Assembly (NCBI RefSeq): GCF_000373925.1
Contig: NZ_KB892753.1
Coordinates: forward strand, 32,957-96,956
DNA length: 64,000 nt
Source of the DNA: Actinopolymorpha alba DSM 45243
GTDB taxonomy: Bacteria > Actinomycetota > Actinomycetes > Propionibacteriales > Actinopolymorphaceae
Direction of reading: 5' to 3'
Shown: positions 1 through 64,000 of the stretch, piece by piece
Numbering within the stretch: position 1 is the stretch's first letter
Layout of the letters: each line of letters opens with the position of its first letter
Translations under genes and position numbers: made by a program
The notes under the pieces: generated by a model
Seen by the model: the letters and a program-made list of their open reading frames with translations, nothing else
Databases searched by the model: none
Told to the model about the DNA's origin: nothing

Positions 1-400
1 TGAAGATGCGTCCCTCGAACCGCTCGTACAGTCCGGTCAGCCCCAACGTGAAGCGCATCTTGTCGTGCCCGCCGCTGGAGGCGACGCAGGTGAGGGTGCT
101 GATCGCGTCCAGGGCCTCGACGACCCCGTCGACCGGGGCGAGCTCGGCGGCGAAGATCTCGCGGTAGAGCTCAGCGAACTTCGCGTCAACCTCCGGTGGC
201 ACCGCGCGGCCGATGTGGGCCTCGAGCTCCCCGATCATGTAGTCGTGGGTACGCCCCACGAACCGCCGGGCGATCTCGTCCTCCGGCAACGGCCAGCCGA
301 GTTCGGCGAAGAGCATGGCGTCGACCCGGAGCGCGAGGGGTTCGCTGTCGACGAGGATGCCGTCGCAGTCGAAGATGAGGAGTTTGTACGTCGCGGCCAC
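1..400 (-). CDS. HAD-superfamily phosphatase / beta-phosphoglucomutase-like, 3' end cut by the window
   Basis: Reading from a GTG at 400 the frame stays open to the window edge (133 codons). The N-terminus carries the HAD nucleophile motif DCDGILVDSE (motif I, DxDG) and a helical cap region, as in beta-phosphoglucomutase and phosphoglycolate phosphatase relatives; the segment VASSGGHDK matches motif II (the conserved Ser). Motifs III and IV would lie beyond the edge. HAD enzymes of this subgroup hydrolyse or isomerise small sugar phosphates in the cytoplasm; the substrate cannot be told. No ATG fits the start; a TAGGGT hexamer ends 6 bases before the GTG, suggesting a leaderless transcript. 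Confidence 0.8.
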   Translation of the reverse strand, partial: MAATYKLLIFDCDGILVDSEPLALRVDAMLFAELGWPLPEDEIARRFVGRTHDYMIGELEAHIGRAVPPEVDAKFAELYREIFAAELAPVDGVVEALDAISTLTCVASSGGHDKMRFTLGLTGLYERFEGRIF

Positions 401-406
401 GCCTGC

Positions 407-412
407 ACCCTA
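407..412 (-). promoter_or_regulatory. Putative -10 element TAGGGT of the HAD gene (leaderless)
   Basis: On the minus strand TAGGGT ends 6 bases before the GTG at 400, so transcription would begin at or next to the start codon. No Shine-Dalgarno sequence is seen. Inferred from pattern; seven other genes here share it. Confidence 0.4.
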
Positions 413-468
413 TGAGCTCCGCCGACCCGCACCAGCACCGAGGTACGCCGCTCCCGGGCCGGACGCGC

Positions 469-524
469 TCAGGCACCCGACCCAGCCCTCGACTCAGGCA
501 CCCGACCCAGCCCTCGACTCAGGC
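469..524. repeat. 25-base tandem duplication at the marR stop codon
   Basis: Two exact copies of a 25-base unit (469-493 and 494-518) plus six bases of a third. The TGA stop of the MarR gene (494-496 on the complement) lies at the start of the second copy, so the duplication sits on the gene end and its 3' flank. It looks like a recent slippage product. Confidence 0.9.
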
Positions 525-1006
525 CGCGTCTCAGACCGCCGGGGGTCACCGTCGGGCGTCAGGTGCTCGACGACCGCCTCGCTGATCCGGCGAAGCTCCG
601 CCACCTGACCTGGGCTCAGCTGGTCGAACAGGTGAGTTCGTACGCCTTTGACATGACCGGGCGCGGCCGCGACCAGCGCAACGTACCCCTGGTCGGTCAG
701 CTCGGCGAGCTGCCCCCGCCGGTCGGCGGGAGTGGCCCGGCGCCGCAGCCAGCCGCGCTCCTCCAGCCGGGCCACCGCGTGGGACAGCCGGCTGCGCGAC
801 GACCCGAGACACTCCGCGAGCTCGCTCATGCGCATCGCCCGGTCGGGGTGCTCGGAGAGGCGTACCAGCACCTCGTAATAGGCGTGCGGCATGCCCGCGT
901 CCGCCTGCAACTCCTGGTCGAGGCGCTCGAAGAACAGCCTCGTCGCCGCCAGGAAGGCCCGCCAGGTCCGCTGCTCGTCGGCGTCCAGCCATCTGGTTTC
1001 GGGCAT
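494..1006 (-). CDS. MarR-family transcriptional regulator
   Basis: The 170-residue product has the MarR winged-helix layout: helix-rich N-terminus, a helix-turn-helix around residues 55-80 (SELAECLGSSRSRLSHAVARL) and a wing with the family signature D-x-R-G near residue 100 (ATPADRRGQLAEL). MarR proteins bind palindromes as dimers and are usually released by phenolic, quinone or oxidant ligands. It is divergent from a VOC dioxygenase gene with a perfect inverted repeat between them, so it most likely represses itself and that gene. The start ATG at 1006 is 6 bases after a TATGGT -10 element, implying a leaderless mRNA. The C-terminus runs into a 25-base tandem duplication. Confidence 0.88.
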   Translation of the reverse strand: MPETRWLDADEQRTWRAFLAATRLFFERLDQELQADAGMPHAYYEVLVRLSEHPDRAMRMSELAECLGSSRSRLSHAVARLEERGWLRRRATPADRRGQLAELTDQGYVALVAAAPGHVKGVRTHLFDQLSPGQVAELRRISEAVVEHLTPDGDPRRSETRPESRAGSGA

Positions 1007-1012
1007 GCCACC

Positions 1013-1018
1013 ACCATA
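1013..1018 (-). promoter_or_regulatory. Putative -10 element TATGGT of the marR gene
   Basis: On the minus strand TATGGT ends 6 bases before the ATG at 1006. A -35-like TTGAGC at 1040-1035 is 16 bases upstream and lies inside the palindrome at 1026-1043, so the operator would block this promoter. Confidence 0.5.
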
Positions 1019-1025
1019 CGTGACG

Positions 1026-1043
1026 TTGTTGAAAGCTCAACAA
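1026..1043. promoter_or_regulatory. Palindromic operator shared by the MarR and VOC genes
   Basis: TTGTTGA-AAGC-TCAACAA is a perfect inverted repeat with 7-base arms, the usual size of a MarR-dimer site. It overlaps the -35 region of both divergent promoters. A second, weaker symmetric element (GTAGT ... ACTAC) lies at 1064-1083, between the VOC -10 element and its start codon. Confidence 0.65.
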
Positions 1044-1057
1044 ACGGCTGCTAGGGT
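1029..1057 (+). promoter_or_regulatory. Promoter of the VOC dioxygenase gene
   Basis: TTGAAA (1029-1034) and TAGGGT (1052-1057) are separated by 17 bases, a good housekeeping-type promoter. Transcription would start near 1065, about 40 bases before the ATG at 1105. The -35 half is inside the MarR palindrome. Confidence 0.55.
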
Positions 1058-1104
1058 GGCTGGGTAGTCAAGCGTTCAACTACTCCCCTCGGATCGGGGT
1101 CTCC

Positions 1105-1623
1105 ATGCCCATCACCCGCCTCAACCACGCCGTCCTCTATGTCCGCGACGTGGAGCGCAGCGTCGCGTTCTACACCACCGTCCTCGGGTTTCGTCGCCTC
1201 GACATGACGCCTGACGGGTTCACCGGCGCGGCGTTCCTCCAGGCCGCCGGCTCGCGCAACGACCACGACCTCGGGTTGTTCGAGATCGGCTCGGCGGCAG
1301 GACCCTCGCGAGCGGGGCGCGGCACTGTCGGGCTCTACCACCTCGCGTGGGAGGTCGACACCCTGGCGGAGCTCGAGGCGATCCAGGCCAGGCTCGTCCA
1401 GGCCGGGGCCCTCGTCGGCACGAGCGACCACAGTACGAGCAAGAGTTTGTACGGCCAGGACCCCGACGGCATCGAGTTCGAGGTGGCGTGGTTCGTGCCG
1501 CTGGACCTGCTCGACGAGGCCACCCTCGCCGGCCGCAAGGGAATCCGGCCACTCGACCTCGCGAGGGAGCAGGCGCGGTACGGCGCCACCACCCTGGGCG
1601 CCAGCTCGACCACCACCGGCTGA
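1105..1623 (+). CDS. VOC-family (glyoxalase / extradiol dioxygenase-like) protein
   Basis: This 172-residue protein opens with LNHAVLYVRDVERSVAFYTTV, the beta-alpha-beta start of a vicinal-oxygen-chelate module, and contains a second module ending in DPDGIEFEV, which supplies a metal-binding Glu; His residues at the module starts (LNHAV, LYHLAW) fit the His-His-Glu metal triad. Such proteins include catechol 2,3-dioxygenase CatE and glyoxalases. With the divergent MarR gene and the DoxX gene that follows, the arrangement resembles the Bacillus subtilis catDE system for catechol and quinone detoxification. Function is inferred from family and neighbours. Confidence 0.82.
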   Translation: MPITRLNHAVLYVRDVERSVAFYTTVLGFRRLDMTPDGFTGAAFLQAAGSRNDHDLGLFEIGSAAGPSRAGRGTVGLYHLAWEVDTLAELEAIQARLVQAGALVGTSDHSTSKSLYGQDPDGIEFEVAWFVPLDLLDEATLAGRKGIRPLDLAREQARYGATTLGASSTTTG

Positions 1624-1753
1624 GCGACTGAACCACACCGCCACCAGCTACGTGTCTGAACCGGGACCCGGTATCTCACGATCCGTTCCGCGTGCCCGAC
1701 CCGGCCGGCTCCACCGAACCCGCCGAGCCTCGACCACGGAAGGACCAACCTCC

Positions 1754-2200
1754 ATGTCCACGACTCTCGTCCGCGACCTCGCGCTTCTCCTCGCTCGCAT
1801 CGGGCTCGGCATCGTGCTGGTCACCCACGGCTGGCAGAAGTTCTCCGACCAGGGGCTGTCCGCGACCGCAGGGGGCTTCTCGAAGATGGGCATCCCACTG
1901 CCGACCCTCAGCGCCTACTTCGCGACGTTCGTCGAGCTGATTGGCGGCGCCGCGCTCATCATCGGCTTCGCCGTCCCGATCGCGGGCATCCTCGTCGCGC
2001 TCAACATGGCCGGAGCCTTCCTCTTCGTTCACTCCGGGAACGGCGTGTTCGTCAACGAGGGCGGCTTCGAACTCGTGCTCGTCATCGCGCTGACCGGGTT
2101 GCTCCTGGCGGCGTTCGGCTCGGGCCGGATCGGCGTGGACGCGCTGCTGTTCGGGCGCCGGCGGTCCTCGGCCGACGCGACGTCCCACGCCGCGTCCTGA
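1754..2200 (+). CDS. DoxX-family membrane protein
   Basis: The 148-residue product has four hydrophobic helices (about residues 9-27, 45-68, 72-92 and 105-125) and the DoxX signature RIGLGIVLVTHGWQKF near the N-terminus. DoxX proteins are integral membrane partners of redox or dioxygenase systems; CatD of Bacillus belongs here. I chose ATG 1754 because GGAAGG precedes it and the family motif starts 10 residues later; an upstream extension would add 34 non-family residues. It follows the VOC gene by 130 bases. Its last 172 bases are overlapped on the other strand by the end of the EamA gene. Confidence 0.85.
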   Translation: MSTTLVRDLALLLARIGLGIVLVTHGWQKFSDQGLSATAGGFSKMGIPLPTLSAYFATFVELIGGAALIIGFAVPIAGILVALNMAGAFLFVHSGNGVFVNEGGFELVLVIALTGLLLAAFGSGRIGVDALLFGRRRSSADATSHAAS

Positions 2201-3138
2201 CCGGTACTCCCACTGGCCGGGCCGGTCCGATCCACCGGGCCGGCCCGGTCCCCCGTTCGTCCACCGGCCCGGCCCGCCGCCGCCCGCAGGCCCCACCCGA
2301 GTCCGGCGATCACGAGGGCCGCGCCGACCAGGTCGGCGTACGACGGGCGGCCCGTCCCCACCAGCGCCGCCGTCCCGATCGCCCCTACCGGCACCATCCC
2401 CGCGAACAACCCGGCCCGGTCCGCGCCGAGCCGGGGCAGCGCGTCGTACCAACACAGGAACGCCACCACCGTCACGACAATCGCGATGTACGCCAGCGCT
2501 CCCAGCTCGGTGCCGCTCGGGGCGCGGAGGAACCCCCACCCGTCGGCCAGCAGCCCGACCACTGTGAGCATCGGCACGGCCGCGGCGGTGGCGTACGCGG
2601 ATGTACGCAGCGGACCCAGCCGGGCCAGCAGCGGTACGGCGAGCAGGGAGAAGCCCGCCTCGCAGGCCAGGGTCGCCAGCGAGTACGCGACGCCGAGCCT
2701 GTCCGTCGTACCCAGCCCCGTCGTGACCGCCGCACCGCACACCACGACGCCGGCCGCGAGGACCACCCGGGGTTCGGGCCGGCGCCGGGCGGCCAGTGGG
2801 GCGACCACCGCGAGCACGACCGGCACGGTGGCGAGGATCGTGCCGACGACGGCGGGTGCGGCATGCCTGAGGGCCGCGAGTTGGACGACGTTGAACGTCA
2901 CCAGGCCGACCGCCGCCAGAGCTCCGAGAAGGATGAGCTCACGCGCCGTGAGCCGGATCCGCGGGAGCCGGCGTACCCGGACGAACAGGAACAGGATGGC
3001 GGCGGCGAGCGCATAGCGCGCGGCCTGACCGCCATAGACCGGATAGTCCGTGATGAGTACGCCGACCGCAGTCATGCTCCCGACGAGCAGCATGCCGGTC
3101 GCGGCTCCGAGTACCCCTCGGACTGGAACTGAGCGCAT
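2029..3138 (-). CDS. EamA/DMT-family transporter
   Basis: The product has about ten hydrophobic segments in two EamA repeats (drug/metabolite transporter superfamily), for example GTILATVPVVLAVVAPLAA and ALAYIAIVVTVVAFLCWYDA. Such carriers export amino acids, metabolites or drugs across the plasma membrane. ATG 3138 starts directly at the first helix; further upstream the frame is not protein-like. The membrane part ends near residue 290; the last 80 or so residues are polar, low in complexity and read antisense through the doxX 3' end until the first in-frame stop at 2029, so the true end may differ. It is divergent from a MocR-type regulator, a common regulator-exporter pairing. Confidence 0.78.
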   Translation of the reverse strand: MRSVPVRGVLGAATGMLLVGSMTAVGVLITDYPVYGGQAARYALAAAILFLFVRVRRLPRIRLTARELILLGALAAVGLVTFNVVQLAALRHAAPAVVGTILATVPVVLAVVAPLAARRRPEPRVVLAAGVVVCGAAVTTGLGTTDRLGVAYSLATLACEAGFSLLAVPLLARLGPLRTSAYATAAAVPMLTVVGLLADGWGFLRAPSGTELGALAYIAIVVTVVAFLCWYDALPRLGADRAGLFAGMVPVGAIGTAALVGTGRPSYADLVGAALVIAGLGWGLRAAAGRAGGRTGDRAGPVDRTGPASGSTGQDAAWDVASAEDRRRPNSSASTPIRPEPNAARSNPVSAMTSTSSKPPSLTNTPFPE

Positions 3139-3158
3139 GGCTTGCACGCTAGGGGTCG

Positions 3159-3204
3159 ATTGGTTCAAGGTTGAGGGCCAATCCGGACCAGCTATTGAGG
3201 ACCA
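3159..3204. promoter_or_regulatory. Candidate MocR-regulator binding region
   Basis: Between the exporter and regulator starts lie an inverted repeat ATTGG (3159-3163) / CCAAT (3178-3182) and a direct repeat GGACCA at 3185-3190 and 3199-3204. MocR/PdxR regulators commonly bind direct or mixed repeats between divergent genes. The assignment is inferred. Confidence 0.4.
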
Positions 3205-3327
3205 TTTCCTGCTGGGCGGGGCCCACACCTGGCCTGCCCACATCGGCCTGCGGCGATCCGCGGCCGGCATGGCATCGTGCCGGCGTCGCGCCAGCCGTCG
3301 CGGGGTTTAGAGACGTACGAGGATCCT

Positions 3328-4815
3328 GTGACCGACCTGCTCCTGGTACTCGACCGCCGCCGCGGCCACCTCGCGACCCAGTTGGCGAGTGAGTTACGCG
3401 CGGCCATCCGGTCTGGCCGGCTGGCACCGGGCCTACGCCTCCCGGCCACCCGCACACTCGCTCGCGACCTGGGCGTCTCCCGGGGCGTGGTGGTGGAGGC
3501 GTACGACCAACTGATCGCGGAGGGCTTCCTCGTCGCGCGGCAGGGCGACTGCACGCGGGTCGCCTCACCGGGCGCGGTGCCCGCTTCGCCACCGGCACCC
3601 GTTTTGCCACCGGTGCCGGTCCCGCAATCGGCGCCCGCTCCGCATTCGCGGCCCACGCTCCAGCGGGCCTCCAACGCACGGCCGTCCACCCGACCAGACC
3701 TGTTCCGGCCGTACGGCCGCGAGGTGCCGCGTTACGACCTGCGGCCAGGCACGCCCGATCTCGCCGCGTTCCCGCGCCAGCGCTGGGCGAGCCTGGTACG
3801 CCGGGTGCTCAACGACCTCCCGGCCGACGCCCTCGGCTACCCCGATCCCGCCGGCGTTCCCGCATTGCGGGCCGGCCTCGCGGCGTACCTACGCCGGGTG
3901 CGGGCTGCCCAGGCTGAAGCGACGCAGGTGGTGGTCCTCAGTGGAGTCGCCCAGGGGATCGCCGCGCTGGCCAGCCTGCTCCGCCGACGGCACGAGTTGC
4001 CGGTCGTGGCGATCGAGGACCCGTCGTCACCGGGTGAGCATCAGGTCCTGCGGGCTGCCGGCATCGAACCCATCGGCGTACCCGTGGACGACGAGGGCCT
4101 GGACGTCGAGTACCTCAACCGAACCCGGGCGCACGCGGCCCTCGTCACACCCGCCCATCAGTACCCCACCGGCGTGGTCCTCTCGCCCCGCCGCCGCGCT
4201 GCCCTGGTCGCCTGGGCCCGGGAGCGGGACGCGCTGATCATCGAAGATGACTACGACGCGGAGTTCAGGTACGACCGGGAACCCGTCGGCTGCCTACAGG
4301 GGCTCGCCCCCGACCACGTCGTACTCCTCGGCTCCGTCAGCAAGTCGCTGGCGCCCGGCTTCCGGATCGGCTGGGCGGTCGCGCCGGCGGAGGTTGCCGC
4401 GGAGTTGGGTGCGTACCGCGCCGTGAGCGATCTCGGCAGCCCGGTGCTCGAACAACACACACTGGCCGCGATGCTCTCCGAGGGCTATTTCGATCGGCAT
4501 GTGCGGACGATGCGGCGTACCTACCGCGCCCGCCGGGACGCACTCGTCGGCGAACTCACCACCCGCCTGCCATGGGCGCCGATCCGCGGTGTCTCGGCTG
4601 GCTTGCATGTGTACGTCGACCTGGCCGATCTCTCCGAGGACGCCGTGGTGTCCGCCGCACGCGAACGCGGAGTCGCCGTCGAGGGTGGCCGGTCCACCTG
4701 GCTCGCCGCGGACAACCCGCCGCCGGCACTGATCCTGGGCTACGCCCGCCTCCCCGAACGCCGGATCGCCGAGGCGGTAGCTCTACTGGCCGAGGTATGT
4801 CCGCCGCGAACGTAG
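3328..4815 (+). CDS. MocR/PdxR-type regulator (GntR HTH fused to aminotransferase fold)
   Basis: This 495-residue protein has a GntR winged helix at about residues 12-78 (LPATRTLARDLGVSRGVVVEAY), a Pro/Ala-rich linker, and a fold-type-I aminotransferase domain from about 130. The PLP-binding motif SVSKSLAPGFRIGW is intact, so it should bind PLP through its Lys, as does the EDDYDAEF Asp motif. MocR proteins sense PLP or PLP-amino acid adducts and act at divergent promoters; the likely target is the adjacent EamA exporter. GTG 3328 is chosen because AGGA lies 5 bases upstream and the family start (D-LL-LD) follows at once. Confidence 0.88.
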   Translation: MTDLLLVLDRRRGHLATQLASELRAAIRSGRLAPGLRLPATRTLARDLGVSRGVVVEAYDQLIAEGFLVARQGDCTRVASPGAVPASPPAPVLPPVPVPQSAPAPHSRPTLQRASNARPSTRPDLFRPYGREVPRYDLRPGTPDLAAFPRQRWASLVRRVLNDLPADALGYPDPAGVPALRAGLAAYLRRVRAAQAEATQVVVLSGVAQGIAALASLLRRRHELPVVAIEDPSSPGEHQVLRAAGIEPIGVPVDDEGLDVEYLNRTRAHAALVTPAHQYPTGVVLSPRRRAALVAWARERDALIIEDDYDAEFRYDREPVGCLQGLAPDHVVLLGSVSKSLAPGFRIGWAVAPAEVAAELGAYRAVSDLGSPVLEQHTLAAMLSEGYFDRHVRTMRRTYRARRDALVGELTTRLPWAPIRGVSAGLHVYVDLADLSEDAVVSAARERGVAVEGGRSTWLAADNPPPALILGYARLPERRIAEAVALLAEVCPPRT

Positions 4816-4886
4816 AGCCTGCAGCAGCATCGCCCGCCCGCATCACCGACTTGTCCGAAGTTTGCTGGTTGTCAAACGCAGGCGTC

Positions 4887-4996
4887 ATGATCATGAAGGA
4901 TTCTCGTCGCTATTTGACCAAAATCTTTCATGATCCTCGAATACCCACGATCCAAATGCCCAGGTCTCAGCATCCGGGCGGGCAGGGTGTACGCCA
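4887..4996 (+). repeat. Dispersed 110-base non-coding module, copy 1
   Basis: Aligned without gaps to the reverse complement of 41311-41420, 84 of 110 bases agree. The first 60 bases and the last 30 are well conserved; a 20-base core (about 4947-4966) is not. Differences fall on all codon positions, so it is not a conserved peptide. The start is a perfect 12-base palindrome TCATGATCATGA (4885-4896), and GATCATGAAGGATT can pair with AATCTTTCATGATC near 4922-4935. Confidence 0.75.
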
Positions 4997-5178
4997 TGTG
5001 AGACGGCTGGGACTTCGCACGCCAAATCGTCACTATGCAAGGTGAATTGAGCTTGCTTGGTGGGGAGATGCCGCGTGAGGTCGTGGCCGTCTCGAATGGC
5101 GTACACCTGACCGTATCGGATGCTGAGAAACCAGGCCCGTGCCTCAAATCCTGGGCGGAACTGAATAGGCCCTGCTTC

Positions 5179-5233
5179 GAACCTTGAGTAGATGCCCAGT
5201 TCTGCGTGCAAACTGGGCATCTACTCAAGGTTC
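5179..5233. repeat. Perfect hairpin, 23-base arms, 9-base loop
   Basis: Arms at 5179-5201 and 5211-5233 are exact reverse complements (GAACCTTGAGTAG ... CTACTCAAGGTTC). There is no T-tract on either side. It lies about 165 bases past the protease stop on that gene's strand, and could be a 3'-end element for it. Confidence 0.9.
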
Positions 5234-5395
5234 AACAAGCACGAGCCCGCCAGCCCAGCCCGCTGACGCGGAGACGATCGGGCGACATCACTCACCGAGA
5301 CGTCAAGGCGAGCCTGCGAGCAGTCCGGTGAGGGCTGTCGCCCGATCGACCCCGCCCCAACAATCAGCCAGCGCCGCACCCCGCGCGAAACCGGG

Positions 5396-6277
5396 TCAAC
5401 GAATCGGCGAGGCCGGAGAGTCGAATCGCGCGATGACATGCTTCGCCTGGTTGATCGGGATGGCGAAGCCGAGGCCGGCGTACGCGGACCTGTCACCTGA
5501 AGCGGACGGCGAATAGATCGCCGAATTCACGCCGATCACTTCGCCGGCGAGATTGAAGAGCGGTCCACCGGAATTGCCTGGATTAAGCGGCGCATCGGTT
5601 TGGATCGCCCGGTAGGTCACGGTCTCACCAACTGAGGTCAGGCCCGGACTGCCAACCACCCGCACCCGCCGGTCGAGCGCGCTCACGATACCTGCCGTGA
5701 CGGTTTCCTGAAGCCCTTCGGGCGAACCAATCGCGACGACCGACATGCCCACCCGCGCCTTCGAGGAGTCGCCGAGTTTGGCGGGAGTGAGCCCGCCCAC
5801 GCCTTGGGCCCGTAGCAGTGCAAGGTCTCTCGCGGCGTCGGTCTCGACAATCTTCACATTGGCGGAACGCCCGCTGCTGAAGCGAACCGCGGCCTGCCCG
5901 CCGTACCGCGTCCGCGCTATGACGTGGTTGTTGGTGAGGATCAGGCCGTCCGAGGTGAGGATGATGCCGGAGCCGGTCTCCTGCCCGTCAGCGGATCTGA
6001 CGTCCACTTCCACCACGCTCGGCGAGACGTCAGACACCACGCGCGCGATCGGCGTACGCGTCACCGCTTCCGTGGGCACAGAGCCGTCGACGTTCGGCGC
6101 GTCCGCATCCCCTGCCTGGCTAGCCCCCAGCGCCCCGCCCACGAGGCCGCCCGCCATACCCGCGCTCAACGCGACCGCGGCGAGGAGGGCAGCGAGCCGT
6201 CCGGTTCCCCGATCTTTCCGGGTGGGCCGCCACCATCGGCCCTTACCCGGTTGGGTTGGGTTCGGCGTCTCGCTCAT
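5396..6277 (-). CDS. Membrane-anchored trypsin-like serine protease (S1C, DegP/HtrA-like without PDZ)
   Basis: The 293-residue protein has a basic N-terminus, one hydrophobic anchor (about 27-52) and a trypsin-fold domain from about 77. The triad is His118 (TNNHVI), Asp151 (ARDLALL) and Ser236 (GNSGGPL). The substrate-loop segment IQTDAPLNPGNSGG is typical of HtrA proteases. The usual C-terminal PDZ domain is missing: the protein stops about 35 residues after FAIPIN. It should act outside the membrane on misfolded or signalling proteins. The start is preceded by a G-rich stretch (GGGGAAT). It is a stand-alone gene followed by hairpin-rich sequence. Confidence 0.9.
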   Translation of the reverse strand: MSETPNPTQPGKGRWWRPTRKDRGTGRLAALLAAVALSAGMAGGLVGGALGASQAGDADAPNVDGSVPTEAVTRTPIARVVSDVSPSVVEVDVRSADGQETGSGIILTSDGLILTNNHVIARTRYGGQAAVRFSSGRSANVKIVETDAARDLALLRAQGVGGLTPAKLGDSSKARVGMSVVAIGSPEGLQETVTAGIVSALDRRVRVVGSPGLTSVGETVTYRAIQTDAPLNPGNSGGPLFNLAGEVIGVNSAIYSPSASGDRSAYAGLGFAIPINQAKHVIARFDSPASPIR

Positions 6278-6351
6278 ATTCCCCAGCGTCCCGTCCTGCG
6301 ATCATGTCCGGCGTGGGACCTCCGTCCCTTGTTACGCGACGAACGCCCCAC

Positions 6352-8142
6352 TCAGCGGTAGGCACGGGCCTGGAGTTCGAACAGATGCGCATATCTACCA
6401 GCTCGGGCGAGCAACTCCTCATGGGAGCCCATCTCTTCGACCTGCCCGTCATGGAGTACGACAATCAGGTCGGCCATGCGTACGGTCGAGAACCGATGTG
6501 ACACCAGCACGGTCACTCCACCGGACCGGTGCGCGGCTGCCTTCGACGCAGCCGTGAACCGCTCGAACAACGCGTGCTCCGCCTCCGGATCCAAGGCCGC
6601 GGTCGGCTCGTCGAGCAACAGGAGCAACGGCTCGTCGCGCATGAAGGCGCGCGCCAGGGCCAGCCGCTGCCACTGGCCGCCCGACAGCTCGTGCCCCTCG
6701 CTGAAATCCCTGCCCAGCTGGGTGTCCAGGCCGGACGGCAACCGCTCGACCACGGCCGTGGCGTCACCGCGTTCGAGCGCCTTCGCGACCGCGGCACGAT
6801 CTTTGATCCGGTCCACGTCGCCGACCCCGACGGTCTCGCGGGCTGTGAACGCGAAGCGCACGAAGTCCTGGAACCCCGCGGCCACCCGTGACCGCCATGC
6901 GGACGGGTCCATCGAGCGCAGATCGCGACCGTCAACAAGGACTTGCCCCTCGTCGGGGTCGTAGAGCCTCGCCAGGAGCTTGACCAGCGTCGACTTGCCC
7001 GCGCCATTCTCGCCCACCAGTGCCACGGTCGATCCGGCGGGCAAGGCCAGGTTGACGTCCTGGAGCGCCGGTCGATCAGTGCCTGGATAGAGAAAGGCGA
7101 CGTTCCGGAACTCGATGGCGGACCTGATCGCGGTCGGTGCCGGCTCCGTGCCGTCTCGCCAGCCATGAGTACGCGCGTACGTCCGGAGCCAGACGTAGTT
7201 GCCGAACAGCTTCGCCATCTGGACCAGGTTGTGGACACTGGCCGCGACACGGCCAGCCGCCTGGTCGACCTGAGGCGCGAGGAGGACGACGAGCGCCACG
7301 TCGCCGGCGGTCACCTGACCGCCGCGCGCCAGATAGACAACCCATCCGATCGCCGCGCCGTAGGCGAGCCCGAAGCCGAGCCGGATCAGCGCCTCGATCG
7401 CCGCGCCATTCCGTACCACCCGGCGTTGTTCGCGGAACCGCTGTCCGAACAGGTCCCCGATCCGATCAAGCAGGAACGTACCCAACCCGAAGACCCGGAG
7501 CTCCATGGCATGGGCAGGCGCCTCGACGACGCTCAGCAACCGGTCGGCGAGACGGAACTGCGGTGTCGTGCGTTCGACAACGGCGAAGAACATCCGGACG
7601 TTGACAACACGCGCCCACACCCGGAGCAGCGCCAACAACGGCAGCACCAGCAGCCCTGGATGCACCGACCACAGAAGGACGCCCACCGTGCTCACATTCG
7701 TGAGGGCGGTGACGGCGTACATCACGTGTCCCGCGCTCCACGTCATCTCCCGGGACTGCTGCTGGACCAGCGCGATCTTGTCGGCCAGGTCCGATCGCTC
7801 ATGGTGCGCGATTCCGGGGATCTTGGTCGTGAGGGCGAGCAGATCCGCATGGAGGCGCGCATCCACACGGTCGCTGAGCGTTGGCGTCAAGGCGTTGTTG
7901 ACAGCAAGTCCGGCAAAGGAAACCGCCAGGGCAACGGCGACAATCACCACGCCGGTGACGGACGTACCGCTTCCCACGCCGGTGAGACCGTCGACCAGCA
8001 GTTTCACGCCGTACGCCTGAAGCGGTGCGGCTGCGGCGGTCAGAACGACGACCAGAGTGTCGACAACCGCGAGGAGCGGCGCCGCCTTGAACGCCGTCGA
8101 CAGGCACAGGCGCAGGGCCAGCAAGCTGTTACGCATCGACAT
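6352..8142 (-). CDS. ABC exporter half-transporter (permease fused to ATPase), 1
   Basis: The 596-residue product has an N-terminal six-helix exporter domain (about 1-330) and a C-terminal nucleotide-binding domain: Walker A GENGAGKST, signature LSGGQWQR, Walker B LLLLLDEPTAALD and switch His in VLVSHRF. The start is ATG 8142 (or ATG 8136 two codons later); both lie inside the end of the upstream ABC gene, so the two are translationally coupled by an 8-14 base overlap. Together they should form a heterodimeric exporter. The wording of the signature is common in exporters of peptides or secondary metabolites in actinobacteria; no substrate gene is seen beside them. Confidence 0.9.
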   Translation of the reverse strand: MSMRNSLLALRLCLSTAFKAAPLLAVVDTLVVVLTAAAAPLQAYGVKLLVDGLTGVGSGTSVTGVVIVAVALAVSFAGLAVNNALTPTLSDRVDARLHADLLALTTKIPGIAHHERSDLADKIALVQQQSREMTWSAGHVMYAVTALTNVSTVGVLLWSVHPGLLVLPLLALLRVWARVVNVRMFFAVVERTTPQFRLADRLLSVVEAPAHAMELRVFGLGTFLLDRIGDLFGQRFREQRRVVRNGAAIEALIRLGFGLAYGAAIGWVVYLARGGQVTAGDVALVVLLAPQVDQAAGRVAASVHNLVQMAKLFGNYVWLRTYARTHGWRDGTEPAPTAIRSAIEFRNVAFLYPGTDRPALQDVNLALPAGSTVALVGENGAGKSTLVKLLARLYDPDEGQVLVDGRDLRSMDPSAWRSRVAAGFQDFVRFAFTARETVGVGDVDRIKDRAAVAKALERGDATAVVERLPSGLDTQLGRDFSEGHELSGGQWQRLALARAFMRDEPLLLLLDEPTAALDPEAEHALFERFTAASKAAAHRSGGVTVLVSHRFSTVRMADLIVVLHDGQVEEMGSHEELLARAGRYAHLFELQARAYR

Positions 8143-9994
8143 CACCGCTCGCCGTGAGATACCGGTCGGCCTGGAGCCGGAACATCGTGGCGTACCGCCC
8201 ACCCAGGCGAAGGAGCTGGTCGTGGTTGCCCTGTTCGACAATGCGACCGGCTTCCAGCACACAGATCCGATCCGCGTCGCGGACCACCGAGAAGCGGTGC
8301 GAGATGATCAGCGAGGTGACCCCACCCGTCAGCTCGAGATAGCGATCCACCAATTCGGCCTCGGCACGCACGTCGAGCGCGGCTGCCGGCTCGTCCAACA
8401 CCAGGACACCAGCGCCGGCCTGCACGGCGAACAACGCGCGGGCCAACGCGATCCGTTGCCACTGGCCACCCGACAGCTCGGCACCACCGTCGAAACTCTT
8501 GTCCAACAAGGTGTCCCAGCCATCGCCGAGGCCCTGCACCACCTCCGTGATGGCCGCTCGGCGCGCGACCACCTCAAGCGCCTCCCTGTCGTCTCGACGC
8601 TCGACGGCGCCGAGGCTGACATTCTCAGCGGCAGACAATGGAAAGTGAACGAAATCCTGGACGATCGCCGCGATCCGGCGTTGCCACGCGCCCAGTGCCG
8701 CGGGGTCCAAGGAGGCGAGATCCACACCGTCGACGGTGATCCGCCCACTCGTGGGTTGGTAACAACCCGCGAGCAGCTTGACGAGCGTGGACTTTCCGGC
8801 GCCGTTGACGCCCACCAGCGCCACTGACTCCCCCGCGACGATCTCGAGATCGAGGTCGTGCAAGACATCGCGATCCTGTCCGGGATAACGGAAGCTCACC
8901 CCCTCGAACCTGATGCTCGCCGTTGGCATCGCCCCGATCTCGTTGTCCTGACCACCCGGTCCTTCTCGACCACCCGCTCTCTCTCGACTGGCAGCCGACG
9001 GCGGCTCGGGCTCCGGGTGGCGGGCGGCGATGAGAGCGGGTAAGCCCACGAGCCTGTCGTACGCCGCACGTCCCCGCCGGAGCGTCGAGACCCCCTGAGC
9101 ACCGTGGGAGACGCCGACCCGAAGGATCGCGGGAATAGCAGCGGCGGCGTCAGCCAACGGCAGCCGACCATCCACAGCCGCGCGACCCGCGAGCACCACG
9201 GCCGCGACCAGCATGACCACGTGTCCCGCATACACGACACCACTGCGCAGGGCATGGCCGCGGCGGGTACGCCAAACCGGCGCCAGCGCGGCCGTCACCT
9301 CGTCGAGATACCGCCTGCCCAGCCAGTCGGCCAACCCGAACACCCGCAACTCCTTGGTCGCCGTGAGCATGCCGAGGTTGAAGACGTACGTGGCCTTCCG
9401 CTGTCCCTCGATACGCCGGGTCCGCTCGGCGTTCTCCTTCGCCAGAAGACCGGTGAAATACCACTCCACCAGGACGGTCGACGCCACCAGAGCGAGCGCC
9501 ACCCACCAGGAGAACACCGCGCCGACCAGGGCGGCGGAACCAATGAGCGTGAGCCTGACGGGGAGGAGCATCGAGAGCCCCCAGATCCCAGCCTGTGGTG
9601 CGAAGTCGCCTTTCCCCTGCGCGCGTTCCATCTCGTCCCGGACAACGGGATCCTCCGCGGCCGCGATCCGCCGGGGATGCAGCAGCGCCCTGCCCACGCG
9701 CAGCGGGACGTCACGGTCAACGAGGTTGACGAGGTTGCGGACCGCCACATCCGTGACCACCGGCAGCATCGATTGGAGAACGAACACACCAATGAGCGCG
9801 GCGATGAGAAACGAGAACCGCGCCGCCGGCATGGCGCCAACCTCATTGGCGACAACGGCGGGTATCGCCCCCACGACCTGACCCGTGAGATAGGTGAGCA
9901 GGACCGCGAATCCCGCTGACGCCGCACACGCGAGCACCGTCAGCGTCGTACTGCCGCGAGAAAGACTGAAGGCATACCGCGCCATGGTCCACAT
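8129..9994 (-). CDS. ABC exporter half-transporter (permease fused to ATPase), 2
   Basis: This 621-residue product is the partner of the next gene: six hydrophobic helices in the first 320 residues, then a linker rich in Arg, Gly and Glu, then an ATPase domain with Walker A GVNGAGKST, signature LSGGQWQR, Walker B VLVLDEPAAALD and switch His in LIISHRF. Both ATPase sites of the pair look intact. ATG 9994 is chosen because GGAGG lies 9 bases upstream. It is the first gene of the two-gene unit. Confidence 0.9.
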   Translation of the reverse strand: MWTMARYAFSLSRGSTTLTVLACAASAGFAVLLTYLTGQVVGAIPAVVANEVGAMPAARFSFLIAALIGVFVLQSMLPVVTDVAVRNLVNLVDRDVPLRVGRALLHPRRIAAAEDPVVRDEMERAQGKGDFAPQAGIWGLSMLLPVRLTLIGSAALVGAVFSWWVALALVASTVLVEWYFTGLLAKENAERTRRIEGQRKATYVFNLGMLTATKELRVFGLADWLGRRYLDEVTAALAPVWRTRRGHALRSGVVYAGHVVMLVAAVVLAGRAAVDGRLPLADAAAAIPAILRVGVSHGAQGVSTLRRGRAAYDRLVGLPALIAARHPEPEPPSAASRERAGGREGPGGQDNEIGAMPTASIRFEGVSFRYPGQDRDVLHDLDLEIVAGESVALVGVNGAGKSTLVKLLAGCYQPTSGRITVDGVDLASLDPAALGAWQRRIAAIVQDFVHFPLSAAENVSLGAVERRDDREALEVVARRAAITEVVQGLGDGWDTLLDKSFDGGAELSGGQWQRIALARALFAVQAGAGVLVLDEPAAALDVRAEAELVDRYLELTGGVTSLIISHRFSVVRDADRICVLEAGRIVEQGNHDQLLRLGGRYATMFRLQADRYLTASGDVDA

Positions 9995-10099
9995 GGCAGA
10001 ACACCTCCCGGCGGGGTTCGGCGAGGCCGCCGATCGTAAGGGAAACCACCCCCACGAAGGCCCTCGACAACGGACCGTCTTCGGCAGAGAACGCGACCC

Positions 10100-10663
10100 T
10101 CAGGCCCGGAACCTCCGCGCCACCGCCAGACCCACCGCCGCCAGCAACACCACCGGCGCCACCACGACCAACGATGCCGCAGGTGGGAACGGCAGAACCA
10201 CGACGACCGCCAGCACAACCGCGCCCACCACGGCGGATGCCAGCACCGGAGTCAGGGTCCGCACCCAGCCGGCCAGTCGGGGTACGTCAGCGCTGGCACC
10301 GTCCCCGTCCGGATCGTCGCCTTCGCCCGCGAGTTCGTCGGCCAACTCCACAAGCAGCAGGTATCCCACGACGAGCAGCCCGATCACCGCGGCGGTCGGG
10401 GCTGAGAGGCGGTGCGCGTCCGCGGCGAGGAGGACGCCCACGACCATCGCCAGTAGCGAGATCGGCGTCCACCAGGGAAAGCCGCGCAGCAGCCATCCGA
10501 GCACGACGCCCAACGCGGCGACGGCACCCACCCAGCGTGCGTCGGCGGGTACGACGGCCACCGTCACCGCGGCGAGCGAGAGCCCGCACCCCAAGGCCAC
10601 GGCACGGACCACCTCAGCGCTCACCCGTCGCTCCCGCGCGCCAGCCCGCCCCTCCGCGCTCAC
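10100..10663 (-). CDS. Small multi-pass membrane protein, last gene of the MoxR/DUF58 operon
   Basis: 187 residues with five or six hydrophobic segments in two blocks, separated by an acidic loop (ELAGEGDDPDGDGAS). I do not recognise a family. GTG 10663 overlaps the TGA of the DUF58 gene by four bases (GTGA), so it is read by translational coupling; the longer open frame upstream is only the antisense-like shadow of DUF58. The position suggests a membrane partner of the MoxR/DUF58 system. Confidence 0.72.
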   Translation of the reverse strand: MSAEGRAGARERRVSAEVVRAVALGCGLSLAAVTVAVVPADARWVGAVAALGVVLGWLLRGFPWWTPISLLAMVVGVLLAADAHRLSAPTAAVIGLLVVGYLLLVELADELAGEGDDPDGDGASADVPRLAGWVRTLTPVLASAVVGAVVLAVVVVLPFPPAASLVVVAPVVLLAAVGLAVARRFRA

Positions 10664-12024
10664 CGGCCACCCCTCAGCAGCGGTTCCAGACGGACCCGAT
10701 CCAGTGGTACGCCGTCCTGCTCGTCCCACCTGAGCACCGTCACCCCCATTGCCTCGAGACCGTGGACCAGCACCTCCCGGTCCAGCCGCCACAGCCGCAA
10801 CGCGAGCCGTGCCTCGCGATCCTCACCCGCCGGCGGCTCCACGGGAAGGACGTCGACCACGACCACCGGATGCCCACGTTCGCGAAGGTCCCGGATCGCC
10901 TCGACCACCCGTCCGTCGAGCAATGGAGTAAAGACGAACGCCAGTGCGCCCGGCGGGGGCGCCTGTCGCGGCAGCCGGTTCAGGTCTGGGTCGACGTAGC
11001 TGTTGTCCCGGCGGGAGGCCAGCAGCGTCTCGACGATCCGGTAGTACTGCCGCAGCCCGACGTCTGGTGAGAGCCAGCGCAGCGCCCCACCGAGCGCGAC
11101 CACGCCCACCCGGTCGGCGTACCGCAGGTACGCCTGCACCACGGCGGCCGCACCCCGCACGCCGAGGTCAAGGCTCGACCGGCCGAACAACCCCACGTCC
11201 ACGGTCGTGTCGACGACCGCCACGATGTCCGCGGCCCGCTCCGCCGCGAACTCGTTGACGTACAACTCGCCGCGCCGGCTGCTCACCGGCCAGTTGATCC
11301 GGCGGACGGCGTCGCCGGGCGCGAACGCCCGCAGCCCGGCGAACTCCACCCCGGCGCCCGCCCGGCGGGCCACGTGGCTGCCGACCCGCGCCAACAGCAT
11401 CGGGGGTACGGCGATGTCGCGGGCGCGGGCCGGCGGTGGGAAGACCGTCAGCTCAGACAGGGTGAGTTCGGCGGTTCCGACGTAGCCCCATCCCCGCGTG
11501 CGGACCCGCAGATGGAGCGGCCCCAGTCGCCAGCGGCCCCAGCGCCCCACCCGGACCGTCCAGGTCCGGGCGTACTCGGCGACGCCGAACGCCGAGTCCC
11601 GGCGGCCCTCCTCCACGTCGAACAACGCCGACGCCACGACCCGCGGGTTCCGGTCGCCCTCGCCCACCTCGTTCAGCGCGCCCTCCGACCCCACAGCCGT
11701 TGGCAGGGCCAGCTCCAGCCCGATGCCACCCAACTCCGCCTCGGCCCGCACCCGCACGGCGATCTCGATCGCGTCCTGCTCGAAACACCGCAGCTCCGAA
11801 ACCGTGGCCGTGACCATGACCGTCTCGGGCCGGGGCTGCCGCAGCGCCACCACGACCGCGAGCAGGCACGGCGCCGCCACGACGATCGGCTCGGGCCGGG
11901 CCGTCAGCACACCCGCGACTACCGCGAGGATCCCGACCGCTGCGAGCCGGCGGGCCAGCCGGCTCATCCTCCAGTGCGGTCTGGCCTCGAGGGAGCTGAG
12001 CGGTCGGGCGGCCGGTGTCGTCAT
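10660..12024 (-). CDS. DUF58-domain protein
   Basis: The 454-residue protein has two hydrophobic helices near the N-terminus (about 25-60), then an immunoglobulin-like segment and a DUF58/von Willebrand-type region. The family marker GDAVRRINWPVSSRRGELYV-like block is present around residue 240, followed by the MIDAS-like segment VAVVDTTVDVG. DUF58 proteins are membrane-bound partners of MoxR ATPases, probably acting in maturation of extracellular or envelope complexes. The ATG at 12024 overlaps the MoxR stop by four bases (ATGA). Confidence 0.85.
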   Translation of the reverse strand: MTTPAARPLSSLEARPHWRMSRLARRLAAVGILAVVAGVLTARPEPIVVAAPCLLAVVVALRQPRPETVMVTATVSELRCFEQDAIEIAVRVRAEAELGGIGLELALPTAVGSEGALNEVGEGDRNPRVVASALFDVEEGRRDSAFGVAEYARTWTVRVGRWGRWRLGPLHLRVRTRGWGYVGTAELTLSELTVFPPPARARDIAVPPMLLARVGSHVARRAGAGVEFAGLRAFAPGDAVRRINWPVSSRRGELYVNEFAAERAADIVAVVDTTVDVGLFGRSSLDLGVRGAAAVVQAYLRYADRVGVVALGGALRWLSPDVGLRQYYRIVETLLASRRDNSYVDPDLNRLPRQAPPPGALAFVFTPLLDGRVVEAIRDLRERGHPVVVVDVLPVEPPAGEDREARLALRLWRLDREVLVHGLEAMGVTVLRWDEQDGVPLDRVRLEPLLRGGR

Positions 12025-13031
12025 CGGGGTACGCCGGACCGCTCGGCGAGCCGGTCCTCCAACCCCACCTGCGTGGGCGGTGTGGGTACCCCCGCCAGCA
12101 CCTCAGCGACGACATCCTCGCCCGACACCCGGCGGACCCAGAGCTCGGGCCGGAGCACGAGCCGGTGCCCGAGCGCTGCCGGCGCCACCTGCTTGACGTC
12201 CTCGGGCGTGACGTAGTCGCGGCCGGCGAGCACAGCCGCACCGCGCGCCAGGTGGGTCACGGCGAACGTGCCGCGTGGGCTCGCGCCGACCTGCGCCTTC
12301 GCGTGCTCGCGGGTGGCGCGGACGATCGCCACGATGTACGCCAGCACGTCGTCGTGCACCTCGACCTGCTCCAGCGACTCCGTCATGGCGAGGAGCTCCG
12401 CGGCGTCGACGACCTGCGTGAGGGCCGGCGGTGCCGTACCCCGGTCAAGGCGGCGGCGCACCATGTCGGCCTCGAGTTCGGCGGACAGATAGCCGAGTCT
12501 GGTACGAAGGACGAACCGGTCCAGCTGTGCCTCCGGCAGCGGATAGGTTCCTTCGTACTCAATCGGGTTCTGCGTCGCGAGCACCACGAACGGCGCCGGC
12601 AGCGGCCGGGTCACCCCCTCCACGGAGACCTGGCGTTCCTCCATCGCCTCCAGGAGCGCGGCCTGTGTCTTGGGTGGCGTCCGGTTGATCTCGTCCGCGA
12701 GCAGGAGCTGGGTAAAGACCGGCCCTTCCCGGAACGCGAACTCGCCGGTCTTCTGGTTGTAGATCGACGCGCCGGTCAGGTCCTGCGGCAACAGGTCCGG
12801 CGTGAACTGCACCCGGCCGAACCCGAGGCCGAGCACCCGCGCGAAGGACCGCGCCAGCATCGTCTTGCCGAGCCCGGGCAGGTCCTCGAGTAGGACGTGT
12901 CCACCGGCCAGGATCCCGAGCAGCACGAGGGTGAGCGGCGCACGCTTGCCGACGATCACCCGCTCCATCTCGTCGAGGACGGCCACCGCCCGGTCGCGGG
13001 TCTGGCGCGGGGTCATCGTCGTGACGGTCAT
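12021..13031 (-). CDS. MoxR-family AAA+ ATPase
   Basis: 336 residues: AAA+ core with Walker A LPGLGKTMLA (about residue 50), Walker B LLLADEIN (about 110), sensor 1 VLATQNP and the MoxR C-terminal lid (SPRGTFAVTHLARGAAVLAG). MoxR proteins are chaperone-like ATPases that insert cofactors or remodel DUF58/VWA partners. ATG 13031 gives the normal family length and overlaps the previous gene's TGA by four bases; in-frame sequence further upstream is antisense noise. Confidence 0.93.
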   Translation of the reverse strand: MTVTTMTPRQTRDRAVAVLDEMERVIVGKRAPLTLVLLGILAGGHVLLEDLPGLGKTMLARSFARVLGLGFGRVQFTPDLLPQDLTGASIYNQKTGEFAFREGPVFTQLLLADEINRTPPKTQAALLEAMEERQVSVEGVTRPLPAPFVVLATQNPIEYEGTYPLPEAQLDRFVLRTRLGYLSAELEADMVRRRLDRGTAPPALTQVVDAAELLAMTESLEQVEVHDDVLAYIVAIVRATREHAKAQVGASPRGTFAVTHLARGAAVLAGRDYVTPEDVKQVAPAALGHRLVLRPELWVRRVSGEDVVAEVLAGVPTPPTQVGLEDRLAERSGVPR

Positions 13032-13669
13032 GGTCGTCCTTCCGGTCCGGGTGCTGGCGCAGGTGGAGACAGTCGCTCGATCGCGGTGACCAGGCGCTCG
13101 ATGTCTGGTACGTCGAGACCGGGAGCCCCGCGGTCGTTGGACCTCGGCTGGTCGGGTGCGAGGACGGTCCATGCCTCCTCGCCGAGCGCGCGGCGGGCGG
13201 CCTCGGGGTCGCGTGCCAGGTCGATACCGTGGCCCTCGGCGAGCCGGACGGTCGCGGCCGCGACCAGCCGCCTCCGCAGACCGACGTCGAAGTCCCGCCG
13301 CGAGAACCTCGCCCAGGCCAGATCGCTCACCACCTGGTCGTACGACGGAAAGAGCCCCGCAGGGTGCCGCCGGGTCCGTCGCCACCGGCTCAGCCATCGC
13401 GGCAGTCGCGGCCTCCGCACCGACCGCAACGGTCCCGCCGAGCGCAGCCGCTGGCCCCACCGCCTCCCCAACCGGCGCAGCCACGCGGGCGGGCGCAGCC
13501 ACCCCGACCAGCGGCGTACGCGGGACCGGCCCGGGCCCTCGAGGTGGATCAGCAGGCCCGCCAGCTCGTTGACCGCGAGGACGGTGAGGCCGAGAAGCAG
13601 GCCGCTCAGTCCCTGGGTCACCGTCGCGAGGATGAGCAGCAGTGCCACCAGCAGGCGGAGTTGTCTCAC
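13028..13669 (-). CDS. Hypothetical membrane-anchored protein of the MoxR operon
   Basis: 213 residues. The first 45 form two hydrophobic helices, followed by an extremely Arg/Trp/Pro-rich stretch (about 48-105) and a soluble C-terminal helical part. I do not recognise the family; genes of this kind with two N-terminal helices often sit between DUF4129 and moxR in actinobacteria. Both ends show 4-base overlaps (ATGA) with neighbours, so it is certainly expressed in the operon. Confidence 0.75.
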   Translation of the reverse strand: MRQLRLLVALLLILATVTQGLSGLLLGLTVLAVNELAGLLIHLEGPGRSRVRRWSGWLRPPAWLRRLGRRWGQRLRSAGPLRSVRRPRLPRWLSRWRRTRRHPAGLFPSYDQVVSDLAWARFSRRDFDVGLRRRLVAAATVRLAEGHGIDLARDPEAARRALGEEAWTVLAPDQPRSNDRGAPGLDVPDIERLVTAIERLSPPAPAPGPEGRP

Positions 13670-14619
13670 CCGCCCGCCTCCGGTGTCGAACGTGTCGAAC
13701 GCGCACCCGTGGCAGTGTCCGAACCAGCCGCCGCCCGAAGCTCTTCCTCCAGCTTCTGGAGTGCCGCCAGCGCGTCCGACCGGGCCGATGCGGGGAGTTC
13801 GCGGCTGGAGAAGCGTGCCTGGCGGAAGAGTTCGGTGAGGTCGCGGACCGCCACCGCGCCCGATGGCCCGAGGAGCCCCGCCTCCCGAGAACGCTCGAGC
13901 AGGTCGGTGGGTGTGTCGGCGAGGTTTCGCACGAGTCCGAGGTCGCCGAGGGTGCGTTCCATCGCGGCGTACGCCCCGATCACCGCGACCCGCGGCGCGT
14001 CGAGCTCGGCCAGTGCGGCCCGCCCGGCGGCGACGACCTGGCGTACCTGCTCGGGGCTGGGACTGTCATCGCCCTTCGCGCCGGCGGCCGCCGCTGCCCG
14101 GCGAGAGAGGAGGACGATCGCGACGATGGCGAGCGTGAGCACGAACCCCGCGCCGATCGCGACCGGCCACGACCAGGCGGGCGCGTCATACCTCCAGCCA
14201 TCGGGCGCGGCCGGTGAGGCTGTGCCACCCGGTGACGGAGTCGGCGGGGTCGGAGTAGGCACGGGTCGAGCGCCGCTGCCGAAGGATTCCCTGATCCGGT
14301 CGCGGTTCTGGAACAGCAAGACGACCGCGACGAGGAAGAGGATGCCCTGGATGACGACGGCGAGCGGGCTGGTGCGGGACCGCCGCCTCGGGGGCGGACC
14401 GCCACCGCGACCGGTCAGGACCGCCACCACGGTGAACGCGAGTCCGATTCCCACCAGGACACCGACAATCGGGCCGATCACGTCGACCGACAGTGACTGG
14501 CTGCCGAGGGGCGTGCGTTCCTGCCATCCCAGACCGAGGGCGCCCACCGCCAGGAGAGCCACGACGATGGCGACCGTGCCTGCCGCTGTGTATCTGCCGA
14601 AGCTCCAACGCTTACGCAC
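13666..14619 (-). CDS. DUF4129-like membrane protein, first gene of the MoxR operon
   Basis: 317 residues with helices at about 10-30, 40-62, 90-106 and 150-175 and a cytoplasmic C-terminal domain holding AVIGAYAAMERTLGDLG and LTELFRQARFSSRELP, which match the DUF4129 pattern (A-Y-x-x-M-E-x-x-L ... A-R-F-S). DUF4129 is often fused to transglutaminase-like domains in MoxR/DUF58 clusters; no such enzyme is here. It heads the five-gene operon. Confidence 0.8.
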   Translation of the reverse strand: MRKRWSFGRYTAAGTVAIVVALLAVGALGLGWQERTPLGSQSLSVDVIGPIVGVLVGIGLAFTVVAVLTGRGGGPPPRRRSRTSPLAVVIQGILFLVAVVLLFQNRDRIRESFGSGARPVPTPTPPTPSPGGTASPAAPDGWRYDAPAWSWPVAIGAGFVLTLAIVAIVLLSRRAAAAAGAKGDDSPSPEQVRQVVAAGRAALAELDAPRVAVIGAYAAMERTLGDLGLVRNLADTPTDLLERSREAGLLGPSGAVAVRDLTELFRQARFSSRELPASARSDALAALQKLEEELRAAAGSDTATGARSTRSTPEAGG

Positions 14620-14958
14620 GGTCGCCCCTCCATCCCCGGGCGCGCCTTGGCGGTCACTCTATGGGGTCATAGTCGGTGAATACAGCGGTAAAAGGTACCG
14701 ATTCGGCAACGGAATGGGGGTACTTTCACGGATTGTCAGGATCTGGTCGGGCCGAGCGCCTTGACCCGCCACCCACCGTGTCGATCGTGGTCTCCGGCGG
14801 CAGTGCCGACGGACCAGGGGGTGCCAGCGACTGTGCGCCGGCGACGCACGCAGGACGAAACGCGCACCACACAAAAGTGTGGCGGCCCCGTCCCCTTCGG
14901 GATGGAGCCGCCACACTGCCTGTCTGATTATCCGAGTTGCTTTGAGGACCGAATCGGC
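14620..14958. other. 339-base gap between the MoxR operon and bldC
   Basis: It holds the promoter region of the MoxR operon, an AT-richer patch at about 14660-14740 where no convincing -35/-10 pair could be fixed, and the terminator of bldC at 14877-14916. No gene is supported. Confidence 0.6.
14877..14916 (-). terminator. Rho-independent terminator of bldC
   Basis: GTGTGGCGGC (14877-14886) pairs with GCCGCCACAC (14907-14916), with an inner stem around a CTTCGG loop. On the minus strand the hairpin is followed by TTTTGTGT, and it begins 43 bases after the bldC stop. Confidence 0.82.
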
Positions 14959-15177
14959 TTAGCGGCCCTCAGCTCCCCCACGTTGTTCGGGGAGCACGCC
15001 AGCAAGCAGCGCGCGCACCTCGGACTCACGGTAACGCCGGTGTCCCCCCAGCGTCCGGATCGAGCTGAGCTTGCCGGCCTTGGCCCACCGGGTCACCGTC
15101 TTGGGGTCAACCCGGAACATGGCCGCGACCTCTGCCGGCGTTAGCAGAGACTCGGTCTCCGGCGTACGTGTCGTCAT
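14959..15177 (-). CDS. bldC: BldC, MerR-like developmental transcription regulator
   Basis: The 72-residue product is almost entirely the BldC winged-helix domain: LLTPAEVAAMFRVDPKTVTRW, then the wing segment IRTLGGHRRYRESEVRALL. BldC is a small MerR-type protein without an effector domain; in Streptomyces it holds back the onset of development by binding cooperatively to direct repeats. ATG 15177 has GGAGGAGG 5-7 bases upstream and gives the family length (68 residues in S. coelicolor). Gene order with the neighbouring hypothetical gene and the amino-acid dehydrogenase is as in Streptomyces, which supports orthology. Confidence 0.95.
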   Translation of the reverse strand: MTTRTPETESLLTPAEVAAMFRVDPKTVTRWAKAGKLSSIRTLGGHRRYRESEVRALLAGVLPEQRGGAEGR

Positions 15178-15200
15178 GAGCGGCCTCCTCCACGAGAACC

Positions 15201-15218
15201 GGACGGTTAAGTCCGTCC
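15201..15218. promoter_or_regulatory. Inverted repeat in the bldC leader
   Basis: GGACGG-TTAAGT-CCGTCC is a perfect inverted repeat 24-41 bases before the bldC start and just upstream of its ribosome-binding site. It could be an operator or an RNA hairpin affecting translation; I cannot tell which. Confidence 0.4.
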
Positions 15219-15418
15219 CGCACCCTCCATTGGTGCATCGAATCCCTGTCCGAGAAAGAGAACTACCGGACAAACACCTCAAAGCGATCACGCCGCGTTA
15301 TGCATCCCCCACGTGACGTATCGGTGCGAGTCCTCCCTTTCTCCACGTGACTCACCGTAACCCGAATCCAGGGGTTCCGCCCAGATTTTCCAGAATTTCC
15401 CTGTCTCGGTCCGATGTT

Positions 15419-16252
15419 TCACGATGCGCGCTCCTTCACGCGCAGCGTCCACCACCGCTTCCGTAACCGGCGGTAGACGATCACTGCCTCCTCGTCGTTA
15501 CCCTGTGCTACCGCTTGAAGTGCGGCAGTGACATCCTTTGCGGATCGGTCCGCGGCAAGCACCTCCGGATCCATGAGCTGGACCAGTCCCCCGTAGTCCA
15601 GCTCCACCCAGGAGTGCGGATGGAACGTCTCGATCCATCGCCCCAGCTCCCTGAGCGGCTCGAGCTCCCAGTCGGGGTGTGCCCGCTTGAGCAGCCGATA
15701 GGCTCGGCCTACCCTGCGACGCGCCTCAACCATTGGCGTTCGGTACCGGAGTTCTCGCACCGGATCCATGGCGATACTGCGGTCCTCATCACCAAAGATG
15801 ACGAACCAAACCAGCGGAACGTGCCATCGAGCGGTGAGAATGTGGGGTACGGCGTCAGCAGGGCACGCCTCGTCCTGTAATGCCCCGAAATCCACGCGGT
15901 CCAACCCACCGGCCGGCAGGATGACCTGGAGCACGTGCTCGGGCAGCGACTCCATCAGGTCGGCGAGCGCCTGCCTGATGCGCAGGGCTGGTTCGTCGGG
16001 GCAGACGAGCAGCATTCCGTCCACTTCAAGGGTGTACGCCCGACTTTCCCCACCGACCGCCCCCAGGGGCAGGACCGGCAGGAGTGCCGCCAGCGCCTCC
16101 CGCTGCTCGGCCACGGCCAATGCCCCCGTCTGGGCGGGTTCGGGCACAGAAAGCCCGGCCTCCCCCGAGGAGCGCTCCCCCTCCGGGAGGGCCGCCAGCG
16201 GTTCATAGACCCGTAGGTAGCAGCAGTACGGCGCCACGACCGAAGTCCGCAT
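15419..16252 (-). CDS. Conserved actinobacterial hypothetical protein between bldC and vdh
   Basis: 277 residues. I recognise no enzymatic motif; the protein is soluble, with a C-terminal region rich in aromatic and basic residues ([15 protein letters not shown]). ATG 16252 begins the protein-like region; upstream codons would run into the divergent gene's leader. In S. coelicolor a gene of similar position (SCO4090) lies between vdh (SCO4089) and bldC (SCO4091), so I take this as its orthologue by synteny. Its function is unknown to me. Confidence 0.75.
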
Positions 16253-16384
16253 GCTCCCATCGTGCACCTCTCCGTTGGTTCGCGGCACCTGTCCGGAGAG
16301 ATCCAGAGGAGGCGTTCTCGCTCTAAGGTGGTGATGGAGCGTGGCTGCCACCCATGCGGCCCGCCCGGACAAGGAGTCACCACC

Positions 16385-17458
16385 GTGACCGAATTCTTCG
16401 GCCGGCATTCCGGCCATGAGCAGGTCGTGTTCTGCGCCGACGAACCCTCAGGCCTCAAGGTCATCATCGCCATCTACTCCACCGCACTCGGTCCCGCGCT
16501 CGGCGGGACCCGCTTTCACCCCTATCCCAGCGAGGACGCGGCGCTCACCGACGCGCTCAACCTCTCGACCGCGATGGCATACAAAGCCGCCCTCGCCGGA
16601 CTCGATCTCGGTGGGGGCAAAGCGGTCATCATCGGCGATCCCGACCAGGACAAGACCGAGGCGCTCCTCCGGGCGTACGGCAGATTCATCCAGTCCCTCG
16701 GTGGCCGCTACATCACCGCCTGCGACGTCGGCACCTACTCGCCCGACATGGACGTCATCGCCCGGGAATGCGAGTTCGTCACCGGCCGCACGGTCGAGCA
16801 GGGCGGTGCGGGTGATTCGTCCGTCCTGACGGCGTACGGCGTCTTCCAGGGCATGCGGGCCGGAGTCGAGCGGCTCTGGGGCACTCCCAACCTGCGCGGG
16901 CGGAGGGTCGGCATCGCAGGCGTGGGCAAGGTCGGCCGGCATCTCGTCGAGCACGTGCTGGGCGCGGGCGCCGAGGCGGTGGTGACTGACGTATCCCCGC
17001 AGGCCCTCGCGGAGGTACGTCGTACCCACCCACAGGTCGAGGTCGTCGACGACAGCTCGAAGCTGGTGCGCTCCGACATCGACATCTTCGCGCCCTGCGC
17101 CCTCGGCGGCGCTCTGGACGAGGAGACCGTCTCAGTCCTGCGCGCCCGGCTGGTCTGCGGCGGCGCCAACAACCAACTCGCCCACCCGGGGATCGACAAG
17201 ATGCTGGAGGAAAGGGCGATTCTGTACGCCCCCGACTACCTCGTGAACGCCGGCGGGCTGATCCAGGTGGCCGATGAGCTGCACGGCTTCAGCTTCGAGC
17301 GGGCCAAGGCACGCGCGGCCAGGATCCTCGAGACGACTCACCGCGTGTTCGACCTCGCGTCCGAGGAGGGCGTACCCCCGGCCGTGGCCGCCGACCGGCT
17401 GGCCGAACGCCGGATCGCCGAGGTTGGCCGCCTCCGCTCGATCTGGCTCCGCCGCTAG
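16385..17458 (+). CDS. vdh: Glu/Leu/Phe/Val dehydrogenase (valine dehydrogenase type)
   Basis: The 357-residue enzyme has the catalytic Lys in [14 protein letters not shown] (Lys79) and a second active-site Lys in MAYKAAL (Lys67), then a Rossmann domain with [12 protein letters not shown]. It oxidatively deaminates branched-chain amino acids with NAD, feeding acyl-CoA precursor supply and nitrogen release in actinobacteria. GTG 16385 is chosen for AAGGAG 8 bases upstream and family length. The substrate (Val or Leu) is inferred from synteny with Streptomyces vdh. An ATGATCACGT palindrome begins 18 bases after the stop. Confidence 0.9.
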
Positions 17459-17476
17459 GCGACTCCCCCGCCAGGC

Positions 17477-17504
17477 GGAATGATCACGTTAACGTGATCA
17501 TTCC
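17477..17504 (+). repeat. 28-base perfect palindrome 3' of vdh (ATGATCACGT family)
   Basis: GGAATGATCACGTT (17477-17490) is followed at once by its exact reverse complement. It starts 18 bases past the vdh stop. A further half copy, AAACGTGATCATTT, lies at 17552-17565 and could pair with the first half instead. No T-tract follows, so it is not a classical terminator although the position fits one. Confidence 0.9.
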
Positions 17505-17540
17505 CCACGATGCGTGGTGAATTGGACGTGCATCGTGGGG
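17503..17540. repeat. Hairpin between the two palindrome copies
   Basis: CCCCACGATGC (17503-17513) and GCATCGTGGGG (17530-17540) form an 11-base stem. It is nested between the ATGATCACGT elements, so the whole of 17479-17565 can fold into one long branched or nested stem. Confidence 0.8.
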
Positions 17541-17623
17541 ACTTGCCGAGTAAACGTGATCATTTCGAGCCAGCCCGCGTCCCAACCCGATGTCGCGTCG
17601 CCGTGCCGTCTGGCGGATCATCA

Positions 17624-17635
17624 TTGATATGGCAA
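17624..17635 (+). promoter_or_regulatory. Operator box TTGATATGGCAA over the GntR-gene start codon
   Basis: The box includes the ATG of the regulator gene. A near-identical box (reverse complement TTGATATGTCAA) occurs at 18716-18727, just before the glycosidase gene. Two 11-of-12 matches at the regulator and its downstream gene suggest autoregulation. Confidence 0.5.
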
Positions 17636-18747
17636 AGGCGGAGCCGAAATACCTGTGGATCAAGCAGCAGCTGTTGGGCGAGATCCGACGGGGTACGCAC
17701 GCCGCGGGGCAGGCGTTCATCACCGAACGCGAGGTCTGTGAACGCTTCGGGGTCTCCCGGATCACTGCGGTCCGCGCCCTCAACGACCTCGTCCACGAAG
17801 GTGTCCTGACCCGCAAGCGCGGCGTCGGCACCTTCGTCGCGGACCAGACCGAGCAGCGCCCGCGCCCGCCGTCGTTGATCGGCTGCGTCTTCGCCGAACT
17901 CAGCGGCCACCACGTGCTCGAGATCCTGGCCGGGATCCAGCAGGCCTGCGGCTCCGTCGGCGCGAGCGTACGGCTCTTCGACTCGGCCTCCGACCCCGCA
18001 CGCGAGCTGGCCAATCTCGACCAGGCCCGCCGAGCCGGTGTGGACGGACTGGTGGTCTACCCCGTCGATGGCCAGACGAACGCCAGCGCGATCGCCGATC
18101 CAGGACCGCCGGTCGTGCTCGTGGACCGCTACCACCCGGCGTTCCCGACCAACGCCGTCCTGCCTGACAGTTTCCGGGCCGCCGTCGTCGTCACCGAGGA
18201 CCTCCTCGCCCGCGGACATACGCGGATCGGCGTCGCCTGGGGCGAGGTCGACTGCAGCAGCGTGCTCGAGCACCTCGCGGGTCATCGCCGGGCACTGCTC
18301 GACCATGGCGTCCGGGTCGACCCGGAGCTGTCCGCACTGCTGCCGTACGACCGTTGGCCGGAGGCCGAACGCCGCAACCTGCTGCGGTCCTGGCTCGACC
18401 GCTCTCCGGCCGATCAGCCAACAGCGCTGGTCGGTGTGAACAGCGAGGTGGTGTTTCTCCTACGTACGGACCTCGCGGTGCTCGGGGTCGCGCCGGACCG
18501 GTTCGCCTGGGCGGCGTTCGGCGATGACAACCCGACCGCTCTCCGCGCGATCGGCGCCGCGGGCGCGACCCTCCCGTCGCGGCAGATGGGTGTCGCGGCT
18601 GGCAGGTTCCTCCTCGACCGGCTGGCCGAGGAGGTCGCACTCCCCATCACCCACCTCGTCCTGCCGGTACGCCTGACGACGGCAACCACCGGGAGGCCTG
18701 AACCTGACAGCGCAATTGACATATCAAAGGGAGCGCGCCGAGCCTGA
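17629..18747 (+). CDS. GntR-type regulator with LacI-like sugar-binding domain
   Basis: 372 residues: GntR winged helix at about 8-75 (ITEREVCERFGVSRITAVRAL, then KRGVGTFV), and a periplasmic-binding-protein-like sensor domain from about 85 (LIGCVFAELSGHHVLEILAGI ... GVDGLVVYPVDG ... PVVLVDRY). This AraR-like arrangement senses sugars. It lies directly before two exported glycosidases and should control them. ATG 17629 is preferred because the winged helix follows normally; an alternative ATG at 17590 adds 13 residues. Neither has a strong Shine-Dalgarno sequence. Confidence 0.85.
   Translation: MAKAEPKYLWIKQQLLGEIRRGTHAAGQAFITEREVCERFGVSRITAVRALNDLVHEGVLTRKRGVGTFVADQTEQRPRPPSLIGCVFAELSGHHVLEILAGIQQACGSVGASVRLFDSASDPARELANLDQARRAGVDGLVVYPVDGQTNASAIADPGPPVVLVDRYHPAFPTNAVLPDSFRAAVVVTEDLLARGHTRIGVAWGEVDCSSVLEHLAGHRRALLDHGVRVDPELSALLPYDRWPEAERRNLLRSWLDRSPADQPTALVGVNSEVVFLLRTDLAVLGVAPDRFAWAAFGDDNPTALRAIGAAGATLPSRQMGVAAGRFLLDRLAEEVALPITHLVLPVRLTTATTGRPEPDSAIDISKGARRA
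18716..18727 (-). promoter_or_regulatory. Second operator box, before the glycosidase gene
   Basis: TTGACATATCAA on the plus strand reads TTGATATGTCAA on the minus strand, one base different from the box at 17624-17635. It overlaps the last codons of the regulator gene and lies 25 bases before the glycosidase start. Confidence 0.5.
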
Positions 18748-18751
18748 GCGC

Positions 18752-21352
18752 ATGGCGGGCATCCCTGAAAGGTCACGCCGGTGGTTCCTCTCCCGAGGCG
18801 GTGGCCTGTTCCTCACCTCTTCCACACTCGGGCCCGGCCTGGTCGGGCCGTTCCTCGGTAAGGGTCGTGCGGCCGCCTCGGCCGGAACGCGGGCGTTCCG
18901 GCTCGGCGAGGTACGACCCGGCAACGTCTTCCATCCCAGCCAACCGATGGCCCTGCGCCAGGTCGTGACGGATCTGTCCGGACTCGGCGGGACGTACGAA
19001 ATCGATCTGACGACCAAGGACGCGGCCGGCGAGGTCATCAGCCACCGCACCGACACCGTGCGCCTCGCGCCCGGTCAGACGCACGAGCGGGACGTACCTG
19101 TCGGGGGCGACACACTCGGCCACTACACGGCCACCGCGGTCGTCCGAACGGACGGCGGCACGACAGTCGCCACCACGGCCAGCGCGCTGGCCCGCGTACC
19201 CAGCCCACCGGGACAACTCCAGCCGCACTCGCCGTGGGGCATTGGCAGCGGCGGCGCCTGGATCGGGATCCGTTTCGACGCGGCGGAGGCCGCCAAGCGG
19301 CTGCGGCTGGTCGCCGAGGCCGGTATCGCCTTCACCCGCGAGGAGATCTTCTGGGACAACCTCGAACCCAGCAAGGGCGAGTGGCACTGGGAGCGGTTCG
19401 ACCCAGCGGTCATCGCCGCCCGCGAGCACCAGGTGTCGTTCCTCGGCCTGCTGGACTACTGGGCACGCTGGTCCATCCCGGACGGCTACCAGGAACGGCC
19501 ACATCCGACGCCCTGGCCGCAGGCCGTCGACAACTTCGCGAACTTCTGCTTCCAGGTCGTGAGTAGATACAAGCCGGGCGGAGTCCTCGCCCGTAGCCAG
19601 GGATGGCGGGACGGCTACGGCATCCGGCACTGGGAGGTGTGGAACGAGCCGCCGACCTTCTGGTTCGGGACCGCGCAGGAGTTCGGCCGGATCGTCCGCG
19701 CGGCGTCGGCGGCAATCCGGCGCGCCGACCCCAAGGCGTTCGTCGTCGTGTCGAACGGCGGACCGACCTTCGACCAGCAGGTGATCGACGTCGCCGGCGT
19801 CGAGGCGTACGACGCGCTGGCGATCCACCTCTACCCGGGTCCGACCGGTCCGGAGGCCGGCGGGTTCGTCGAGCAGATCCGCGAGTCCCGGGCGTTCCTC
19901 GACCGCAACGACGGCAGGCGGGTGAAGCTGTGGGTCACCGAGACCGGCTGGAACGTCAAGGGCGGCGTGTCGGCGTGGGAGCAGGCCAGCTACCTCGTCC
20001 GCGCGAACATCGAGTCGGTCGCGGCCGGGGTCGAGCGGATCCTCGACTTCACCCTGCTGTACGGCGGTGAGGGCTGGGGCATCCTCGACGACGAAACGCA
20101 TCCGAGGATCGCCTACGCGGCGTACGCGACCCTCGCCGACCGGCTGCGCGACCACCGGCCCCGCACGGCCGAGCCGATGGGTGCCGCGGTGCGGGCCTAC
20201 GTCTTCCAGGGCGCCGACCGCGCGACCGCCGCGGTGTGGAGTACCGCCGAAGATGGCCGGCTCGAACTCGACGCAGGTGGTTCCGTCCTTGATACGTACG
20301 ACCTGATGGGAAACCGGATCGGGTCGGCTCGTGGTGCGACAGACCTCGCGCTCACCGGGCGGCCGGCGTTCATCGTCGCCCGGGATCTCTCCGCGCAGCG
20401 ACTTGGCCGGATCATCCGCGACGGCCGGGTCCGCGGCATCGCGCCGCTCGGGATCGCGATCGACAATCTCGCCGACCTGCCGTCCAGGCTGCCGGATCTG
20501 ACGGTCACGATCACCAACCGGATCAACGTGCCGCAGCAGGGCCGCGCCACGATCTCGCTGCCGGAAGGCTGGCAGGTCCGCGACCGGTCGTTGGCGTACG
20601 GCCCGCTCGCGCCGGGTGAGTCGGTGGTGCTGAGGTACGCCCTGACGCGGGTCGCCCCGAACGCCGACAACGCCTACCCGGTCGAGGTCACCGCGACCAC
20701 GAACGCCGACCCTGGCCAGCTGACCGCGCGGACGACGCTGTTCGTCACGGCCGTCGTACGCGGGAGCCCGGCGATCAACGGGACGCTGGACGGCTTCCGG
20801 GCGGGCGCCCCCGTGCATGTCGACCGCCCGGATCAGGTGGTCGGCATCCCGGAGTGGACGCCGACCAACTGTTCCGCGATCGCGTGGGCGATGTGGGACC
20901 ACGAGTACTTCTACTTCGCCGCCAGCGTCACCGACGACGCGTTCAGCCAGCCCCACACCGGCGGCGACATCTGGAACGGCGACAGCGTCCAGCTGATGTT
21001 CGACCCGCAGAACATCAAGCAGGGCAAGCCTCCTTCGGCTCAGGAGGTCGGCCTCGCGCTGACATCACAGGGCGAGCAGGTCTACCGCTGGAGTGGCGGG
21101 TCCAGCTCCGTCCCCGGGGCGCGGCTGGTCTGCGGCCGGGGCGAGAACGGCAACCTGGTCTACACCTGCGCGCTGCCGCTGTCGGAGCTGCGGATCGATG
21201 CGCGGGTGGGCACGCGGATCGGCCTGGACTTCCTCGTCAACGACAACGACGGCGGCGGCCGGTCGGGCTGGATCTACTGGACGCCCGGCATCGGCAACGC
21301 CTGGGACTCGTCGAAGTTCTCGACCTGGACCTTTGTGGATACGGAGATCTGA
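18752..21352 (+). CDS. Tat-exported clan-A glycoside hydrolase (GH39-like) with C-terminal CBM9-like domain
   Basis: The 866-residue protein starts with a twin-arginine signal (SRRWFLSRGGGLFL), a small beta domain, then a TIM-barrel glycosidase: acid/base Glu in HWEVWNEPPTF (about residue 298) and nucleophile Glu in KLWVTETGWN (about 396), the clan-A layout. A NEW3-type domain (about 585-650) and a DOMON/CBM9-like domain (about 670-866, WDHEYFYFAASVTDDAF) follow. It probably cleaves a plant or microbial glycan outside the cell. ATG 18752 is four bases after the regulator stop; a TTG at 18716 is an alternative start. Family number is my estimate. Confidence 0.8.
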   Translation: MAGIPERSRRWFLSRGGGLFLTSSTLGPGLVGPFLGKGRAAASAGTRAFRLGEVRPGNVFHPSQPMALRQVVTDLSGLGGTYEIDLTTKDAAGEVISHRTDTVRLAPGQTHERDVPVGGDTLGHYTATAVVRTDGGTTVATTASALARVPSPPGQLQPHSPWGIGSGGAWIGIRFDAAEAAKRLRLVAEAGIAFTREEIFWDNLEPSKGEWHWERFDPAVIAAREHQVSFLGLLDYWARWSIPDGYQERPHPTPWPQAVDNFANFCFQVVSRYKPGGVLARSQGWRDGYGIRHWEVWNEPPTFWFGTAQEFGRIVRAASAAIRRADPKAFVVVSNGGPTFDQQVIDVAGVEAYDALAIHLYPGPTGPEAGGFVEQIRESRAFLDRNDGRRVKLWVTETGWNVKGGVSAWEQASYLVRANIESVAAGVERILDFTLLYGGEGWGILDDETHPRIAYAAYATLADRLRDHRPRTAEPMGAAVRAYVFQGADRATAAVWSTAEDGRLELDAGGSVLDTYDLMGNRIGSARGATDLALTGRPAFIVARDLSAQRLGRIIRDGRVRGIAPLGIAIDNLADLPSRLPDLTVTITNRINVPQQGRATISLPEGWQVRDRSLAYGPLAPGESVVLRYALTRVAPNADNAYPVEVTATTNADPGQLTARTTLFVTAVVRGSPAINGTLDGFRAGAPVHVDRPDQVVGIPEWTPTNCSAIAWAMWDHEYFYFAASVTDDAFSQPHTGGDIWNGDSVQLMFDPQNIKQGKPPSAQEVGLALTSQGEQVYRWSGGSSSVPGARLVCGRGENGNLVYTCALPLSELRIDARVGTRIGLDFLVNDNDGGGRSGWIYWTPGIGNAWDSSKFSTWTFVDTEI

Positions 21353-23070
21353 TGCGGAACGACGACAGACGACTTCACCGCAGGCGCTTCCTCGAACTCG
21401 GGGGTGGGGCGGTGGCCGGCCTCTCGGTCGCCGGAGCAGGTGCCCTGCGGCCATCATCGGCCGCAGCCGACGCCACGCGCTCGCGCAGCTTGGAGATTGA
21501 CGCCAACCAGCGCACGGGAGAGTTCAACCGCAAGCTGTTCAGCGTGGTGGGCGTCACCCAGGACACCGGCCTGAAGGTGGACAGCTGGAAACTCCTCAAC
21601 CCCGCCGGCACGCAGTCACGGCTCGAGGTCGCCATGGCGGAGGTGGCGCCACAACGCGGCGCGTTCGACGTCAAAGAGATGTTCATCTACCTGGACAACA
21701 CCAACGACCGATTCTTCAACCAGGTCGTGGGCGCGGGTCTGGAGCCGGTGCTGCTGTGCTGCTATTCGACGTCCTGGTTGGGTAATCCGCCAACCGATCC
21801 GCAGGGTTGGGCGGACATCGTGGCCCAGGTCGTCGAGCACTTCAACGGCGTACCCGGACCGGACTACCAGCTCCGGGTGAAATACCTCGAGATCTGGAAC
21901 GAGCCCAACCATCCGATGTTCTGGAAGGGTACGCCCGAGCAGTTCCACGCCCTGTTCAAGATCGCCGCACACACGATTCACGACAGGTTCCCGGGCGTCC
22001 TCGTCGGTGGTCCGGCGTTCTCACCCGGTTTTGACGGCTATTACGAATACGGCAAGGCCTTCGTCGACGCCGCCGGCGACGACATGGACTACTTCATCTA
22101 CCACTCCTACGGCGATGACCCGCCGAAGATCGCCGCCGACATCACCTTCTGGCGCGACTACATCAGGACGCACACCCGGCACGCCGACCCGCGCCTCATG
22201 GTCACCGAAGCCGAGTCGTTCAAGGACTCCGACGCGGTGAAGGTGCAGAACCTCATCGGGCGGCAGTTCACGCTGCTCGACCACGCGGATTCGCTGATCG
22301 GCTGGCATCAGTTCAAGCTGTACGAGTACAAGGAGGGTTGGTACACCTTCGGGCTGGTCTACAACGACGGCTCGGTCTTCGGGCGCAACTACTGGCCCTA
22401 CTGGCTGTTCCGCGACGCCGACGGACAGACGGTCCGCGGCAGCGGCGCCGAGGACGATCCGGGTGGCCACCAGGTCGCCACGGTCTCCCGCGCGGGTGCC
22501 CGGGTCAACACGGTCTACTGGCGCGACCCCGAGGTGGCGACCGGCCGCCAGCTCACCAGGTTTTCCATCCGGCTGCCGCGGGAGCCGCGGATCGACCGGA
22601 TACTCACGGTGTCCCGGGTACGCGGGACGACCGGCGAGGTGATCGCCGCCCGCAAGGTGAGCCGCGGGGTGCCGCTCTGCGAGTACTCCGTGCAGGTCGA
22701 GCCAGGCGAGGCAGTCTCGCTGACCCTCGACGACGCCGCGGCGGCAACCACGCCCTGGGTGGGGCTGGCGGCGACCGCCTCTTCGGTCGCGGTGGGTACG
22801 CCGTTCACCGCCGCGGTGAACGTCCTCAACACCACGCCGCACCCGATCTCCGGTGAGGTCCACCTGGCCGGCCTCCCCGCCGGATGGACCACCGAGCTTC
22901 AGTCGGGTACCCCCACCTTCGGCGGTCTCGACACCGGCGATCAGGCCAGGACGACCTGGCGGATCACGCCAACCGCGCCGACCAAGGGTGCCGTCGCCTA
23001 CCGGGCGATCGCGATGCTCGGCGCTGGAGCGACCCACCACTCGATCCCGATCCGGATCACAGCCGCCTGA
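21352..23070 (+). CDS. Tat-exported clan-A glycoside hydrolase, second copy type
   Basis: 572 residues with a twin-arginine signal (RRRFLELGGGAVAGLSV). The catalytic domain has the acid/base Glu in LEIWNEPNHPMFW (about 183) and a candidate nucleophile in LMVTEAESF (about 285), as in GH39-like enzymes. A C-terminal beta-sandwich region (about 470-572) resembles NEW3-type domains. The start shares one base with the previous stop (TGATG), so the two glycosidases are translationally coupled. It differs strongly from its neighbour in sequence and so is not a recent duplicate. Confidence 0.8.
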   Translation: MRNDDRRLHRRRFLELGGGAVAGLSVAGAGALRPSSAAADATRSRSLEIDANQRTGEFNRKLFSVVGVTQDTGLKVDSWKLLNPAGTQSRLEVAMAEVAPQRGAFDVKEMFIYLDNTNDRFFNQVVGAGLEPVLLCCYSTSWLGNPPTDPQGWADIVAQVVEHFNGVPGPDYQLRVKYLEIWNEPNHPMFWKGTPEQFHALFKIAAHTIHDRFPGVLVGGPAFSPGFDGYYEYGKAFVDAAGDDMDYFIYHSYGDDPPKIAADITFWRDYIRTHTRHADPRLMVTEAESFKDSDAVKVQNLIGRQFTLLDHADSLIGWHQFKLYEYKEGWYTFGLVYNDGSVFGRNYWPYWLFRDADGQTVRGSGAEDDPGGHQVATVSRAGARVNTVYWRDPEVATGRQLTRFSIRLPREPRIDRILTVSRVRGTTGEVIAARKVSRGVPLCEYSVQVEPGEAVSLTLDDAAAATTPWVGLAATASSVAVGTPFTAAVNVLNTTPHPISGEVHLAGLPAGWTTELQSGTPTFGGLDTGDQARTTWRITPTAPTKGAVAYRAIAMLGAGATHHSIPIRITAA

Positions 23071-23118
23071 GAACGCGTACCGCCTACCACCGAACCCACG
23101 GAGAACACGGCCTACGTA

Positions 23119-23153
23119 GAACGCGGCCCAGGCAAACTGCCTGGGCCGCGTTC
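23119..23153 (+). terminator. Hairpin terminator after the glycosidase operon
   Basis: Arms 23119-23134 and 23138-23153 are perfect reverse complements (16 bases, starting GAACGCGGCC) with a 3-base loop. It begins 48 bases past the last stop. There is no T-tract, as is common for actinobacterial terminators. Confidence 0.7.
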
Positions 23154-23180
23154 CACGTCCCCGGCCGCGCCGCCCCGGCC

Positions 23181-23206
23181 AAATGATCACGTATACGTGG
23201 TCATTT
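23181..23206 (+). repeat. ATGATCACGT-family palindrome on the glycosidase side
   Basis: A 26-base palindrome with one unmatched pair, T7 opposite G20. In plus-strand RNA that pair is a U-G wobble; in minus-strand RNA it is A-C. It lies 3' of the plus-strand glycosidase genes, so the hairpin fits their transcript. Confidence 0.85.
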
Positions 23207-23238
23207 GCTGCTTCACACGGCATCGGCACCATGTAAGG

Positions 23239-23272
23239 CCCGTAATGACCACGTAAACGTGATCATTACGGG
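23239..23272 (-). repeat. ATGATCACGT-family palindrome on the ThuA side
   Basis: A 34-base element flanked by CCCGT / ACGGG, with 16-base arms and one unmatched pair that is G-U only in minus-strand RNA. It lies 35 bases past the stop of the minus-strand ThuA-like gene. It equals the reverse complement of 37306-37339 except for one base (33 of 34). Confidence 0.88.
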
Positions 23273-23306
23273 TCGCGCGCCGGTCCTCCGTCAGAACAGG
23301 AAGGGT

Positions 23307-23975
23307 CTACGAGCGGCCGGCCACCCAGCGGGCGGCGTTGCGGATGATGTGGCGTACGTCGTCGCGGTAGTACGTGGGGTTCTCCTCATGGCCCGGCCGG
23401 AAGTAGAACACCCGGCCAGCACCCACCGTGTAGGCGCAGCCCGACCGGAACTCATGGCCGCCCGGGAAGCGCGAGTGGAACACCACCGTGTCCGGTTTGC
23501 CGCAGCCGAACTCCTCGTCGTACATCTCCTCCTCTTCGATCGCGAAGTCGCTCACACCCGCGGCCACCGGGTGGTCGGGCGCGAGCACCGTGATCGATTC
23601 GGGGCCGGCGTCGTGCTTCACGCCACCGATCCGGCCGTCGTCACCGATGAGCCTGGTGAACGGCTTGGCCATGTGGGAGGAGTGGAGGGCGAGGAAGCCC
23701 ATCCCGCGCTCCTTCACGTGCCGCTCGATCCGGTCGACGGTCTCGTCCCGGACCGCGCCGTGGAGCATGTGTCCCCACCAGGCGAGCACGTCGGTCTGAG
23801 CGAGGACCTCCTCCGGAACGCCCTGACCCGGGTCGACGAGTTCGGCGGTGCTCACCGCGAAGTCGGGGCTCTGGCGCAGCCCGTCCGCGACCGCGCCGTT
23901 GATGTCGTACGGGTACATCTCCTTGGGGGCGGTGTGCTCAGACCACACCAGTACGCGGATCTTCTGCTCGCTCAC
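23307..23975 (-). CDS. ThuA-like protein (trehalose utilisation family)
   Basis: 222 residues with the ThuA/DUF1037 pattern: VLVWSEHTAPKE at the start, DVLAWWGHMLHGAV, GFLALHSSHMAKPF and the C-terminal GRVFYFRPGHEENPTYY. The fold is a glutamine-amidotransferase-like alpha/beta fold. ThuA proteins are linked to trehalose and related disaccharide catabolism, although their activity is unsettled. GTG 23975 has GGAGGAC 6 bases upstream and gives family length. It lies in the carbohydrate block with glycosidases and a sugar epimerase, in line with a sugar role. Confidence 0.85.
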   Translation of the reverse strand: MSEQKIRVLVWSEHTAPKEMYPYDINGAVADGLRQSPDFAVSTAELVDPGQGVPEEVLAQTDVLAWWGHMLHGAVRDETVDRIERHVKERGMGFLALHSSHMAKPFTRLIGDDGRIGGVKHDAGPESITVLAPDHPVAAGVSDFAIEEEEMYDEEFGCGKPDTVVFHSRFPGGHEFRSGCAYTVGAGRVFYFRPGHEENPTYYRDDVRHIIRNAARWVAGRS

Positions 23976-24085
23976 GTTTCGTCCTCCTACGCCGCCAGGC
24001 GGCGGTTCTTCGTGGGATGGGTTCTCCGGGGGGTGCCCTGAGTCAGAGGGATCGTCGGGATTCGTGCAGGTCAGACAGGTCAGGG

Positions 24086-24859
24086 TCAGGCCACGGGTCC
24101 GCGCGGGCACAGCGACCTGCGGGGATTCGGGTCAAGCTCGGTGAAGAAGACCTCGGAGTCACCGGTCGGCGCGTACCCGATCTCCGCCCGCGCGTTGGAG
24201 GTGTCCCACTCGTGCCGGGTGTTGGCCGAGACACCGTGGTAGACACCGAACCGGACGTCCGCGGCCTCGATGGCGCGAACGACCAGGTGCCGGAGGTCTG
24301 CCGGCGCGAGCCAGGACGGCATCGACCCGACGGCGAAGGGCCGGTCCTGGACCGCACCGAACCGCAGGCACACCACTGACAGGCCGGTGCGGTAGCTGTA
24401 CGTGCGGCCAAGGGCCTCGGCGAACGCCTTTGTCGCGCCGTACGCACAACACGGAGAGGGTGGCCAGAACGGGTCAACCGGGTGCTGCTCCTGCTGGACG
24501 TAGCCACCCATGGCGTGGACCGAGCTGGCCAGGATCACCCGGCGGACGTCTGCCCGCTGGGCGGCATCGAGGATGGTGGCCACCAGGTCGACGTTCGGGG
24601 TCCGCAGCGCGTCCCAGCTGGCCTGGGCCCGCGGGTTGGCGGCGAGGTGCACGACGGTGTCGACGCCCTGCACGACCTCCGTCGCGAACGCCCGGTCGGC
24701 GAGATCACCGACGCGGACGTCGGTGTGCTCCGGAGGGTCCGCGGCGGGGAGGGGCTGGACGACGTCGACGAGGCGACGCGCGTAACCACTGAGCCCCGGC
24801 AACAGGTGCCGGGCGACCTGACCGGCCGCACCGGTCAGTAGCACCGTCCGCTCGATCAT
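24086..24859 (-). CDS. NAD-dependent epimerase/dehydratase family protein (uronate-dehydrogenase-like)
   Basis: 257 residues, extended short-chain dehydrogenase: NAD-binding motif LLTGAAGQVARHL, DVRVGDLAD, HLAANP, SSVHAMGG and the catalytic YGATK. Short length and the segment VYHGVSANTRHEWDTSNAR recall bacterial uronate dehydrogenases, which oxidise galacturonate or glucuronate to aldaric lactones. Substrate assignment is tentative. It is followed 110 bases later by the ThuA-like gene on the same strand, so they may be co-transcribed. Confidence 0.8.
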   Translation of the reverse strand: MIERTVLLTGAAGQVARHLLPGLSGYARRLVDVVQPLPAADPPEHTDVRVGDLADRAFATEVVQGVDTVVHLAANPRAQASWDALRTPNVDLVATILDAAQRADVRRVILASSVHAMGGYVQQEQHPVDPFWPPSPCCAYGATKAFAEALGRTYSYRTGLSVVCLRFGAVQDRPFAVGSMPSWLAPADLRHLVVRAIEAADVRFGVYHGVSANTRHEWDTSNARAEIGYAPTGDSEVFFTELDPNPRRSLCPRGPVA

Positions 24860-25285
24860 CGCCGTTTCCGTTCCGGGCCCGTCCGGTGTGTTGGCGAGCC
24901 GTCCCCCGAGATCGCTGGCCTCTCTTTCGTCGCATTCCTATCGCACCGGAGGGGGCAGCTTCGAGCGGATTCCGGCGTACGGACGTCTTGCCCGATCCCG
25001 GACTCTGTCCGGCCGCGTCACGAGCCGTCGACGCTCTATGAAGTCGTACGATTACTTTCCGTTGGCAACGCGAGCCTCCGGTAGGTGTCGCCATCCCGGT
25101 CTTTGTGGATAGCCTGTGGAAAGACTGTGGATGTTGCGCAATTCGGCGCGGACGCACCCCGACCCCAGGTGCGAGATCGGGCCGCCTGCCGGTACCGTTG
25201 ACCTACGAGCAGATGAGACCGTGAGCCCGCGGGCACGCGTGTAATGCGTGTTGCCCCGGTTTATGTTGTGCGAGGGGGTCGACCC
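24860..25285. other. 426-base divergent gap before the DUF3073 gene
   Basis: No gene is supported. It holds three phased DnaA-box-like words (25104-25133) and the leader of the DUF3073 gene, with a GAGGGGG ribosome-binding site. A short inverted repeat CACGC / GCGTG is near 25235-25250. No clear -35/-10 pair could be assigned. Confidence 0.6.
25104..25133 (-). promoter_or_regulatory. Three phased DnaA-box-like sites
   Basis: TGTGGATA, TGTGGAAA and TGTGGATG begin at 25104, 25115 and 25126, exactly 11 bases apart. Read on the minus strand they are TATCCACA, TTTCCACA and CATCCACA, each close to the DnaA box core TATCCACA. All three face the same way on the same helix side. Confidence 0.5.
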
Positions 25286-25501
25286 ATGGGGCGCGGCCGT
25301 GCTAAGGCCAAGCAGACGAAGGTCGCCCGGGAGCTGAAGTACCGCACCCACGACACCGACCTCGACGCGCTGCAGCGAGAGCTGTCGAGTCGACAGGACG
25401 GCGCGAATGGTGATATTCGCGCAGAGCAGGACGACCCCGACGAAGAGCCTGACGAAGACGGGGCCGACGAGGATCAGCAACGCATCGCACGTCACCGCTG
25501 A
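25286..25501 (+). CDS. DUF3073-family protein
   Basis: 71 residues starting MGRGRAKAKQTKVARELKY, the hallmark of DUF3073, a small conserved actinobacterial protein with a basic N-terminus and a very acidic C-terminus (DDPDEEPDEDGADEDQQ). Its function is unknown; the charge pattern suggests nucleic-acid or ribosome contact, which is inference. In Streptomyces it also neighbours purM. ATG 25286 is preceded by GAGGGGG. Confidence 0.9.
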   Translation: MGRGRAKAKQTKVARELKYRTHDTDLDALQRELSSRQDGANGDIRAEQDDPDEEPDEDGADEDQQRIARHR

Positions 25502-25525
25502 CCTCATCAGCAGTAGACGTCGCGG

Positions 25526-26602
25526 TCAGCTCCGTCCGTAGCTACCCGCGAGATGCGCCGAACCCTCACCTGCGAACACGCTTCCGGCGATCCAAGCGTG
25601 GATGCCGCGGTTGGCGAGGATGCCGACCGCGGCATCGGCGTCCCTGGGATCCACCATCGCGAGCATGCCCACCCCCATGTTGAAGGTGCGCTCGAGTTCC
25701 GCCTGCTCGACACCACCCAGTTCACCGAGCAGGGAGAAGACCCGCGGCGGCGACCAGGTTGACCGGTCGAGTGCGACCTCGAGGCCGGCCGGCACGACCC
25801 GAGCGGTGTTCGCCGCGAGCCCACCACCGGTGATGTGCGCCATCGCGTGCACGCCGGTCTCGCGGGCGAGCGCGAGGCAGTCCTTGGCGTAGACCCGGGT
25901 GGGCTCGAGCAACTCCTCGCCGAGCGTCCGACCGAAGTCGTCCACGTGGCGGTCGAGGGTCCAGCCAGCCTCGCGGATCACATGGCGTACCAGCGAATAG
26001 CCGTTGGAGTGCAACCCGGACGAGGCCATCGCCACCACCACGTCGCCGGCGCGTACCCGATCAGGGCCGAGCACCTCGTCGGCCTCGACGACGCCGGTCG
26101 TCGCACCTGCCACGTCGTACTCGTCCGGCTCCAGCAGACCCGCGTGCTCGGCGGTCTCGCCGCCGATGAGCGCACAGCCGGCCACCACGCAGGCCTCGGC
26201 GATGCCCTTGACGATCTGGGCGATGCGTTCGGGCACGACCTTGCCGCAGGCGATGTAGTCGGTGAGGAACAGCGGCTCCGCCCCACACACCACCAGGTCG
26301 TCGACCAGCATCCCGATCAGGTCGAAGCCGATCGTGTCGTGCTTGTCGAGCGCCTGGGCGATCGCGACCTTGGTGCCGACGCCATCCGTCGAGGTGGCGA
26401 GCAGTGGACGGCGGTACGACCGGAGAGCCGAGGCGTCGAAGAGCCCGGCGAAGCCGCCCACACCCCCGACCACCTCCGGCCGGCGGGTCTTCTCGATCCA
26501 GTCCCGCATCAGGGCAACGGCCCGGTCACCGGCCTCGATGTCGACCCCGGCCTCGGCGTACGACGCCCCACGACCTCGGGAGGCCCCCATCGACTCGGTC
26601 AC
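25526..26602 (-). CDS. purM: Phosphoribosylformylglycinamidine cyclo-ligase
   Basis: This 358-residue AIR synthetase closes the imidazole ring in purine synthesis using ATP. Diagnostic parts: SYAEAGVDIEAGD at the N-terminus, GGFAGLFD, STDGVGTKVAIA, DDLVVCGAEPLFLTDYIA and IGGETAEHAG, and GLHSNGYSLVR. GTG 26602 has AAAGGA about 11 bases upstream and gives the normal length; ATG 26587 is five codons later. It follows purF by 53 bases and is surely in the same operon. It is convergent with the DUF3073 gene. Confidence 0.96.
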   Translation of the reverse strand: MTESMGASRGRGASYAEAGVDIEAGDRAVALMRDWIEKTRRPEVVGGVGGFAGLFDASALRSYRRPLLATSTDGVGTKVAIAQALDKHDTIGFDLIGMLVDDLVVCGAEPLFLTDYIACGKVVPERIAQIVKGIAEACVVAGCALIGGETAEHAGLLEPDEYDVAGATTGVVEADEVLGPDRVRAGDVVVAMASSGLHSNGYSLVRHVIREAGWTLDRHVDDFGRTLGEELLEPTRVYAKDCLALARETGVHAMAHITGGGLAANTARVVPAGLEVALDRSTWSPPRVFSLLGELGGVEQAELERTFNMGVGMLAMVDPRDADAAVGILANRGIHAWIAGSVFAGEGSAHLAGSYGRS

Positions 26603-26655
26603 GTCACGGTGTCCTTTCTGCGGCGTACGGGACAGCACGCCCGGGCCACGCCCGG

Positions 26656-28137
26656 TCACTGGCGGGGTGCCGCGACCTCGAGCTGGAACTTGCCCAGGCG
26701 GGCGGACTCGGGAATCTCGACCGGGTAGCTGCCGTCGAAACAGGCCCGACACAGCTGGCTGGCCGGAACCATGCTGGCTTCCGTGAGCTCCTCGAGCGAG
26801 ATGAAGCCGAGAGAGTCAGCGCCGATCGACGCGCAGATCTCCGCCACGCTCTGCTCGGCCGCGATCAGCTCGGAGGGGGACGCGAAGTCGATGCCGTAGA
26901 AGCACGGCCACTTGACCGGCGGGCTGGAGATCCGGACGTGCACCTCGCGGGCACCGGCCTCTCGCAGCATCCGCACCAGCGCCTGCTGGGTGTTGCCGCG
27001 CACGATGGAGTCGTCGACCATCACCAGGCGCTTGCCCTCGATGACCTCGCGCAGGGGGTTGTACTTCAGCCGGATGCCGAGCTGACGAAGGGTCTGGCTG
27101 GGTTGGATGAACGTCCGGCCGACGTAGCTGTTCTTGACCAGGCCGTGGCCGTATGGGATGCCGCTCTCCTCGGCGTACCCGATCGCCGCCGGTGTCGCCG
27201 ACTCCGGGACCGGGATGACGAGGTCGGCGTCCACGGGGAAGTCCCGCGCCAGCCGGCGTCCCACCTCGACCCGGGTCGCATGCACTGACTGGCCGGAGAT
27301 CTTGGTGTCAGGACGGGCCAGGTAGACGAACTCGAACAGGCAGCCCTTCGGCTCGGGCGACGCGAACCGGCGGGACCGGATGCCGTCCCCGTCGATCGCC
27401 ACGATCTCGCCGGGCTCCACCTCGCGGACGAACGTCGCGCCCACGATGTCGAGAGCGGCGTTCTCGCTGGCCACGACCCAACCGCGCGCGAGCTCGCCGA
27501 TCACCAGCGGCCGGATGCCCTGCGGGTCGCGGGCGGCGTACAACGTGCCCTCGTCCATGAAGACCAACGAGAAGGCGCCCCGGAGCTCGACGAAGACCTC
27601 GGCGGCCGCGTCGATCAGCGGCCGATCGGGGTACGTCGCGAGCAGGCGGGTGATCAGGCCCGTGTCGGTCGACGCGCCCTTGTCGCCCACCGGCTCGAAC
27701 AGGCTGGTCTCGACCGAGCGCTTCGCAGCGAGCTCGACGAGGTCGCCGCTGTTGGTGAGGTTGCCGTTGTGGGCGAGCGCCACCCCGCCGACCGCAGTGG
27801 ACCGGAACGTCGGCTGGGCGTTCTCCCAGACGCTCGATCCGGTGGTCGAGTAGCGGCAGTGGCCGACCGCGAGGTGCCCTGAGAGCGACTCGAGGATCGC
27901 TTCGTCGAACACCTGGGACACCAGACCCATGTCCTTGTAGACCAGGATCTGTCGACCGTTGCCTACCGCGATGCCCGCTGACTCCTGTCCGCGGTGTTGC
28001 AACGCGTAAAGACCAAAATAGGTAAGCTTCGCGACCTCTTCCCCTGGAGCCCAGACACCGAAGACGCCACATGCGTCCTTGGGTCCTTTGTCTTCGGGGT
28101 GAGGGTCATGGGAGAGCAGTCCGTCGCCACCCGGCAC
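26656..28137 (-). CDS. purF: Amidophosphoribosyltransferase
   Basis: 493 residues. It makes 5-phosphoribosylamine from PRPP and glutamine, the first committed step of purine synthesis. A short propeptide precedes the catalytic Cys23 (KDACGVFGVW), as in the Bacillus-type, iron-sulfur-containing enzyme; the glutaminase part has YALQHRGQESAG and HNGNLTNS, and the PRPP loop is MVDDSIVRGNTQ near 365. GTG 28137 is chosen from the propeptide; no Shine-Dalgarno is seen, and TACACT ends 6 bases upstream, suggesting a leaderless mRNA. It is divergent from a serine hydrolase gene. Confidence 0.95.
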   Translation of the reverse strand: MPGGDGLLSHDPHPEDKGPKDACGVFGVWAPGEEVAKLTYFGLYALQHRGQESAGIAVGNGRQILVYKDMGLVSQVFDEAILESLSGHLAVGHCRYSTTGSSVWENAQPTFRSTAVGGVALAHNGNLTNSGDLVELAAKRSVETSLFEPVGDKGASTDTGLITRLLATYPDRPLIDAAAEVFVELRGAFSLVFMDEGTLYAARDPQGIRPLVIGELARGWVVASENAALDIVGATFVREVEPGEIVAIDGDGIRSRRFASPEPKGCLFEFVYLARPDTKISGQSVHATRVEVGRRLARDFPVDADLVIPVPESATPAAIGYAEESGIPYGHGLVKNSYVGRTFIQPSQTLRQLGIRLKYNPLREVIEGKRLVMVDDSIVRGNTQQALVRMLREAGAREVHVRISSPPVKWPCFYGIDFASPSELIAAEQSVAEICASIGADSLGFISLEELTEASMVPASQLCRACFDGSYPVEIPESARLGKFQLEVAAPRQ

Positions 28138-28143
28138 GGTTCG

Positions 28144-28149
28144 AGTGTA
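28144..28149 (-). promoter_or_regulatory. Putative -10 element TACACT of purF
   Basis: On the minus strand TACACT ends 6 bases before the GTG start; a leaderless purF-purM transcript is implied. Confidence 0.45.
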
Positions 28150-28212
28150 ACCAGACGCCTCCAAACCACCCGACGGCGCGGTCTCCCGAAGGCGTCGCCA
28201 GGGGTACGGCAC

Positions 28213-28218
28213 TACCCT
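28213..28218 (+). promoter_or_regulatory. Putative -10 element TACCCT of the serine hydrolase gene
   Basis: TACCCT ends 7 bases before ATG 28226 and no ribosome-binding site is seen, as at other leaderless starts in this window. Confidence 0.4.
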
Positions 28219-28225
28219 GGCGCGC

Positions 28226-29680
28226 ATGTCGCTTCCGCCTGACCAGTCGCTCCAGCCCGCATCGGCCGCCGGCGCGGCGCCGCCTGCCGAGAGCCCTTCG
28301 GGACCCGCGGCAGGGGTGCTCCCCACGACCGCGCACGAGCTGCTCCGCCGGGTCGCGCGGGAGCAGGCGGACGGGCGAGCTCCCGCGCTGGTCGCCGGCG
28401 TCCTGCGTTCCGGAGCGCTCGTCTGGGACGGCGCGCGCGGCCGGGCGGGCCAGTCCGCGCCGGACACCGACACGCAGTCGCGGATCGGGTCGATCACCAA
28501 GACCTTCACAGCGGTCCTCGTGGCCAGGCTTCGCGACGAGGGGCGGTTGGACTTTTCCGACCCGCTCGAACGCCACGTACCCGGCACCCCACTGGGCGAC
28601 CGGACGCTGGCGCAGCTGCTGTCACATACCTCCGGCGTCCAGGCGGAGAGCGACGGCCCGTGGTGGGAGCGCACGCCCGGAGCCGCCTGGCCCGGCCTGG
28701 CCGCCACCCTGACCGACGCCACGCTCAGGCACGAAGCGGGCCGGCGCTTCCACTACTCCAACGTCGGCTTCGCGGCGCTGGGCGAGGTCGTCGCCCGCCA
28801 CCGCGGGCGCTCCTGGTGGGAGGCGCTCGCTGAGGAGGTCCTGGCTCCGCTGGAGCTGCGACGGACGACGTACCACCCGCAGGCTCCGCACCTGTCCGGC
28901 TTCGCGGTGCACCCGTGGGCAGACCTGCTGCTGCCGGAGCCCGCCCATGACGCCGGCGCGATGGCTCCCGCCGGGCAGCTGTGGTCGACGATCACCGACC
29001 TGTCCCGCTGGGCGGCGTTCCTTGCCGGCGACACCGGTGACGTCCTCGACCCCGACACGCTGGCCGAGATGCGGGAGCCGATCACCGTCGACCGGGCGCC
29101 CACCTGGACCTCGGGGTACGGGCTCGGCTGGCAGGTCCTCAAGGTCGACGGGCGGACTCTTGTCGGGCATGGCGGCTCGATGCCCGGCTTCCTCGCTGGC
29201 CTCTACGTCGACGTCGAGGATGAGCTCGGCGCGGTCGCGCTCGCCAACACGACTTCCGGTATCAACCCGGTCGCGCTCGGCAGCGATCTGATCAGCATCG
29301 TCGCCGAGCGCGAACCAAGGTTGCCGGCCGAGTGGGCTCCGGTGGCGTCCCTGCCTGAGAGTGTGTTCGACATCCTCGGCGGGTGGCACTGGGGGCCAGC
29401 GGCGTACGTCCTGCGCGTTCGCGGCACCGGCGAGCTCGAACTCGGCCCGATGGGGAACGCCGGGCGGGCGTCGCGCTTTCGACCGAACGCCGATGGCACG
29501 TGGACCGGACTCGACGGCTACTACGCGGGCGAGACGCTCGAGGTCGTACGGCGGCCGGATGGCAGCGTGAGCCACCTCAACCTCGCGACGTTCGTCTTCA
29601 CCCGCAAGCCGTACGACCCGAGCACGCCGATCCCGGGCGGGGTCGACGAGGCGGGATGGTCGGGCACCGCCGGTCTCTGA
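28226..29680 (+). CDS. Serine hydrolase, beta-lactamase/DD-peptidase (class C) family
   Basis: 484 residues with the three active-site motifs of the class-C beta-lactamase-like family: S89-I-T-K92 (SxxK), Y177-S-N179 and H315-G-G317. The C-terminal 130 residues form an extra beta domain as in many actinobacterial esterases/peptidases of this family. There is no obvious signal peptide, so a cytoplasmic esterase or peptidase is more likely than a beta-lactamase. It ends one base before a convergent small gene. Confidence 0.88.
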   Translation: MSLPPDQSLQPASAAGAAPPAESPSGPAAGVLPTTAHELLRRVAREQADGRAPALVAGVLRSGALVWDGARGRAGQSAPDTDTQSRIGSITKTFTAVLVARLRDEGRLDFSDPLERHVPGTPLGDRTLAQLLSHTSGVQAESDGPWWERTPGAAWPGLAATLTDATLRHEAGRRFHYSNVGFAALGEVVARHRGRSWWEALAEEVLAPLELRRTTYHPQAPHLSGFAVHPWADLLLPEPAHDAGAMAPAGQLWSTITDLSRWAAFLAGDTGDVLDPDTLAEMREPITVDRAPTWTSGYGLGWQVLKVDGRTLVGHGGSMPGFLAGLYVDVEDELGAVALANTTSGINPVALGSDLISIVAEREPRLPAEWAPVASLPESVFDILGGWHWGPAAYVLRVRGTGELELGPMGNAGRASRFRPNADGTWTGLDGYYAGETLEVVRRPDGSVSHLNLATFVFTRKPYDPSTPIPGGVDEAGWSGTAGL

Positions 29681-29681
29681 C

Positions 29682-30050
29682 CTACCCGTCTGGGATGCTC
29701 GCAGATCGCTGGCGCGGCGCCATGCGGTGCTCACGGGCGAGCACCGTGCGCGCCCGCAGGCACATGGCCGCGACCGCCTCGGCCTGGCGTTCGTCTTCGT
29801 TGCTCAACACGTGGGAGTGGGCAGGGTCGGCGAAGGCACCGATGGCGCGCATGAGGATGCTCCACTGCGGATGCGGCAGGGTCCCTTCGAGGTCGGTCAT
29901 TCCGTCGGCACGCTCCTCCACGGTGGCGTACCGTGCGAGGATCGCGGTGCCAGCCAGCGCCAGCGCCTGCAGGCCGGCCTGACCAAGGGCGACGGGGTCG
30001 ATCTCGGCCAGCGAGCCGGAGATCGATGAGCTTGAGTGGTTCGAAAGCAT
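29682..30050 (-). CDS. Hypothetical protein
   Basis: 122 residues, soluble, Ala-rich and predicted helical, with no motif I recognise. The frame is convergent with the serine hydrolase (1-base gap) and has coding-type GC bias. TAGCGT ends 6 bases before ATG 30050, the leaderless layout seen at other genes here, which adds support. It may be a small regulator or partner; function unknown. Confidence 0.6.
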   Translation of the reverse strand: MLSNHSSSSISGSLAEIDPVALGQAGLQALALAGTAILARYATVEERADGMTDLEGTLPHPQWSILMRAIGAFADPAHSHVLSNEDERQAEAVAAMCLRARTVLAREHRMAPRQRSASIPDG

Positions 30051-30056
30051 GTTCGA

Positions 30057-30062
30057 ACGCTA
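30057..30062 (-). promoter_or_regulatory. Putative -10 element TAGCGT of the 122-residue hypothetical gene
   Basis: Minus-strand TAGCGT with a 6-base spacer to the ATG. No ribosome-binding site at normal distance. Confidence 0.35.
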
Positions 30063-30134
30063 GCAGCTTTGTCCGCCTCCACGCCATCCCTCGCCGAGGT
30101 TCGGACGGTCCCAGTTCGGGGGAGGCGAGGGGTT

Positions 30135-30707
30135 ATGACGAAGACGCAGGAATCCGCACGGACGTTGATGCCGCGCGCCGCGCGGGTGTTCAGCGACCGG
30201 GTCCACGGCGTGCCCGCCAATCAGTGGACCGGGTCCACGCCGTGCACCGAGTGGACCGTTCGCGATCTGGTCAATCACCTGGCCTCAGAACACCTGTGGG
30301 CACCGCACATCCTGGGGGGCGAGACCATCGAGCAGGTCGGCGATCGTTACGACGGCGACGTCCTGGGAACCGACCCGGTGGCCACCTGGGACGCGGCGAT
30401 CGCGGACTCGCTGGCCGCGTGGGCGCGTACGTCCGACGACGCGCAGGTCCATCTCTCCTTCGGCGACACGAGCGCCGAAGAGTACGCCGAGCAGATGCTG
30501 TTCGACCTCGCCGTCCATGCGTGGGACCTGGCTCGGGGCGCAGGACTCGACGAGCGTCTCGATCCGGTGGTCGTCCGGCACGTGTGGGCGTACGCCTCCG
30601 AGGCCGTACCCCAGTGGCAGGGCACCCCGATGATGGCGCCGCCGGTGCCGATCAAGTCGGACGACCAGCAGGACAAGCTGATCGCGCTGACCGGCCGCCG
30701 TCCGTGA
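30135..30707 (+). CDS. TIGR03086-type metal-binding protein (DinB / maleylpyruvate-isomerase-like)
   Basis: 190 residues in the mycothiol-dependent maleylpyruvate isomerase / DinB four-helix fold: [28 protein letters not shown] near residues 25-55 includes the first metal His, and [14 protein letters not shown] supplies the others. Proteins of this type use mycothiol or a divalent metal in thiol transfer and detoxification. ATG 30135 has GGAGGCGAGGGG upstream. It sits just before tdh (19-base gap), possibly one transcript. Confidence 0.8.
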
Positions 30708-30726
30708 CGACCAGGACAGGTCCACG

Positions 30727-31752
30727 ATGCGCGCGCTGGTGAAGGCCAAGCCGGAGCCGGGCCTGTGGCTGGAGGACGTGCCCGACCCCACCCCCGGCAC
30801 CGGCGAGGTCCTCATCGAGGTGCTGCAGACAGGTATCTGCGGGACCGATCTCCACATCGTCGCGTGGGACGAGTGGGCCCAGGCGCACATTCCCACGCCG
30901 CTGGTCGTCGGCCACGAGTTCGTCGGGCGGATCGTCGCGCTCGGCGCGGGCGTGGACGATCTCACGGTCGGTGACCTCGTGGGCGGCGAGGGGCACCTGG
31001 TGTGCGGGCGTTGCCGCAACTGCATGGCTGGCCGGCGACACCTGTGTGCCCGTACCGAAGGGGTCGGTGTCACCCGGGCCGGGGCGTTCGCGGATTACCT
31101 CACGTTACCCGCCACCAACGTCTGGAAGCATCGGCCGGACATCGACCTTGACGTGGCCACGATCTTCGACCCGTTCGGGAACGCCGTTCACACCGCTCTG
31201 ACCTTTCCGGTCCTCGGAGAGGACGTCCTCATCACCGGCGCCGGTCCGATCGGGATCATGGCGGCCGCGGTGGTCCGCCACGCCGGGGCGAGGTACGTCG
31301 TCATCACCGACGTCAACGACTATCGGCTCGAACTCGCCAGCAAGGTCGGCGTCACCGTCGCCGCCAACACCGGGCGTACCACGTTGGCGCGGGTCCATCA
31401 GGACCTCGGCATGAAGGAAGGCTTCGACATCGGTCTGGAGATGTCGGGGAACTCGCAGGCACTCCCGGCGATGGTCGAGGCGATGGCGCACGGCGGACGG
31501 ATCGCGGTTCTTGGCCTGCCGTCCGGCGACATCAGCATCGACTGGAGCCGGGTCGTCCTGCACATGTTGACGATCAAGGGGATCTACGGCCGGCAGATGT
31601 TCGAGACGTGGTACGCGATGTCAGTGCTCGTCCAGGAAGGCCTCGACATCACACCGGTCATCACGCACAGGTTCCGTGCGGAAGAGTACGAGCAGGCGTT
31701 CAGGACGGTGCGGGAAGGCCTTTGTGGCAAGGTGATCCTGGACTGGACGTAA
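30727..31752 (+). CDS. tdh: L-threonine 3-dehydrogenase
   Basis: 341 residues, zinc medium-chain dehydrogenase. Catalytic zinc ligands Cys38 (GICGTD), His63-Glu64 (GHEF); structural zinc Cys93, 96, 99 and 107; NAD fold [13 protein letters not shown]. The sequence [10 protein letters not shown] and FETWYAM are typical of Tdh rather than other alcohol dehydrogenases. It converts threonine to 2-amino-3-oxobutyrate, the substrate of the next gene product, so the pair forms the threonine-to-glycine pathway. AGGACAGG precedes the ATG. Confidence 0.95.
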
Positions 31753-31849
31753 CGTGGACAGTCCTGGGCTCATCTCCCCCGGCCGATCCTTCACTTGTCG
31801 CCGAATCGGTGCGAGTCGGATCAGGTAAAGGCTCTTAAGAAGGGACGAG

Positions 31850-33031
31850 ATGTTCGACGGCATGCGTGACCACCTGCGTGCGGAACTCGCGGAAATCCGC
31901 GCGGGCGGCCTCTACAAGGCGGAACGCCCACTCACCACACCCCAACGCGCCGTGGTCGGGGTCTCCGGTGATCGGGAGGTGCTGAACCTCTGCGCCAACA
32001 ACTATCTCGGCCTGGCCGACCATCCCTCGCTCGTCGCGGCCGCGCAAGCCGCCCTTGACGACTGGGGATTCGGGATGGCGTCCGTACGCTTCATCTGTGG
32101 TACGCAGGAACTCCACAAGACTCTCGAACGCCGGATCTCCGAGTTTCTCGGCACCGAGGACACCATCCTTTACAGCTCATGCTTCGACGCCAACACAGGG
32201 CTTTTCGAAACACTGCTCGGCTCCGACGACGCGATCATCTCCGACGCCCTCAACCACGCGAGCATCATCGACGGCGTACGCCTGTGTAAGGCGCGCCGAT
32301 TCCGATACCAGAACCGCGATCTGGCCGATCTCGAAGCCCAACTGCAGAAGGCATCCGGCGCGAGATTCCGGATGATCGCCACCGATGGGGTGTTCTCCAT
32401 GGACGGCTATCTCGCGCCGCTTGACCAGATCTGTGAGCTGGCCGAAAGGCACGGTGCGCTGGTCATGGTGGACGACTCCCACGCGGTCGGATTCGTCGGC
32501 CCGCGCGGCCGGGGTACACCCGAACTTCACGCCGTCGCCGACCGGGTCGACATCATCACCGGGACCTTGGGGAAGGCGCTCGGTGGGGCGAGTGGTGGCT
32601 ATACGAGCGGCCGGGCCGAAATCATCGAACTTCTGCGCCAGCGGTCACGGCCGTACCTTTTCTCGAATTCCCTCGCGCCGGCGATCGCGGCCGCGTCGAT
32701 CCAGGCGTTCGATCTTCTCGATTCCTCCGACGAACTCCGCGAACGGCTCCGCGACAACACCGCGTTCGTCCGGAATCGCCTTCTCCAGTTAGGTTTTGAC
32801 GTACTCCCGGGCGAGCATCCAATCATCCCGGTGATGTTCGGGGACGCGGCACTGGCTGGCCGGATGGCCGACGCACTGCTCGACCTCGGGATCTATGTGA
32901 CGGCGTTCTCCTACCCTGTGGTCCCGCACGGCGCGGCGCGGATCCGCACGCAGATGTCCGCGGCACACAGCCTGGACGACCTCGAGCGAGCGGCGGCCGC
33001 GTTCGCCAAAGCCCGCGACACAGTGGGCTAA
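31850..33031 (+). CDS. kbl: Glycine C-acetyltransferase (2-amino-3-ketobutyrate CoA ligase)
   Basis: 393 residues, alpha-oxoamine synthase family. PLP Lys242 in [25 protein letters not shown] and [16 protein letters not shown] are family signatures, and [10 protein letters not shown] holds the PLP-binding Asp/His. It splits 2-amino-3-oxobutyrate with CoA to glycine and acetyl-CoA. It follows tdh by 97 bases with its own AAGAAGGGA ribosome-binding site. Its stop overlaps the convergent cysN stop by four bases. Confidence 0.95.
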
Positions 33032-34278
33032 TCGGCGGCGACGATCATGCCGGCGCCAACGGTGACGTTGGTGGCCGCGTCGATCAGGATGAACCCGCCC
33101 GTCAACCGGTTACGGGCGTACTCGTCCACAAACAACGGCTGCGCGACCCGAAGGTCGACCCGGCCGATCTCGTTGAGCCCGAGTTGGTCAGCCTGCTCAT
33201 CTCGGTGCAGGGTGTTGACGTCGAGGCGGTAGTGCAGCTTCTTGACGATCGCCTTCGCCGTCCGCGTCGTGTGCTTGATGTAGAGGCGCTGACCGGGCCG
33301 CAGCGGCTGGTCGATCATCCAGCTCACCATGGCGCAGACGTTCTGGGCGACCACCGGCTTGTTGAAGGGCCGGCAGATCAGGTCGCCGCGCGAGACGTCA
33401 AGATCGTCGGCCAGGAGCACCGTCACCGACATCGGTGGGTACGCCTCCTTGATCGGTCCGTCAGCGGTCTCGATCCGCTCGACCCGCGAGGTCATCCCCG
33501 AAGGAAGGACCATCACCTCGTCGCCGGGCTTGAGCACACCGCCCACGATCTGGCCGGCGTACCCGCGATAGTCGTGGAAGTCGTTGGACTGCGGGCGGAT
33601 GACGTACTGCACCGGCAGGCGTACGTCGACGAGGTTACGGTCGCTCGCGACATGGACGTTCTCGAGGTGGTGGAGCAGCGAGGGTCCGTCGTACCACGGC
33701 ATGTTGGCCGACCGCTCGACGACGTTGTCGCCCTCCAGCGCCGAGATCGGGACCACCTGCAGGTCGGGGATCGTCAGCTTGGTGGCGAAGCCGACGAACT
33801 CCTCCCGGATCCGCTCGAAGACCCCCTGGTCGTAGTCGACGAGGTCCATTTTGTTGACGCACAGGACCAGGTGCGGCACCCGCAGGAGCGAGACCAGGAA
33901 CGCGTGCCGGCGGGTCTGCTCGACCAGGCCGATGCGGGCGTCGACGAGCACCAGGGCAAGGTCGGCGTTGGAGGCGCCGGTGACCATGTTGCGGGTGTAC
34001 TGGATATGGCCGGGCGTGTCCGCGATGATGAACTTCCGCTTGGGAGTCGCGAAATAGCGGTAGGCCACGTCGATCGTGATGCCCTGCTCGCGTTCGGCGC
34101 GGAGCCCGTCGGTGAGGAGGGCCAGATTGGTGTATTCGAAGCCCTTGTCCCGGCTGGTCCGCTCGACCGCCTCGAGCTGGTCTTCGAAGATCGCCTTCGA
34201 GTCGTAGAGCAGCCGCCCGATGAGCGTGCTCTTGCCGTCGTCGACGGACCCCGCCGTCGCGAAGCGCAGGAGGTCCAT
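33028..34278 (-). CDS. cysN: Sulfate adenylyltransferase subunit 1 (GTPase)
   Basis: 416 residues, EF-Tu-like GTPase: P-loop GSVDDGKST at 9-17, [13 protein letters not shown] (G3) and NKMDLVDYD (G4), followed by two beta-barrel domains. It drives ATP sulfurylase (CysD) by GTP hydrolysis in the first step of sulfate assimilation. There is no APS kinase (CysC) fusion. It overlaps the cysD stop by one base (TGATG). Confidence 0.95.
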
Positions 34279-35183
34279 CAGAAGTAGCCTTCCCGTTTGC
34301 GGTCTTCCATGGCGGCTTCACTGAACCTGTCGTCAGCCCGGGTCGCCCCACGCTCGGTGATCCGGCTGGTCGCCACCTCGGCGATGACCTCCTCGATGGT
34401 CGCCGCCGTGGACGGCACCGCGCCGGTGCAGGAGATGTCGCCGACCGTGCGGTAGCGGACCATCGCTTCGTACAACTCCTCGCCTGTCCGGCGGGGCAGC
34501 ACGTCAGCCTCGGGGAGGAGCATGCCGTCCCGCTCGAAGACCTTGCGGCGGTGGGCGAAGTAGATGGACGGGATGTCGACTTCGGCGTCGGCGATGTACT
34601 GCCAGATGTCCAGCTCGGTCCAGTTGGACAACGGGAACGCCCGGATCGACTCACCCGGGTGGAGCCGGCCGTTGTAGACGTTCCAGAGCTCGGGGCGTTG
34701 GTTCTTGGGGTCCCACTGGCCGAACTCATCGCGGAACGAGAAGACGCGTTCCTTGGCGCGGGCCTTCTCCTCGTCGCGCCGGGCGCCGCCGAGGAGGGCG
34801 TCGAAGCCGTGCTGCTCGACCGTCTCGAGCAGCACGTGGGTCTGGAGGCGGTTACGGCCCTGCCCCGGGCGTTCGGTCAGGCGACCGTCGTCGATCGCGT
34901 CCTGCACCGAGCCGACCACCAGCCGGAGGCCCAGCTCCTTCACCCGGCGGTCGCGGAACTCCAGCACCTCGGCGAAGTTGTGCCCGGTGTCGATGTGGAC
35001 GATCGCGAACGGCACTCGTGCCGGCCAGAACGCCTTCTCGGCGAGCCGGAGCATCACACAGGAGTCCTTGCCGCCTGAGAAGAGGAGAGCAGGGCGCTCG
35101 AACTCGGCGGCCACCTCACGGATGATGTGGACCGATTCCGACTCGAGCGCCCGCAAGTGCGACAACCGGTAATCGACGGGCAT
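34278..35183 (-). CDS. cysD: Sulfate adenylyltransferase subunit 2
   Basis: 301 residues, PP-loop ATP pyrophosphatase family: LLFSGGKDSCVMLRLAEKAF, then HIDTGHNFAEVLEFRD and the C-terminal TGAVPSTAATIEEVIAE. It makes adenosine phosphosulfate from ATP and sulfate with CysN. ATG 35183 is preceded by AGGTGG; a longer frame upstream lacks family residues. The cysH and cysC partners are not in the window. Confidence 0.95.
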   Translation of the reverse strand: MPVDYRLSHLRALESESVHIIREVAAEFERPALLFSGGKDSCVMLRLAEKAFWPARVPFAIVHIDTGHNFAEVLEFRDRRVKELGLRLVVGSVQDAIDDGRLTERPGQGRNRLQTHVLLETVEQHGFDALLGGARRDEEKARAKERVFSFRDEFGQWDPKNQRPELWNVYNGRLHPGESIRAFPLSNWTELDIWQYIADAEVDIPSIYFAHRRKVFERDGMLLPEADVLPRRTGEELYEAMVRYRTVGDISCTGAVPSTAATIEEVIAEVATSRITERGATRADDRFSEAAMEDRKREGYF

Positions 35184-35282
35184 GACACCACCTGGCACGC
35201 ATTCGGACAAAGACAGACGCCCTGCGATGCTACCTGGGCCAGACACATCCTGAGGACACTCGTCTGGGCCGGTCCCGGGCGT

Positions 35283-36134
35283 TCACAGGTCGAGACGCAA
35301 CCGGCGAAACGCCGCGAGCACCGGACCGGGCGGCCCACCCGGCCGCGTCTCACCGGCCGTGAACACCCGCGCCGGCCTCCCTCCCGGCACGATCGGGGCG
35401 AGCGCCGCCATCAGGGTGGCCAGGGTGCCCGCGTCGTCCGTCGCACTCAGATCGCTCGCGCCGCCGCTCACCCGCCAGCCACCCGCCAGCACCCGGACAT
35501 CCAGGACGCCGTCGCCCTGGCTGACCTGCAGATCTCCGAAGCCGTACGCAGCGTGATGCGCCGAGAACGCCGGCCAGGTACGCAGGCGCCAACCCGGCGA
35601 GGTGGCGGCGTCCGTGGGCACCGGCGGCGTGCCAGCGGCGGCTCCGGCCAGGCGGCCTTCCCCAGGTCCACTCGCCGCGCCACCATCGAGCGCCCACCAG
35701 GTCGAGCCGCCCACCGCCTGGAAACCCATCCGCTGGTAGAGCGCGGCCGCCGCGGCGTTGTCGTCGGCGACGTCCAACTCGATCGCCGACACCCCGGCGG
35801 CACGGGCGACCTCGACACCGTCGGCGAGCAGGTGCCGGCCGATTCCGGCCCGCCTCTGGTCGCCGGCCACCGCCACGCCGTTGAGGAAGAGCACGGGCCC
35901 GAGGAGCCGCCAGTCGGCGACCCCGGCGAGCCGGCCATCGGCCAGGGCGGCGCGTAACACCAGGGTCCGGCTGCCGGGCGGAACCGCGCAGCCCGCGGCG
36001 AGGAACCGCGCGAACCGGCCGCTGTCGTACGGCGTGAGCCCCGCGCACGCCACCGGCACGACGAGGCGGAGCAACTCCGCGGCCGGCGGCCACCAGCGTT
36101 CCTCGTCGGCGTCACACACGCGAACCTCAGGCAC
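35283..36134 (-). CDS. GNAT-family N-acetyltransferase
   Basis: 283 residues. The acetyl-CoA loop Q/RxxGxG/A appears as RRAGIGRHLLADG (about 93-105), followed by AIELDVADDNAAAAALYQRMGF, the classic motif B. The C-terminal 130 residues form a second, Gly/Ala-rich domain that I do not recognise. Substrate unknown. The start is GTG 36134, with GGAGGTGG 4-6 bases upstream. It is divergent from the first gene of the polysaccharide locus. Confidence 0.8.
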   Translation of the reverse strand: MPEVRVCDADEERWWPPAAELLRLVVPVACAGLTPYDSGRFARFLAAGCAVPPGSRTLVLRAALADGRLAGVADWRLLGPVLFLNGVAVAGDQRRAGIGRHLLADGVEVARAAGVSAIELDVADDNAAAAALYQRMGFQAVGGSTWWALDGGAASGPGEGRLAGAAAGTPPVPTDAATSPGWRLRTWPAFSAHHAAYGFGDLQVSQGDGVLDVRVLAGGWRVSGGASDLSATDDAGTLATLMAALAPIVPGGRPARVFTAGETRPGGPPGPVLAAFRRLRLDL

Positions 36135-36224
36135 CGAACCACCTCCACCCGATTGGGGCTGCCGAATCGGGACCTCTAGGCTTGTCCACGCATTTCACCT
36201 GCCGCCTACACCACCACATCGTTC

Positions 36225-37286
36225 ATGGACACAGTGACCAGGCTCGAGGACGAGCCCTCGTGGCTTGCCGGGCTTGAGTTGGCCGGCGGGTACGACACAT
36301 ACCACCTCCCCGCCTACCAGCGGCTCACCACCCCTGAAGTGTGTGACGCGGTCCTGCTGGCCTACGAGGCCGGTGGTGTCAAGGTGGTCCTGCCGCTGAC
36401 CCTGCGCCCGCTTCCGGCCGCCGTTCGTGAGGCGACCGGCTACGCGCTGGACGCGACCTCCGTGTACGGCTATCCCGGTCCGCTGTGCGACGTGCCCGGC
36501 GACCGCGTGGATGACGACTGGCGACACGGATTCGCGGAGTGGTTCACCAAGACCTGCGCGGAGCTGTCCGTGCTCTCGGTATTCCTCCGCACCAACCCGT
36601 TGCTCGACGCGGGCGACCTCTTCACCGCGGCGCCCTTCGTCGTCTCCGCGACCACGCCGACCGTCGCGGTGGACCTCACCCGTACGCGGGAGGAGCGGCT
36701 CGCCCGGGCGACGTCCCACCATCGGCGGGCTCTGCGCAAGTCGACCGCGCACGGTCTGACGTACGCCCGCGACCACGGCGACGACGCGATCGCCGGGTTC
36801 ACGGCCTGCTACCTCGAGACCATGTCGAAGCACGAGGCATCCGAGTCGTATCTGCTCGACGAGGCCCGGGTCGCACAACTCCTCACCGCGCTCGGCGAGC
36901 ACGCCGAGCTGTGGGTGGCCCGCAAGCCTGACGGTGAGGTCGCGAGTGCGGCGATCTTCTTCCGTACGAACGGCATCCTGCAGTACCACCTCGGCGGCAC
37001 TCGCGCGGCCGACTACGCGCTCGGTGCGGCTCGACCGCTGTTCGAGGCGGTCGCCGAGGAGGGACGCCTGCGCGGAGATCGGTGGCTGCACCTCGGTGGC
37101 GGGGTGGGCGGCGGGGATGACAGCCTGCTGCGCTACAAGGGTGGCTTCGGGCCCGAGCGCTTCGCCTATCGCACCATCCGCGCGATCCTCGATCAGGACG
37201 CGTACGCCAAGGCCGCCCGGTCCGTGGAGCTGGACCCGGATCGGGGATTCTTCCCGGCCTACCGCACCGCCGGCCTCGGCGTCTGA
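36225..37286 (+). CDS. FemAB/BioF2-like GNAT acyl- or aminoacyltransferase
   Basis: 353 residues with the two-domain GNAT fold of FemAB-related proteins; the C-terminal part has AAIFFRTNGILQYHLGGTRAADY and LLRYKGGFGPERFAYRT, typical of the family associated with peptidoglycan or exopolysaccharide modification (XrtA-type and others). It probably adds an acyl or aminoacyl group to a wall or polysaccharide precursor. No clear Shine-Dalgarno precedes ATG 36225. A 34-base ATGATCACGT palindrome starts 19 bases after its stop. It borders the polysaccharide locus and I count it as part of it. Confidence 0.75.
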   Translation: MDTVTRLEDEPSWLAGLELAGGYDTYHLPAYQRLTTPEVCDAVLLAYEAGGVKVVLPLTLRPLPAAVREATGYALDATSVYGYPGPLCDVPGDRVDDDWRHGFAEWFTKTCAELSVLSVFLRTNPLLDAGDLFTAAPFVVSATTPTVAVDLTRTREERLARATSHHRRALRKSTAHGLTYARDHGDDAIAGFTACYLETMSKHEASESYLLDEARVAQLLTALGEHAELWVARKPDGEVASAAIFFRTNGILQYHLGGTRAADYALGAARPLFEAVAEEGRLRGDRWLHLGGGVGGGDDSLLRYKGGFGPERFAYRTIRAILDQDAYAKAARSVELDPDRGFFPAYRTAGLGV

Positions 37287-37305
37287 CGGTCGGGTTCACG
37301 TAGCT

Positions 37306-37339
37306 CCCGTAATGATCACGTTTACGTGATCATTACGGG
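37306..37339 (+). repeat. 34-base ATGATCACGT-family palindrome
   Basis: Perfect 16-base arms (37306-37321 and 37324-37339) around TT, flanked by CCCGT / ACGGG. It is the reverse complement of 23239-23272 but for one base. In both places the same strand of the element is the sense strand of the gene it follows. Confidence 0.92.
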
Positions 37340-37407
37340 CCCCGGACGCTGCCTCGGGCCAGAGCGGCGCCAGTGCGCCTCGGACTCGAACAGTCGTACC
37401 GGTCTGA

Positions 37408-38085
37408 TCAGCCGGCGCGGAGAAGCTTGCGGTCCTTGGCGGTGAGGATGAACTCGTCGGTCATCGCCTCACCGCGCTCCTCATCCAGGTCGCTCATCAA
37501 CGTGCGGGTGTCGACCACCACGCCCTCGCGAGCGAAGACCACCTTCACGGTCTGGACCAGGATCCTGGCGTCGAGCCACAAGGAGCGGCGGTCGACGTAC
37601 TCGACGTCGAGGCTGAGCCGCGTGCTCCAACCCACGGTGTTGCGGCCGGCGATCTGAGCGAGTCCGGTGATGCCGGGGCGGACGTCAAAGCGGCGGCGCT
37701 CGTAGGCGGTGTACCACACGTCGTACTTCGGGAGCAGCGGCCGCGGCCCGATGATGCTCATGTCGCCGCGGAGCACGTTGATGAGCTGCGGGATCTCGTC
37801 AAGGCTGAGCTTGCGCAGCAGCCGGCCGAGCCGCGTGAGCCGCCGGTGATCGGGCAGCAGATAGCCCTGGCCGTCCCGCTTGTCTGTCATCGTGCGGAAC
37901 TTCAGAACCGAGAACGAACGCCCGTGCATGCCGGTCCGGCGCTGGCGGAAGAGGACGGGAGATCCGAGCCGCCAGCGTACGACGAACGCAACCATCAGCA
38001 CGACTGGAGAGAGGACGAGCAATCCGACGAGTGCAAGCGCGATGTCGAAGCCACGCTTCACACCGCGCGCCACCTGGTGCTTCAC
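37408..38085 (-). CDS. Undecaprenyl-phosphate sugar-1-phosphate transferase (WcaJ/RfbP-like)
   Basis: 225 residues, bacterial sugar transferase family: one N-terminal membrane helix (GFDIALALVGLLVLSPVVLMV), the catalytic segment FRQRRTGMHGRSFSVLKFRTM, then LRKLSLDEIPQLINVLRGDMSIIGPRP and the C-terminal RPGITGLAQIAGRN. It starts polysaccharide repeat synthesis by loading the first sugar on the lipid carrier at the membrane. It is the short, single-helix type. GTG 38085 is chosen because the membrane helix follows; the upstream codons have no family match. Confidence 0.92.
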   Translation of the reverse strand: MKHQVARGVKRGFDIALALVGLLVLSPVVLMVAFVVRWRLGSPVLFRQRRTGMHGRSFSVLKFRTMTDKRDGQGYLLPDHRRLTRLGRLLRKLSLDEIPQLINVLRGDMSIIGPRPLLPKYDVWYTAYERRRFDVRPGITGLAQIAGRNTVGWSTRLSLDVEYVDRRSLWLDARILVQTVKVVFAREGVVVDTRTLMSDLDEERGEAMTDEFILTAKDRKLLRAG

Positions 38086-38697
38086 AACACCCCCAAGGTC
38101 TGTCCCGGCCAGTTGGTGCGGGCCTGGGACGAACGACGCGGCTCCCGTTGTGTCCGCTCGACGTTCACCCGCACCACCCCCCGGCGCTACCAACGACTCG
38201 CGGCGCGCACGGTTACGAACAATCTGCCGCTAATGACGTGTTATGAGACATCATTGCCAAGATTGTTACTTAGTGTTCGACATCCACTCCGGAGAGGCAG
38301 AAAAGCGCAGGCATACTACGCAGCTTTGGACAACTCCGACTGACGATCGAGATCGGGATTTCCCGATCCACCTAGATGACTCCCGGCCTGGCCCGTAAGT
38401 TGCGTCACGATGGGTGCAAAATTTCGGCGTACTTCACACCTGATCTTCCGGATGGTGGACCGCCGGTTTTGCCGAACCTCAGGGGGAACCGCAGAATGCC
38501 CAGGTCGGCCGCGGGGGCCGCACCGGCAACACCAACGGCAACGCGGTTCCCCCGAAGTAGCTCGGCACGAAGATCTCCTGCCCTCTGTCGACAGACACGA
38601 GTACCCACCTCCCCTCCTGATCCCGGATACCCGGGGCGGGCGTGACGGGAGGAGTCGGGGGGGCGTGTTGCTCCGCACCCCGACCGAAGGAGATCTC
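38086..38697. other. 612-base divergent gap with promoters and a structured leader
   Basis: An AT-rich patch at about 38215-38285 probably contains promoters for the sugar transferase (left) and the first lysozyme gene (right), but I could not fix hexamers. The right half holds the structured leader at 38470-38567. No gene is supported. Confidence 0.6.
38470..38567 (+). promoter_or_regulatory. Structured 5' leader of the lysozyme gene, c-di-AMP (ydaO) riboswitch candidate
   Basis: TGCCGA (38470-38475) pairs with TCGGCA (38562-38567); GGGGGAACCGC (38482-38492) pairs perfectly with GCGGTTCCCCC (38543-38553); an inner GCGG-GGG-CCGC hairpin is near 38510-38522. The order TTTTGCCGAACC ... GGGGGAACCGC resembles the 5' half of ydaO-type riboswitches, which control wall hydrolases in actinobacteria. 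The usual 3' conserved CAGCTAAC segment is not intact, so the class is uncertain; the structure itself is clear. Confidence 0.42.
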
Positions 38698-39645
38698 GTG
38701 AGGCCAACCGCCTCCTCGTCCGCGCACGCCCCGAAGGACCCGGAGTCCTCGAAGCACTCGCGGCATCCGAAGCCCGGCCACCGTCCGCACCGCCTGACCG
38801 CCCCCGGCAGGGCCGCGGCCCTCCTCGGCACCGCCGTCGTCGCGGGCGCCGTTGCCGTGGGCGCCGCCGCCGTGGGAGTGGCCACGCCCACGCTCGCCGC
38901 CGACCAGACCGGGGCGGTGACCCGGGCGGCCAGCGCCTCGCCGAAGCCGCACTCCAAGGCCGATCCCTCCAAGGCGAAGGCCGGCCTCAAACCCGTGATC
39001 ATCCGCACGCGGGGTGGCCGGACGCCGGGCATCGACGTCGCCAGTCACCAGGGCAACGTCGACTGGAAGCACTGGTGGAGCAAGGGCAAGAAGTTCGCCT
39101 ACGTCAAGGCCACCGAGGGCACCCGCTACCGCAACCCGTACTTCCGGCAGCAGTACTTCGGTGCCGGTGACGTCGGCATGATCCGCGGCGCGTACCACTT
39201 CGGCCGGCCGGACCGGGCCAGCGGCGCCGACCAGGCCAACTTCTTCGTCGACAACGGCGGTGGACTGCGCAGCGACGGGAGGACCCTGCCCGGCGAGCTC
39301 GACATCGAGTACGGCGAGGCCGTCAGCGTCTCGACCTGCTACGGGATCTCCAAGCGCGCGATGGTCAACTGGATCCGCGACTTCCTCCAGACCTACAAGG
39401 CCCGCACGGGACACAACGCCCTGATCTACACCACCGAAGAGTGGTGGCAGCAGTGCACCGGCGACACCAAGGAGTTCAGCGACAGCCCGCTGTGGATCGC
39501 GGAGTACGGACGGAGCACGGGCCCGCTGCCCGGTCGCTGGAAGCGGCACACCTTCTGGCAGTACACCGACTCGCCGATCGACCAGAACTACTTCAACGGG
39601 TCGCTCGACGAACTGAAGGCGTGGGCGTACAACGCGGCGAAGTGA
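38698..39645 (+). CDS. Secreted GH25 lysozyme (N-acetylmuramidase), copy 1
   Basis: 315 residues with a signal-type N-terminus (AAALLGTAVVAGAVAVGAAA) and a GH25 domain from about 105: GIDVASHQGNVDW with the first catalytic Asp, FAYVKATEGT, GAYHFGRP and the acidic pair ELDIEYG. It cleaves muramic acid linkages in peptidoglycan, probably to open the wall for polymer attachment or growth. GTG 38698 has a strong GAAGGAGAT ribosome-binding site. It is followed by a long terminator and then by a paralogue. Confidence 0.92.
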   Translation: MRPTASSSAHAPKDPESSKHSRHPKPGHRPHRLTAPGRAAALLGTAVVAGAVAVGAAAVGVATPTLAADQTGAVTRAASASPKPHSKADPSKAKAGLKPVIIRTRGGRTPGIDVASHQGNVDWKHWWSKGKKFAYVKATEGTRYRNPYFRQQYFGAGDVGMIRGAYHFGRPDRASGADQANFFVDNGGGLRSDGRTLPGELDIEYGEAVSVSTCYGISKRAMVNWIRDFLQTYKARTGHNALIYTTEEWWQQCTGDTKEFSDSPLWIAEYGRSTGPLPGRWKRHTFWQYTDSPIDQNYFNGSLDELKAWAYNAAK

Positions 39646-39646
39646 C

Positions 39647-39712
39647 AACCTGCCCGCCTCCGGAGGGGCGCCACTCGATCGCACCGGATCGAGGGCGCCC
39701 CTCCGGCAGGTT
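39647..39712 (+). terminator. Long hairpin terminator between the lysozyme genes
   Basis: Nested stems: AACCTG / CAGGTT, CCGGAGGGGCGCC / GGCGCCCCTCCGG and inner CTCGATC / GATCGAG. It starts two bases after the first lysozyme stop. No T-tract follows. Confidence 0.8.
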
Positions 39713-39748
39713 CGCGTGGAAACTTGCTGCCAGAAACCTACCGACCTG

Positions 39749-39773
39749 GGTAACTTTCTCCTTAGTCTCCGGA
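39749..39773 (+). promoter_or_regulatory. 25-base motif upstream of lysozyme 2
   Basis: GGTAACTTT ... TCTCCGGA, 84 bases before ATG 39857. Twenty-one of 25 bases match the minus-strand sequence 46383-46359 upstream of the nucleotide-sugar dehydrogenase. Just before it lies TACCGA, giving a TACC / GGTA inverted repeat, also seen at the second site. Confidence 0.55.
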
Positions 39774-39856
39774 TCACTGGCGATATGGGGCTTGTCCGCC
39801 CGCTTGTCCGGGCGGCCCACCCACCGCTCCGCCCGCCTCTGACCGAAGGAGATCCC

Positions 39857-40858
39857 ATGAGGTCGCTGCTGTCTCCCTCCGTGCCGCGCGACCGCTCGTC
39901 GCGGGTCGCATCCGCCCGGCGCGGACGCCGTTCGTTCCTCCCTGTGCTTGCCGGCAGCCTGGTTGGCGCCACGGCTCTGATGATGAGCCTCGCCGCGTCG
40001 TCGCTCGCTGCCAACGACGCGTCTGCCGAGCCCGCCCGCGCGGCCGCCCGGCCCGCCACGGCATCTGAGGCCGCGGTGCCCGGCGCGCCGACGACCCGCG
40101 TGGTGTTCAAACCCGACTCCGACCTCGAGCCCACCGCGGCGGCCCGGCGGGCGGGGATCAACCAGCCCGGCGACGCGACGATGGGCTGGAAGGCCCCGAC
40201 TGGCAAGGCAGCCGCGAGGCCGTCCGTCACCGTGCTGGCCACTCAGACGCCGGGCATCGACGTCGCCAGCCACCAGGGCAACGTCGACTGGGCGTACTGG
40301 TGGGGCCAGGGCAAGAGGTTCGCCTACGTCAAGGCGACCGAGGGCACCTACTACCGCAACCCGTACTTCGCCCAGCAGTACAACGGCTCCTACAACATCG
40401 GCATGATCCGGGGCGCCTACCACTTCGGCGTTCCCAACGACTCCAGCGGATCGGCCCAGGCCAACTTCTTCGTCGACCACGGCGGCGGCTGGTCCCGCGA
40501 CGGCAAGACTCTCCCGGGCGTGCTCGACATCGAGTACAACCCGTACGGCGGCACCTGCTACGGCATGAGCCAGGCCGCCCTCGTGAACTGGATCCGCGAC
40601 TTCGCCAACACCTTCAAGGCCCGCACCGGGCGGGACATGGTGATCTACACGGCGCGGAACTGGTGGGTCCCCTGTACCGGCAACAGCACGGCGTTCTCGA
40701 CCGTCAGTCCGCTGTGGATCGCGGACTACGTGAACAACCCGCCGGTGCTCTTCGGCGGCTGGGGGTTCCGGACCTTCTGGCAGTACACCAGCAGTCCGCT
40801 CGACCAGAACTACTTCAACGGCGCGTACGACCGACTTCAGGCACTGGCGAACGGCTGA
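39857..40858 (+). CDS. Secreted GH25 lysozyme (N-acetylmuramidase), copy 2
   Basis: 333 residues. After a signal segment (AGSLVGATALMMSLAASSLA) and a Pro/Ala-rich linker, the GH25 domain is about 65 percent like its neighbour by eye: GIDVASHQGNVDWAYWWGQG, FAYVKATEGTYY, GAYHFGVP, GVLDIEYNP. Catalytic Asp/Glu residues are retained. The ribosome-binding site GAAGGAGATCCC is the same as in copy 1, so the pair arose by tandem duplication, but leaders differ: copy 1 has the structured leader, copy 2 the 25-base motif. Confidence 0.92.
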   Translation: MRSLLSPSVPRDRSSRVASARRGRRSFLPVLAGSLVGATALMMSLAASSLAANDASAEPARAAARPATASEAAVPGAPTTRVVFKPDSDLEPTAAARRAGINQPGDATMGWKAPTGKAAARPSVTVLATQTPGIDVASHQGNVDWAYWWGQGKRFAYVKATEGTYYRNPYFAQQYNGSYNIGMIRGAYHFGVPNDSSGSAQANFFVDHGGGWSRDGKTLPGVLDIEYNPYGGTCYGMSQAALVNWIRDFANTFKARTGRDMVIYTARNWWVPCTGNSTAFSTVSPLWIADYVNNPPVLFGGWGFRTFWQYTSSPLDQNYFNGAYDRLQALANG

Positions 40859-40927
40859 ACCAGGCGGCGCCTCTGGTCCAGGATCCGTGATTCGCAGGCG
40901 TCCCGGTGGCAACCCAACCCGGGGGGT

Positions 40928-41029
40928 TCGTTCTGGGTCGGGGGCCTCGGGCTCGTTCTTCGGCCAGGGGGCGCGGGCTCATTCTGGGTCGGGGGCACCC
41001 TCGTACGGCTCTATTGGCCAAGGGGGCCC
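40928..41029. repeat. Degenerate 25-26-base tandem repeats
   Basis: Units begin at 40928, 40953 and 40979, each containing TCRTTCT ... GGGGGC, with a looser fourth (TTGGCCAAGGGGGC) near 41013. They follow the lysozyme gene by about 70 bases. Confidence 0.7.
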
Positions 41030-41083
41030 CTCACCCAGATGGAGGCCTATTCAAAACCCTCACGCCGACAGGTCGCGGCATCG

Positions 41084-41162
41084 TGAAGGTTGCGGGAGGC
41101 GACTTGGCGGAGGTGCCTCGGCTTCTTTGCCGAAACTCCTCCGCCAAGTCATCGCAACCTCA
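41084..41162. repeat. Nested hairpin A
   Basis: AGGTTGCG (41087-41094) with CGCAACCT (41153-41160), GACTTGGCGGAG (41101-41112) with CTCCGCCAAGTC (41139-41150), and inner TCGGC (41118-41122) with GCCGA (41129-41133). Stems are exact, separated by internal loops. Confidence 0.85.
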
Positions 41163-41194
41163 GTGGGCGATCGCCATAGCGAGCAACTCTCGAC
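41153..41194 (+). repeat. 42-base dispersed repeat, copy 1
   Basis: About 36 of 43 aligned bases match 47711-47753 in the same orientation with one gap. Its first eight bases are also the right arm of hairpin A. Confidence 0.72.
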
Positions 41195-41200
41195 TCAGAC

Positions 41201-41267
41201 CAAGATCATTGTGGAGAAGTGGCCCACGCCCGCGCGGAATGTGGGCCACTTCCCCGAAATGATCTTG
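41201..41267. repeat. Nested hairpin B
   Basis: CAAGATCATT (41201-41210) pairs with AATGATCTTG (41258-41267) and GAAGTGGCCCAC (41216-41227) with GTGGGCCACTTC (41241-41252); both stems are perfect, separated by a 5 x 5 internal loop. No T-tract. Confidence 0.88.
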
Positions 41268-41310
41268 AGCGCAGCGGGTTGTCTCGCACTCCGGACTACT
41301 GGCGGCGCTG

Positions 41311-41420
41311 TGGCGTACAGCTTGCCCATCCGGATGCTGAGACATCAGACCAAGGAGTCCGGGCATTCGAGGATCGGTAAGGATCTTGGTCACACAGCGA
41401 CGAAAATCCTTCGTGATCAT
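41311..41420 (-). repeat. Dispersed 110-base non-coding module, copy 2
   Basis: Reverse complement of 4887-4996 with 84 of 110 bases identical and no gap. Here the module starts at 41420, 31 bases past the minus-strand stop of the dehydrogenase gene, so it would be in its 3' untranslated RNA. Confidence 0.75.
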
Positions 41421-41450
41421 GGCGGCCGGGCCAGAGGTGCCCAGCAGGAC

Positions 41451-42740
41451 TTACGCGACGCCGATCACCCGGCGCGCGACGCCGTCCCAGCGGGCCGCGT
41501 CAGTCACGGCCCGACCGTCGACGAGGGCGCGCACACCTGGCAGGTCCGCCGGACCGATCTGGCGGTAGTCGGCGTGGTCGGCCTGCAGGATCGCGGCGTC
41601 GACCGGCTCGCCCAGGTGGTAGGCGGCGAAGCCCAGGGCGGCCAGCTCATCGTCGTCGTACAACGGATCGTGCACGAACACCTCGGCACCCCGCCCACGC
41701 AACGCCTCGACGGTGGGGAACACCCCGGAGAACGCCGTTTCCTTGACCCCACCGCGGTAGGCCGCACCCAGCACGACCACCCGCGCACCGCTGAGGTCGC
41801 CGTACGCCTCGGCCAGCAGGTCGACGGCGTACGCCGGCATCGCGGCGTTGGCCTCCCGCGCGGCGCGCACCACCGTGGCGTCGGGGGCGTTCCAGAGGTA
41901 GAGGCGCGGGTAGACCGGGATGCAGTGACCGCCCACGGCGATGCCCGGCCGGTGAATGTGGCTGTACGGCTGGGAGTTGGACGCGTCGATCACCTGGAGC
42001 ACATCGATGCCGTGCTGGGCGGCGAAGCGCGCGAACTGGTTCGCCAACCCGATGTTGACGTCGCGGTACGTCGTCTCGGCGAGCTTGGCCAACTCGGCCG
42101 CCTCCGCGGAGCCGAGGTCCCAGACACCGTTGGGTCGCGGGAGGTCGGGCCGCTCGTCGAAGTCGAGCGCGGCTTCGTAGAACTCCCGCGCCTTCGCCGC
42201 GCCGGTGGCGTCGAGGCCGCCGATCAGCTTGGGGTACTTGCGCAGGTCGGCGAACACCCGGCCGGTCAGCACCCGCTCGGGCGAGAAGACCACCCAGAAG
42301 TCGGTGCCCTCGACCAGCCCCGAACCCTGCTCGAGGGCGGGCTTCCAGCGGGTGCGGCTCGTGCCGACCGGCAGCGTCGTCTCGTAGATGACCGTGGTGC
42401 CGGCGGTGAGGTTGGCGGCGATGTCGCGGGTTGCCGAGTCCATCCAGCCGAAGTCGGGAACGCCGTCCCCGTCGACGAACAGCGGAACCACAACCACCAC
42501 GTAGTCGGCCCCGGGAATCGCCTCGGCGTACTCGGTCGTCGCGGTCAGCGTGCCATCGGCGACCGCCTGCTTGAGCCGGACGTCGAGCTCGGCCTCGCCC
42601 GGAAACGGCTCGGTGCCGGCGTTCACCAACTCCACGACCCGCGGGTTGACGTCCACACCGGTCACGGAGTGGCCCTTGCCGGCGAACTGCGCGGCCAGCG
42701 GCAGGCCGATCTTGCCCAGGCCGACGACGGTGATCTTCAA
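41451..42740 (-). CDS. UDP-N-acetyl-D-mannosamine dehydrogenase type nucleotide-sugar dehydrogenase
   Basis: 429 residues, UDP-glucose/GDP-mannose dehydrogenase family: NAD motif VVGLGKIGLPLAAQFA, VVVVPLFV, FSPERVLTGRV, the Lys/Asn region AELAKLAETTYRDVNIGLAN and a HIHRPGIAVGGHCIPVYP motif in the place of the catalytic-Cys loop (Cys in GGHCIP). WecC-type enzymes oxidise UDP-ManNAc to UDP-ManNAcA. It is divergent from a UDP-GlcNAc 2-epimerase, which supports that substrate. TTG 42740 is chosen because GGAGG is 10 bases upstream and homologues start at MKITVVG; ATG 42773 is an alternative. Confidence 0.88.
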   Translation of the reverse strand: MKITVVGLGKIGLPLAAQFAGKGHSVTGVDVNPRVVELVNAGTEPFPGEAELDVRLKQAVADGTLTATTEYAEAIPGADYVVVVVPLFVDGDGVPDFGWMDSATRDIAANLTAGTTVIYETTLPVGTSRTRWKPALEQGSGLVEGTDFWVVFSPERVLTGRVFADLRKYPKLIGGLDATGAAKAREFYEAALDFDERPDLPRPNGVWDLGSAEAAELAKLAETTYRDVNIGLANQFARFAAQHGIDVLQVIDASNSQPYSHIHRPGIAVGGHCIPVYPRLYLWNAPDATVVRAAREANAAMPAYAVDLLAEAYGDLSGARVVVLGAAYRGGVKETAFSGVFPTVEALRGRGAEVFVHDPLYDDDELAALGFAAYHLGEPVDAAILQADHADYRQIGPADLPGVRALVDGRAVTDAARWDGVARRVIGVA

Positions 42741-42790
42741 GGGACTACGCCTCCGGGCGTCCACGGAACTCATGAGCAGGGAGCGGTCGC

Positions 42791-42796
42791 TAGGGT
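42791..42796 (+). promoter_or_regulatory. Putative -10 element TAGGGT of the first 2-epimerase gene
   Basis: TAGGGT ends 7 bases before GTG 42804; leaderless layout, in the 63-base gap shared with the divergent dehydrogenase. Confidence 0.45.
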
Positions 42797-42803
42797 ACCT
42801 GCC

Positions 42804-43871
42804 GTGAAGATCCTCAGCGTCGTCGGCGCGCGCCCGCAGTTCGTCAAGCTGGCCCCGGTGGCCACCGCGTTCGCGCGGACCGAGCACCAGCACGTGATCG
42901 TCCACACCGGACAGCACTACGACGCGCGGATGTCCGACGTGTTCTTCGCCGACCTCGCGATCCCGGCTCCCGACGTACACCTGGGTATCGGATCTGGTAC
43001 GCACGGTGTCCAGACCGGTGCGATGCTCGGCGCGATGGACGCGGTACTCGAGGAGCAGAGGCCCGACTGGGTGCTCGTCTACGGCGACACCAACTCCACG
43101 GTCGCGGGCGCCCTGGCCGCGGTGAAGATGCACATCCGGGTCGCGCACCTCGAAGCCGGCCTGCGGTCCTTCAACCGACGGATGCCCGAGGAACACAACC
43201 GCGTCCTCACCGACCACGCCGCCGACCTCCTGCTCGCGCCCACCGACGTCGCGATGGGGCACCTCGCCCGCGAAGGCCTCGCGGCGCGTTCGGTCCTGGT
43301 GGGCGACGTCATGACGGACGTCTGTTTCCGGGTACGCGACGCGGTGGCGAGCTCACCGCCGCCGGCCGAGTTGCCGGCCGCGGTCACGTCGGCGGCGGAC
43401 GGCTACCTCGTGGCGACGGTCCACCGCGCCGAGAACACCGACGACCCCGCCCGGCTCACGGCTGTGGTCGACGCCCTCGCCAGCCTCGACGTCCCCGTCG
43501 CGCTCCTCGCCCATCCCCGGCTGGTGGCGCGGTGCGAGGAGTACGGCATCTCCCTCGATCGCCCCACCCTGCACGCGCTCCAACCGCTCGCCTACCCCGA
43601 CATGGTGCGCACGGTGCGCGCCGCGCGGGGCGTCGTCACCGACTCGGGCGGCCTGCAGAAGGAGGCGTTCCTGCTCGGCGTTCCGTGCACGACGCTGCGC
43701 ACCGAGACGGAGTGGACGGAGACGCTGGAGGGCGGCTGGAACGTCCTCGACCCCGACCTCACCGGCGTGAAAGACCTCGCCACCCGGCCAGTGCCGCAGG
43801 CCGATCGCGGCACTCCGTACGGCGACGGCCACGCGGCGGAGCGCACGGTCGCCGCTCTCACGCAGGCGTAG
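42804..43871 (+). CDS. wecB: UDP-N-acetylglucosamine 2-epimerase (non-hydrolysing), copy 1
   Basis: 355 residues. Signatures: VVGARPQFVKLAPV, VHTGQHYDARMSDVFF, VYGDTNSTVAGALAA, AHLEAGLRSFNRRMPEEHNR, LVATVHRAENTD and VVTDSGGLQKEAFLLGVP. It interconverts UDP-GlcNAc and UDP-ManNAc in the cytoplasm, and the product would be oxidised by the divergent dehydrogenase. GTG 42804 gives the family start. The two genes thus make an activated ManNAcA for an acidic polymer. Confidence 0.94.
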   Translation: MKILSVVGARPQFVKLAPVATAFARTEHQHVIVHTGQHYDARMSDVFFADLAIPAPDVHLGIGSGTHGVQTGAMLGAMDAVLEEQRPDWVLVYGDTNSTVAGALAAVKMHIRVAHLEAGLRSFNRRMPEEHNRVLTDHAADLLLAPTDVAMGHLAREGLAARSVLVGDVMTDVCFRVRDAVASSPPPAELPAAVTSAADGYLVATVHRAENTDDPARLTAVVDALASLDVPVALLAHPRLVARCEEYGISLDRPTLHALQPLAYPDMVRTVRAARGVVTDSGGLQKEAFLLGVPCTTLRTETEWTETLEGGWNVLDPDLTGVKDLATRPVPQADRGTPYGDGHAAERTVAALTQA

Positions 43872-43926
43872 GGGCGTAGGCGCCTCCTCGTCACCGAATC
43901 TGCCCGGCCCGGCCCGGCCCGGAGCC

Positions 43927-45054
43927 TCAGGAAGTGCCGAGGGTCATGCAGGGGTGCGGTTGGGCGGCGCGGGCCCAGGATTCGAGCCTGGCAAGGAAGT
44001 CGCGCGCCGCGTCGGGCCAGTGGTAGCCGAGCCGGGCCGCCTGGTGGCCACGCCGGCCCATCGTCACACGCAGTTCCGCGTCGTCGCGCAGCCGGAGCAC
44101 CGCCGCCGCCGTAGCCGCCGGATCGTCGAAGGGTACGACGAGCCCGCACTTGTGCACCTGCGCCAACGACACCGCCGCCGGCAGCGGGGTCGTCACGACG
44201 GGTATGCCGTGCGCCATGTACTCCAGCACCTTCGTCGGCATCGAGTGCCGGTAGTTGGGCAGGTCCTGCAGCAGCGACAGCCCGCACATCGAGCCGTCGA
44301 TCAACGCCATCGCCTTGTCGTTCGGGACGAAGCCGTGCCAGCGGAGGAGACCTTCGTCCTGCGCCTGGTCGAGCACGCCCCGGGAGTAGGAGTCGGCGTG
44401 CCCCACGACGTCGACGGTGAGCCCGCTGCCGCGCAGGTGCCTGGCCGTCTCGACCATGATGTCGACGCCGCGCGCGACCGCGAGGTGGCCGACGTACACC
44501 ACCCGTTGGTCACCCGGCGGTACGACGGACTCCGGCACATACGTCGTGTTGGGGACCACCGGATGGACCTGGCGGAACCTGCTGCCGTACCCCTTCTCGG
44601 CCAGGATGAGCCGCAGCCGGCGTTCGGCCTGCTCCTCCACGATGCGTACGCCAGCCCGGGCCAGCGGCCGGAGCGCGCCGGGCAACCACGCCTTGGCGAC
44701 CAACGCGGCGGCGGTGTCTTCGTGGACGTCCCACACGATGGCGGCGTCAAGGTCCAGGCCGGGAAGCACGAGGAGGAGTTCGGGATCGTGCAGGAGGATC
44801 AGGTCGGCCTTGGGCCCGTGGGTACGCAGGACCTGCCGCGCCGCCCTGAGCGCGTCAGTACGGTTGCGGCCCGCTGCCCGCGGCAGGTCGACCGCCTCCA
44901 CCTCGAGCCACGCCTCGGTGCCGTACGCCGAGAACGGCGCGGCGTACGTCACGGTGTAGCCGGCGTCGAGCATGGCCTTGATCTGCCGGTGGAGGATACG
45001 GGCGTCCTGAGGGTGGTGCACCACCGTGCACACCAGGACGCGCAGGGGAGGCAT
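43927..45054 (-). CDS. Glycosyltransferase family 4
   Basis: 375 residues with a GT-B fold: an N-terminal domain starting VLVCTVVHHPQDARILHRQI, and a C-terminal nucleotide-sugar domain with VVYVGHLAVARGVDIMVETA and the retaining-GT signature MPTKVLEYMAHGIPVVTTPL (E-x7-E position). Sugar donor unknown. The ATG shares one base with the upstream stop (TGATG); a GTG three bases earlier is also possible. It is in an operon with the upstream nucleotide-sugar dehydrogenase. Confidence 0.9.
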   Translation of the reverse strand: MPPLRVLVCTVVHHPQDARILHRQIKAMLDAGYTVTYAAPFSAYGTEAWLEVEAVDLPRAAGRNRTDALRAARQVLRTHGPKADLILLHDPELLLVLPGLDLDAAIVWDVHEDTAAALVAKAWLPGALRPLARAGVRIVEEQAERRLRLILAEKGYGSRFRQVHPVVPNTTYVPESVVPPGDQRVVYVGHLAVARGVDIMVETARHLRGSGLTVDVVGHADSYSRGVLDQAQDEGLLRWHGFVPNDKAMALIDGSMCGLSLLQDLPNYRHSMPTKVLEYMAHGIPVVTTPLPAAVSLAQVHKCGLVVPFDDPAATAAAVLRLRDDAELRVTMGRRGHQAARLGYHWPDAARDFLARLESWARAAQPHPCMTLGTS

Positions 45055-46304
45055 CACAACACCTCGGCTGTCCCGTCATTGACCCGCCCCCGCGTATCGA
45101 ACAGCAGGCGCGCCTGCCGGAGTGTGTCCGGGTCGTACGCCGCGTGGTCCTGCAGCAGCAGGCTCACGTCAGCACTCCGCAGACCTTCCCCCAGGTCGTC
45201 CACGCGTGGCACCGGCTCGCCGTCAACCTCCCATTGCATGACGTACGGGTCGTGGAACACGAGGTTCGCACCCATCCGGCGCAGCCGCCGGGCGACCGGC
45301 CGGGCCGGCGACTCCCGCTGGTCGGCGATGTTCGGCTTGTACGTCACCCCGAGGATGAGCACCGTCGAGCCCTTCACCGAGCGGCCGGCTTCGTTGACCA
45401 CGTCCTGGACCCGCTGCGCGACGTACGCCGGCATCCGCTGGTTGATCTCCTGCGCGAGTTCGACGAACCGGAACGGATAGCCGAGTCGTTTGACCTTGTA
45501 CGACAGGTAGTTGGGGTCGATCGGGATGCAGTGCCCGCCGACGCCGGGGCCCGGATAGAACGCCTGGAAGCCGAACGGCTTGGTCGCGGCGGCCGCGATC
45601 GCTTCCCGCAGGTCGATGCCCAGCTCGTGACAGAAGATCGCCATCTCGTTGACGAGTGCGATGTTGACGTGGCGGTAGGTGTTCTCGAGCAGCTTGGCCA
45701 TCTCGGCCTCGCGGGTGCCCTTGACCCTGACCACCTGGTCGCAGATCTTGCCGTAGAACTGCTCGGCCCGCTCGGTGCACGACGGCGTGTGCCCGCCGAC
45801 CACCTTCGGCGTGTTGCGCAGACCGTACGTCGGGTTGCCGGGGTCGATCCGCTCGGGAGAGAAGGCGAGCGCGAAGTCCTCGCCGGCCCGCAGGCCGGAC
45901 TTCTCGAGGATCGGGCGTACGACCTCGTCGGTGGTGCCGGGGTAGGTCGTCGACTCCAGGACGACGAGCATGCCGGCGCGCAGACGCCGGCTGACCATCT
46001 CGGCGGCCGAGGTCACGGCGGCAAGGTCAGGCCCGCCGTCCTCGTCCAACGGTGTCGGAACGCAGATCACGACCGCATCGGCCGCTGCGAGGGCAGCCTC
46101 CTCGGTGGTCGCCGAGAAGCCGCTCCGCAGCATGGACTGAACGTCATCATCAGATATGTCGTCGACGTGGGAACGCCCGGACACGAGGCCATCCACCACG
46201 TGAGCCGAGACATCGATGCCAACCACCCGGAGCCCGGCACGGCAGGCCTCTCGGACCAGCGGCAAGCCGACGTACCCGAGACCAACAACAGCTAGGTCAC
46301 ACAC
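45054..46304 (-). CDS. Nucleotide-sugar dehydrogenase (UDP-glucose/UDP-ManNAc type), second
   Basis: 416 residues: NAD motif VVGLGYVGLPLVREAC, ICVPTPLDEDGGPD, FSPERIDPGNPTYG, the Lys/Asn helix AEMAKLLENTYRHVNIALVN and catalytic Cys in GPGVGGHCIPIDPNYL. It oxidises a UDP-sugar at C6 to a uronic acid; UDP-GlcNAc, UDP-ManNAc or UDP-Glc are all possible. GTG 46304 is preferred for family alignment; TAGAGT ends 7 bases upstream (leaderless). It differs clearly from the dehydrogenase at 41451 and so probably makes a second uronic acid. Confidence 0.92.
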   Translation of the reverse strand: MCDLAVVGLGYVGLPLVREACRAGLRVVGIDVSAHVVDGLVSGRSHVDDISDDDVQSMLRSGFSATTEEAALAAADAVVICVPTPLDEDGGPDLAAVTSAAEMVSRRLRAGMLVVLESTTYPGTTDEVVRPILEKSGLRAGEDFALAFSPERIDPGNPTYGLRNTPKVVGGHTPSCTERAEQFYGKICDQVVRVKGTREAEMAKLLENTYRHVNIALVNEMAIFCHELGIDLREAIAAAATKPFGFQAFYPGPGVGGHCIPIDPNYLSYKVKRLGYPFRFVELAQEINQRMPAYVAQRVQDVVNEAGRSVKGSTVLILGVTYKPNIADQRESPARPVARRLRRMGANLVFHDPYVMQWEVDGEPVPRVDDLGEGLRSADVSLLLQDHAAYDPDTLRQARLLFDTRGRVNDGTAEVL

Positions 46305-46311
46305 GGTTCGG

Positions 46312-46317
46312 ACTCTA
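46312..46317 (-). promoter_or_regulatory. Putative -10 element TAGAGT of the second dehydrogenase
   Basis: Minus-strand TAGAGT with a 7-base spacer to GTG 46304. The 25-base motif at 46359-46383 lies 42 bases further upstream, in a position suited to an activator or upstream element. Confidence 0.48.
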
Positions 46318-46358
46318 GGTGTGGCCCCCCTGCTCAACTGGCCAAAACCAGCGGGGAC

Positions 46359-46383
46359 TCCGGAGAGTTAGGGAAAAGTTACC
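46359..46383 (-). promoter_or_regulatory. 25-base motif upstream of the second dehydrogenase
   Basis: On the minus strand GGTAACTTT ... TCTCCGGA; 21 of 25 bases match 39749-39773. Here the flank makes GTTACC-GAGAT-GGTAAC, a clear inverted repeat. It lies 55 bases before the start codon. Confidence 0.55.
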
Positions 46384-46594
46384 ATCTCGGTAACCCGAAG
46401 ACCTCGTTGTGTCATCTAGGCGTACTAGCGCTGTTCACCATGGTTCACCAGCGCGTAGGGTCCCTCAGGTTCTGTCCCACATCGTGCGCCCCGGCAACCC
46501 TCCCGCAGTCACTTCGCAGCTGTGGGTAGGCGACAAGCATCTGTAGATGAACGACAGCAAGATCGACGTACGCCGTTTCGACGGAGAGGACACA

Positions 46595-47662
46595 GTGCCA
46601 GATCCGCAGGACGCCCGCGGGAAAGGACTCACCCGTCGGCGGCTCCTCTGGTCCGGCGGCATCGGCCTGGGTGGCCTCACCGCCGGAACCGCTGCCTTCC
46701 TGTCGTGGGGAGTGACCGCCGAGACCGCGCACGGCCGGGCGGTCGCGACCGGCCGACCAACGGCCAGCGGATCGCCGGCGCGCGCAACGGCATCAGGTAC
46801 GCCGGCGCCGACCGGGCCCGGCACAGCCACCCCGAGCCCTACCTCGGCTGACGCTCTCCCGGCGGGCGCTTCCTCGGCGGGCGCTTCCTCGGCGTCCAGC
46901 CAGTCCTCAACCGAGGCGAACCAGGTGGAGCCCACCGCTGACCGCGTGACCCGAACGCGCGAGGAGGTGGCCAGCTACATCGCGAGCATGGGCGGGCGCA
47001 TCTCAATCGCGGTCATCGACCAGGCCACCGGCGTCTCGATGGCCCTTGGCTCCCGGCACTTCCACACGGCCAGCATCATCAAGGTCGAGATCCTCGCCGC
47101 GCTGTTGTTGCGGGCGCAGCGCCGGAAGGAGCCCCTGACCGCCGGCCAGCGGCAGCTCGCGCACGCCATGATCACCCGGAGCGACAATCCCTCGACCAGC
47201 ACCCTCTGGCACCATCTCGGCCGCCGCGACGGACTCGTATGGGCGAACGAGCAGTTCGGGCTGGTCGAGACCCTGCCCCACGTCGGCGCCAACTGGGGGT
47301 TGACGAAGACCACCGCGCGGGACCAGCTGCGCCTGCTCCAGAAGATCACCGACCCCGGCGGGCCGCTCAACTCCGAGAGCCGCCGCTACCTACTCGACCT
47401 GATGGCGCGCATCATCAAGATCCAGTCCTGGGGAGTCCGGAGCGCCGCGCATCCTACGGCGAGCGCGATCCAGTTCAAGAACGGTCGCGTGCAGATCAAC
47501 GCCGACCAGAGCCGCTGGATCGTCAACAGCATCGGGCACATCGTCGAACGCGACCACGACTGGCTCATCGCCGTTCTCTCCGACCACCACCCGACCGACA
47601 GCCGCGGCATCCGCACCGTCGAGCGCGTCGCCCAGCTGGCCCTCGCTGGTCTGCGGGGATAG
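46595..47662 (+). CDS. Exported class-A beta-lactamase-like serine hydrolase
   Basis: 355 residues. N-terminal Tat-like signal (TRRRLLWSGGIGLGGLTAG), a long Ser/Thr/Pro/Ala linker to about 115, then a penicilloyl-serine-transferase-like fold: S-I-I-K (HTASIIKVEIL) and S-D-N (ITRSDNPSTS). The third motif, KTG, appears only as KNG (QFKNGRV), so beta-lactam hydrolysis is unlikely; a wall-directed esterase, transpeptidase or binding role is more probable. GTG 46595 has GGAGAGG 6-8 bases upstream; ATG 46547 would add 16 residues without a ribosome-binding site. Located inside the polysaccharide locus. Confidence 0.8.
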   Translation: MPDPQDARGKGLTRRRLLWSGGIGLGGLTAGTAAFLSWGVTAETAHGRAVATGRPTASGSPARATASGTPAPTGPGTATPSPTSADALPAGASSAGASSASSQSSTEANQVEPTADRVTRTREEVASYIASMGGRISIAVIDQATGVSMALGSRHFHTASIIKVEILAALLLRAQRRKEPLTAGQRQLAHAMITRSDNPSTSTLWHHLGRRDGLVWANEQFGLVETLPHVGANWGLTKTTARDQLRLLQKITDPGGPLNSESRRYLLDLMARIIKIQSWGVRSAAHPTASAIQFKNGRVQINADQSRWIVNSIGHIVERDHDWLIAVLSDHHPTDSRGIRTVERVAQLALAGLRG

Positions 47663-47710
47663 GGCGGGTCCCGTAGATCAGGCTTCCCGGTGGACGCCAG
47701 CCCCCGTCAC

Positions 47711-47753
47711 CGCAACCTCGATGGGCGATCTCGCATAGTGAGCAGCTCTCGAC
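47711..47753 (+). repeat. 42-base dispersed repeat, copy 2
   Basis: Matches 41153-41194 at about 36 of 43 positions, starting CGCAACCTC and ending AGCTCTCGAC. It lies between the ends of the serine hydrolase (plus) and the large glycosyltransferase (minus). Confidence 0.72.
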
Positions 47754-47826
47754 GCGCGAGGCGGCGAATTTCAGTGAGCCTCAAAGCGCGGGCCCGGCCA
47801 GCTCAGCCGGCAGCCGGGCCCGCGAC

Positions 47827-50034
47827 CTACCGGCGGAAGGCCGGCTCGGCGTACTCCGCGAATCGCTGCCGGGCCTCGTCGATGTGGCCGTACGACAGGT
47901 CGACCCACGCCTCGACGACCTGTGCCGGCGCGAACCTCGCGGTGACCTCCCGCTTGGCCTGTTCTGACCGGCGTTCCCAGGTGGCGGGATCGGCGTTCTC
48001 GAGGACCCGCGCGACAGCGTCGCCCAGCGAGCCGCACAGCGCGTCCTGGCCGTACGCCTCGGCCGCGCCCTCCCAGCCGCGGATGACGGGGACGGCCCCC
48101 GAACCCATGCCCTCGCAGAGGGCGGCGTGCGAGCCCTCGACGTCGGACAGCGACAGGATGTGCCCGACCTTGCGGAACCACGCGGCCATGTCGCGGCCGA
48201 AGGCGTCGAAGACCACCGCGCCGCGCAGGAGCGGGTCCTTCTCGACGCGTTCGAGCGCGCGCTGGGTGTGGCGGCGTTCCTCCGACCGCTGCCAGGACGG
48301 CTTGTGCGCCCAGCTCGCCTGGCTCCGGACGAGCAGCGTGTATCGCGGATCCTCGCGCCGGAGAGCGGCCAGCAGGTCGAGCGCCAGGTCGAACCGCTTC
48401 AGGCTCGGCACGATCCCCACCATGCCGAGGGTGAAGCGGGCGTCGGGGTACTTCGGCCGGTCCAGCCGGGAAAGGTCCGTGTAGTTGGGGATGTAGACGA
48501 GCTTCTCGCGGGGCCAGCCCAGCTCCTCGTGGATCCGCCGGCCCATGTGGGGCGCGATGTAGACGACCGCGTCCACCGCGTCGATCTTGATCCGGCGCGG
48601 GTAGTCGCTGTCGATCTCGAACCGGTGGAGGCGTACGACGAGCCGCTGGTCGGGACGCTTCACCTCCGACAGCCAGATCGCGTTGGGCCGGGCCCACTCG
48701 GCCACCAGGGTCTGTCCGGAGCGGGCGAGGTTCTCGGTGATCCCGTCGTTCTTGGCCCCGGCGCTGCGCCACTCGTCGACGGCGACATCGAGGTCTGGTC
48801 GTTCGCCGAGTACGTCCGCGAGTTCGCGCATGAACTTCAGGTCGTGCCCGAACACCCGCACCCGCAACCGCGGCGTGTCAGCCGGGACGGCGGCGAGGGG
48901 TGGCAGCGTGTCGAGCAGGTGGTGGGCACCGGTGCGCTGGGCGGCGGCGGTCCAGTCGGGAGCGGCTTCGCCGGTGACCGGCTGCTCCTCGCCGCCCCAC
49001 GGGTCCAGGCGCGGCGCCGTCCAGGGACCGTCCGGGCCGCGCAGCCGGGCGACGGCGTACGAGTAGGGCGTCGGCCTGGGCTCACCGCCGCCGGCTGTCT
49101 GGTCGAGCAGGCCACGCCACAGCCGCAGGTGCCCGGGCACGTCGGTGGGTTCGACGTCCAGCACCTCCTCGCCCGCGGGCTCCTCCGCGCCGCCGCCGCA
49201 GGTGGGGCACGCGCGGTCGGTGGCCAGGGGCGGGAACACCACCGTGCGGACCGGGCCGGCCACGCGTTCGAGAATGCCGGCGGCGTCGATGCTGTCCGCC
49301 AGGAACCCGCCGATCAGCGGCGCGGCGTCTCGCAGCGGCCCCGCCCACGTCACGGGTTCGCCGGGCGCGGCCCGCTCCGGGGGTACGGCAAGGAGCCAGA
49401 CCGTCGCCGGGGGAACGCCGGAGTGCACGGCGGCCATGGCGGCGTCGGGTGACTCGGCCAGCACCAGGCGGGCGTCGGCGAGTTCCGCCAGGGCCGGATC
49501 GACGGGCGGCGTCGGGGTCCGGGTCTGACCCGCGCCCGCGGCCGGCGGTCGCCCGGAGCCCGGCGAGCCGGCACCCGCCATCCGCCGGGCCACCTGGACC
49601 TCGAACTCGCGCCCGACCCGGCCGGCCACGGCGCGTACCCTCCGGCCGGCCGCATAGGCACCGGCCCGCGCCGCCCGACCGACAAAACGGACGGCGACGC
49701 CGGTCGCCGACGGAGTGGTGGACGGCGCGGCGGGCACCTCCGGAGACGCCGCGGACGGCCCGGATTCCGCGGCGGCCCCCTCTGCCCGCCGGGACCAGCC
49801 AATTTCGTGAACCCTCAGGCCCAGGTCGGTGAAGACAGCGTGAACACTTGCGCGCCAGCAGCACACGCCAGGCTGCGGTGACCAGTTCGGGTCCCGCAGG
49901 AGAACTACGCTGCCGATGCCGACTGGTTTGCCGGCCCGGACTTCGGATGCCAGGTGAGCCTGGTGGGCGCCAAGGAGCGTGTTGTCAGCCACGAAACAGG
50001 CAGCATAGGGACGTACGACATCGATGCCGAGCAC
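47827..50034 (-). CDS. Large glycosyltransferase (GT4-like C-terminal domain)
   Basis: 735 residues. The N-terminal 230 residues include IDVVRPYAACFVADNTLLGAHQ and a Cys pair (CPTCGG at about 345); the C-terminal 300 residues have a GT-B domain with YIPNYTDLSRLD, TLGMVGIVPSLKRFDLALDL and the retaining-GT motif EGSHAALCEGMGSGAVPVIR. It resembles long actinobacterial glycosyltransferases of cell-surface polymers. GTG 50034 begins the protein-like part and overlaps the divergent gene's start by 11 bases; codons further upstream are antisense to it. The start is therefore the least certain point. Confidence 0.8.
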   Translation of the reverse strand: MLGIDVVRPYAACFVADNTLLGAHQAHLASEVRAGKPVGIGSVVLLRDPNWSPQPGVCCWRASVHAVFTDLGLRVHEIGWSRRAEGAAAESGPSAASPEVPAAPSTTPSATGVAVRFVGRAARAGAYAAGRRVRAVAGRVGREFEVQVARRMAGAGSPGSGRPPAAGAGQTRTPTPPVDPALAELADARLVLAESPDAAMAAVHSGVPPATVWLLAVPPERAAPGEPVTWAGPLRDAAPLIGGFLADSIDAAGILERVAGPVRTVVFPPLATDRACPTCGGGAEEPAGEEVLDVEPTDVPGHLRLWRGLLDQTAGGGEPRPTPYSYAVARLRGPDGPWTAPRLDPWGGEEQPVTGEAAPDWTAAAQRTGAHHLLDTLPPLAAVPADTPRLRVRVFGHDLKFMRELADVLGERPDLDVAVDEWRSAGAKNDGITENLARSGQTLVAEWARPNAIWLSEVKRPDQRLVVRLHRFEIDSDYPRRIKIDAVDAVVYIAPHMGRRIHEELGWPREKLVYIPNYTDLSRLDRPKYPDARFTLGMVGIVPSLKRFDLALDLLAALRREDPRYTLLVRSQASWAHKPSWQRSEERRHTQRALERVEKDPLLRGAVVFDAFGRDMAAWFRKVGHILSLSDVEGSHAALCEGMGSGAVPVIRGWEGAAEAYGQDALCGSLGDAVARVLENADPATWERRSEQAKREVTARFAPAQVVEAWVDLSYGHIDEARQRFAEYAEPAFRR

Positions 50035-51958
50035 CGACGTGGAAGAAGCGGGTACAACGCCGAGCGCGGAGAGCGCCGAGAGAGCGGAGGACACCGATCG
50101 CGGAGAGGTCCAGACGGTCGCTGAGGGCGAGGACGGCGAGTCGCCGGACGCCTCGCCGCCCGGGCGGCCAGGCGGGCCGGACCTCCGGCGGTCGGTCGTC
50201 CGTCTGAAGCGCGCCATCGTCCGGATCGTGAGCGTCCGCCTTGTGAACTGGGACACGGTGGAGGTCTCCCTCCTGCGCGGCATCCGCCCGCGGCGCTACC
50301 GCCTCGACGACGAGCGCGCCGACCGGATCCTGCACGCGGCGATCCTCCGCATCGACGTACCCGACGCCGCCACCCTCGACCGGCTGGCCGGGTCCTGCGT
50401 ACTCCGGGGAAGCGTGCGTGAGGTCCGGCTCCGGGTCGCCACCATGCCGACCTGGCTGCGTGGCGGCCTGCGCCCCACCCGGGTCCCCCGCGACCTCGAG
50501 GTCTTCAGCTGGCAGGCCCGGGGTAACGCCGTGGAGGTACGCCTGCGCTGGCGCCGGCGCCGGAACGTCGCCCGCGCGCTGGCCGACGTGAGCGCCACCG
50601 TGCTGCGGCCGCGCCGCTGGGAGCAGACCGGCGGGCCGGTTCCCGTCCTCGACCGCGCCAGCTGGCTCCGGGGCGCGTCGACCTGGCCGCACGGAGTCCT
50701 GGACGCCAGTCTGGAGCTGGCGAACGGCCCGTTCTCCGCTCCGCCCGACGTCGACCCGCCCGCCGCGGGGCCGGCTGACTGGCCGCTCGGCACCGCCCTG
50801 GCGAACCCACACGGACGCCGACTGCTCGGCCCGGCGAGGGCGTACACGCTCGACGCCAGCCAGCGCGGGCGGCTCGTCCTCCGGAGTTCCGACGGTCAGC
50901 CCGTCCTGACGTTCAGCGAACGCGGGTCGGTTGAGCAGACGCTGGTCGCCCACCGCTGGGACAAGTACGCCGTCGCCGACGTGGGTCCGGCGCTCCCCGA
51001 GGGGAGGTTCGCCGCGCACGTCCTCACCGCGCTGGCCGCCTGCGGCGTGGTGCTGGTGTCCGGTTCAGCCGGCGTACGCGCTGAGCTCGCCGCGCGTGGC
51101 CTGGTCACCGTCGCCGACCAGGCCTTGGTCGACGGACTCGTCGGTTACCAGCTCAGCGTGGCCGCGTCCAGGAACACCGCCGTCCGCGCTGACCAGTCCC
51201 TGCGGCACACCGTGCTGGGTCGCGGCAACCTGCCCGTTCCGACCGTCTCGGTCCTCGTCGCGAGCAAGCGGGCCGCCGACGTCATGACCTGCCTGCGCGA
51301 TCTCGCCGCACAGACGTACCCCTCCTTCGAGGTTCTCGTCGGCACCCACGGCTATCGCCTGGACGAGGCGACGCTCGCCGAGCTGCGGGAGCTCCTCCCG
51401 GTGCCACTCCGGGTGCTCGAGCTACCCGCTGATGACACGCTCGGGGAGATCCTCGGCACGCTGGCCAGGCATGCCGACGGGGAGTTCGTCGCCAAGGTGG
51501 ACGACGACGACCGGTACGGGCCGGAGCACCTCACCGACCTGATCCTCGCCACCCGCACCTCGGGGGCCGACCTGGTGGCGAAGTCCGCGCGGTTCGTCCA
51601 CCTCGCCGACACGGGGCAGACCATCGACCGGACCTGGGCGGCCACCGAGGCGTTCGAGGTGACGCCGGCCGGCGGCACGATGCTGATCTCGCGCGGCGCC
51701 CTCCAGGCCGCCGGGGGTTGGAGCACCTCCCCCCGGCACGTCGACGCGGACCTGCTGACGCGGATCCGCTCGGTGGGCGGCATCACCTACCGCACGCACG
51801 GTCTCGGATACGTGTACCTCCGACGCAGCAGCGGACACACCTGGCAAGCTGACTCAACGGAGCTCCTCGAACACGGTGAGGTGCTGTATGGCGGGCTCCC
51901 CGAAGAGATCCTGACGATTGGCGACCAGCTTGCATCCACGGAAGGGCCGCGGCCATGA
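50024..51958 (+). CDS. Glycosyltransferase family 2, long form
   Basis: 644 residues. An acidic disordered N-terminus (about 1-50) and an unassigned beta-rich region precede a GT-A domain from about 405: VPTVSVLVASKRAADVMTCL, FEVLVGTHG and the metal-binding acidic motif VAKVDDDDRYGPEHLTDL. The C-terminal AGGTMLISRGALQAAGGW is typical of GT2. It is the first of a five-gene unit with overlapping ends running to 57429. Divergent from the large GT4 gene, with overlapping starts. Confidence 0.88.
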   Translation: MPSTDVEEAGTTPSAESAERAEDTDRGEVQTVAEGEDGESPDASPPGRPGGPDLRRSVVRLKRAIVRIVSVRLVNWDTVEVSLLRGIRPRRYRLDDERADRILHAAILRIDVPDAATLDRLAGSCVLRGSVREVRLRVATMPTWLRGGLRPTRVPRDLEVFSWQARGNAVEVRLRWRRRRNVARALADVSATVLRPRRWEQTGGPVPVLDRASWLRGASTWPHGVLDASLELANGPFSAPPDVDPPAAGPADWPLGTALANPHGRRLLGPARAYTLDASQRGRLVLRSSDGQPVLTFSERGSVEQTLVAHRWDKYAVADVGPALPEGRFAAHVLTALAACGVVLVSGSAGVRAELAARGLVTVADQALVDGLVGYQLSVAASRNTAVRADQSLRHTVLGRGNLPVPTVSVLVASKRAADVMTCLRDLAAQTYPSFEVLVGTHGYRLDEATLAELRELLPVPLRVLELPADDTLGEILGTLARHADGEFVAKVDDDDRYGPEHLTDLILATRTSGADLVAKSARFVHLADTGQTIDRTWAATEAFEVTPAGGTMLISRGALQAAGGWSTSPRHVDADLLTRIRSVGGITYRTHGLGYVYLRRSSGHTWQADSTELLEHGEVLYGGLPEEILTIGDQLASTEGPRP

Positions 51959-53715
51959 GCCTCGCTGACCAGCTGTCCCAGAAGGCCGCCGAGGTGTCCA
52001 AGGGGCTCGGCGCGATCGCCCGGCAACGGCTGTCGCCACAGACCAAGAAGCGGATCCGCAAGGTTCAGCGGGCAGTCCTTGGTCGCCGGACCGCCACCGT
52101 CACCCGCAGCGGACTCACCGCCGCCCGGGCGTGCCTCGGCGCGCAGGAGTACGACGAGGCGGCCAGCCATGTCAACGCGGTCCTGCGGCGTAACCCCAAC
52201 GACCAGGCCGCGCTCGAACTCGCCTCCAAGATCGCGATCAAGCGGGGAGAGTTCACCGAGGCGGGGATCCATGCCGTACGCCGGGCCGAACGCACCCGCG
52301 ACCCGGTCCACTGGAGCTATGCCCGCAAGATCGTCGGGCGTACCCGCGAAACCGACCCGCGCTGGCAGCCCCGGATCTTGACCCCGCCGCCCCCCTCGTT
52401 GGCCGACCAGGCGGGCACCGGCAAGGCCCTCTACCTGGCAAAGGAGTCGCGGCCCTTCCTGCACAACGGCTTCTGTACGCGTTCGCACGAATCGCTGCAG
52501 GCGCTCGTCCGGGCCGGGCGGGACGTGCTCGGGGTGACGATGCCCGGCTTTCCCGGTGTGCTCGGCGTCGAGGACCCGCCGAACGTGAGCGTCGTCGAGG
52601 AGGTGACGTACCACCACCTGCTCCCGAACGCCGGTCGGCGCCTGCTCGCGCTCCCGCTGGATGAGTACGTCGAACTGACCGCACGCACCCTCGCCGGACT
52701 CGTCGCGCGGGAACGCCCGGGGTTGCTGCACGTCTCCTCGGGCCATCGCGGCTTCGAGTCGGCGCTGGCCGGCAACGCGGTCGCGCGGTGGGCCGGAATC
52801 CCTTGGCTGTATGAGGTTCGCAGCTTCTTCGAGACGACCTGGACCGACGACCCGCGCTATGCCGAGCGCGGTGAGTACTACCAGCGGCGGTTCGCGACCG
52901 AGTCGCGGATGATGCGGGCCGCCGACCTCGTGATCACGCTTTCGGGCCCGATGCGGGACGAGATCATCGACCAGCACGGTATTCCGGCCGACAAGGTCCG
53001 TGTGGTGCCGAACGCCGTCGATCTTTCCCGGTTCACCCCGCGCGAGCGCGATCCTGAGTTGCGACGCAAGCTCGGGTTGACAGACACGTTCACCCTTGGC
53101 TACGTGAGCAACCTGTCCCATCCGCGGGAGGGCCAGGAGGTCCTCATCGAGGCGGTGGCGAAGCTGCGCGCCCAGGGACGCGCGGTGACCGGTCTCCTGG
53201 TGGGCGACGGCAACCGCCGCGCCGAGCTGGAACGCCTGGCGAGCAGACTCGGCGTGGCCAGGCACGTGGTCTTCACCGGCAACGTCCCCTTCGACGAGGT
53301 GGCCGGCCACTACGCGCAGATCGACCTCTTCGTCGTGCCCCGGGTCGATGACCGGGCGGCCCGGATGGTCTCGCCGATGAAGCCCTTCGAGGCCATGGCG
53401 ATGCGGGTGCCCCTGCTGGTCGCCGACCTTCCCGCGCTGGCCGAGATCGTCGGGTCGGACCTGCGGGGCCACCTCTTCCGCACCGGTGACCCGGCCGCGC
53501 TCGCCGCCGCCGCTGCCCGGCTCATGGACGACGCGACCGAACGCCAGCGGCTCGTGGAGTCCGCGGCCGCGTGGGTGGCCGCCGAGCGTTCGTGGGACGC
53601 GGTCGCGGGTGCGTTCAGCGCGGCGTACGACGAACTCCTCGACGCGGCGGGCCGGCCCACCGCATCCGCCAGCGAACTCGCGGACCAGACGCCGCAGGAG
53701 GTCCCCGCATGCTGA
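51955..53715 (+). CDS. Glycosyltransferase family 4 with N-terminal TPR-like segment
   Basis: 586 residues. Residues 45-115 look like tetratricopeptide-type helices (AQEYDEAASHVNAVLRRNPND). The GT-B part holds LYLAKESRPFLHNGFCTRSH, PNAVDLSRFTPR, TLGYVSNLSHPREGQEVL and the nucleotide-sugar motif MVSPMKPFEAMAMRVPLLV. The ATG overlaps the previous stop by four bases (ATGA). Confidence 0.9.
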   Translation: MSLADQLSQKAAEVSKGLGAIARQRLSPQTKKRIRKVQRAVLGRRTATVTRSGLTAARACLGAQEYDEAASHVNAVLRRNPNDQAALELASKIAIKRGEFTEAGIHAVRRAERTRDPVHWSYARKIVGRTRETDPRWQPRILTPPPPSLADQAGTGKALYLAKESRPFLHNGFCTRSHESLQALVRAGRDVLGVTMPGFPGVLGVEDPPNVSVVEEVTYHHLLPNAGRRLLALPLDEYVELTARTLAGLVARERPGLLHVSSGHRGFESALAGNAVARWAGIPWLYEVRSFFETTWTDDPRYAERGEYYQRRFATESRMMRAADLVITLSGPMRDEIIDQHGIPADKVRVVPNAVDLSRFTPRERDPELRRKLGLTDTFTLGYVSNLSHPREGQEVLIEAVAKLRAQGRAVTGLLVGDGNRRAELERLASRLGVARHVVFTGNVPFDEVAGHYAQIDLFVVPRVDDRAARMVSPMKPFEAMAMRVPLLVADLPALAEIVGSDLRGHLFRTGDPAALAAAAARLMDDATERQRLVESAAAWVAAERSWDAVAGAFSAAYDELLDAAGRPTASASELADQTPQEVPAC

Positions 53716-54890
53716 TCACCCGCCGGATCGGCCACGAACCGAAACTCGCGGTTGACGACGCCCTGCGCGCGCTCTCCGCACACGACTGGACCCGCCCTCG
53801 CGGCGGGTTGCTCGCCTACTACCCGGTCGTTCGCGGGAATCCCTTCCAGGCTTTGCTGTACTCACGTCTGGAGTCGGCCGGACTCGTACCCGTCCCGACG
53901 TACGACGTCACCACCACCCTCGACGTCACCAAGGCCATCGCGGGCAGCGGTCTCGACATCGCCGTACACCTGCACTGGTTGAACGTCGTGATGGCCAAGG
54001 CCGACAACGAGGCGACCGCCCGCGAGAGCATGAAGCACTACCTGGAGTCGCTGCACGCGCTCAAGGATCTCGGCGCCCGCGTGATGTGGACCGTCCACAA
54101 CATCCTTCCGCACGAGACTCGCTTTCCTGAGTTGGAATCCGAGCTGCGTCAAGGTGTGGTTGCGGCGGCCGAACGCGTCCACGTGATGAGCCCGCGTACC
54201 CGCGAACTCGTCGCGCCGTGGTTCGACATCCCGGTCGAAAAACTGCTCTCCGTGCCCCACCCGGCCTACCACGACGTCTATCCGTCCTGGATGTCACGCG
54301 ACCAGGCGCGGCTCGAACTCAATATCGCGCCTGACGTGACGGTCTTCCTGTTGATCGGCCGGGTCCAGCCGTACAAGGGACTTACCGAACTCCTCGACGC
54401 CTTCGATCGGCTCTGCGAACGCGAGCCGGGGAAGTACGTCCTGCTGGTGGCCGGTCCCCCGAACCGCGAGGAGGAGACGCAGGCGTTCCGGGACCGCCTG
54501 CTCACCCACCCGTCCGCGTACGCCGCGCTGCGCAAGATTCCTGACGAGGAGATGCAGGTCTATCTCCGCGCGGCCGACATCGCGGTCTTTCCTTACCGGC
54601 GTTCCCTGAACTCCGGCGCGCTCGCCCTCGCCCTGACGTTCGGCCTTCCCGTCGTGCTCCGGCAGGACTCCGGCGAGGGCACGCGGGTGAGCCCGTCGTA
54701 CGCCGTGCAGTACGACGGCGACGAACCCGACGGGCTCCTCGACGCACTGACCCAGGCGGCCCAGCGGTTGGCGACCCCGGAGGCCCGGGCCAGCGCTGCT
54801 GGCGCCGCCAACCGGATCGCACCGGGCCGGGTGGCCGGGGCGTTCGCCGCAACTGTTCGCGAGTGGCTCGACGGAGGTTCGACAGCGTGA
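53709..54890 (+). CDS. Glycosyltransferase (GT4-like)
   Basis: 393 residues with GT-B features: VMWTVHNILPHETRFP, VHVMSPRTRELVAPWF, FLLIGRVQPYKGLTELLDAF and YRRSLNSGALALALTFGLPVV. The HN motif in TVHNILPH is like that of glycosyltransferases that use UDP-glucuronate or UDP-hexose. The ATG lies seven bases inside the preceding gene's end. Confidence 0.88.
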   Translation: MLITRRIGHEPKLAVDDALRALSAHDWTRPRGGLLAYYPVVRGNPFQALLYSRLESAGLVPVPTYDVTTTLDVTKAIAGSGLDIAVHLHWLNVVMAKADNEATARESMKHYLESLHALKDLGARVMWTVHNILPHETRFPELESELRQGVVAAAERVHVMSPRTRELVAPWFDIPVEKLLSVPHPAYHDVYPSWMSRDQARLELNIAPDVTVFLLIGRVQPYKGLTELLDAFDRLCEREPGKYVLLVAGPPNREEETQAFRDRLLTHPSAYAALRKIPDEEMQVYLRAADIAVFPYRRSLNSGALALALTFGLPVVLRQDSGEGTRVSPSYAVQYDGDEPDGLLDALTQAAQRLATPEARASAAGAANRIAPGRVAGAFAATVREWLDGGSTA

Positions 54891-56035
54891 CGATCGTGCA
54901 TGTGACCGGGGCGCGGCCCAACTTCCCCAAGGCGGCGCCGGTGATCGCCGCGTTGCGGACGCACGGCCTCGACCAGCGCCTGGTGCACACCGGGCAGCAT
55001 TACGACGACAAGCTGTCGGAGGTGTTCTTCCGCGAGCTCGACCTGCCCCGCCCCGACGTCAACCTGGGCGTCGGATCGGGCTCGCACGCGACACAGACTG
55101 CCACGGTCATGGTCGCGCTGGAGGAACTGTTCCTCGCCGATCGCCCTTCGCTGGTTGTCGTCTACGGCGATGTCAACTCCACCTTGGCAGCGGCTCTGGT
55201 CTGCTCGAAGATCGGCGTACCCGTCGCGCACGTCGAGGCCGGGCTCCGCAGCTTCGACGTCACCATGCCCGAGGAGATCAACCGCAAGGTCACCGACGCC
55301 CTGTGCGACCTGGCATTCGCGACCAGCCCGGACGCCATCGCGCACCTGTCCCGCGAGGGCGTGCCGGCGGAGCGGATCCACCTGGTCGGCAACCCGATGA
55401 TCGACACACTGCTTGCGCACCTCGAGCGGTTCGACCCCGCGCCGGTGCGGGCCGCGCACGGGCTCGACGGAGCGTACGTCGTCGCCACGCTGCACCGTCC
55501 AGGCAACGTTGACGACCGGGCGCAGGCGCTCGCCCTTGTCCAGGCGATCCACAAGAGCGCTGACCTGGCGCCGATCGTCGTTCCGCTGCATCCACGTGGC
55601 CGGGCCCGGCTGCTCGAACTCGGGTTCGCCGACCATCCCGGCGTCCGCGTCGTCGACCCGCTTGGTTATGTGGAGTTCATGTCCCTCGTCCGCGGTGCGG
55701 TCGCGGTGGTCACCGACTCCGGCGGCGTTCAGGAGGAGACGACCGTGCTCGGCGTTCCGTGCCTGACGTTGCGGCCCTCGACCGAACGCCCGGTCACCAT
55801 CACCCACGGCACCAACAAGCTGGTGCGAGCGGAGGTCCTCGCCGACGAACTCCGCGCGGTGATCGACCGTGGCCGGCCTGAGGGCTGGCCGGTCCCGCCG
55901 CTGTGGGACGGCCACGCCGGTGAGCGCATCGCCAGCATCCTTGCGGACTGGCTCGCACCCGACACGGCGCGCGACGCAGCGCGCGACCGGCCCGCGACGC
56001 CCGCGACGCCCGCGACGCCCGCGACCGGACAGTGA
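54887..56035 (+). CDS. wecB: UDP-N-acetylglucosamine 2-epimerase, copy 2
   Basis: 382 residues with the same signatures as 42804-43871: VTGARPNFPKAAPV, VHTGQHYDDKLSEVFF, VYGDVNSTLAAAL, AHVEAGLRSFDVTMPEEINR, VATLHRPGNVDD and VVTDSGGVQEETTVLGVP. About half the residues match copy 1 by eye, so it is an old paralogue or separately acquired. The GTG overlaps the previous TGA by four bases. The C-terminus carries a repeated Pro-Ala-Thr tail from four 9-base DNA units (55991-56026). Confidence 0.93.
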   Translation: MTIVHVTGARPNFPKAAPVIAALRTHGLDQRLVHTGQHYDDKLSEVFFRELDLPRPDVNLGVGSGSHATQTATVMVALEELFLADRPSLVVVYGDVNSTLAAALVCSKIGVPVAHVEAGLRSFDVTMPEEINRKVTDALCDLAFATSPDAIAHLSREGVPAERIHLVGNPMIDTLLAHLERFDPAPVRAAHGLDGAYVVATLHRPGNVDDRAQALALVQAIHKSADLAPIVVPLHPRGRARLLELGFADHPGVRVVDPLGYVEFMSLVRGAVAVVTDSGGVQEETTVLGVPCLTLRPSTERPVTITHGTNKLVRAEVLADELRAVIDRGRPEGWPVPPLWDGHAGERIASILADWLAPDTARDAARDRPATPATPATPATGQ

Positions 56036-57429
56036 CGGACGCTCCCGGGCGCGCCGTCCTCGCCACCAGCAACGGCACGGGGATGGGCCACCTCGCCCGT
56101 CAAGCCGCCATTGCGCTCGCCCTGAACGCCTCGCTCGAGCCGATTGTCTTCTCGCTCTCCCAGGCGGTGCACGTCGTTGATCGGCACGGTCTGCGGGCGG
56201 AGTACTGCCCGAGCCACCATCGCAACTGGATGCCACACCCCACCTGGCACGAGTACCTCCGGCAGCGGCTCAACGCGCTGCTGGCAGAAACCCAGGCGAC
56301 CGTGTTCGTCTTCGACGGGGTCGCGCCGTATCTGGGGCTACTCCGCGCGCGGTCCGACCATCCCGACGTGGCGTTCGTGTGGGTACGCCGCGGGATGTGG
56401 CGGCCCGGCGCCAACCTTCGGGCGCTGGCGGCTCGACCGTTCTTCGACGCGGTGATCGAGCCCGGTGACCTCGCCTCCGCCGCCGACCGCGGCGCCACGG
56501 CCAAGTTCACCGACGCCACCCGGGTCGCGCCGATCTCCGTACTCGAAGGGCAACCGCTCCTCCCGCGGGCCGAGGCCGCCGCCGCGCTCGGGCTCGACCC
56601 GGACCGGCCGACCGCGCTCATCACCCTCGGCGCCGGCGCGATCAACGACACCGAAACCCCTGCCCTGGCGGCGATCCAGGCGTTCCTGTCAACCGATGAT
56701 TGGCAGGTCGCCGTCATCCGGGCGCCGCTCTCCCGAGCCGGTCTCGATGCGGCCGAGGCGGCCCGGGTCCACGAACTCGTCGACGTCTACCCGCTGGCGC
56801 GCTACCTCTCAGCCTTCGACGCGGCCGTGAGCGCCGCCGGCTACAACGCCGTTCACGAACTACTACCGGCCGGCATCCCCACGGTCCTCGTCCCGAACGC
56901 CGCCACCGCCACCGACGACCAGCTCGGGCGGGCACGCCACCTGGCCGACCTCGGGCTGGCCCTGTGCGCCGACGAGGACCTGCCCGAATCCGTCGCCGCC
57001 GCCGTACGCCGGTTGCTGCACCCGACGGTTCGCGCGGCACTCGCCGAGGCCTGTGGTGACCTCCCCCGGCCGACCGGAGCTTCCGAGGCGGCAGAGCTGG
57101 TCGGCGGGCTCCACACCGGGTTCGCCGCACATCGGCCGTCCCTGAACGAGCGGTTCCGCGTCGTCGACCTCGCGGCCCGGGCCGCTGCCATGCGGACGCT
57201 CGGGCCGGCGGGAACCACGCTGGTACGCCGCACGCTGGGGCGCCTGCCGGTGGCCGGGCCATCCAAGCCCCTTGTGGTGCGGCCCGTCGTCACCGACCGG
57301 CTCGCCTCGGAGGTCCTGCGAGGTGACCGGCCGGTCGAACACCTCCTGCCGGGGAGTTCACCGGCGTACCGCACCCGTCGCCTCGCCATCGCCCACGACG
57401 TGTACCGCTGGCCACCCCACGACCACTGA
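56032..57429 (+). CDS. Glycosyltransferase, MurG/GT28-like
   Basis: 465 residues. N-terminus VLATSNGTGMGHLARQAAIAL has the Gly-rich loop of GT28 enzymes (GTGMGHLAR) and the C-terminal domain has LDAAVSAAGYNAVHELLPAGIPTVLVPN, matching the MurG/UGT acceptor-donor motif. It likely adds a UDP-sugar to a lipid-linked intermediate. GTG 56032 overlaps the previous stop (GTGA). A T-tract terminator follows at 57615. Confidence 0.82.
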   Translation: MTDAPGRAVLATSNGTGMGHLARQAAIALALNASLEPIVFSLSQAVHVVDRHGLRAEYCPSHHRNWMPHPTWHEYLRQRLNALLAETQATVFVFDGVAPYLGLLRARSDHPDVAFVWVRRGMWRPGANLRALAARPFFDAVIEPGDLASAADRGATAKFTDATRVAPISVLEGQPLLPRAEAAAALGLDPDRPTALITLGAGAINDTETPALAAIQAFLSTDDWQVAVIRAPLSRAGLDAAEAARVHELVDVYPLARYLSAFDAAVSAAGYNAVHELLPAGIPTVLVPNAATATDDQLGRARHLADLGLALCADEDLPESVAAAVRRLLHPTVRAALAEACGDLPRPTGASEAAELVGGLHTGFAAHRPSLNERFRVVDLAARAAAMRTLGPAGTTLVRRTLGRLPVAGPSKPLVVRPVVTDRLASEVLRGDRPVEHLLPGSSPAYRTRRLAIAHDVYRWPPHDH

Positions 57430-57614
57430 GCCATGCCGCTCGGCGAGATCGGCCCCTTTCCCACCCAAAGATGGATGATTCATCTATGCAGGGCGAACGC
57501 GAATCTTCCGAAGTCCGGCAAGCCCGTCGTGGCGGTAAGTCTGAAACTGGTACCAAAGCCGCCGACTTGTTCCGCTTGCCGGCGCCTCCGGGGCCCCGTA
57601 TCATTGATCACGCG

Positions 57615-57655
57615 GACCCGCCCCACATACGTGGATCAGCGGGTCTAGCTTTTTT
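57615..57655 (+). terminator. Rho-independent terminator of the glycosyltransferase unit
   Basis: GACCCGC (57615-57621) pairs with GCGGGTC (57639-57645), with inner CCAC / GTGG, followed by TAGCTTTTTT. It lies 186 bases past the last stop. It also faces the end of the convergent DUF3800 gene. Confidence 0.82.
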
Positions 57656-57667
57656 GGGGTGCTCAGT

Positions 57668-58357
57668 TCATACCTCGAGCGGTCCACCGTTGGCATCACT
57701 GCCGGATAGGTAACTGTCGTACCAGTCCCAGGCGAACTTCTTTGCCGGAATCCGAATCAGGCTCTGGTAGGCGCAGTAGGCAGCTAGATCCGCCATCTGG
57801 ATCCATTGCGAACGATGGGCCGGCTGGAACAGTGGATCCTCAATGATGCGCCGCTGATCTAGCTTCAGGTCCCGATGCGCCGCCTGGTAGGAGTGGTCGC
57901 TGCCGTTCCCATCAACGAGCATCAGCCCCAGGCCATCGGCGGTCGCCAGTCGCTGATCGAGGTGATGCACCGTGGCCCGGTATACCTGACTAGCTTGCTC
58001 CGCATAGTCGCGGCCTCTGACACCCGTCTCCCTGTAAACACTGCCCACGCGAAGGGCTGGGCACCGGCCGATCATCTCAAGCGCGCGCTCCACAACCACG
58101 CCCCGCAGGTGCTTGCTCCGATTCCAGGCTGGATCAGTCGAAGGGTTGCCACGGCCGTTGACGAACTTCGTTGCGTGCAGCTCATACGCCGGCGGGATCT
58201 TGTAGTCGGCGTAGAGCGTCCTTCGTAGGTCAAGCCATGCACGCAGACCGGCGCGCCATTCGTCGACGCGGCACTCGATCCAGGAATAGACGATCCAGCC
58301 TGTTTCAGCTGCGCCTGAGTCATCGACGTAGAAGAGCCTGGTCTCAACGGCACCCAT
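57668..58357 (-). CDS. DUF3800-domain protein
   Basis: 229 residues with the DUF3800 pattern: an N-terminal FYVDDSGA (Asp12-Asp13), a central LMLVDGNG, and the C-terminal SQWIQMADLAAYCAYQ. The Asp residues suggest an RNase-H-like nuclease fold. Genes of this family often occur near mobile or defence islands, but I see no other such gene here. It is isolated between the polysaccharide locus and the oxidoreductases. Confidence 0.8.
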   Translation of the reverse strand: MGAVETRLFYVDDSGAAETGWIVYSWIECRVDEWRAGLRAWLDLRRTLYADYKIPPAYELHATKFVNGRGNPSTDPAWNRSKHLRGVVVERALEMIGRCPALRVGSVYRETGVRGRDYAEQASQVYRATVHHLDQRLATADGLGLMLVDGNGSDHSYQAAHRDLKLDQRRIIEDPLFQPAHRSQWIQMADLAAYCAYQSLIRIPAKKFAWDWYDSYLSGSDANGGPLEV

Positions 58358-58515
58358 GAGCGATCAAGGTACCCGGGCAGAACCTGGTCTCGTCGTTAAG
58401 ACGGGTGGAGCGAAGTCCGCGAGTTCGGCCGTGGGCGCGACCGTGAGGAAGCCAGTTCTGGCACAATCGCGCGGGCGTGCACGTCCTTGATCCAGACATA
58501 CGGGGAGGGTGGGCG

Positions 58516-60234
58516 GTGTCCGTTTCACGCAGAGGGCTGCTCGGAGGCACGGTTGCGGCGGCCACCGGGGCCGCGGTGTTCACCCGGTCGGAGGCGGCCG
58601 CCGCGGCCGGCGACGCGCCCACCATCGACAACTACCGCGCCCACGTCGTCGTCGTGGGCGGAGGAGTCGGCGGTGTCGCGGCGGCGCTCGGTGCCCTCCG
58701 TACCGGCGCGACCGTCGTGCTCACCGAGGCGACAGACTGGATCGGCGGGCAGTTCACCACCCAGCTGGTGCCGCCGGACGAGCATCGCTGGATCGAGCCG
58801 AGCGAAGGTGGCCTGGGGCAGACCGCGACCTACAAGAAGCTGCGCGCCGCGGTCCGCGACTTCTACAAAGCCAACTATCCCGTCACCAGTGGATTCAAGA
58901 CGGCCACCCAGCCCAACCCCGGAAACGCCTGGGTCTCACGGCTGGCCGCGGACCCGGCCGTCTGGCGGGCCGCGCTCTGGACCCTGCTCATGCCGTACAT
59001 CGCCGGCGGCAAGCTCCACGTGTTGTTCCAGCACCGGCCGGTGGCCGCCGCCATGCTGAACGGCCGGGTGGAGTCGATCGGCTTCCAAGGGCCTGACGGC
59101 AGCACGCGGTACGCATACGGCTCGTACTTCGTCGACGCGACCGACCTGGGCGACCTCCTCCCGCTCACCAAGGCAGCCCACACGGTGGGCCGCGAGAAGG
59201 GTGGCGCGCAGTCGGCCGGCGGCACGGGCGAGCTCAACAACAAGACGCCGACGGCCGACCCGATGGACCAGCAGGCGTTCACGATGGTGCTGGCCGTCGG
59301 ATATCGCCGCACCGGTGGCGACTACCGGATCAGCAAGCCCGCCAGTTACTCGACGTACCTGCCGATCTTCCGCGATTTCTTCGCCAAGAACCTCTTCGAC
59401 CCGGGCAGGGATTATGCGTACGCCGACGGCCCGAACTACTGGCAATACCGCCGGGTCGCCACGCTCAGCTCCTTCACGCCCGGTGCGCTGGTCGAGGAGG
59501 TCTCGCTGCTCAACTTCGCCTGCAACGACTTCAAGACCGGCGTGCTCGTCGGCGTCGACGATGCCACGAAGGCGGCGAACCTCGAGCGGGGTAAGGAACT
59601 CTCGCTCTCGATGCTCTATTACCTGCAGAACGAGGCGCCCCGGCCCGATGGCGGGGTGGGTTATCGGGCCCTGCGACTGCGGCCCGACGTCTCCGGCACG
59701 CTGGACGGTATCGCGAAGACGCCGTACGTTCGCGAGTCCCGCCGCCTGCGCAGCCTCACCAGGATCTTCGAGTGGCAAGTCGGGGTTGACAACCGCGTCG
59801 CGGTCACGGGTGTGCCCGATTCGAAGGGCTCGGCGGCGCAGTTCGCCGATTCGGTGGGCACGGGCCATTACTGGCTCGACATCCATGGTGGGCCGAAGAA
59901 TCCGTCTGGATTGTGGCGGCGGTGCTATCCCTACCAGATCCCGCTGGGGGCGCTGATTCCGAGCGACGTCAGTAATCTGCTGGCCGGCGGCAAATGCTTG
60001 GGCACCACCCACGTCACCAATGGCGCCTACCGCGTACACCCAACGGAATGGAACGTCGGTGAGTCCGCCGGAATCCTCGCGGCGTTCTGTGTCACCCGCA
60101 AAACCGACCCTCGCACAGTCCGCTCGTCCCGCATGTCCGAGCTCCGCGGTGTGCTCACGGCCCAAGGAATTCCTCTGTCCTGGCCGTCGGCCCCCCGGAG
60201 CAGTTGGTTCATGCCGGCTGGCGGGCGGAGCTGA
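58516..60234 (+). CDS. Tat-exported FAD-dependent oxidoreductase, copy 1
   Basis: 572 residues. A twin-arginine signal (SRRGLLGGTVAAATGAAVF) precedes an FAD-binding domain: VVVVGGGVGGVAAALGALR (GxGxxG), ATDWIGGQFTTQ and the C-terminal TTHVTNGAYRVHPTEWNVGESAG, which are marks of the FAD_oxidored (PF12831) family. Members include xanthan-lyase-associated and steroid/sugar dehydrogenases; no substrate can be assigned. GTG 58516 has GGGGAGGG upstream and gives a short signal n-region. Confidence 0.85.
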   Translation: MSVSRRGLLGGTVAAATGAAVFTRSEAAAAAGDAPTIDNYRAHVVVVGGGVGGVAAALGALRTGATVVLTEATDWIGGQFTTQLVPPDEHRWIEPSEGGLGQTATYKKLRAAVRDFYKANYPVTSGFKTATQPNPGNAWVSRLAADPAVWRAALWTLLMPYIAGGKLHVLFQHRPVAAAMLNGRVESIGFQGPDGSTRYAYGSYFVDATDLGDLLPLTKAAHTVGREKGGAQSAGGTGELNNKTPTADPMDQQAFTMVLAVGYRRTGGDYRISKPASYSTYLPIFRDFFAKNLFDPGRDYAYADGPNYWQYRRVATLSSFTPGALVEEVSLLNFACNDFKTGVLVGVDDATKAANLERGKELSLSMLYYLQNEAPRPDGGVGYRALRLRPDVSGTLDGIAKTPYVRESRRLRSLTRIFEWQVGVDNRVAVTGVPDSKGSAAQFADSVGTGHYWLDIHGGPKNPSGLWRRCYPYQIPLGALIPSDVSNLLAGGKCLGTTHVTNGAYRVHPTEWNVGESAGILAAFCVTRKTDPRTVRSSRMSELRGVLTAQGIPLSWPSAPRSSWFMPAGGRS

Positions 60235-60269
60235 CGGCCGCGGATGCGCCATCACCCGAAACCACCCCG

Positions 60270-62060
60270 GTGAGCCTGACCAGGCGCTCGGTCCTGGGCG
60301 CGGGGCTGGTTGGAGCTGCCGGCGCCGCGCTCGGCGCCGGTGCGACGCTCGGCATCGTCGCGGCAACTGGCGGCCCTGATCGCGCGACCAGCACCCGTGA
60401 CACCAACGCAGCGACCGGGCAGCAACGCGGGGTCGGCGACCGTCGCCCATCGGAGCCCGCTCCTGAGACCCTGCGACCCGACGTGCTGGTGGCCGGCGGA
60501 GGTGTCGGGGGCGTCGCGGCCGCGCTCGCCCTCCTACGCGCCCACCGCACGGTGGTGCTCACCGAGCCGACCGGCTGGATCGGGGGCCAGCTCACCAGCC
60601 AGGGCGTACCCCCCGACGAGCACACCTGGATCGAGGACGACGGCATCGGTGCGACCGCGAGCTACCTCGAGATGCGCCGCGCGGTCCGCGAGGAGGTCCG
60701 GCGTACCTATCCGTTGACCGATGTCGCCCGCCGTACCCGCGCGCTCGATCCGGGTAAGGCCTGGGCCGCGAAGCTCTGTGCCGAGCCGACCGTGTGGCAC
60801 GCCGTGCTGCGGTCGGCGCTGGCGCCGTACGAAGCGACCAACCGGCTCCGGCTGCTGACCCACGCCACCCCCGTGCACGCCACCGTCTCGACGGGTACTG
60901 TCCGGGCGGTCCGCGTACGAACTCCCGACGGGGACGTGCTGGTCGAGCCGGCGTACGTCATCGACGCGACCGAGCTGGGCGACCTGCTGCCGCTGACCGG
61001 TGCGGCGTACGTCGTCGGCCGGGAGAAGGGCGGGCCGCGGGAGCGCGGTGGCACCGGCGAGTTGCACAACGTCTGGGACAGCGCGGATCCGTCCGACCAG
61101 CAGGCGTTCACCATGGTCGCGGCACTCGGCTACGCACCGAGCCGGCCGTGGGAACGCGTCACCAGCCGGGCGTACGACGAATTCGCACCCATCTACGCGA
61201 AGTTCGGCGCCAACGGAAAGGACGTCTTCGACCCGAGCCGGGACTGGGCGTGGGAGAAGGCCCGCAATTTCTGGGCGTATCGCCGGGTCCGCTACCACGG
61301 ATATCTCCGGGACGCCTTCCTTGGCGACATTACGCTGCTCAACCAGAAGGAGAACGACCACGTAGCCACGCTTCTCATACCCCCTCATGGCCGCCTGGAT
61401 CCGGCCACCTTCACCGCCGCGGTCGCGCGGGCGAGTGGACAGACCCGCGGACTGGTGGAGTATTTCCAGCGGCATTACCCGCGACCGGATGGATCAGGGC
61501 GCGGCTGGCCGGGGATCTTTCTGGTTCCGCACGCACTGGGAACGCCGACCGGCCTCGCCGCTCACCCGTATGTCCGCGAATCCCGCCGCGGCCTGACCGC
61601 ACACACGATCACCGAGGAGCAGGTCGGCGTCGCCGCGCGTACGAAGGTCGACCGGGCCGCCAGGACGGCGATGCGATACGTGGATTCGGTCGGTATCGGC
61701 GCGGGCCCGATCGACATCCATCAGACTCGCGCGCACCCGTCGGGCCTCTTCCTCGAGACGTATCCGTTCGAGATTCCTTATCGTGCGTTGGTTCCGCGCG
61801 GCTTCGACAATTTCCTGTTGGGTGCCAAGAACATCGGTACGACGCATTTCACCAACGGCTGCTACCGCTATCACCCGGTCGAGTGGAGCATCGGCGAGGC
61901 CGCCGGGCATGCGGTGGCATTCGCGCTCCGCAACGAACTCCAGCTCAACTCCCTGCGCCGCCGGTGGCCTGGTTTCGCCGCGTATCTCGACAGCCACGGT
62001 GTCCGCCGCCACTGGCCGGACGAGCTCGCCCGCGTCCGGGTGGATTCGTTCCACGTCTAA
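60270..62060 (+). CDS. Tat-exported FAD-dependent oxidoreductase, copy 2
   Basis: 596 residues, a paralogue of 58516-60234: twin-arginine signal (LTRRSVLGAGLVGAAGAAL), FAD motif VLVAGGGVGGVAAALALLR, TGWIGGQLTSQGVPPDEH and TTHFTNGCYRYHPVEWSIGEAAG. Shared motifs run over the whole length. GTG 60270 is 36 bases after the previous stop; a TTG at 60204 overlapping the upstream gene is an alternative. The two genes are co-transcribed and may form a heteromer or act on related substrates. Confidence 0.82.
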   Translation: MSLTRRSVLGAGLVGAAGAALGAGATLGIVAATGGPDRATSTRDTNAATGQQRGVGDRRPSEPAPETLRPDVLVAGGGVGGVAAALALLRAHRTVVLTEPTGWIGGQLTSQGVPPDEHTWIEDDGIGATASYLEMRRAVREEVRRTYPLTDVARRTRALDPGKAWAAKLCAEPTVWHAVLRSALAPYEATNRLRLLTHATPVHATVSTGTVRAVRVRTPDGDVLVEPAYVIDATELGDLLPLTGAAYVVGREKGGPRERGGTGELHNVWDSADPSDQQAFTMVAALGYAPSRPWERVTSRAYDEFAPIYAKFGANGKDVFDPSRDWAWEKARNFWAYRRVRYHGYLRDAFLGDITLLNQKENDHVATLLIPPHGRLDPATFTAAVARASGQTRGLVEYFQRHYPRPDGSGRGWPGIFLVPHALGTPTGLAAHPYVRESRRGLTAHTITEEQVGVAARTKVDRAARTAMRYVDSVGIGAGPIDIHQTRAHPSGLFLETYPFEIPYRALVPRGFDNFLLGAKNIGTTHFTNGCYRYHPVEWSIGEAAGHAVAFALRNELQLNSLRRRWPGFAAYLDSHGVRRHWPDELARVRVDSFHV

Positions 62061-62146
62061 GCACTCCGGGCCACGCTGTGGCGGCCGCTGCGACACGGGT
62101 TGTCGCAGCCGGCCAATCATTCGTCCGTACCGTCGCTTGCGCACGT

Positions 62147-62152
62147 TACGGT
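62147..62152 (+). promoter_or_regulatory. Putative -10 element TACGGT of the YibE/F gene
   Basis: TACGGT ends 6 bases before GTG 62159; no Shine-Dalgarno sequence. Leaderless layout. Confidence 0.45.
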
Positions 62153-62158
62153 TGCCCG

Positions 62159-63496
62159 GTGTCGACCGCATCCTCCGAGCATCAGCCTCCGCACCCGCAC
62201 GGTCACGGGCATCATCATGCGCCGCTCGGAGGCCCGCCGCCGTCACCGGCGGTCGCCTGGATCCGGCGTCGAGCCGCCCTTCTCCTGGCCGCCGTCGTCG
62301 TTCCGCTGGCCGTGGCAACCGCGATCGGCGTCGTCCTCCTCTGGCCTGACGGAAAGGGTCCGCAGGACCGCCGGCTGGACACGACCTACTCCGCGCCCGG
62401 CGGGACCATCGTCGAAGGCACCGTAGCCGCGCTCCGAACCTTCGACTGCCCAGGCGGCGAGGTCGCGCCCGGCCTTCCCGGCAAGGAAGGCACGCTCAGA
62501 TGTGTGAGTGTGCGGGTCGGGCTCGACACCGGGCCCAAGGCCGGGAGCGAGGTCAAGGTCGACCTGCCACCGGAGGTTGACCGGGCCGGTATCGCCGCGG
62601 GAGACCGGATGCGGCTGCTGCACGTGGCGGTGGGACCGGAGAAGACGGACTACTACGCGTTCGTGGACTTCGTGCGTGGTACGCCGATGGCCGCGCTCGC
62701 GATCGCCTACGCCGTCGTCGTGGTGGCGGTGGCTCGGCTTCGCGGGCTGCGAGCTCTCCTCGGCCTCGGTTTCGCGTACCTCATGCTGGCAAGCTTCATG
62801 CTGCCCGCACTCCTCGAGGGCAAGTCACCGCTGCTGGTCGGGTTCGTCGGCTCATCGGCGATCATGTTCATCGTTCTCTACTTCGCTCACGGCCTGTCCG
62901 CCCGCACCACCACGGCCCTTCTTGGCACGTTGTTCGGGCTCTGCGTGACCGCCGCCTTGGGTTGGTGGGCGACCGACGCCGCACGGCTGACCGGGCTGGA
63001 CGGGGACGACAGTTTCATCCTGCTGGCGTCCACGCGGACGCTGGACCTGTCTGACATGGTGCTCTGCGGCATCATCGTCGCCGGGCTTGGCGTGTTGAAC
63101 GACGTCACCATCACGCAGGCATCCGCGGTGTGGGAGCTGTACGAACTCTCGCCCTCGATGCCCGCGCGCCGGCTCTTCATGGGAGCGATGCGGATCGGCC
63201 GGGATCACATCGCCTCGACGGTCTACACCATCGCCTTCGCGTATGCCGGAGCCGCGCTCCCGATCCTGCTGTTGGTGACGTTGTACGAACGACCCTTCCT
63301 CACGGCACTCACTGGTGGCGAACTGGCCGAAGAGGTCGTGCGGACGCTCGTCGGCTCGATCGGCCTGGTGCTCGCGATTCCCATCACCACCGCCGTCGCC
63401 GTGGTCGTCGCCAAGGCGGCTGGGACCGCACAGGCGGCCAACCTCGCGCCCCCTCCCGGCCGCCGAATTGCCCGCCACGCCGGGCACACCCGCTGA
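62159..63496 (+). CDS. YibE/F-family membrane protein
   Basis: 445 residues. A His-rich N-terminal tail (HPHGHGHHH), a membrane helix (about 40-60), an extracytoplasmic OB-like segment (about 75-155) and then about seven hydrophobic helices: FVDFVRGTPMAALAIAYAVV, LLLVTLYERPF and others. The segment LCGIIVAGLGVLNDVTITQA is the family hallmark. YibE/F proteins are conserved in Gram-positives, role unknown; a metal link is hinted at only by the His tail. GTG 62159 is chosen for the hydrophilic tail and the -10 element upstream. Confidence 0.85.
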   Translation: MSTASSEHQPPHPHGHGHHHAPLGGPPPSPAVAWIRRRAALLLAAVVVPLAVATAIGVVLLWPDGKGPQDRRLDTTYSAPGGTIVEGTVAALRTFDCPGGEVAPGLPGKEGTLRCVSVRVGLDTGPKAGSEVKVDLPPEVDRAGIAAGDRMRLLHVAVGPEKTDYYAFVDFVRGTPMAALAIAYAVVVVAVARLRGLRALLGLGFAYLMLASFMLPALLEGKSPLLVGFVGSSAIMFIVLYFAHGLSARTTTALLGTLFGLCVTAALGWWATDAARLTGLDGDDSFILLASTRTLDLSDMVLCGIIVAGLGVLNDVTITQASAVWELYELSPSMPARRLFMGAMRIGRDHIASTVYTIAFAYAGAALPILLLVTLYERPFLTALTGGELAEEVVRTLVGSIGLVLAIPITTAVAVVVAKAAGTAQAANLAPPPGRRIARHAGHTR

Positions 63497-63500
63497 CCTT

Positions 63501-63558
63501 GCGTGAGTTGTCAGAGGTATCTCGGTCTCTTAACCGAGAAACCTCTGACAACTCACGC
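63501..63558. repeat. Near-perfect hairpin, 26-base arms
   Basis: GCGTGAGTTGTCAGAGGT (63501-63518) pairs with its exact reverse complement at 63541-63558; after one A-A mismatch TCTCGGT (63520-63526) pairs with ACCGAGA (63533-63539). The loop is six bases. It starts five bases past the YibE/F stop and has no T-tract. Confidence 0.9.
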
Positions 63559-63667
63559 TTCGCGCCCGACCACCACAAGGCTTGGGTCTGGGGAGCGGCA
63601 CCATGCGGCGGAGTGCGTCCGCCCAACTGAGGCGCCGGCGGCGGCACAGTCCGAGCACAAATAAAGG

Positions 63668-63695
63668 GAGGGCCACCCCTTGCGGGGTGGCCCTC
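63668..63695 (-). terminator. rRNA operon terminator
   Basis: GAGGGCCACCCC (63668-63679) pairs with GGGGTGGCCCTC (63684-63695) around TTGC. On the minus strand it is followed by CCTTTATTTGTG. It lies 11 bases past the 5S gene end. Confidence 0.9.
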
Positions 63696-63706
63696 AACCA
63701 AAGAAT

Positions 63707-63823
63707 GTCCGGCGGTGTCCTACTCTCCCACGCGGTCCCCCACGCAGTACCATCGGCGCTGAAGAGCTTAACTTCCGGGTTCGGAATGGGACCGGGTGTT
63801 TCCCCTTCGCCATGACCGCCGTA
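63707..63823 (-). rRNA. rrf: 5S ribosomal RNA
   Basis: The complement reads TACGGCGGTCATGGCGAAGG at its start, CCCATTCCGAACCCGGAAGT in loop regions and ends CCGCCGGACA, the usual bacterial 5S sequence of about 117 bases. Both ends are estimated to within a few bases. Confidence 0.95.
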
Positions 63824-63960
63824 ACTCTATGAAAATATCAAACCCCAACAACAGCAAGTGAAACCCTGCCGGATGGTTCCAGGGTTTGTATCCCCAGAAC
63901 CGCACAGTGAACGCGAACAAAAGTATTTATCTGTGTCACACACAACAATGTGTAGTGAGA
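63824..63960 (-). other. 23S-5S internal spacer
   Basis: 137 bases without a tRNA gene. It holds the hairpin AAACCCTG (63861-63868) / CAGGGTTT (63880-63887), a likely processing stem, and a smaller CACACA / TGTGTG stem near the 23S end. Confidence 0.8.
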
Positions 63961-64000
63961 CAAGCCCTCGGCCTATTAGTACCAGTCAGCTACACGAGTC
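63961..64000 (-). rRNA. rrl: 23S ribosomal RNA, 3' end only
   Basis: The complement ends with GACTGGTACTAATAGG and CCGAGGGCTTG, the standard 3' terminus of actinobacterial 23S rRNA. The rest of the gene lies beyond the window, so the operon is read leftward. The exact 3' end is approximate. Confidence 0.9.

Follow-up and report, generated by a model that had tools for sequence, protein, structure and literature searches.

The 110-base match that links two distant gene gaps of the window (the whole 64-kb stretch of DNA analyzed here) consists of two abutting repeats, a hairpin that we term A and one end of a longer palindrome, B. On balance, we favor the reading that A is a REP/BIME-like repeat, lying here beside a B end, that would fold as a 3′-end hairpin, with a predicted role in terminating or protecting transcripts arriving from either side.

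Two abutting repeats in the window

Positions 4887-4996 on the plus strand and 41311-41420 on the minus strand share 84 of 110 bases in an ungapped alignment (E = 1.4e-16 by BLAST against the whole genome). The runner-up ungapped 110-nt match elsewhere within the window reaches 54, which confirms as real the gapless, oppositely oriented match reported in a preliminary description of this DNA. Identity is unevenly distributed along the match, with 46/55 bases conserved in the left block, 10/23 in the middle and 28/32 in the right block. Searching the 110 bases against the whole genome (8.0 Mb, 127 contigs) revealed 40 matches with E ≤ 0.001, most of which cover the left block alone and some the right block alone. 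Because the genome matches are mostly confined to single blocks and B has copies of its own, the match represents two adjoining repeats rather than the single 110-base module initially proposed; when A copies are compared pairwise, the points at which homology stops also cluster at the ends of A. The block identities further indicate that the 20-base variable core of that description, although indeed weakly conserved, is the spacer between two different repeats and not the core of one unit.

The first copy of A occupies 4883-4941 (plus strand), with a 47-nt core running from GATC to GATC at 4889-4935. It is followed by a spacer at 4942-4964 (plus strand), which the block identities show to be poorly conserved between both window copies, and then by palindrome B at 4965-5128. 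B spans 164 bp and comprises two directly adjoining 82-nt arms that are 71% complementary; the right block corresponds to the first 32 bases of B. A palindrome of family F with 23-bp perfect arms lies at 5179-5233, and an inverted repeat whose 30-nt arms are 87% complementary and separated by 28 nt lies at 5268-5355. The second copy of A lies on the minus strand at 41366-41424 (core 41372-41418), accompanied by a fragment of the B end at 41311-41342 (minus strand) and by palindromes of family E (41201-41267) and family D (41101-41150).

Both copies fall in gaps between convergent genes (4816-5395 and 40859-41450), as called by our home-made codon-score gene finder, and further inverted repeats adjoin them, in agreement with the earlier placement of the copies beside such repeats in gene-free gaps. 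The earlier judgment that the match does not encode a peptide holds as well, the region being non-coding, repeated and structured. No T-run terminator-like site was detected at A within window positions 4700-5500. When the window was compared with Rfam 15, only 5S rRNA reached its gathering score, and no known structured RNA was found at A.

Copies, stem and palindrome mosaic of family A

Hairpin A (47 nt, GATCRTGAAGGAT...ATCCTTCAYGATC) occurs at 46 distinct places in the genome, as determined with a covariance model (R1) after removal of second-strand rows. The model was built from 30 copies, and its search of the own genome scored 150 of 2748 candidates. Alignment A3 contains 45 rows and omits an internally shortened copy (C48:72676). 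In these 45 rows, the stem comprises 19 pairs with 94.6% of cells paired, and eight pairs are changed on both sides, in 24 such cells. None of 500 shuffles did as well as the real alignment in paired percentage, in covariation score or in how many pairs or cells covary. A single pair (columns 11-49) holds half of the covarying cells, and its covariation may reflect a subfamily difference. The genome search and covariance model suggested in the preliminary description thus yielded both further copies and covarying stems; because these exist, the grounds it had named for abandoning the observation do not apply.

When each window copy was folded by itself as DNA, 6 of 200 shuffles did as well as the first copy and 42 of 200 as well as the second, so that the latter folds no better than shuffled sequence. 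G.U pairs in A were tolerated with a strand bias when counted by cells (42 vs 19), not when counted by pairs (13 vs 11), and the bias was absent from the wider alignment (22 vs 28). Strand-specific G.U tolerance was judged weak and set aside. In most of the 45 rows, the tetranucleotide CGTC is found within the stem, close to the tip, and the consensus that follows the stem is CTNGAA, not a T-run. A half-copy of A, consisting of the 5′ arm and tip only, was observed at C99:18917-18951; we saw nothing to suggest that a larger element ends there.

The outer arms of A are shared with a sister family. The pattern GATCRTGAAG...CTTCAYGATC matched 50 places in the own genome and none for its backward control, and 45 of the 50 span exactly 47 nt, with spans of 38-65 nt allowed. 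Sorted by eye, these places comprise 22 A copies, 26 members of a second family with a different core, one member of a third family (J) and one other. Most of the 26 sister copies (L305-L327, L169 and L178 among them) carry a left extension resembling GTGATCATGATCGT. The one other outer-arm match, at C73:153505, measures 61 nt and lacks a palindromic core.

Strong palindromes are concentrated in particular gaps of this genome, where many of them belong to repeat families. A census of 424 kb (360 kb plus the window) identified 27: convergent gaps (11.9 kb) hold 11, tandem gaps (49.7 kb) 12 and stretch ends four, with none in coding sequence (333 kb) or divergent gaps (23.6 kb). Shuffling the gaps, in three rounds, produced no strong palindromes. 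Of the 46 copies of A, 15 have palindrome C ending 8-40 nt to their left; on the right side, E starts at +95-115 in six copies, B at +78-90 in six, and D in 13 at either of two distances. Another module is present within 700 bp of 38 of the 46 copies and absent from this range for eight, and the linkers between modules are conserved within groups of A copies. A is therefore one module of a BIME-like mosaic and is met in recurrent combinations at preferred distances. Such spacings point to composite units and not to insertions that arose independently.

Other palindromes were noted in the window. A perfect palindrome (CCCGTAATGATCACG/CGTGATCATTACGGG) at 37306-37339, between convergent genes, resembles the arms of family H, a family with 14 places in the 424 kb. 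A family I palindrome (GAGTTGTCAGAGG...) at 63501-63558 lies 4 bp past a called gene end and ahead of the 5S rRNA gene (63707-63823), and a strong palindrome (ACGTAGAACGCGGCCCAGGC...) at 23114-23158 lies 43 bp past a stop codon between convergent genes. In this GC-rich genome, GATCA or TGATCA recurs near the arm ends of the otherwise different families A, C, E, H and K.

Gene context and related hairpins in other actinomycetes

Copies of A are absent from gene interiors (0 of 45 classifiable copies, one further copy being at a contig edge); two overlap called gene ends, by 11 and 14 bases. Of the 45, 22 occupy tandem, 18 convergent and five divergent gaps. Convergent and divergent gaps account for 13% and 28% of intergenic bases, respectively, in 360 kb chosen regardless of repeats. 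Relative to this background, A shows an excess in convergent gaps (p 6.6e-6) and a deficit in divergent ones (p 0.008). Within their own gaps, A copies are mildly attracted to stop codons: 16/45 lie within 80 bp of one (10.95 expected, P 0.04) and 9/45 within 40 bp (6.8 expected, P 0.21), while 29/45 are more than 80 bp from any stop. A weak preference for the sense strand was also observed (27/40, p 0.04). The 26 sister copies comprise 12 tandem, six convergent and four divergent, with one overlapping a gene end and three at stretch ends; 13 of 22 lie within 80 bp of a stop codon (8.7 expected, P 0.008).

A plain DNA search detected A in none of five same-genus genomes. Among 292 other genomes of the order, model R1 identified related hairpins in at least seven; of these, G195 is doubtful, its match being unconvincing by eye. 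Since 13-18 candidates were scored per genome in the order, phylum and class model searches, a missing match carries little weight in them and the counts are minimum values. The sole R1 match among 395 other genomes of the phylum sample (G382) is a palindrome with other arms and was rejected as a relative.

A pattern scan of named genomes revealed multi-copy AGGAT-box hairpins in three of them, namely Kribbella catacumbae, Nocardioides sp. SYSU D00065 and Mycobacterium hubeiense. Other mycobacteria carry one or two copies, and pattern matches in the remaining groups appeared to be due to chance. The contexts of 27 AGGAT-box hairpins were 11 convergent, 10 tandem, four divergent, one inside a called gene and one at an edge. 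In M. hubeiense, five of the six hairpins with a called context lie 3-32 bp past a stop codon. Members of the M. hubeiense (G687) family (L094, L118, L119, L120, L123, L126, L224-L234) carry AGGATT in the stem and the tip GCCACTATKTGRC.

A gap-free alignment of 33 hairpins (A2) showed 16 of 20 pairs changed on both sides, its rows being hand-picked: eight from the own genome, five R1 matches and 20 from a pattern that already demanded AGGAT and part of the tip. The model derived from it (R2) matched at least 38 of the 393 other class genomes, and among the matches listed at least 21 genomes score 40 bits or more with their best match. With R2, unrelated hairpins in 424 kb of the own genome reached at most 29.2 bits, so matches near the threshold are doubtful. 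We examined 74 R2 places in 29 genomes, drawn from more than 150 rows, many of these rows showing the opposite strand of a place already counted. Tandem gaps hold 34 of the 74, convergent gaps 32 and divergent gaps one; six lie over a gene 3′ end and one at an edge. Of 67 such places, 51 lie within 80 bp of a stop codon, against 46.9 expected from a gap background taken from the same loci (P 0.07).

A stricter pattern, GATCRTSAAGGAT N17-27 ATCCTTSAYGATC, matched 11 of 394 genomes and 4 of 138 genera, with 17 places in the own genome (G000), 21 in G738, 11 in G796, six in G757 and one or two in each of seven others. Among the matches listed, none came from the backward control, and the span was 47 or 48 nt (43-53 allowed) except in two shortened copies of the own genome. 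The cores of these matches are variable, the arms being fixed by the query. Hairpins alike in length and arms thus occur at gene ends of other actinomycetes.

Two further candidates for signals shared across genera were dropped. The tip GYCRCTATNTGRC alone exceeded its backward control in the own genome (36 places vs 4), in G687 (12 vs 4) and in G003 (3 vs 1). In most other genomes the control was equal or higher, with 5 vs 8 in G107, 2 vs 4 in G688, 4 vs 4 in G689, 4 vs 3 in G690, 1 vs 3 in G004, 1 vs 2 in G007, 0 vs 2 in G001, 0 vs 4 in G009 and 0 vs 0 in G215; on these counts, the tip was not relied on as a cross-genus signature. The sole match to palindrome B in another genus (G016) lies inside an open reading frame and was discarded as chance.

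Relation to known repeats, spread and function

The BIMEs of enterobacteria are mosaics in which palindromes are combined with other repeat motifs at gene ends. Hairpin A shares this organization and differs in its sequences and in having mosaic partners that are themselves palindromes of several families. REPs, as presented in parts of PMC3733652, are sorted into superfamilies tagged by GTAG or CGTC and are biased toward convergent and same-direction gaps; the main text of that paper does not contain the word "actinobacteria". Like the REPs described in those parts, A is a short extragenic palindrome with tens of copies, belongs to one of several families in its genome and lies mostly in convergent or same-direction gaps. 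In contrast to them, no row of A starts with GTAG (0/45) and only one starts with CGTC (1/45, the first window copy), the foot being GGCC/GGCCAT-like and the consensus GGCC. The stem of A is also longer (about 20 pairs, 47-48 nt), and the Y1 genes scanned yielded no RAYT. Since neither tag is present as a rule and no RAYT was found, we did not assign A to either superfamily. Sections of PMC8355165 report hairpin clusters without U-tracts as terminators in other bacteria, and A resembles these in being a hairpin, often clustered, behind stop codons and without a U-run. The terminators in those sections are defined by position and structure, whereas A belongs to repeat families with shared sequence and its terminator role is predicted. 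In the open-access literature, surveyed mostly at outline level, we recognized no description of these actinomycete hairpins.

Of nine Y1 matches in the genome, seven were scanned (excluding L037 and L040), and none is a RAYT: the RAYT model gave 19.9-25.4 bits in five (cut-off 80) and no match in two, and six exceed the IS200/IS605 cut-off while one fragment falls below it. Five Y1 matches neighbor IS605 OrfB. The A copy nearest to a Y1 gene is 1.4 kb away, and none lies closer than 1.3 kb. A RAYT/REP pair is thus unsupported, as no scanned Y1 gene attains the RAYT cut-off. Identical flanking words of 3-8 bases are not enriched at the 46 copies of A at any of the boundary offsets tried, which gives no sign of target duplication, and no autonomous partner was seen among the Y1 genes and with one B-end pattern.

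MITEs include large palindromes such as YPAL of Yersinia, and A resembles them as a dispersed short inverted-repeat element without genes. A, B, C, D and E could accordingly be nested or chained MITEs without host function, found behind genes because insertions elsewhere were lost. The dispersed multi-copy palindromes with sharp homology ends, and the several families joined in mosaic chains in one genome, speak for this explanation. We nevertheless regard it as rather unlikely: in a limited look A showed neither the target duplications nor the partner transposase of a MITE, the preferred module spacings suggest composite units, and other families of the class have hairpins with the same arms and length at the ends of their genes. 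The mobile element considered in the preliminary description accords with the copy number and dispersal and sits poorly with the same two absences. Its alternative of a small structured RNA would fit the covariation and the gene-end position.

It is also conceivable, with a low probability, that the hairpins are ordinary terminators by descent or convergence, nothing being mobile and the likeness of copies arising from shared constraint or gene conversion. Covarying stems, the position behind genes, the M. hubeiense copies just past stop codons and the U-tract-free terminators noted in PMC8355165 would be expected under this explanation. The linkers beside A are conserved as well, 29/45 A copies are more than 80 bp from a stop codon, 5/45 lie in divergent gaps, and the families are patchy, none of the five same-genus genomes having matched the DNA query, all of which argue against it. 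Least probable, and by our estimate highly unlikely, is that the 47-48-nt unit serves as a double-stranded DNA site, recognized through its inverted 13-base arms, two of them at a fixed distance, by a protein that might be, for example, a recombinase or a nucleoid or segregation protein. The near-constant spans of the strict-pattern matches listed, with variable cores and two shortened own-genome exceptions, and the 47-nt spacing of 45 of the 50 own-genome outer-arm places are consistent with such a site. The stem pairs between the arms covary too, however, which a two-arm site would not need, and the gene-end bias is strong.

Under the favored reading, A as a REP/BIME-like 3′-end hairpin, the RNA would form a hairpin with about 20 pairs whichever strand of a copy is transcribed. 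Such a hairpin could halt RNA polymerase or block 3′ exonucleases, and A would thereby act as a 3′-end hairpin in both directions, a role predicted from sequence and position. A may have spread by copying as a non-autonomous repeat, through some enzyme or recombination, after which copies were presumably retained mainly behind genes. The mildness of the stop-codon attraction, for A and for the class-wide places, the divergent location of 5/45 A and 4/26 sister copies, the folding of the second window copy, the absence of a T-run terminator-like site at A in 4700-5500, the concentration of half of the covarying cells in one pair, the weak sense-strand preference and the inconsistent strand bias of G.U pairs stand against this reading.

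More tentatively, A may belong to an actinomycete superfamily of gene-end palindromes, a broader proposal that we put forward as possible. Its members would be 47-48 nt long, with conserved 13-base arms (GATCRTSAAGGAT) and a variable core, and would have spread across several families of the class in the absence of a RAYT. They might be read by a dedicated protein, which could be a transposase or a factor in termination or RNA processing, and they might mark 3′ ends in genomes where U-tract terminators are scarce. If these readings are correct, they would provide concrete gene-end sites in high-GC actinomycetes at which to examine termination or RNA protection, offer a sequence handle toward the protein that reads these hairpins, and extend REP-like repeats to actinomycetes.
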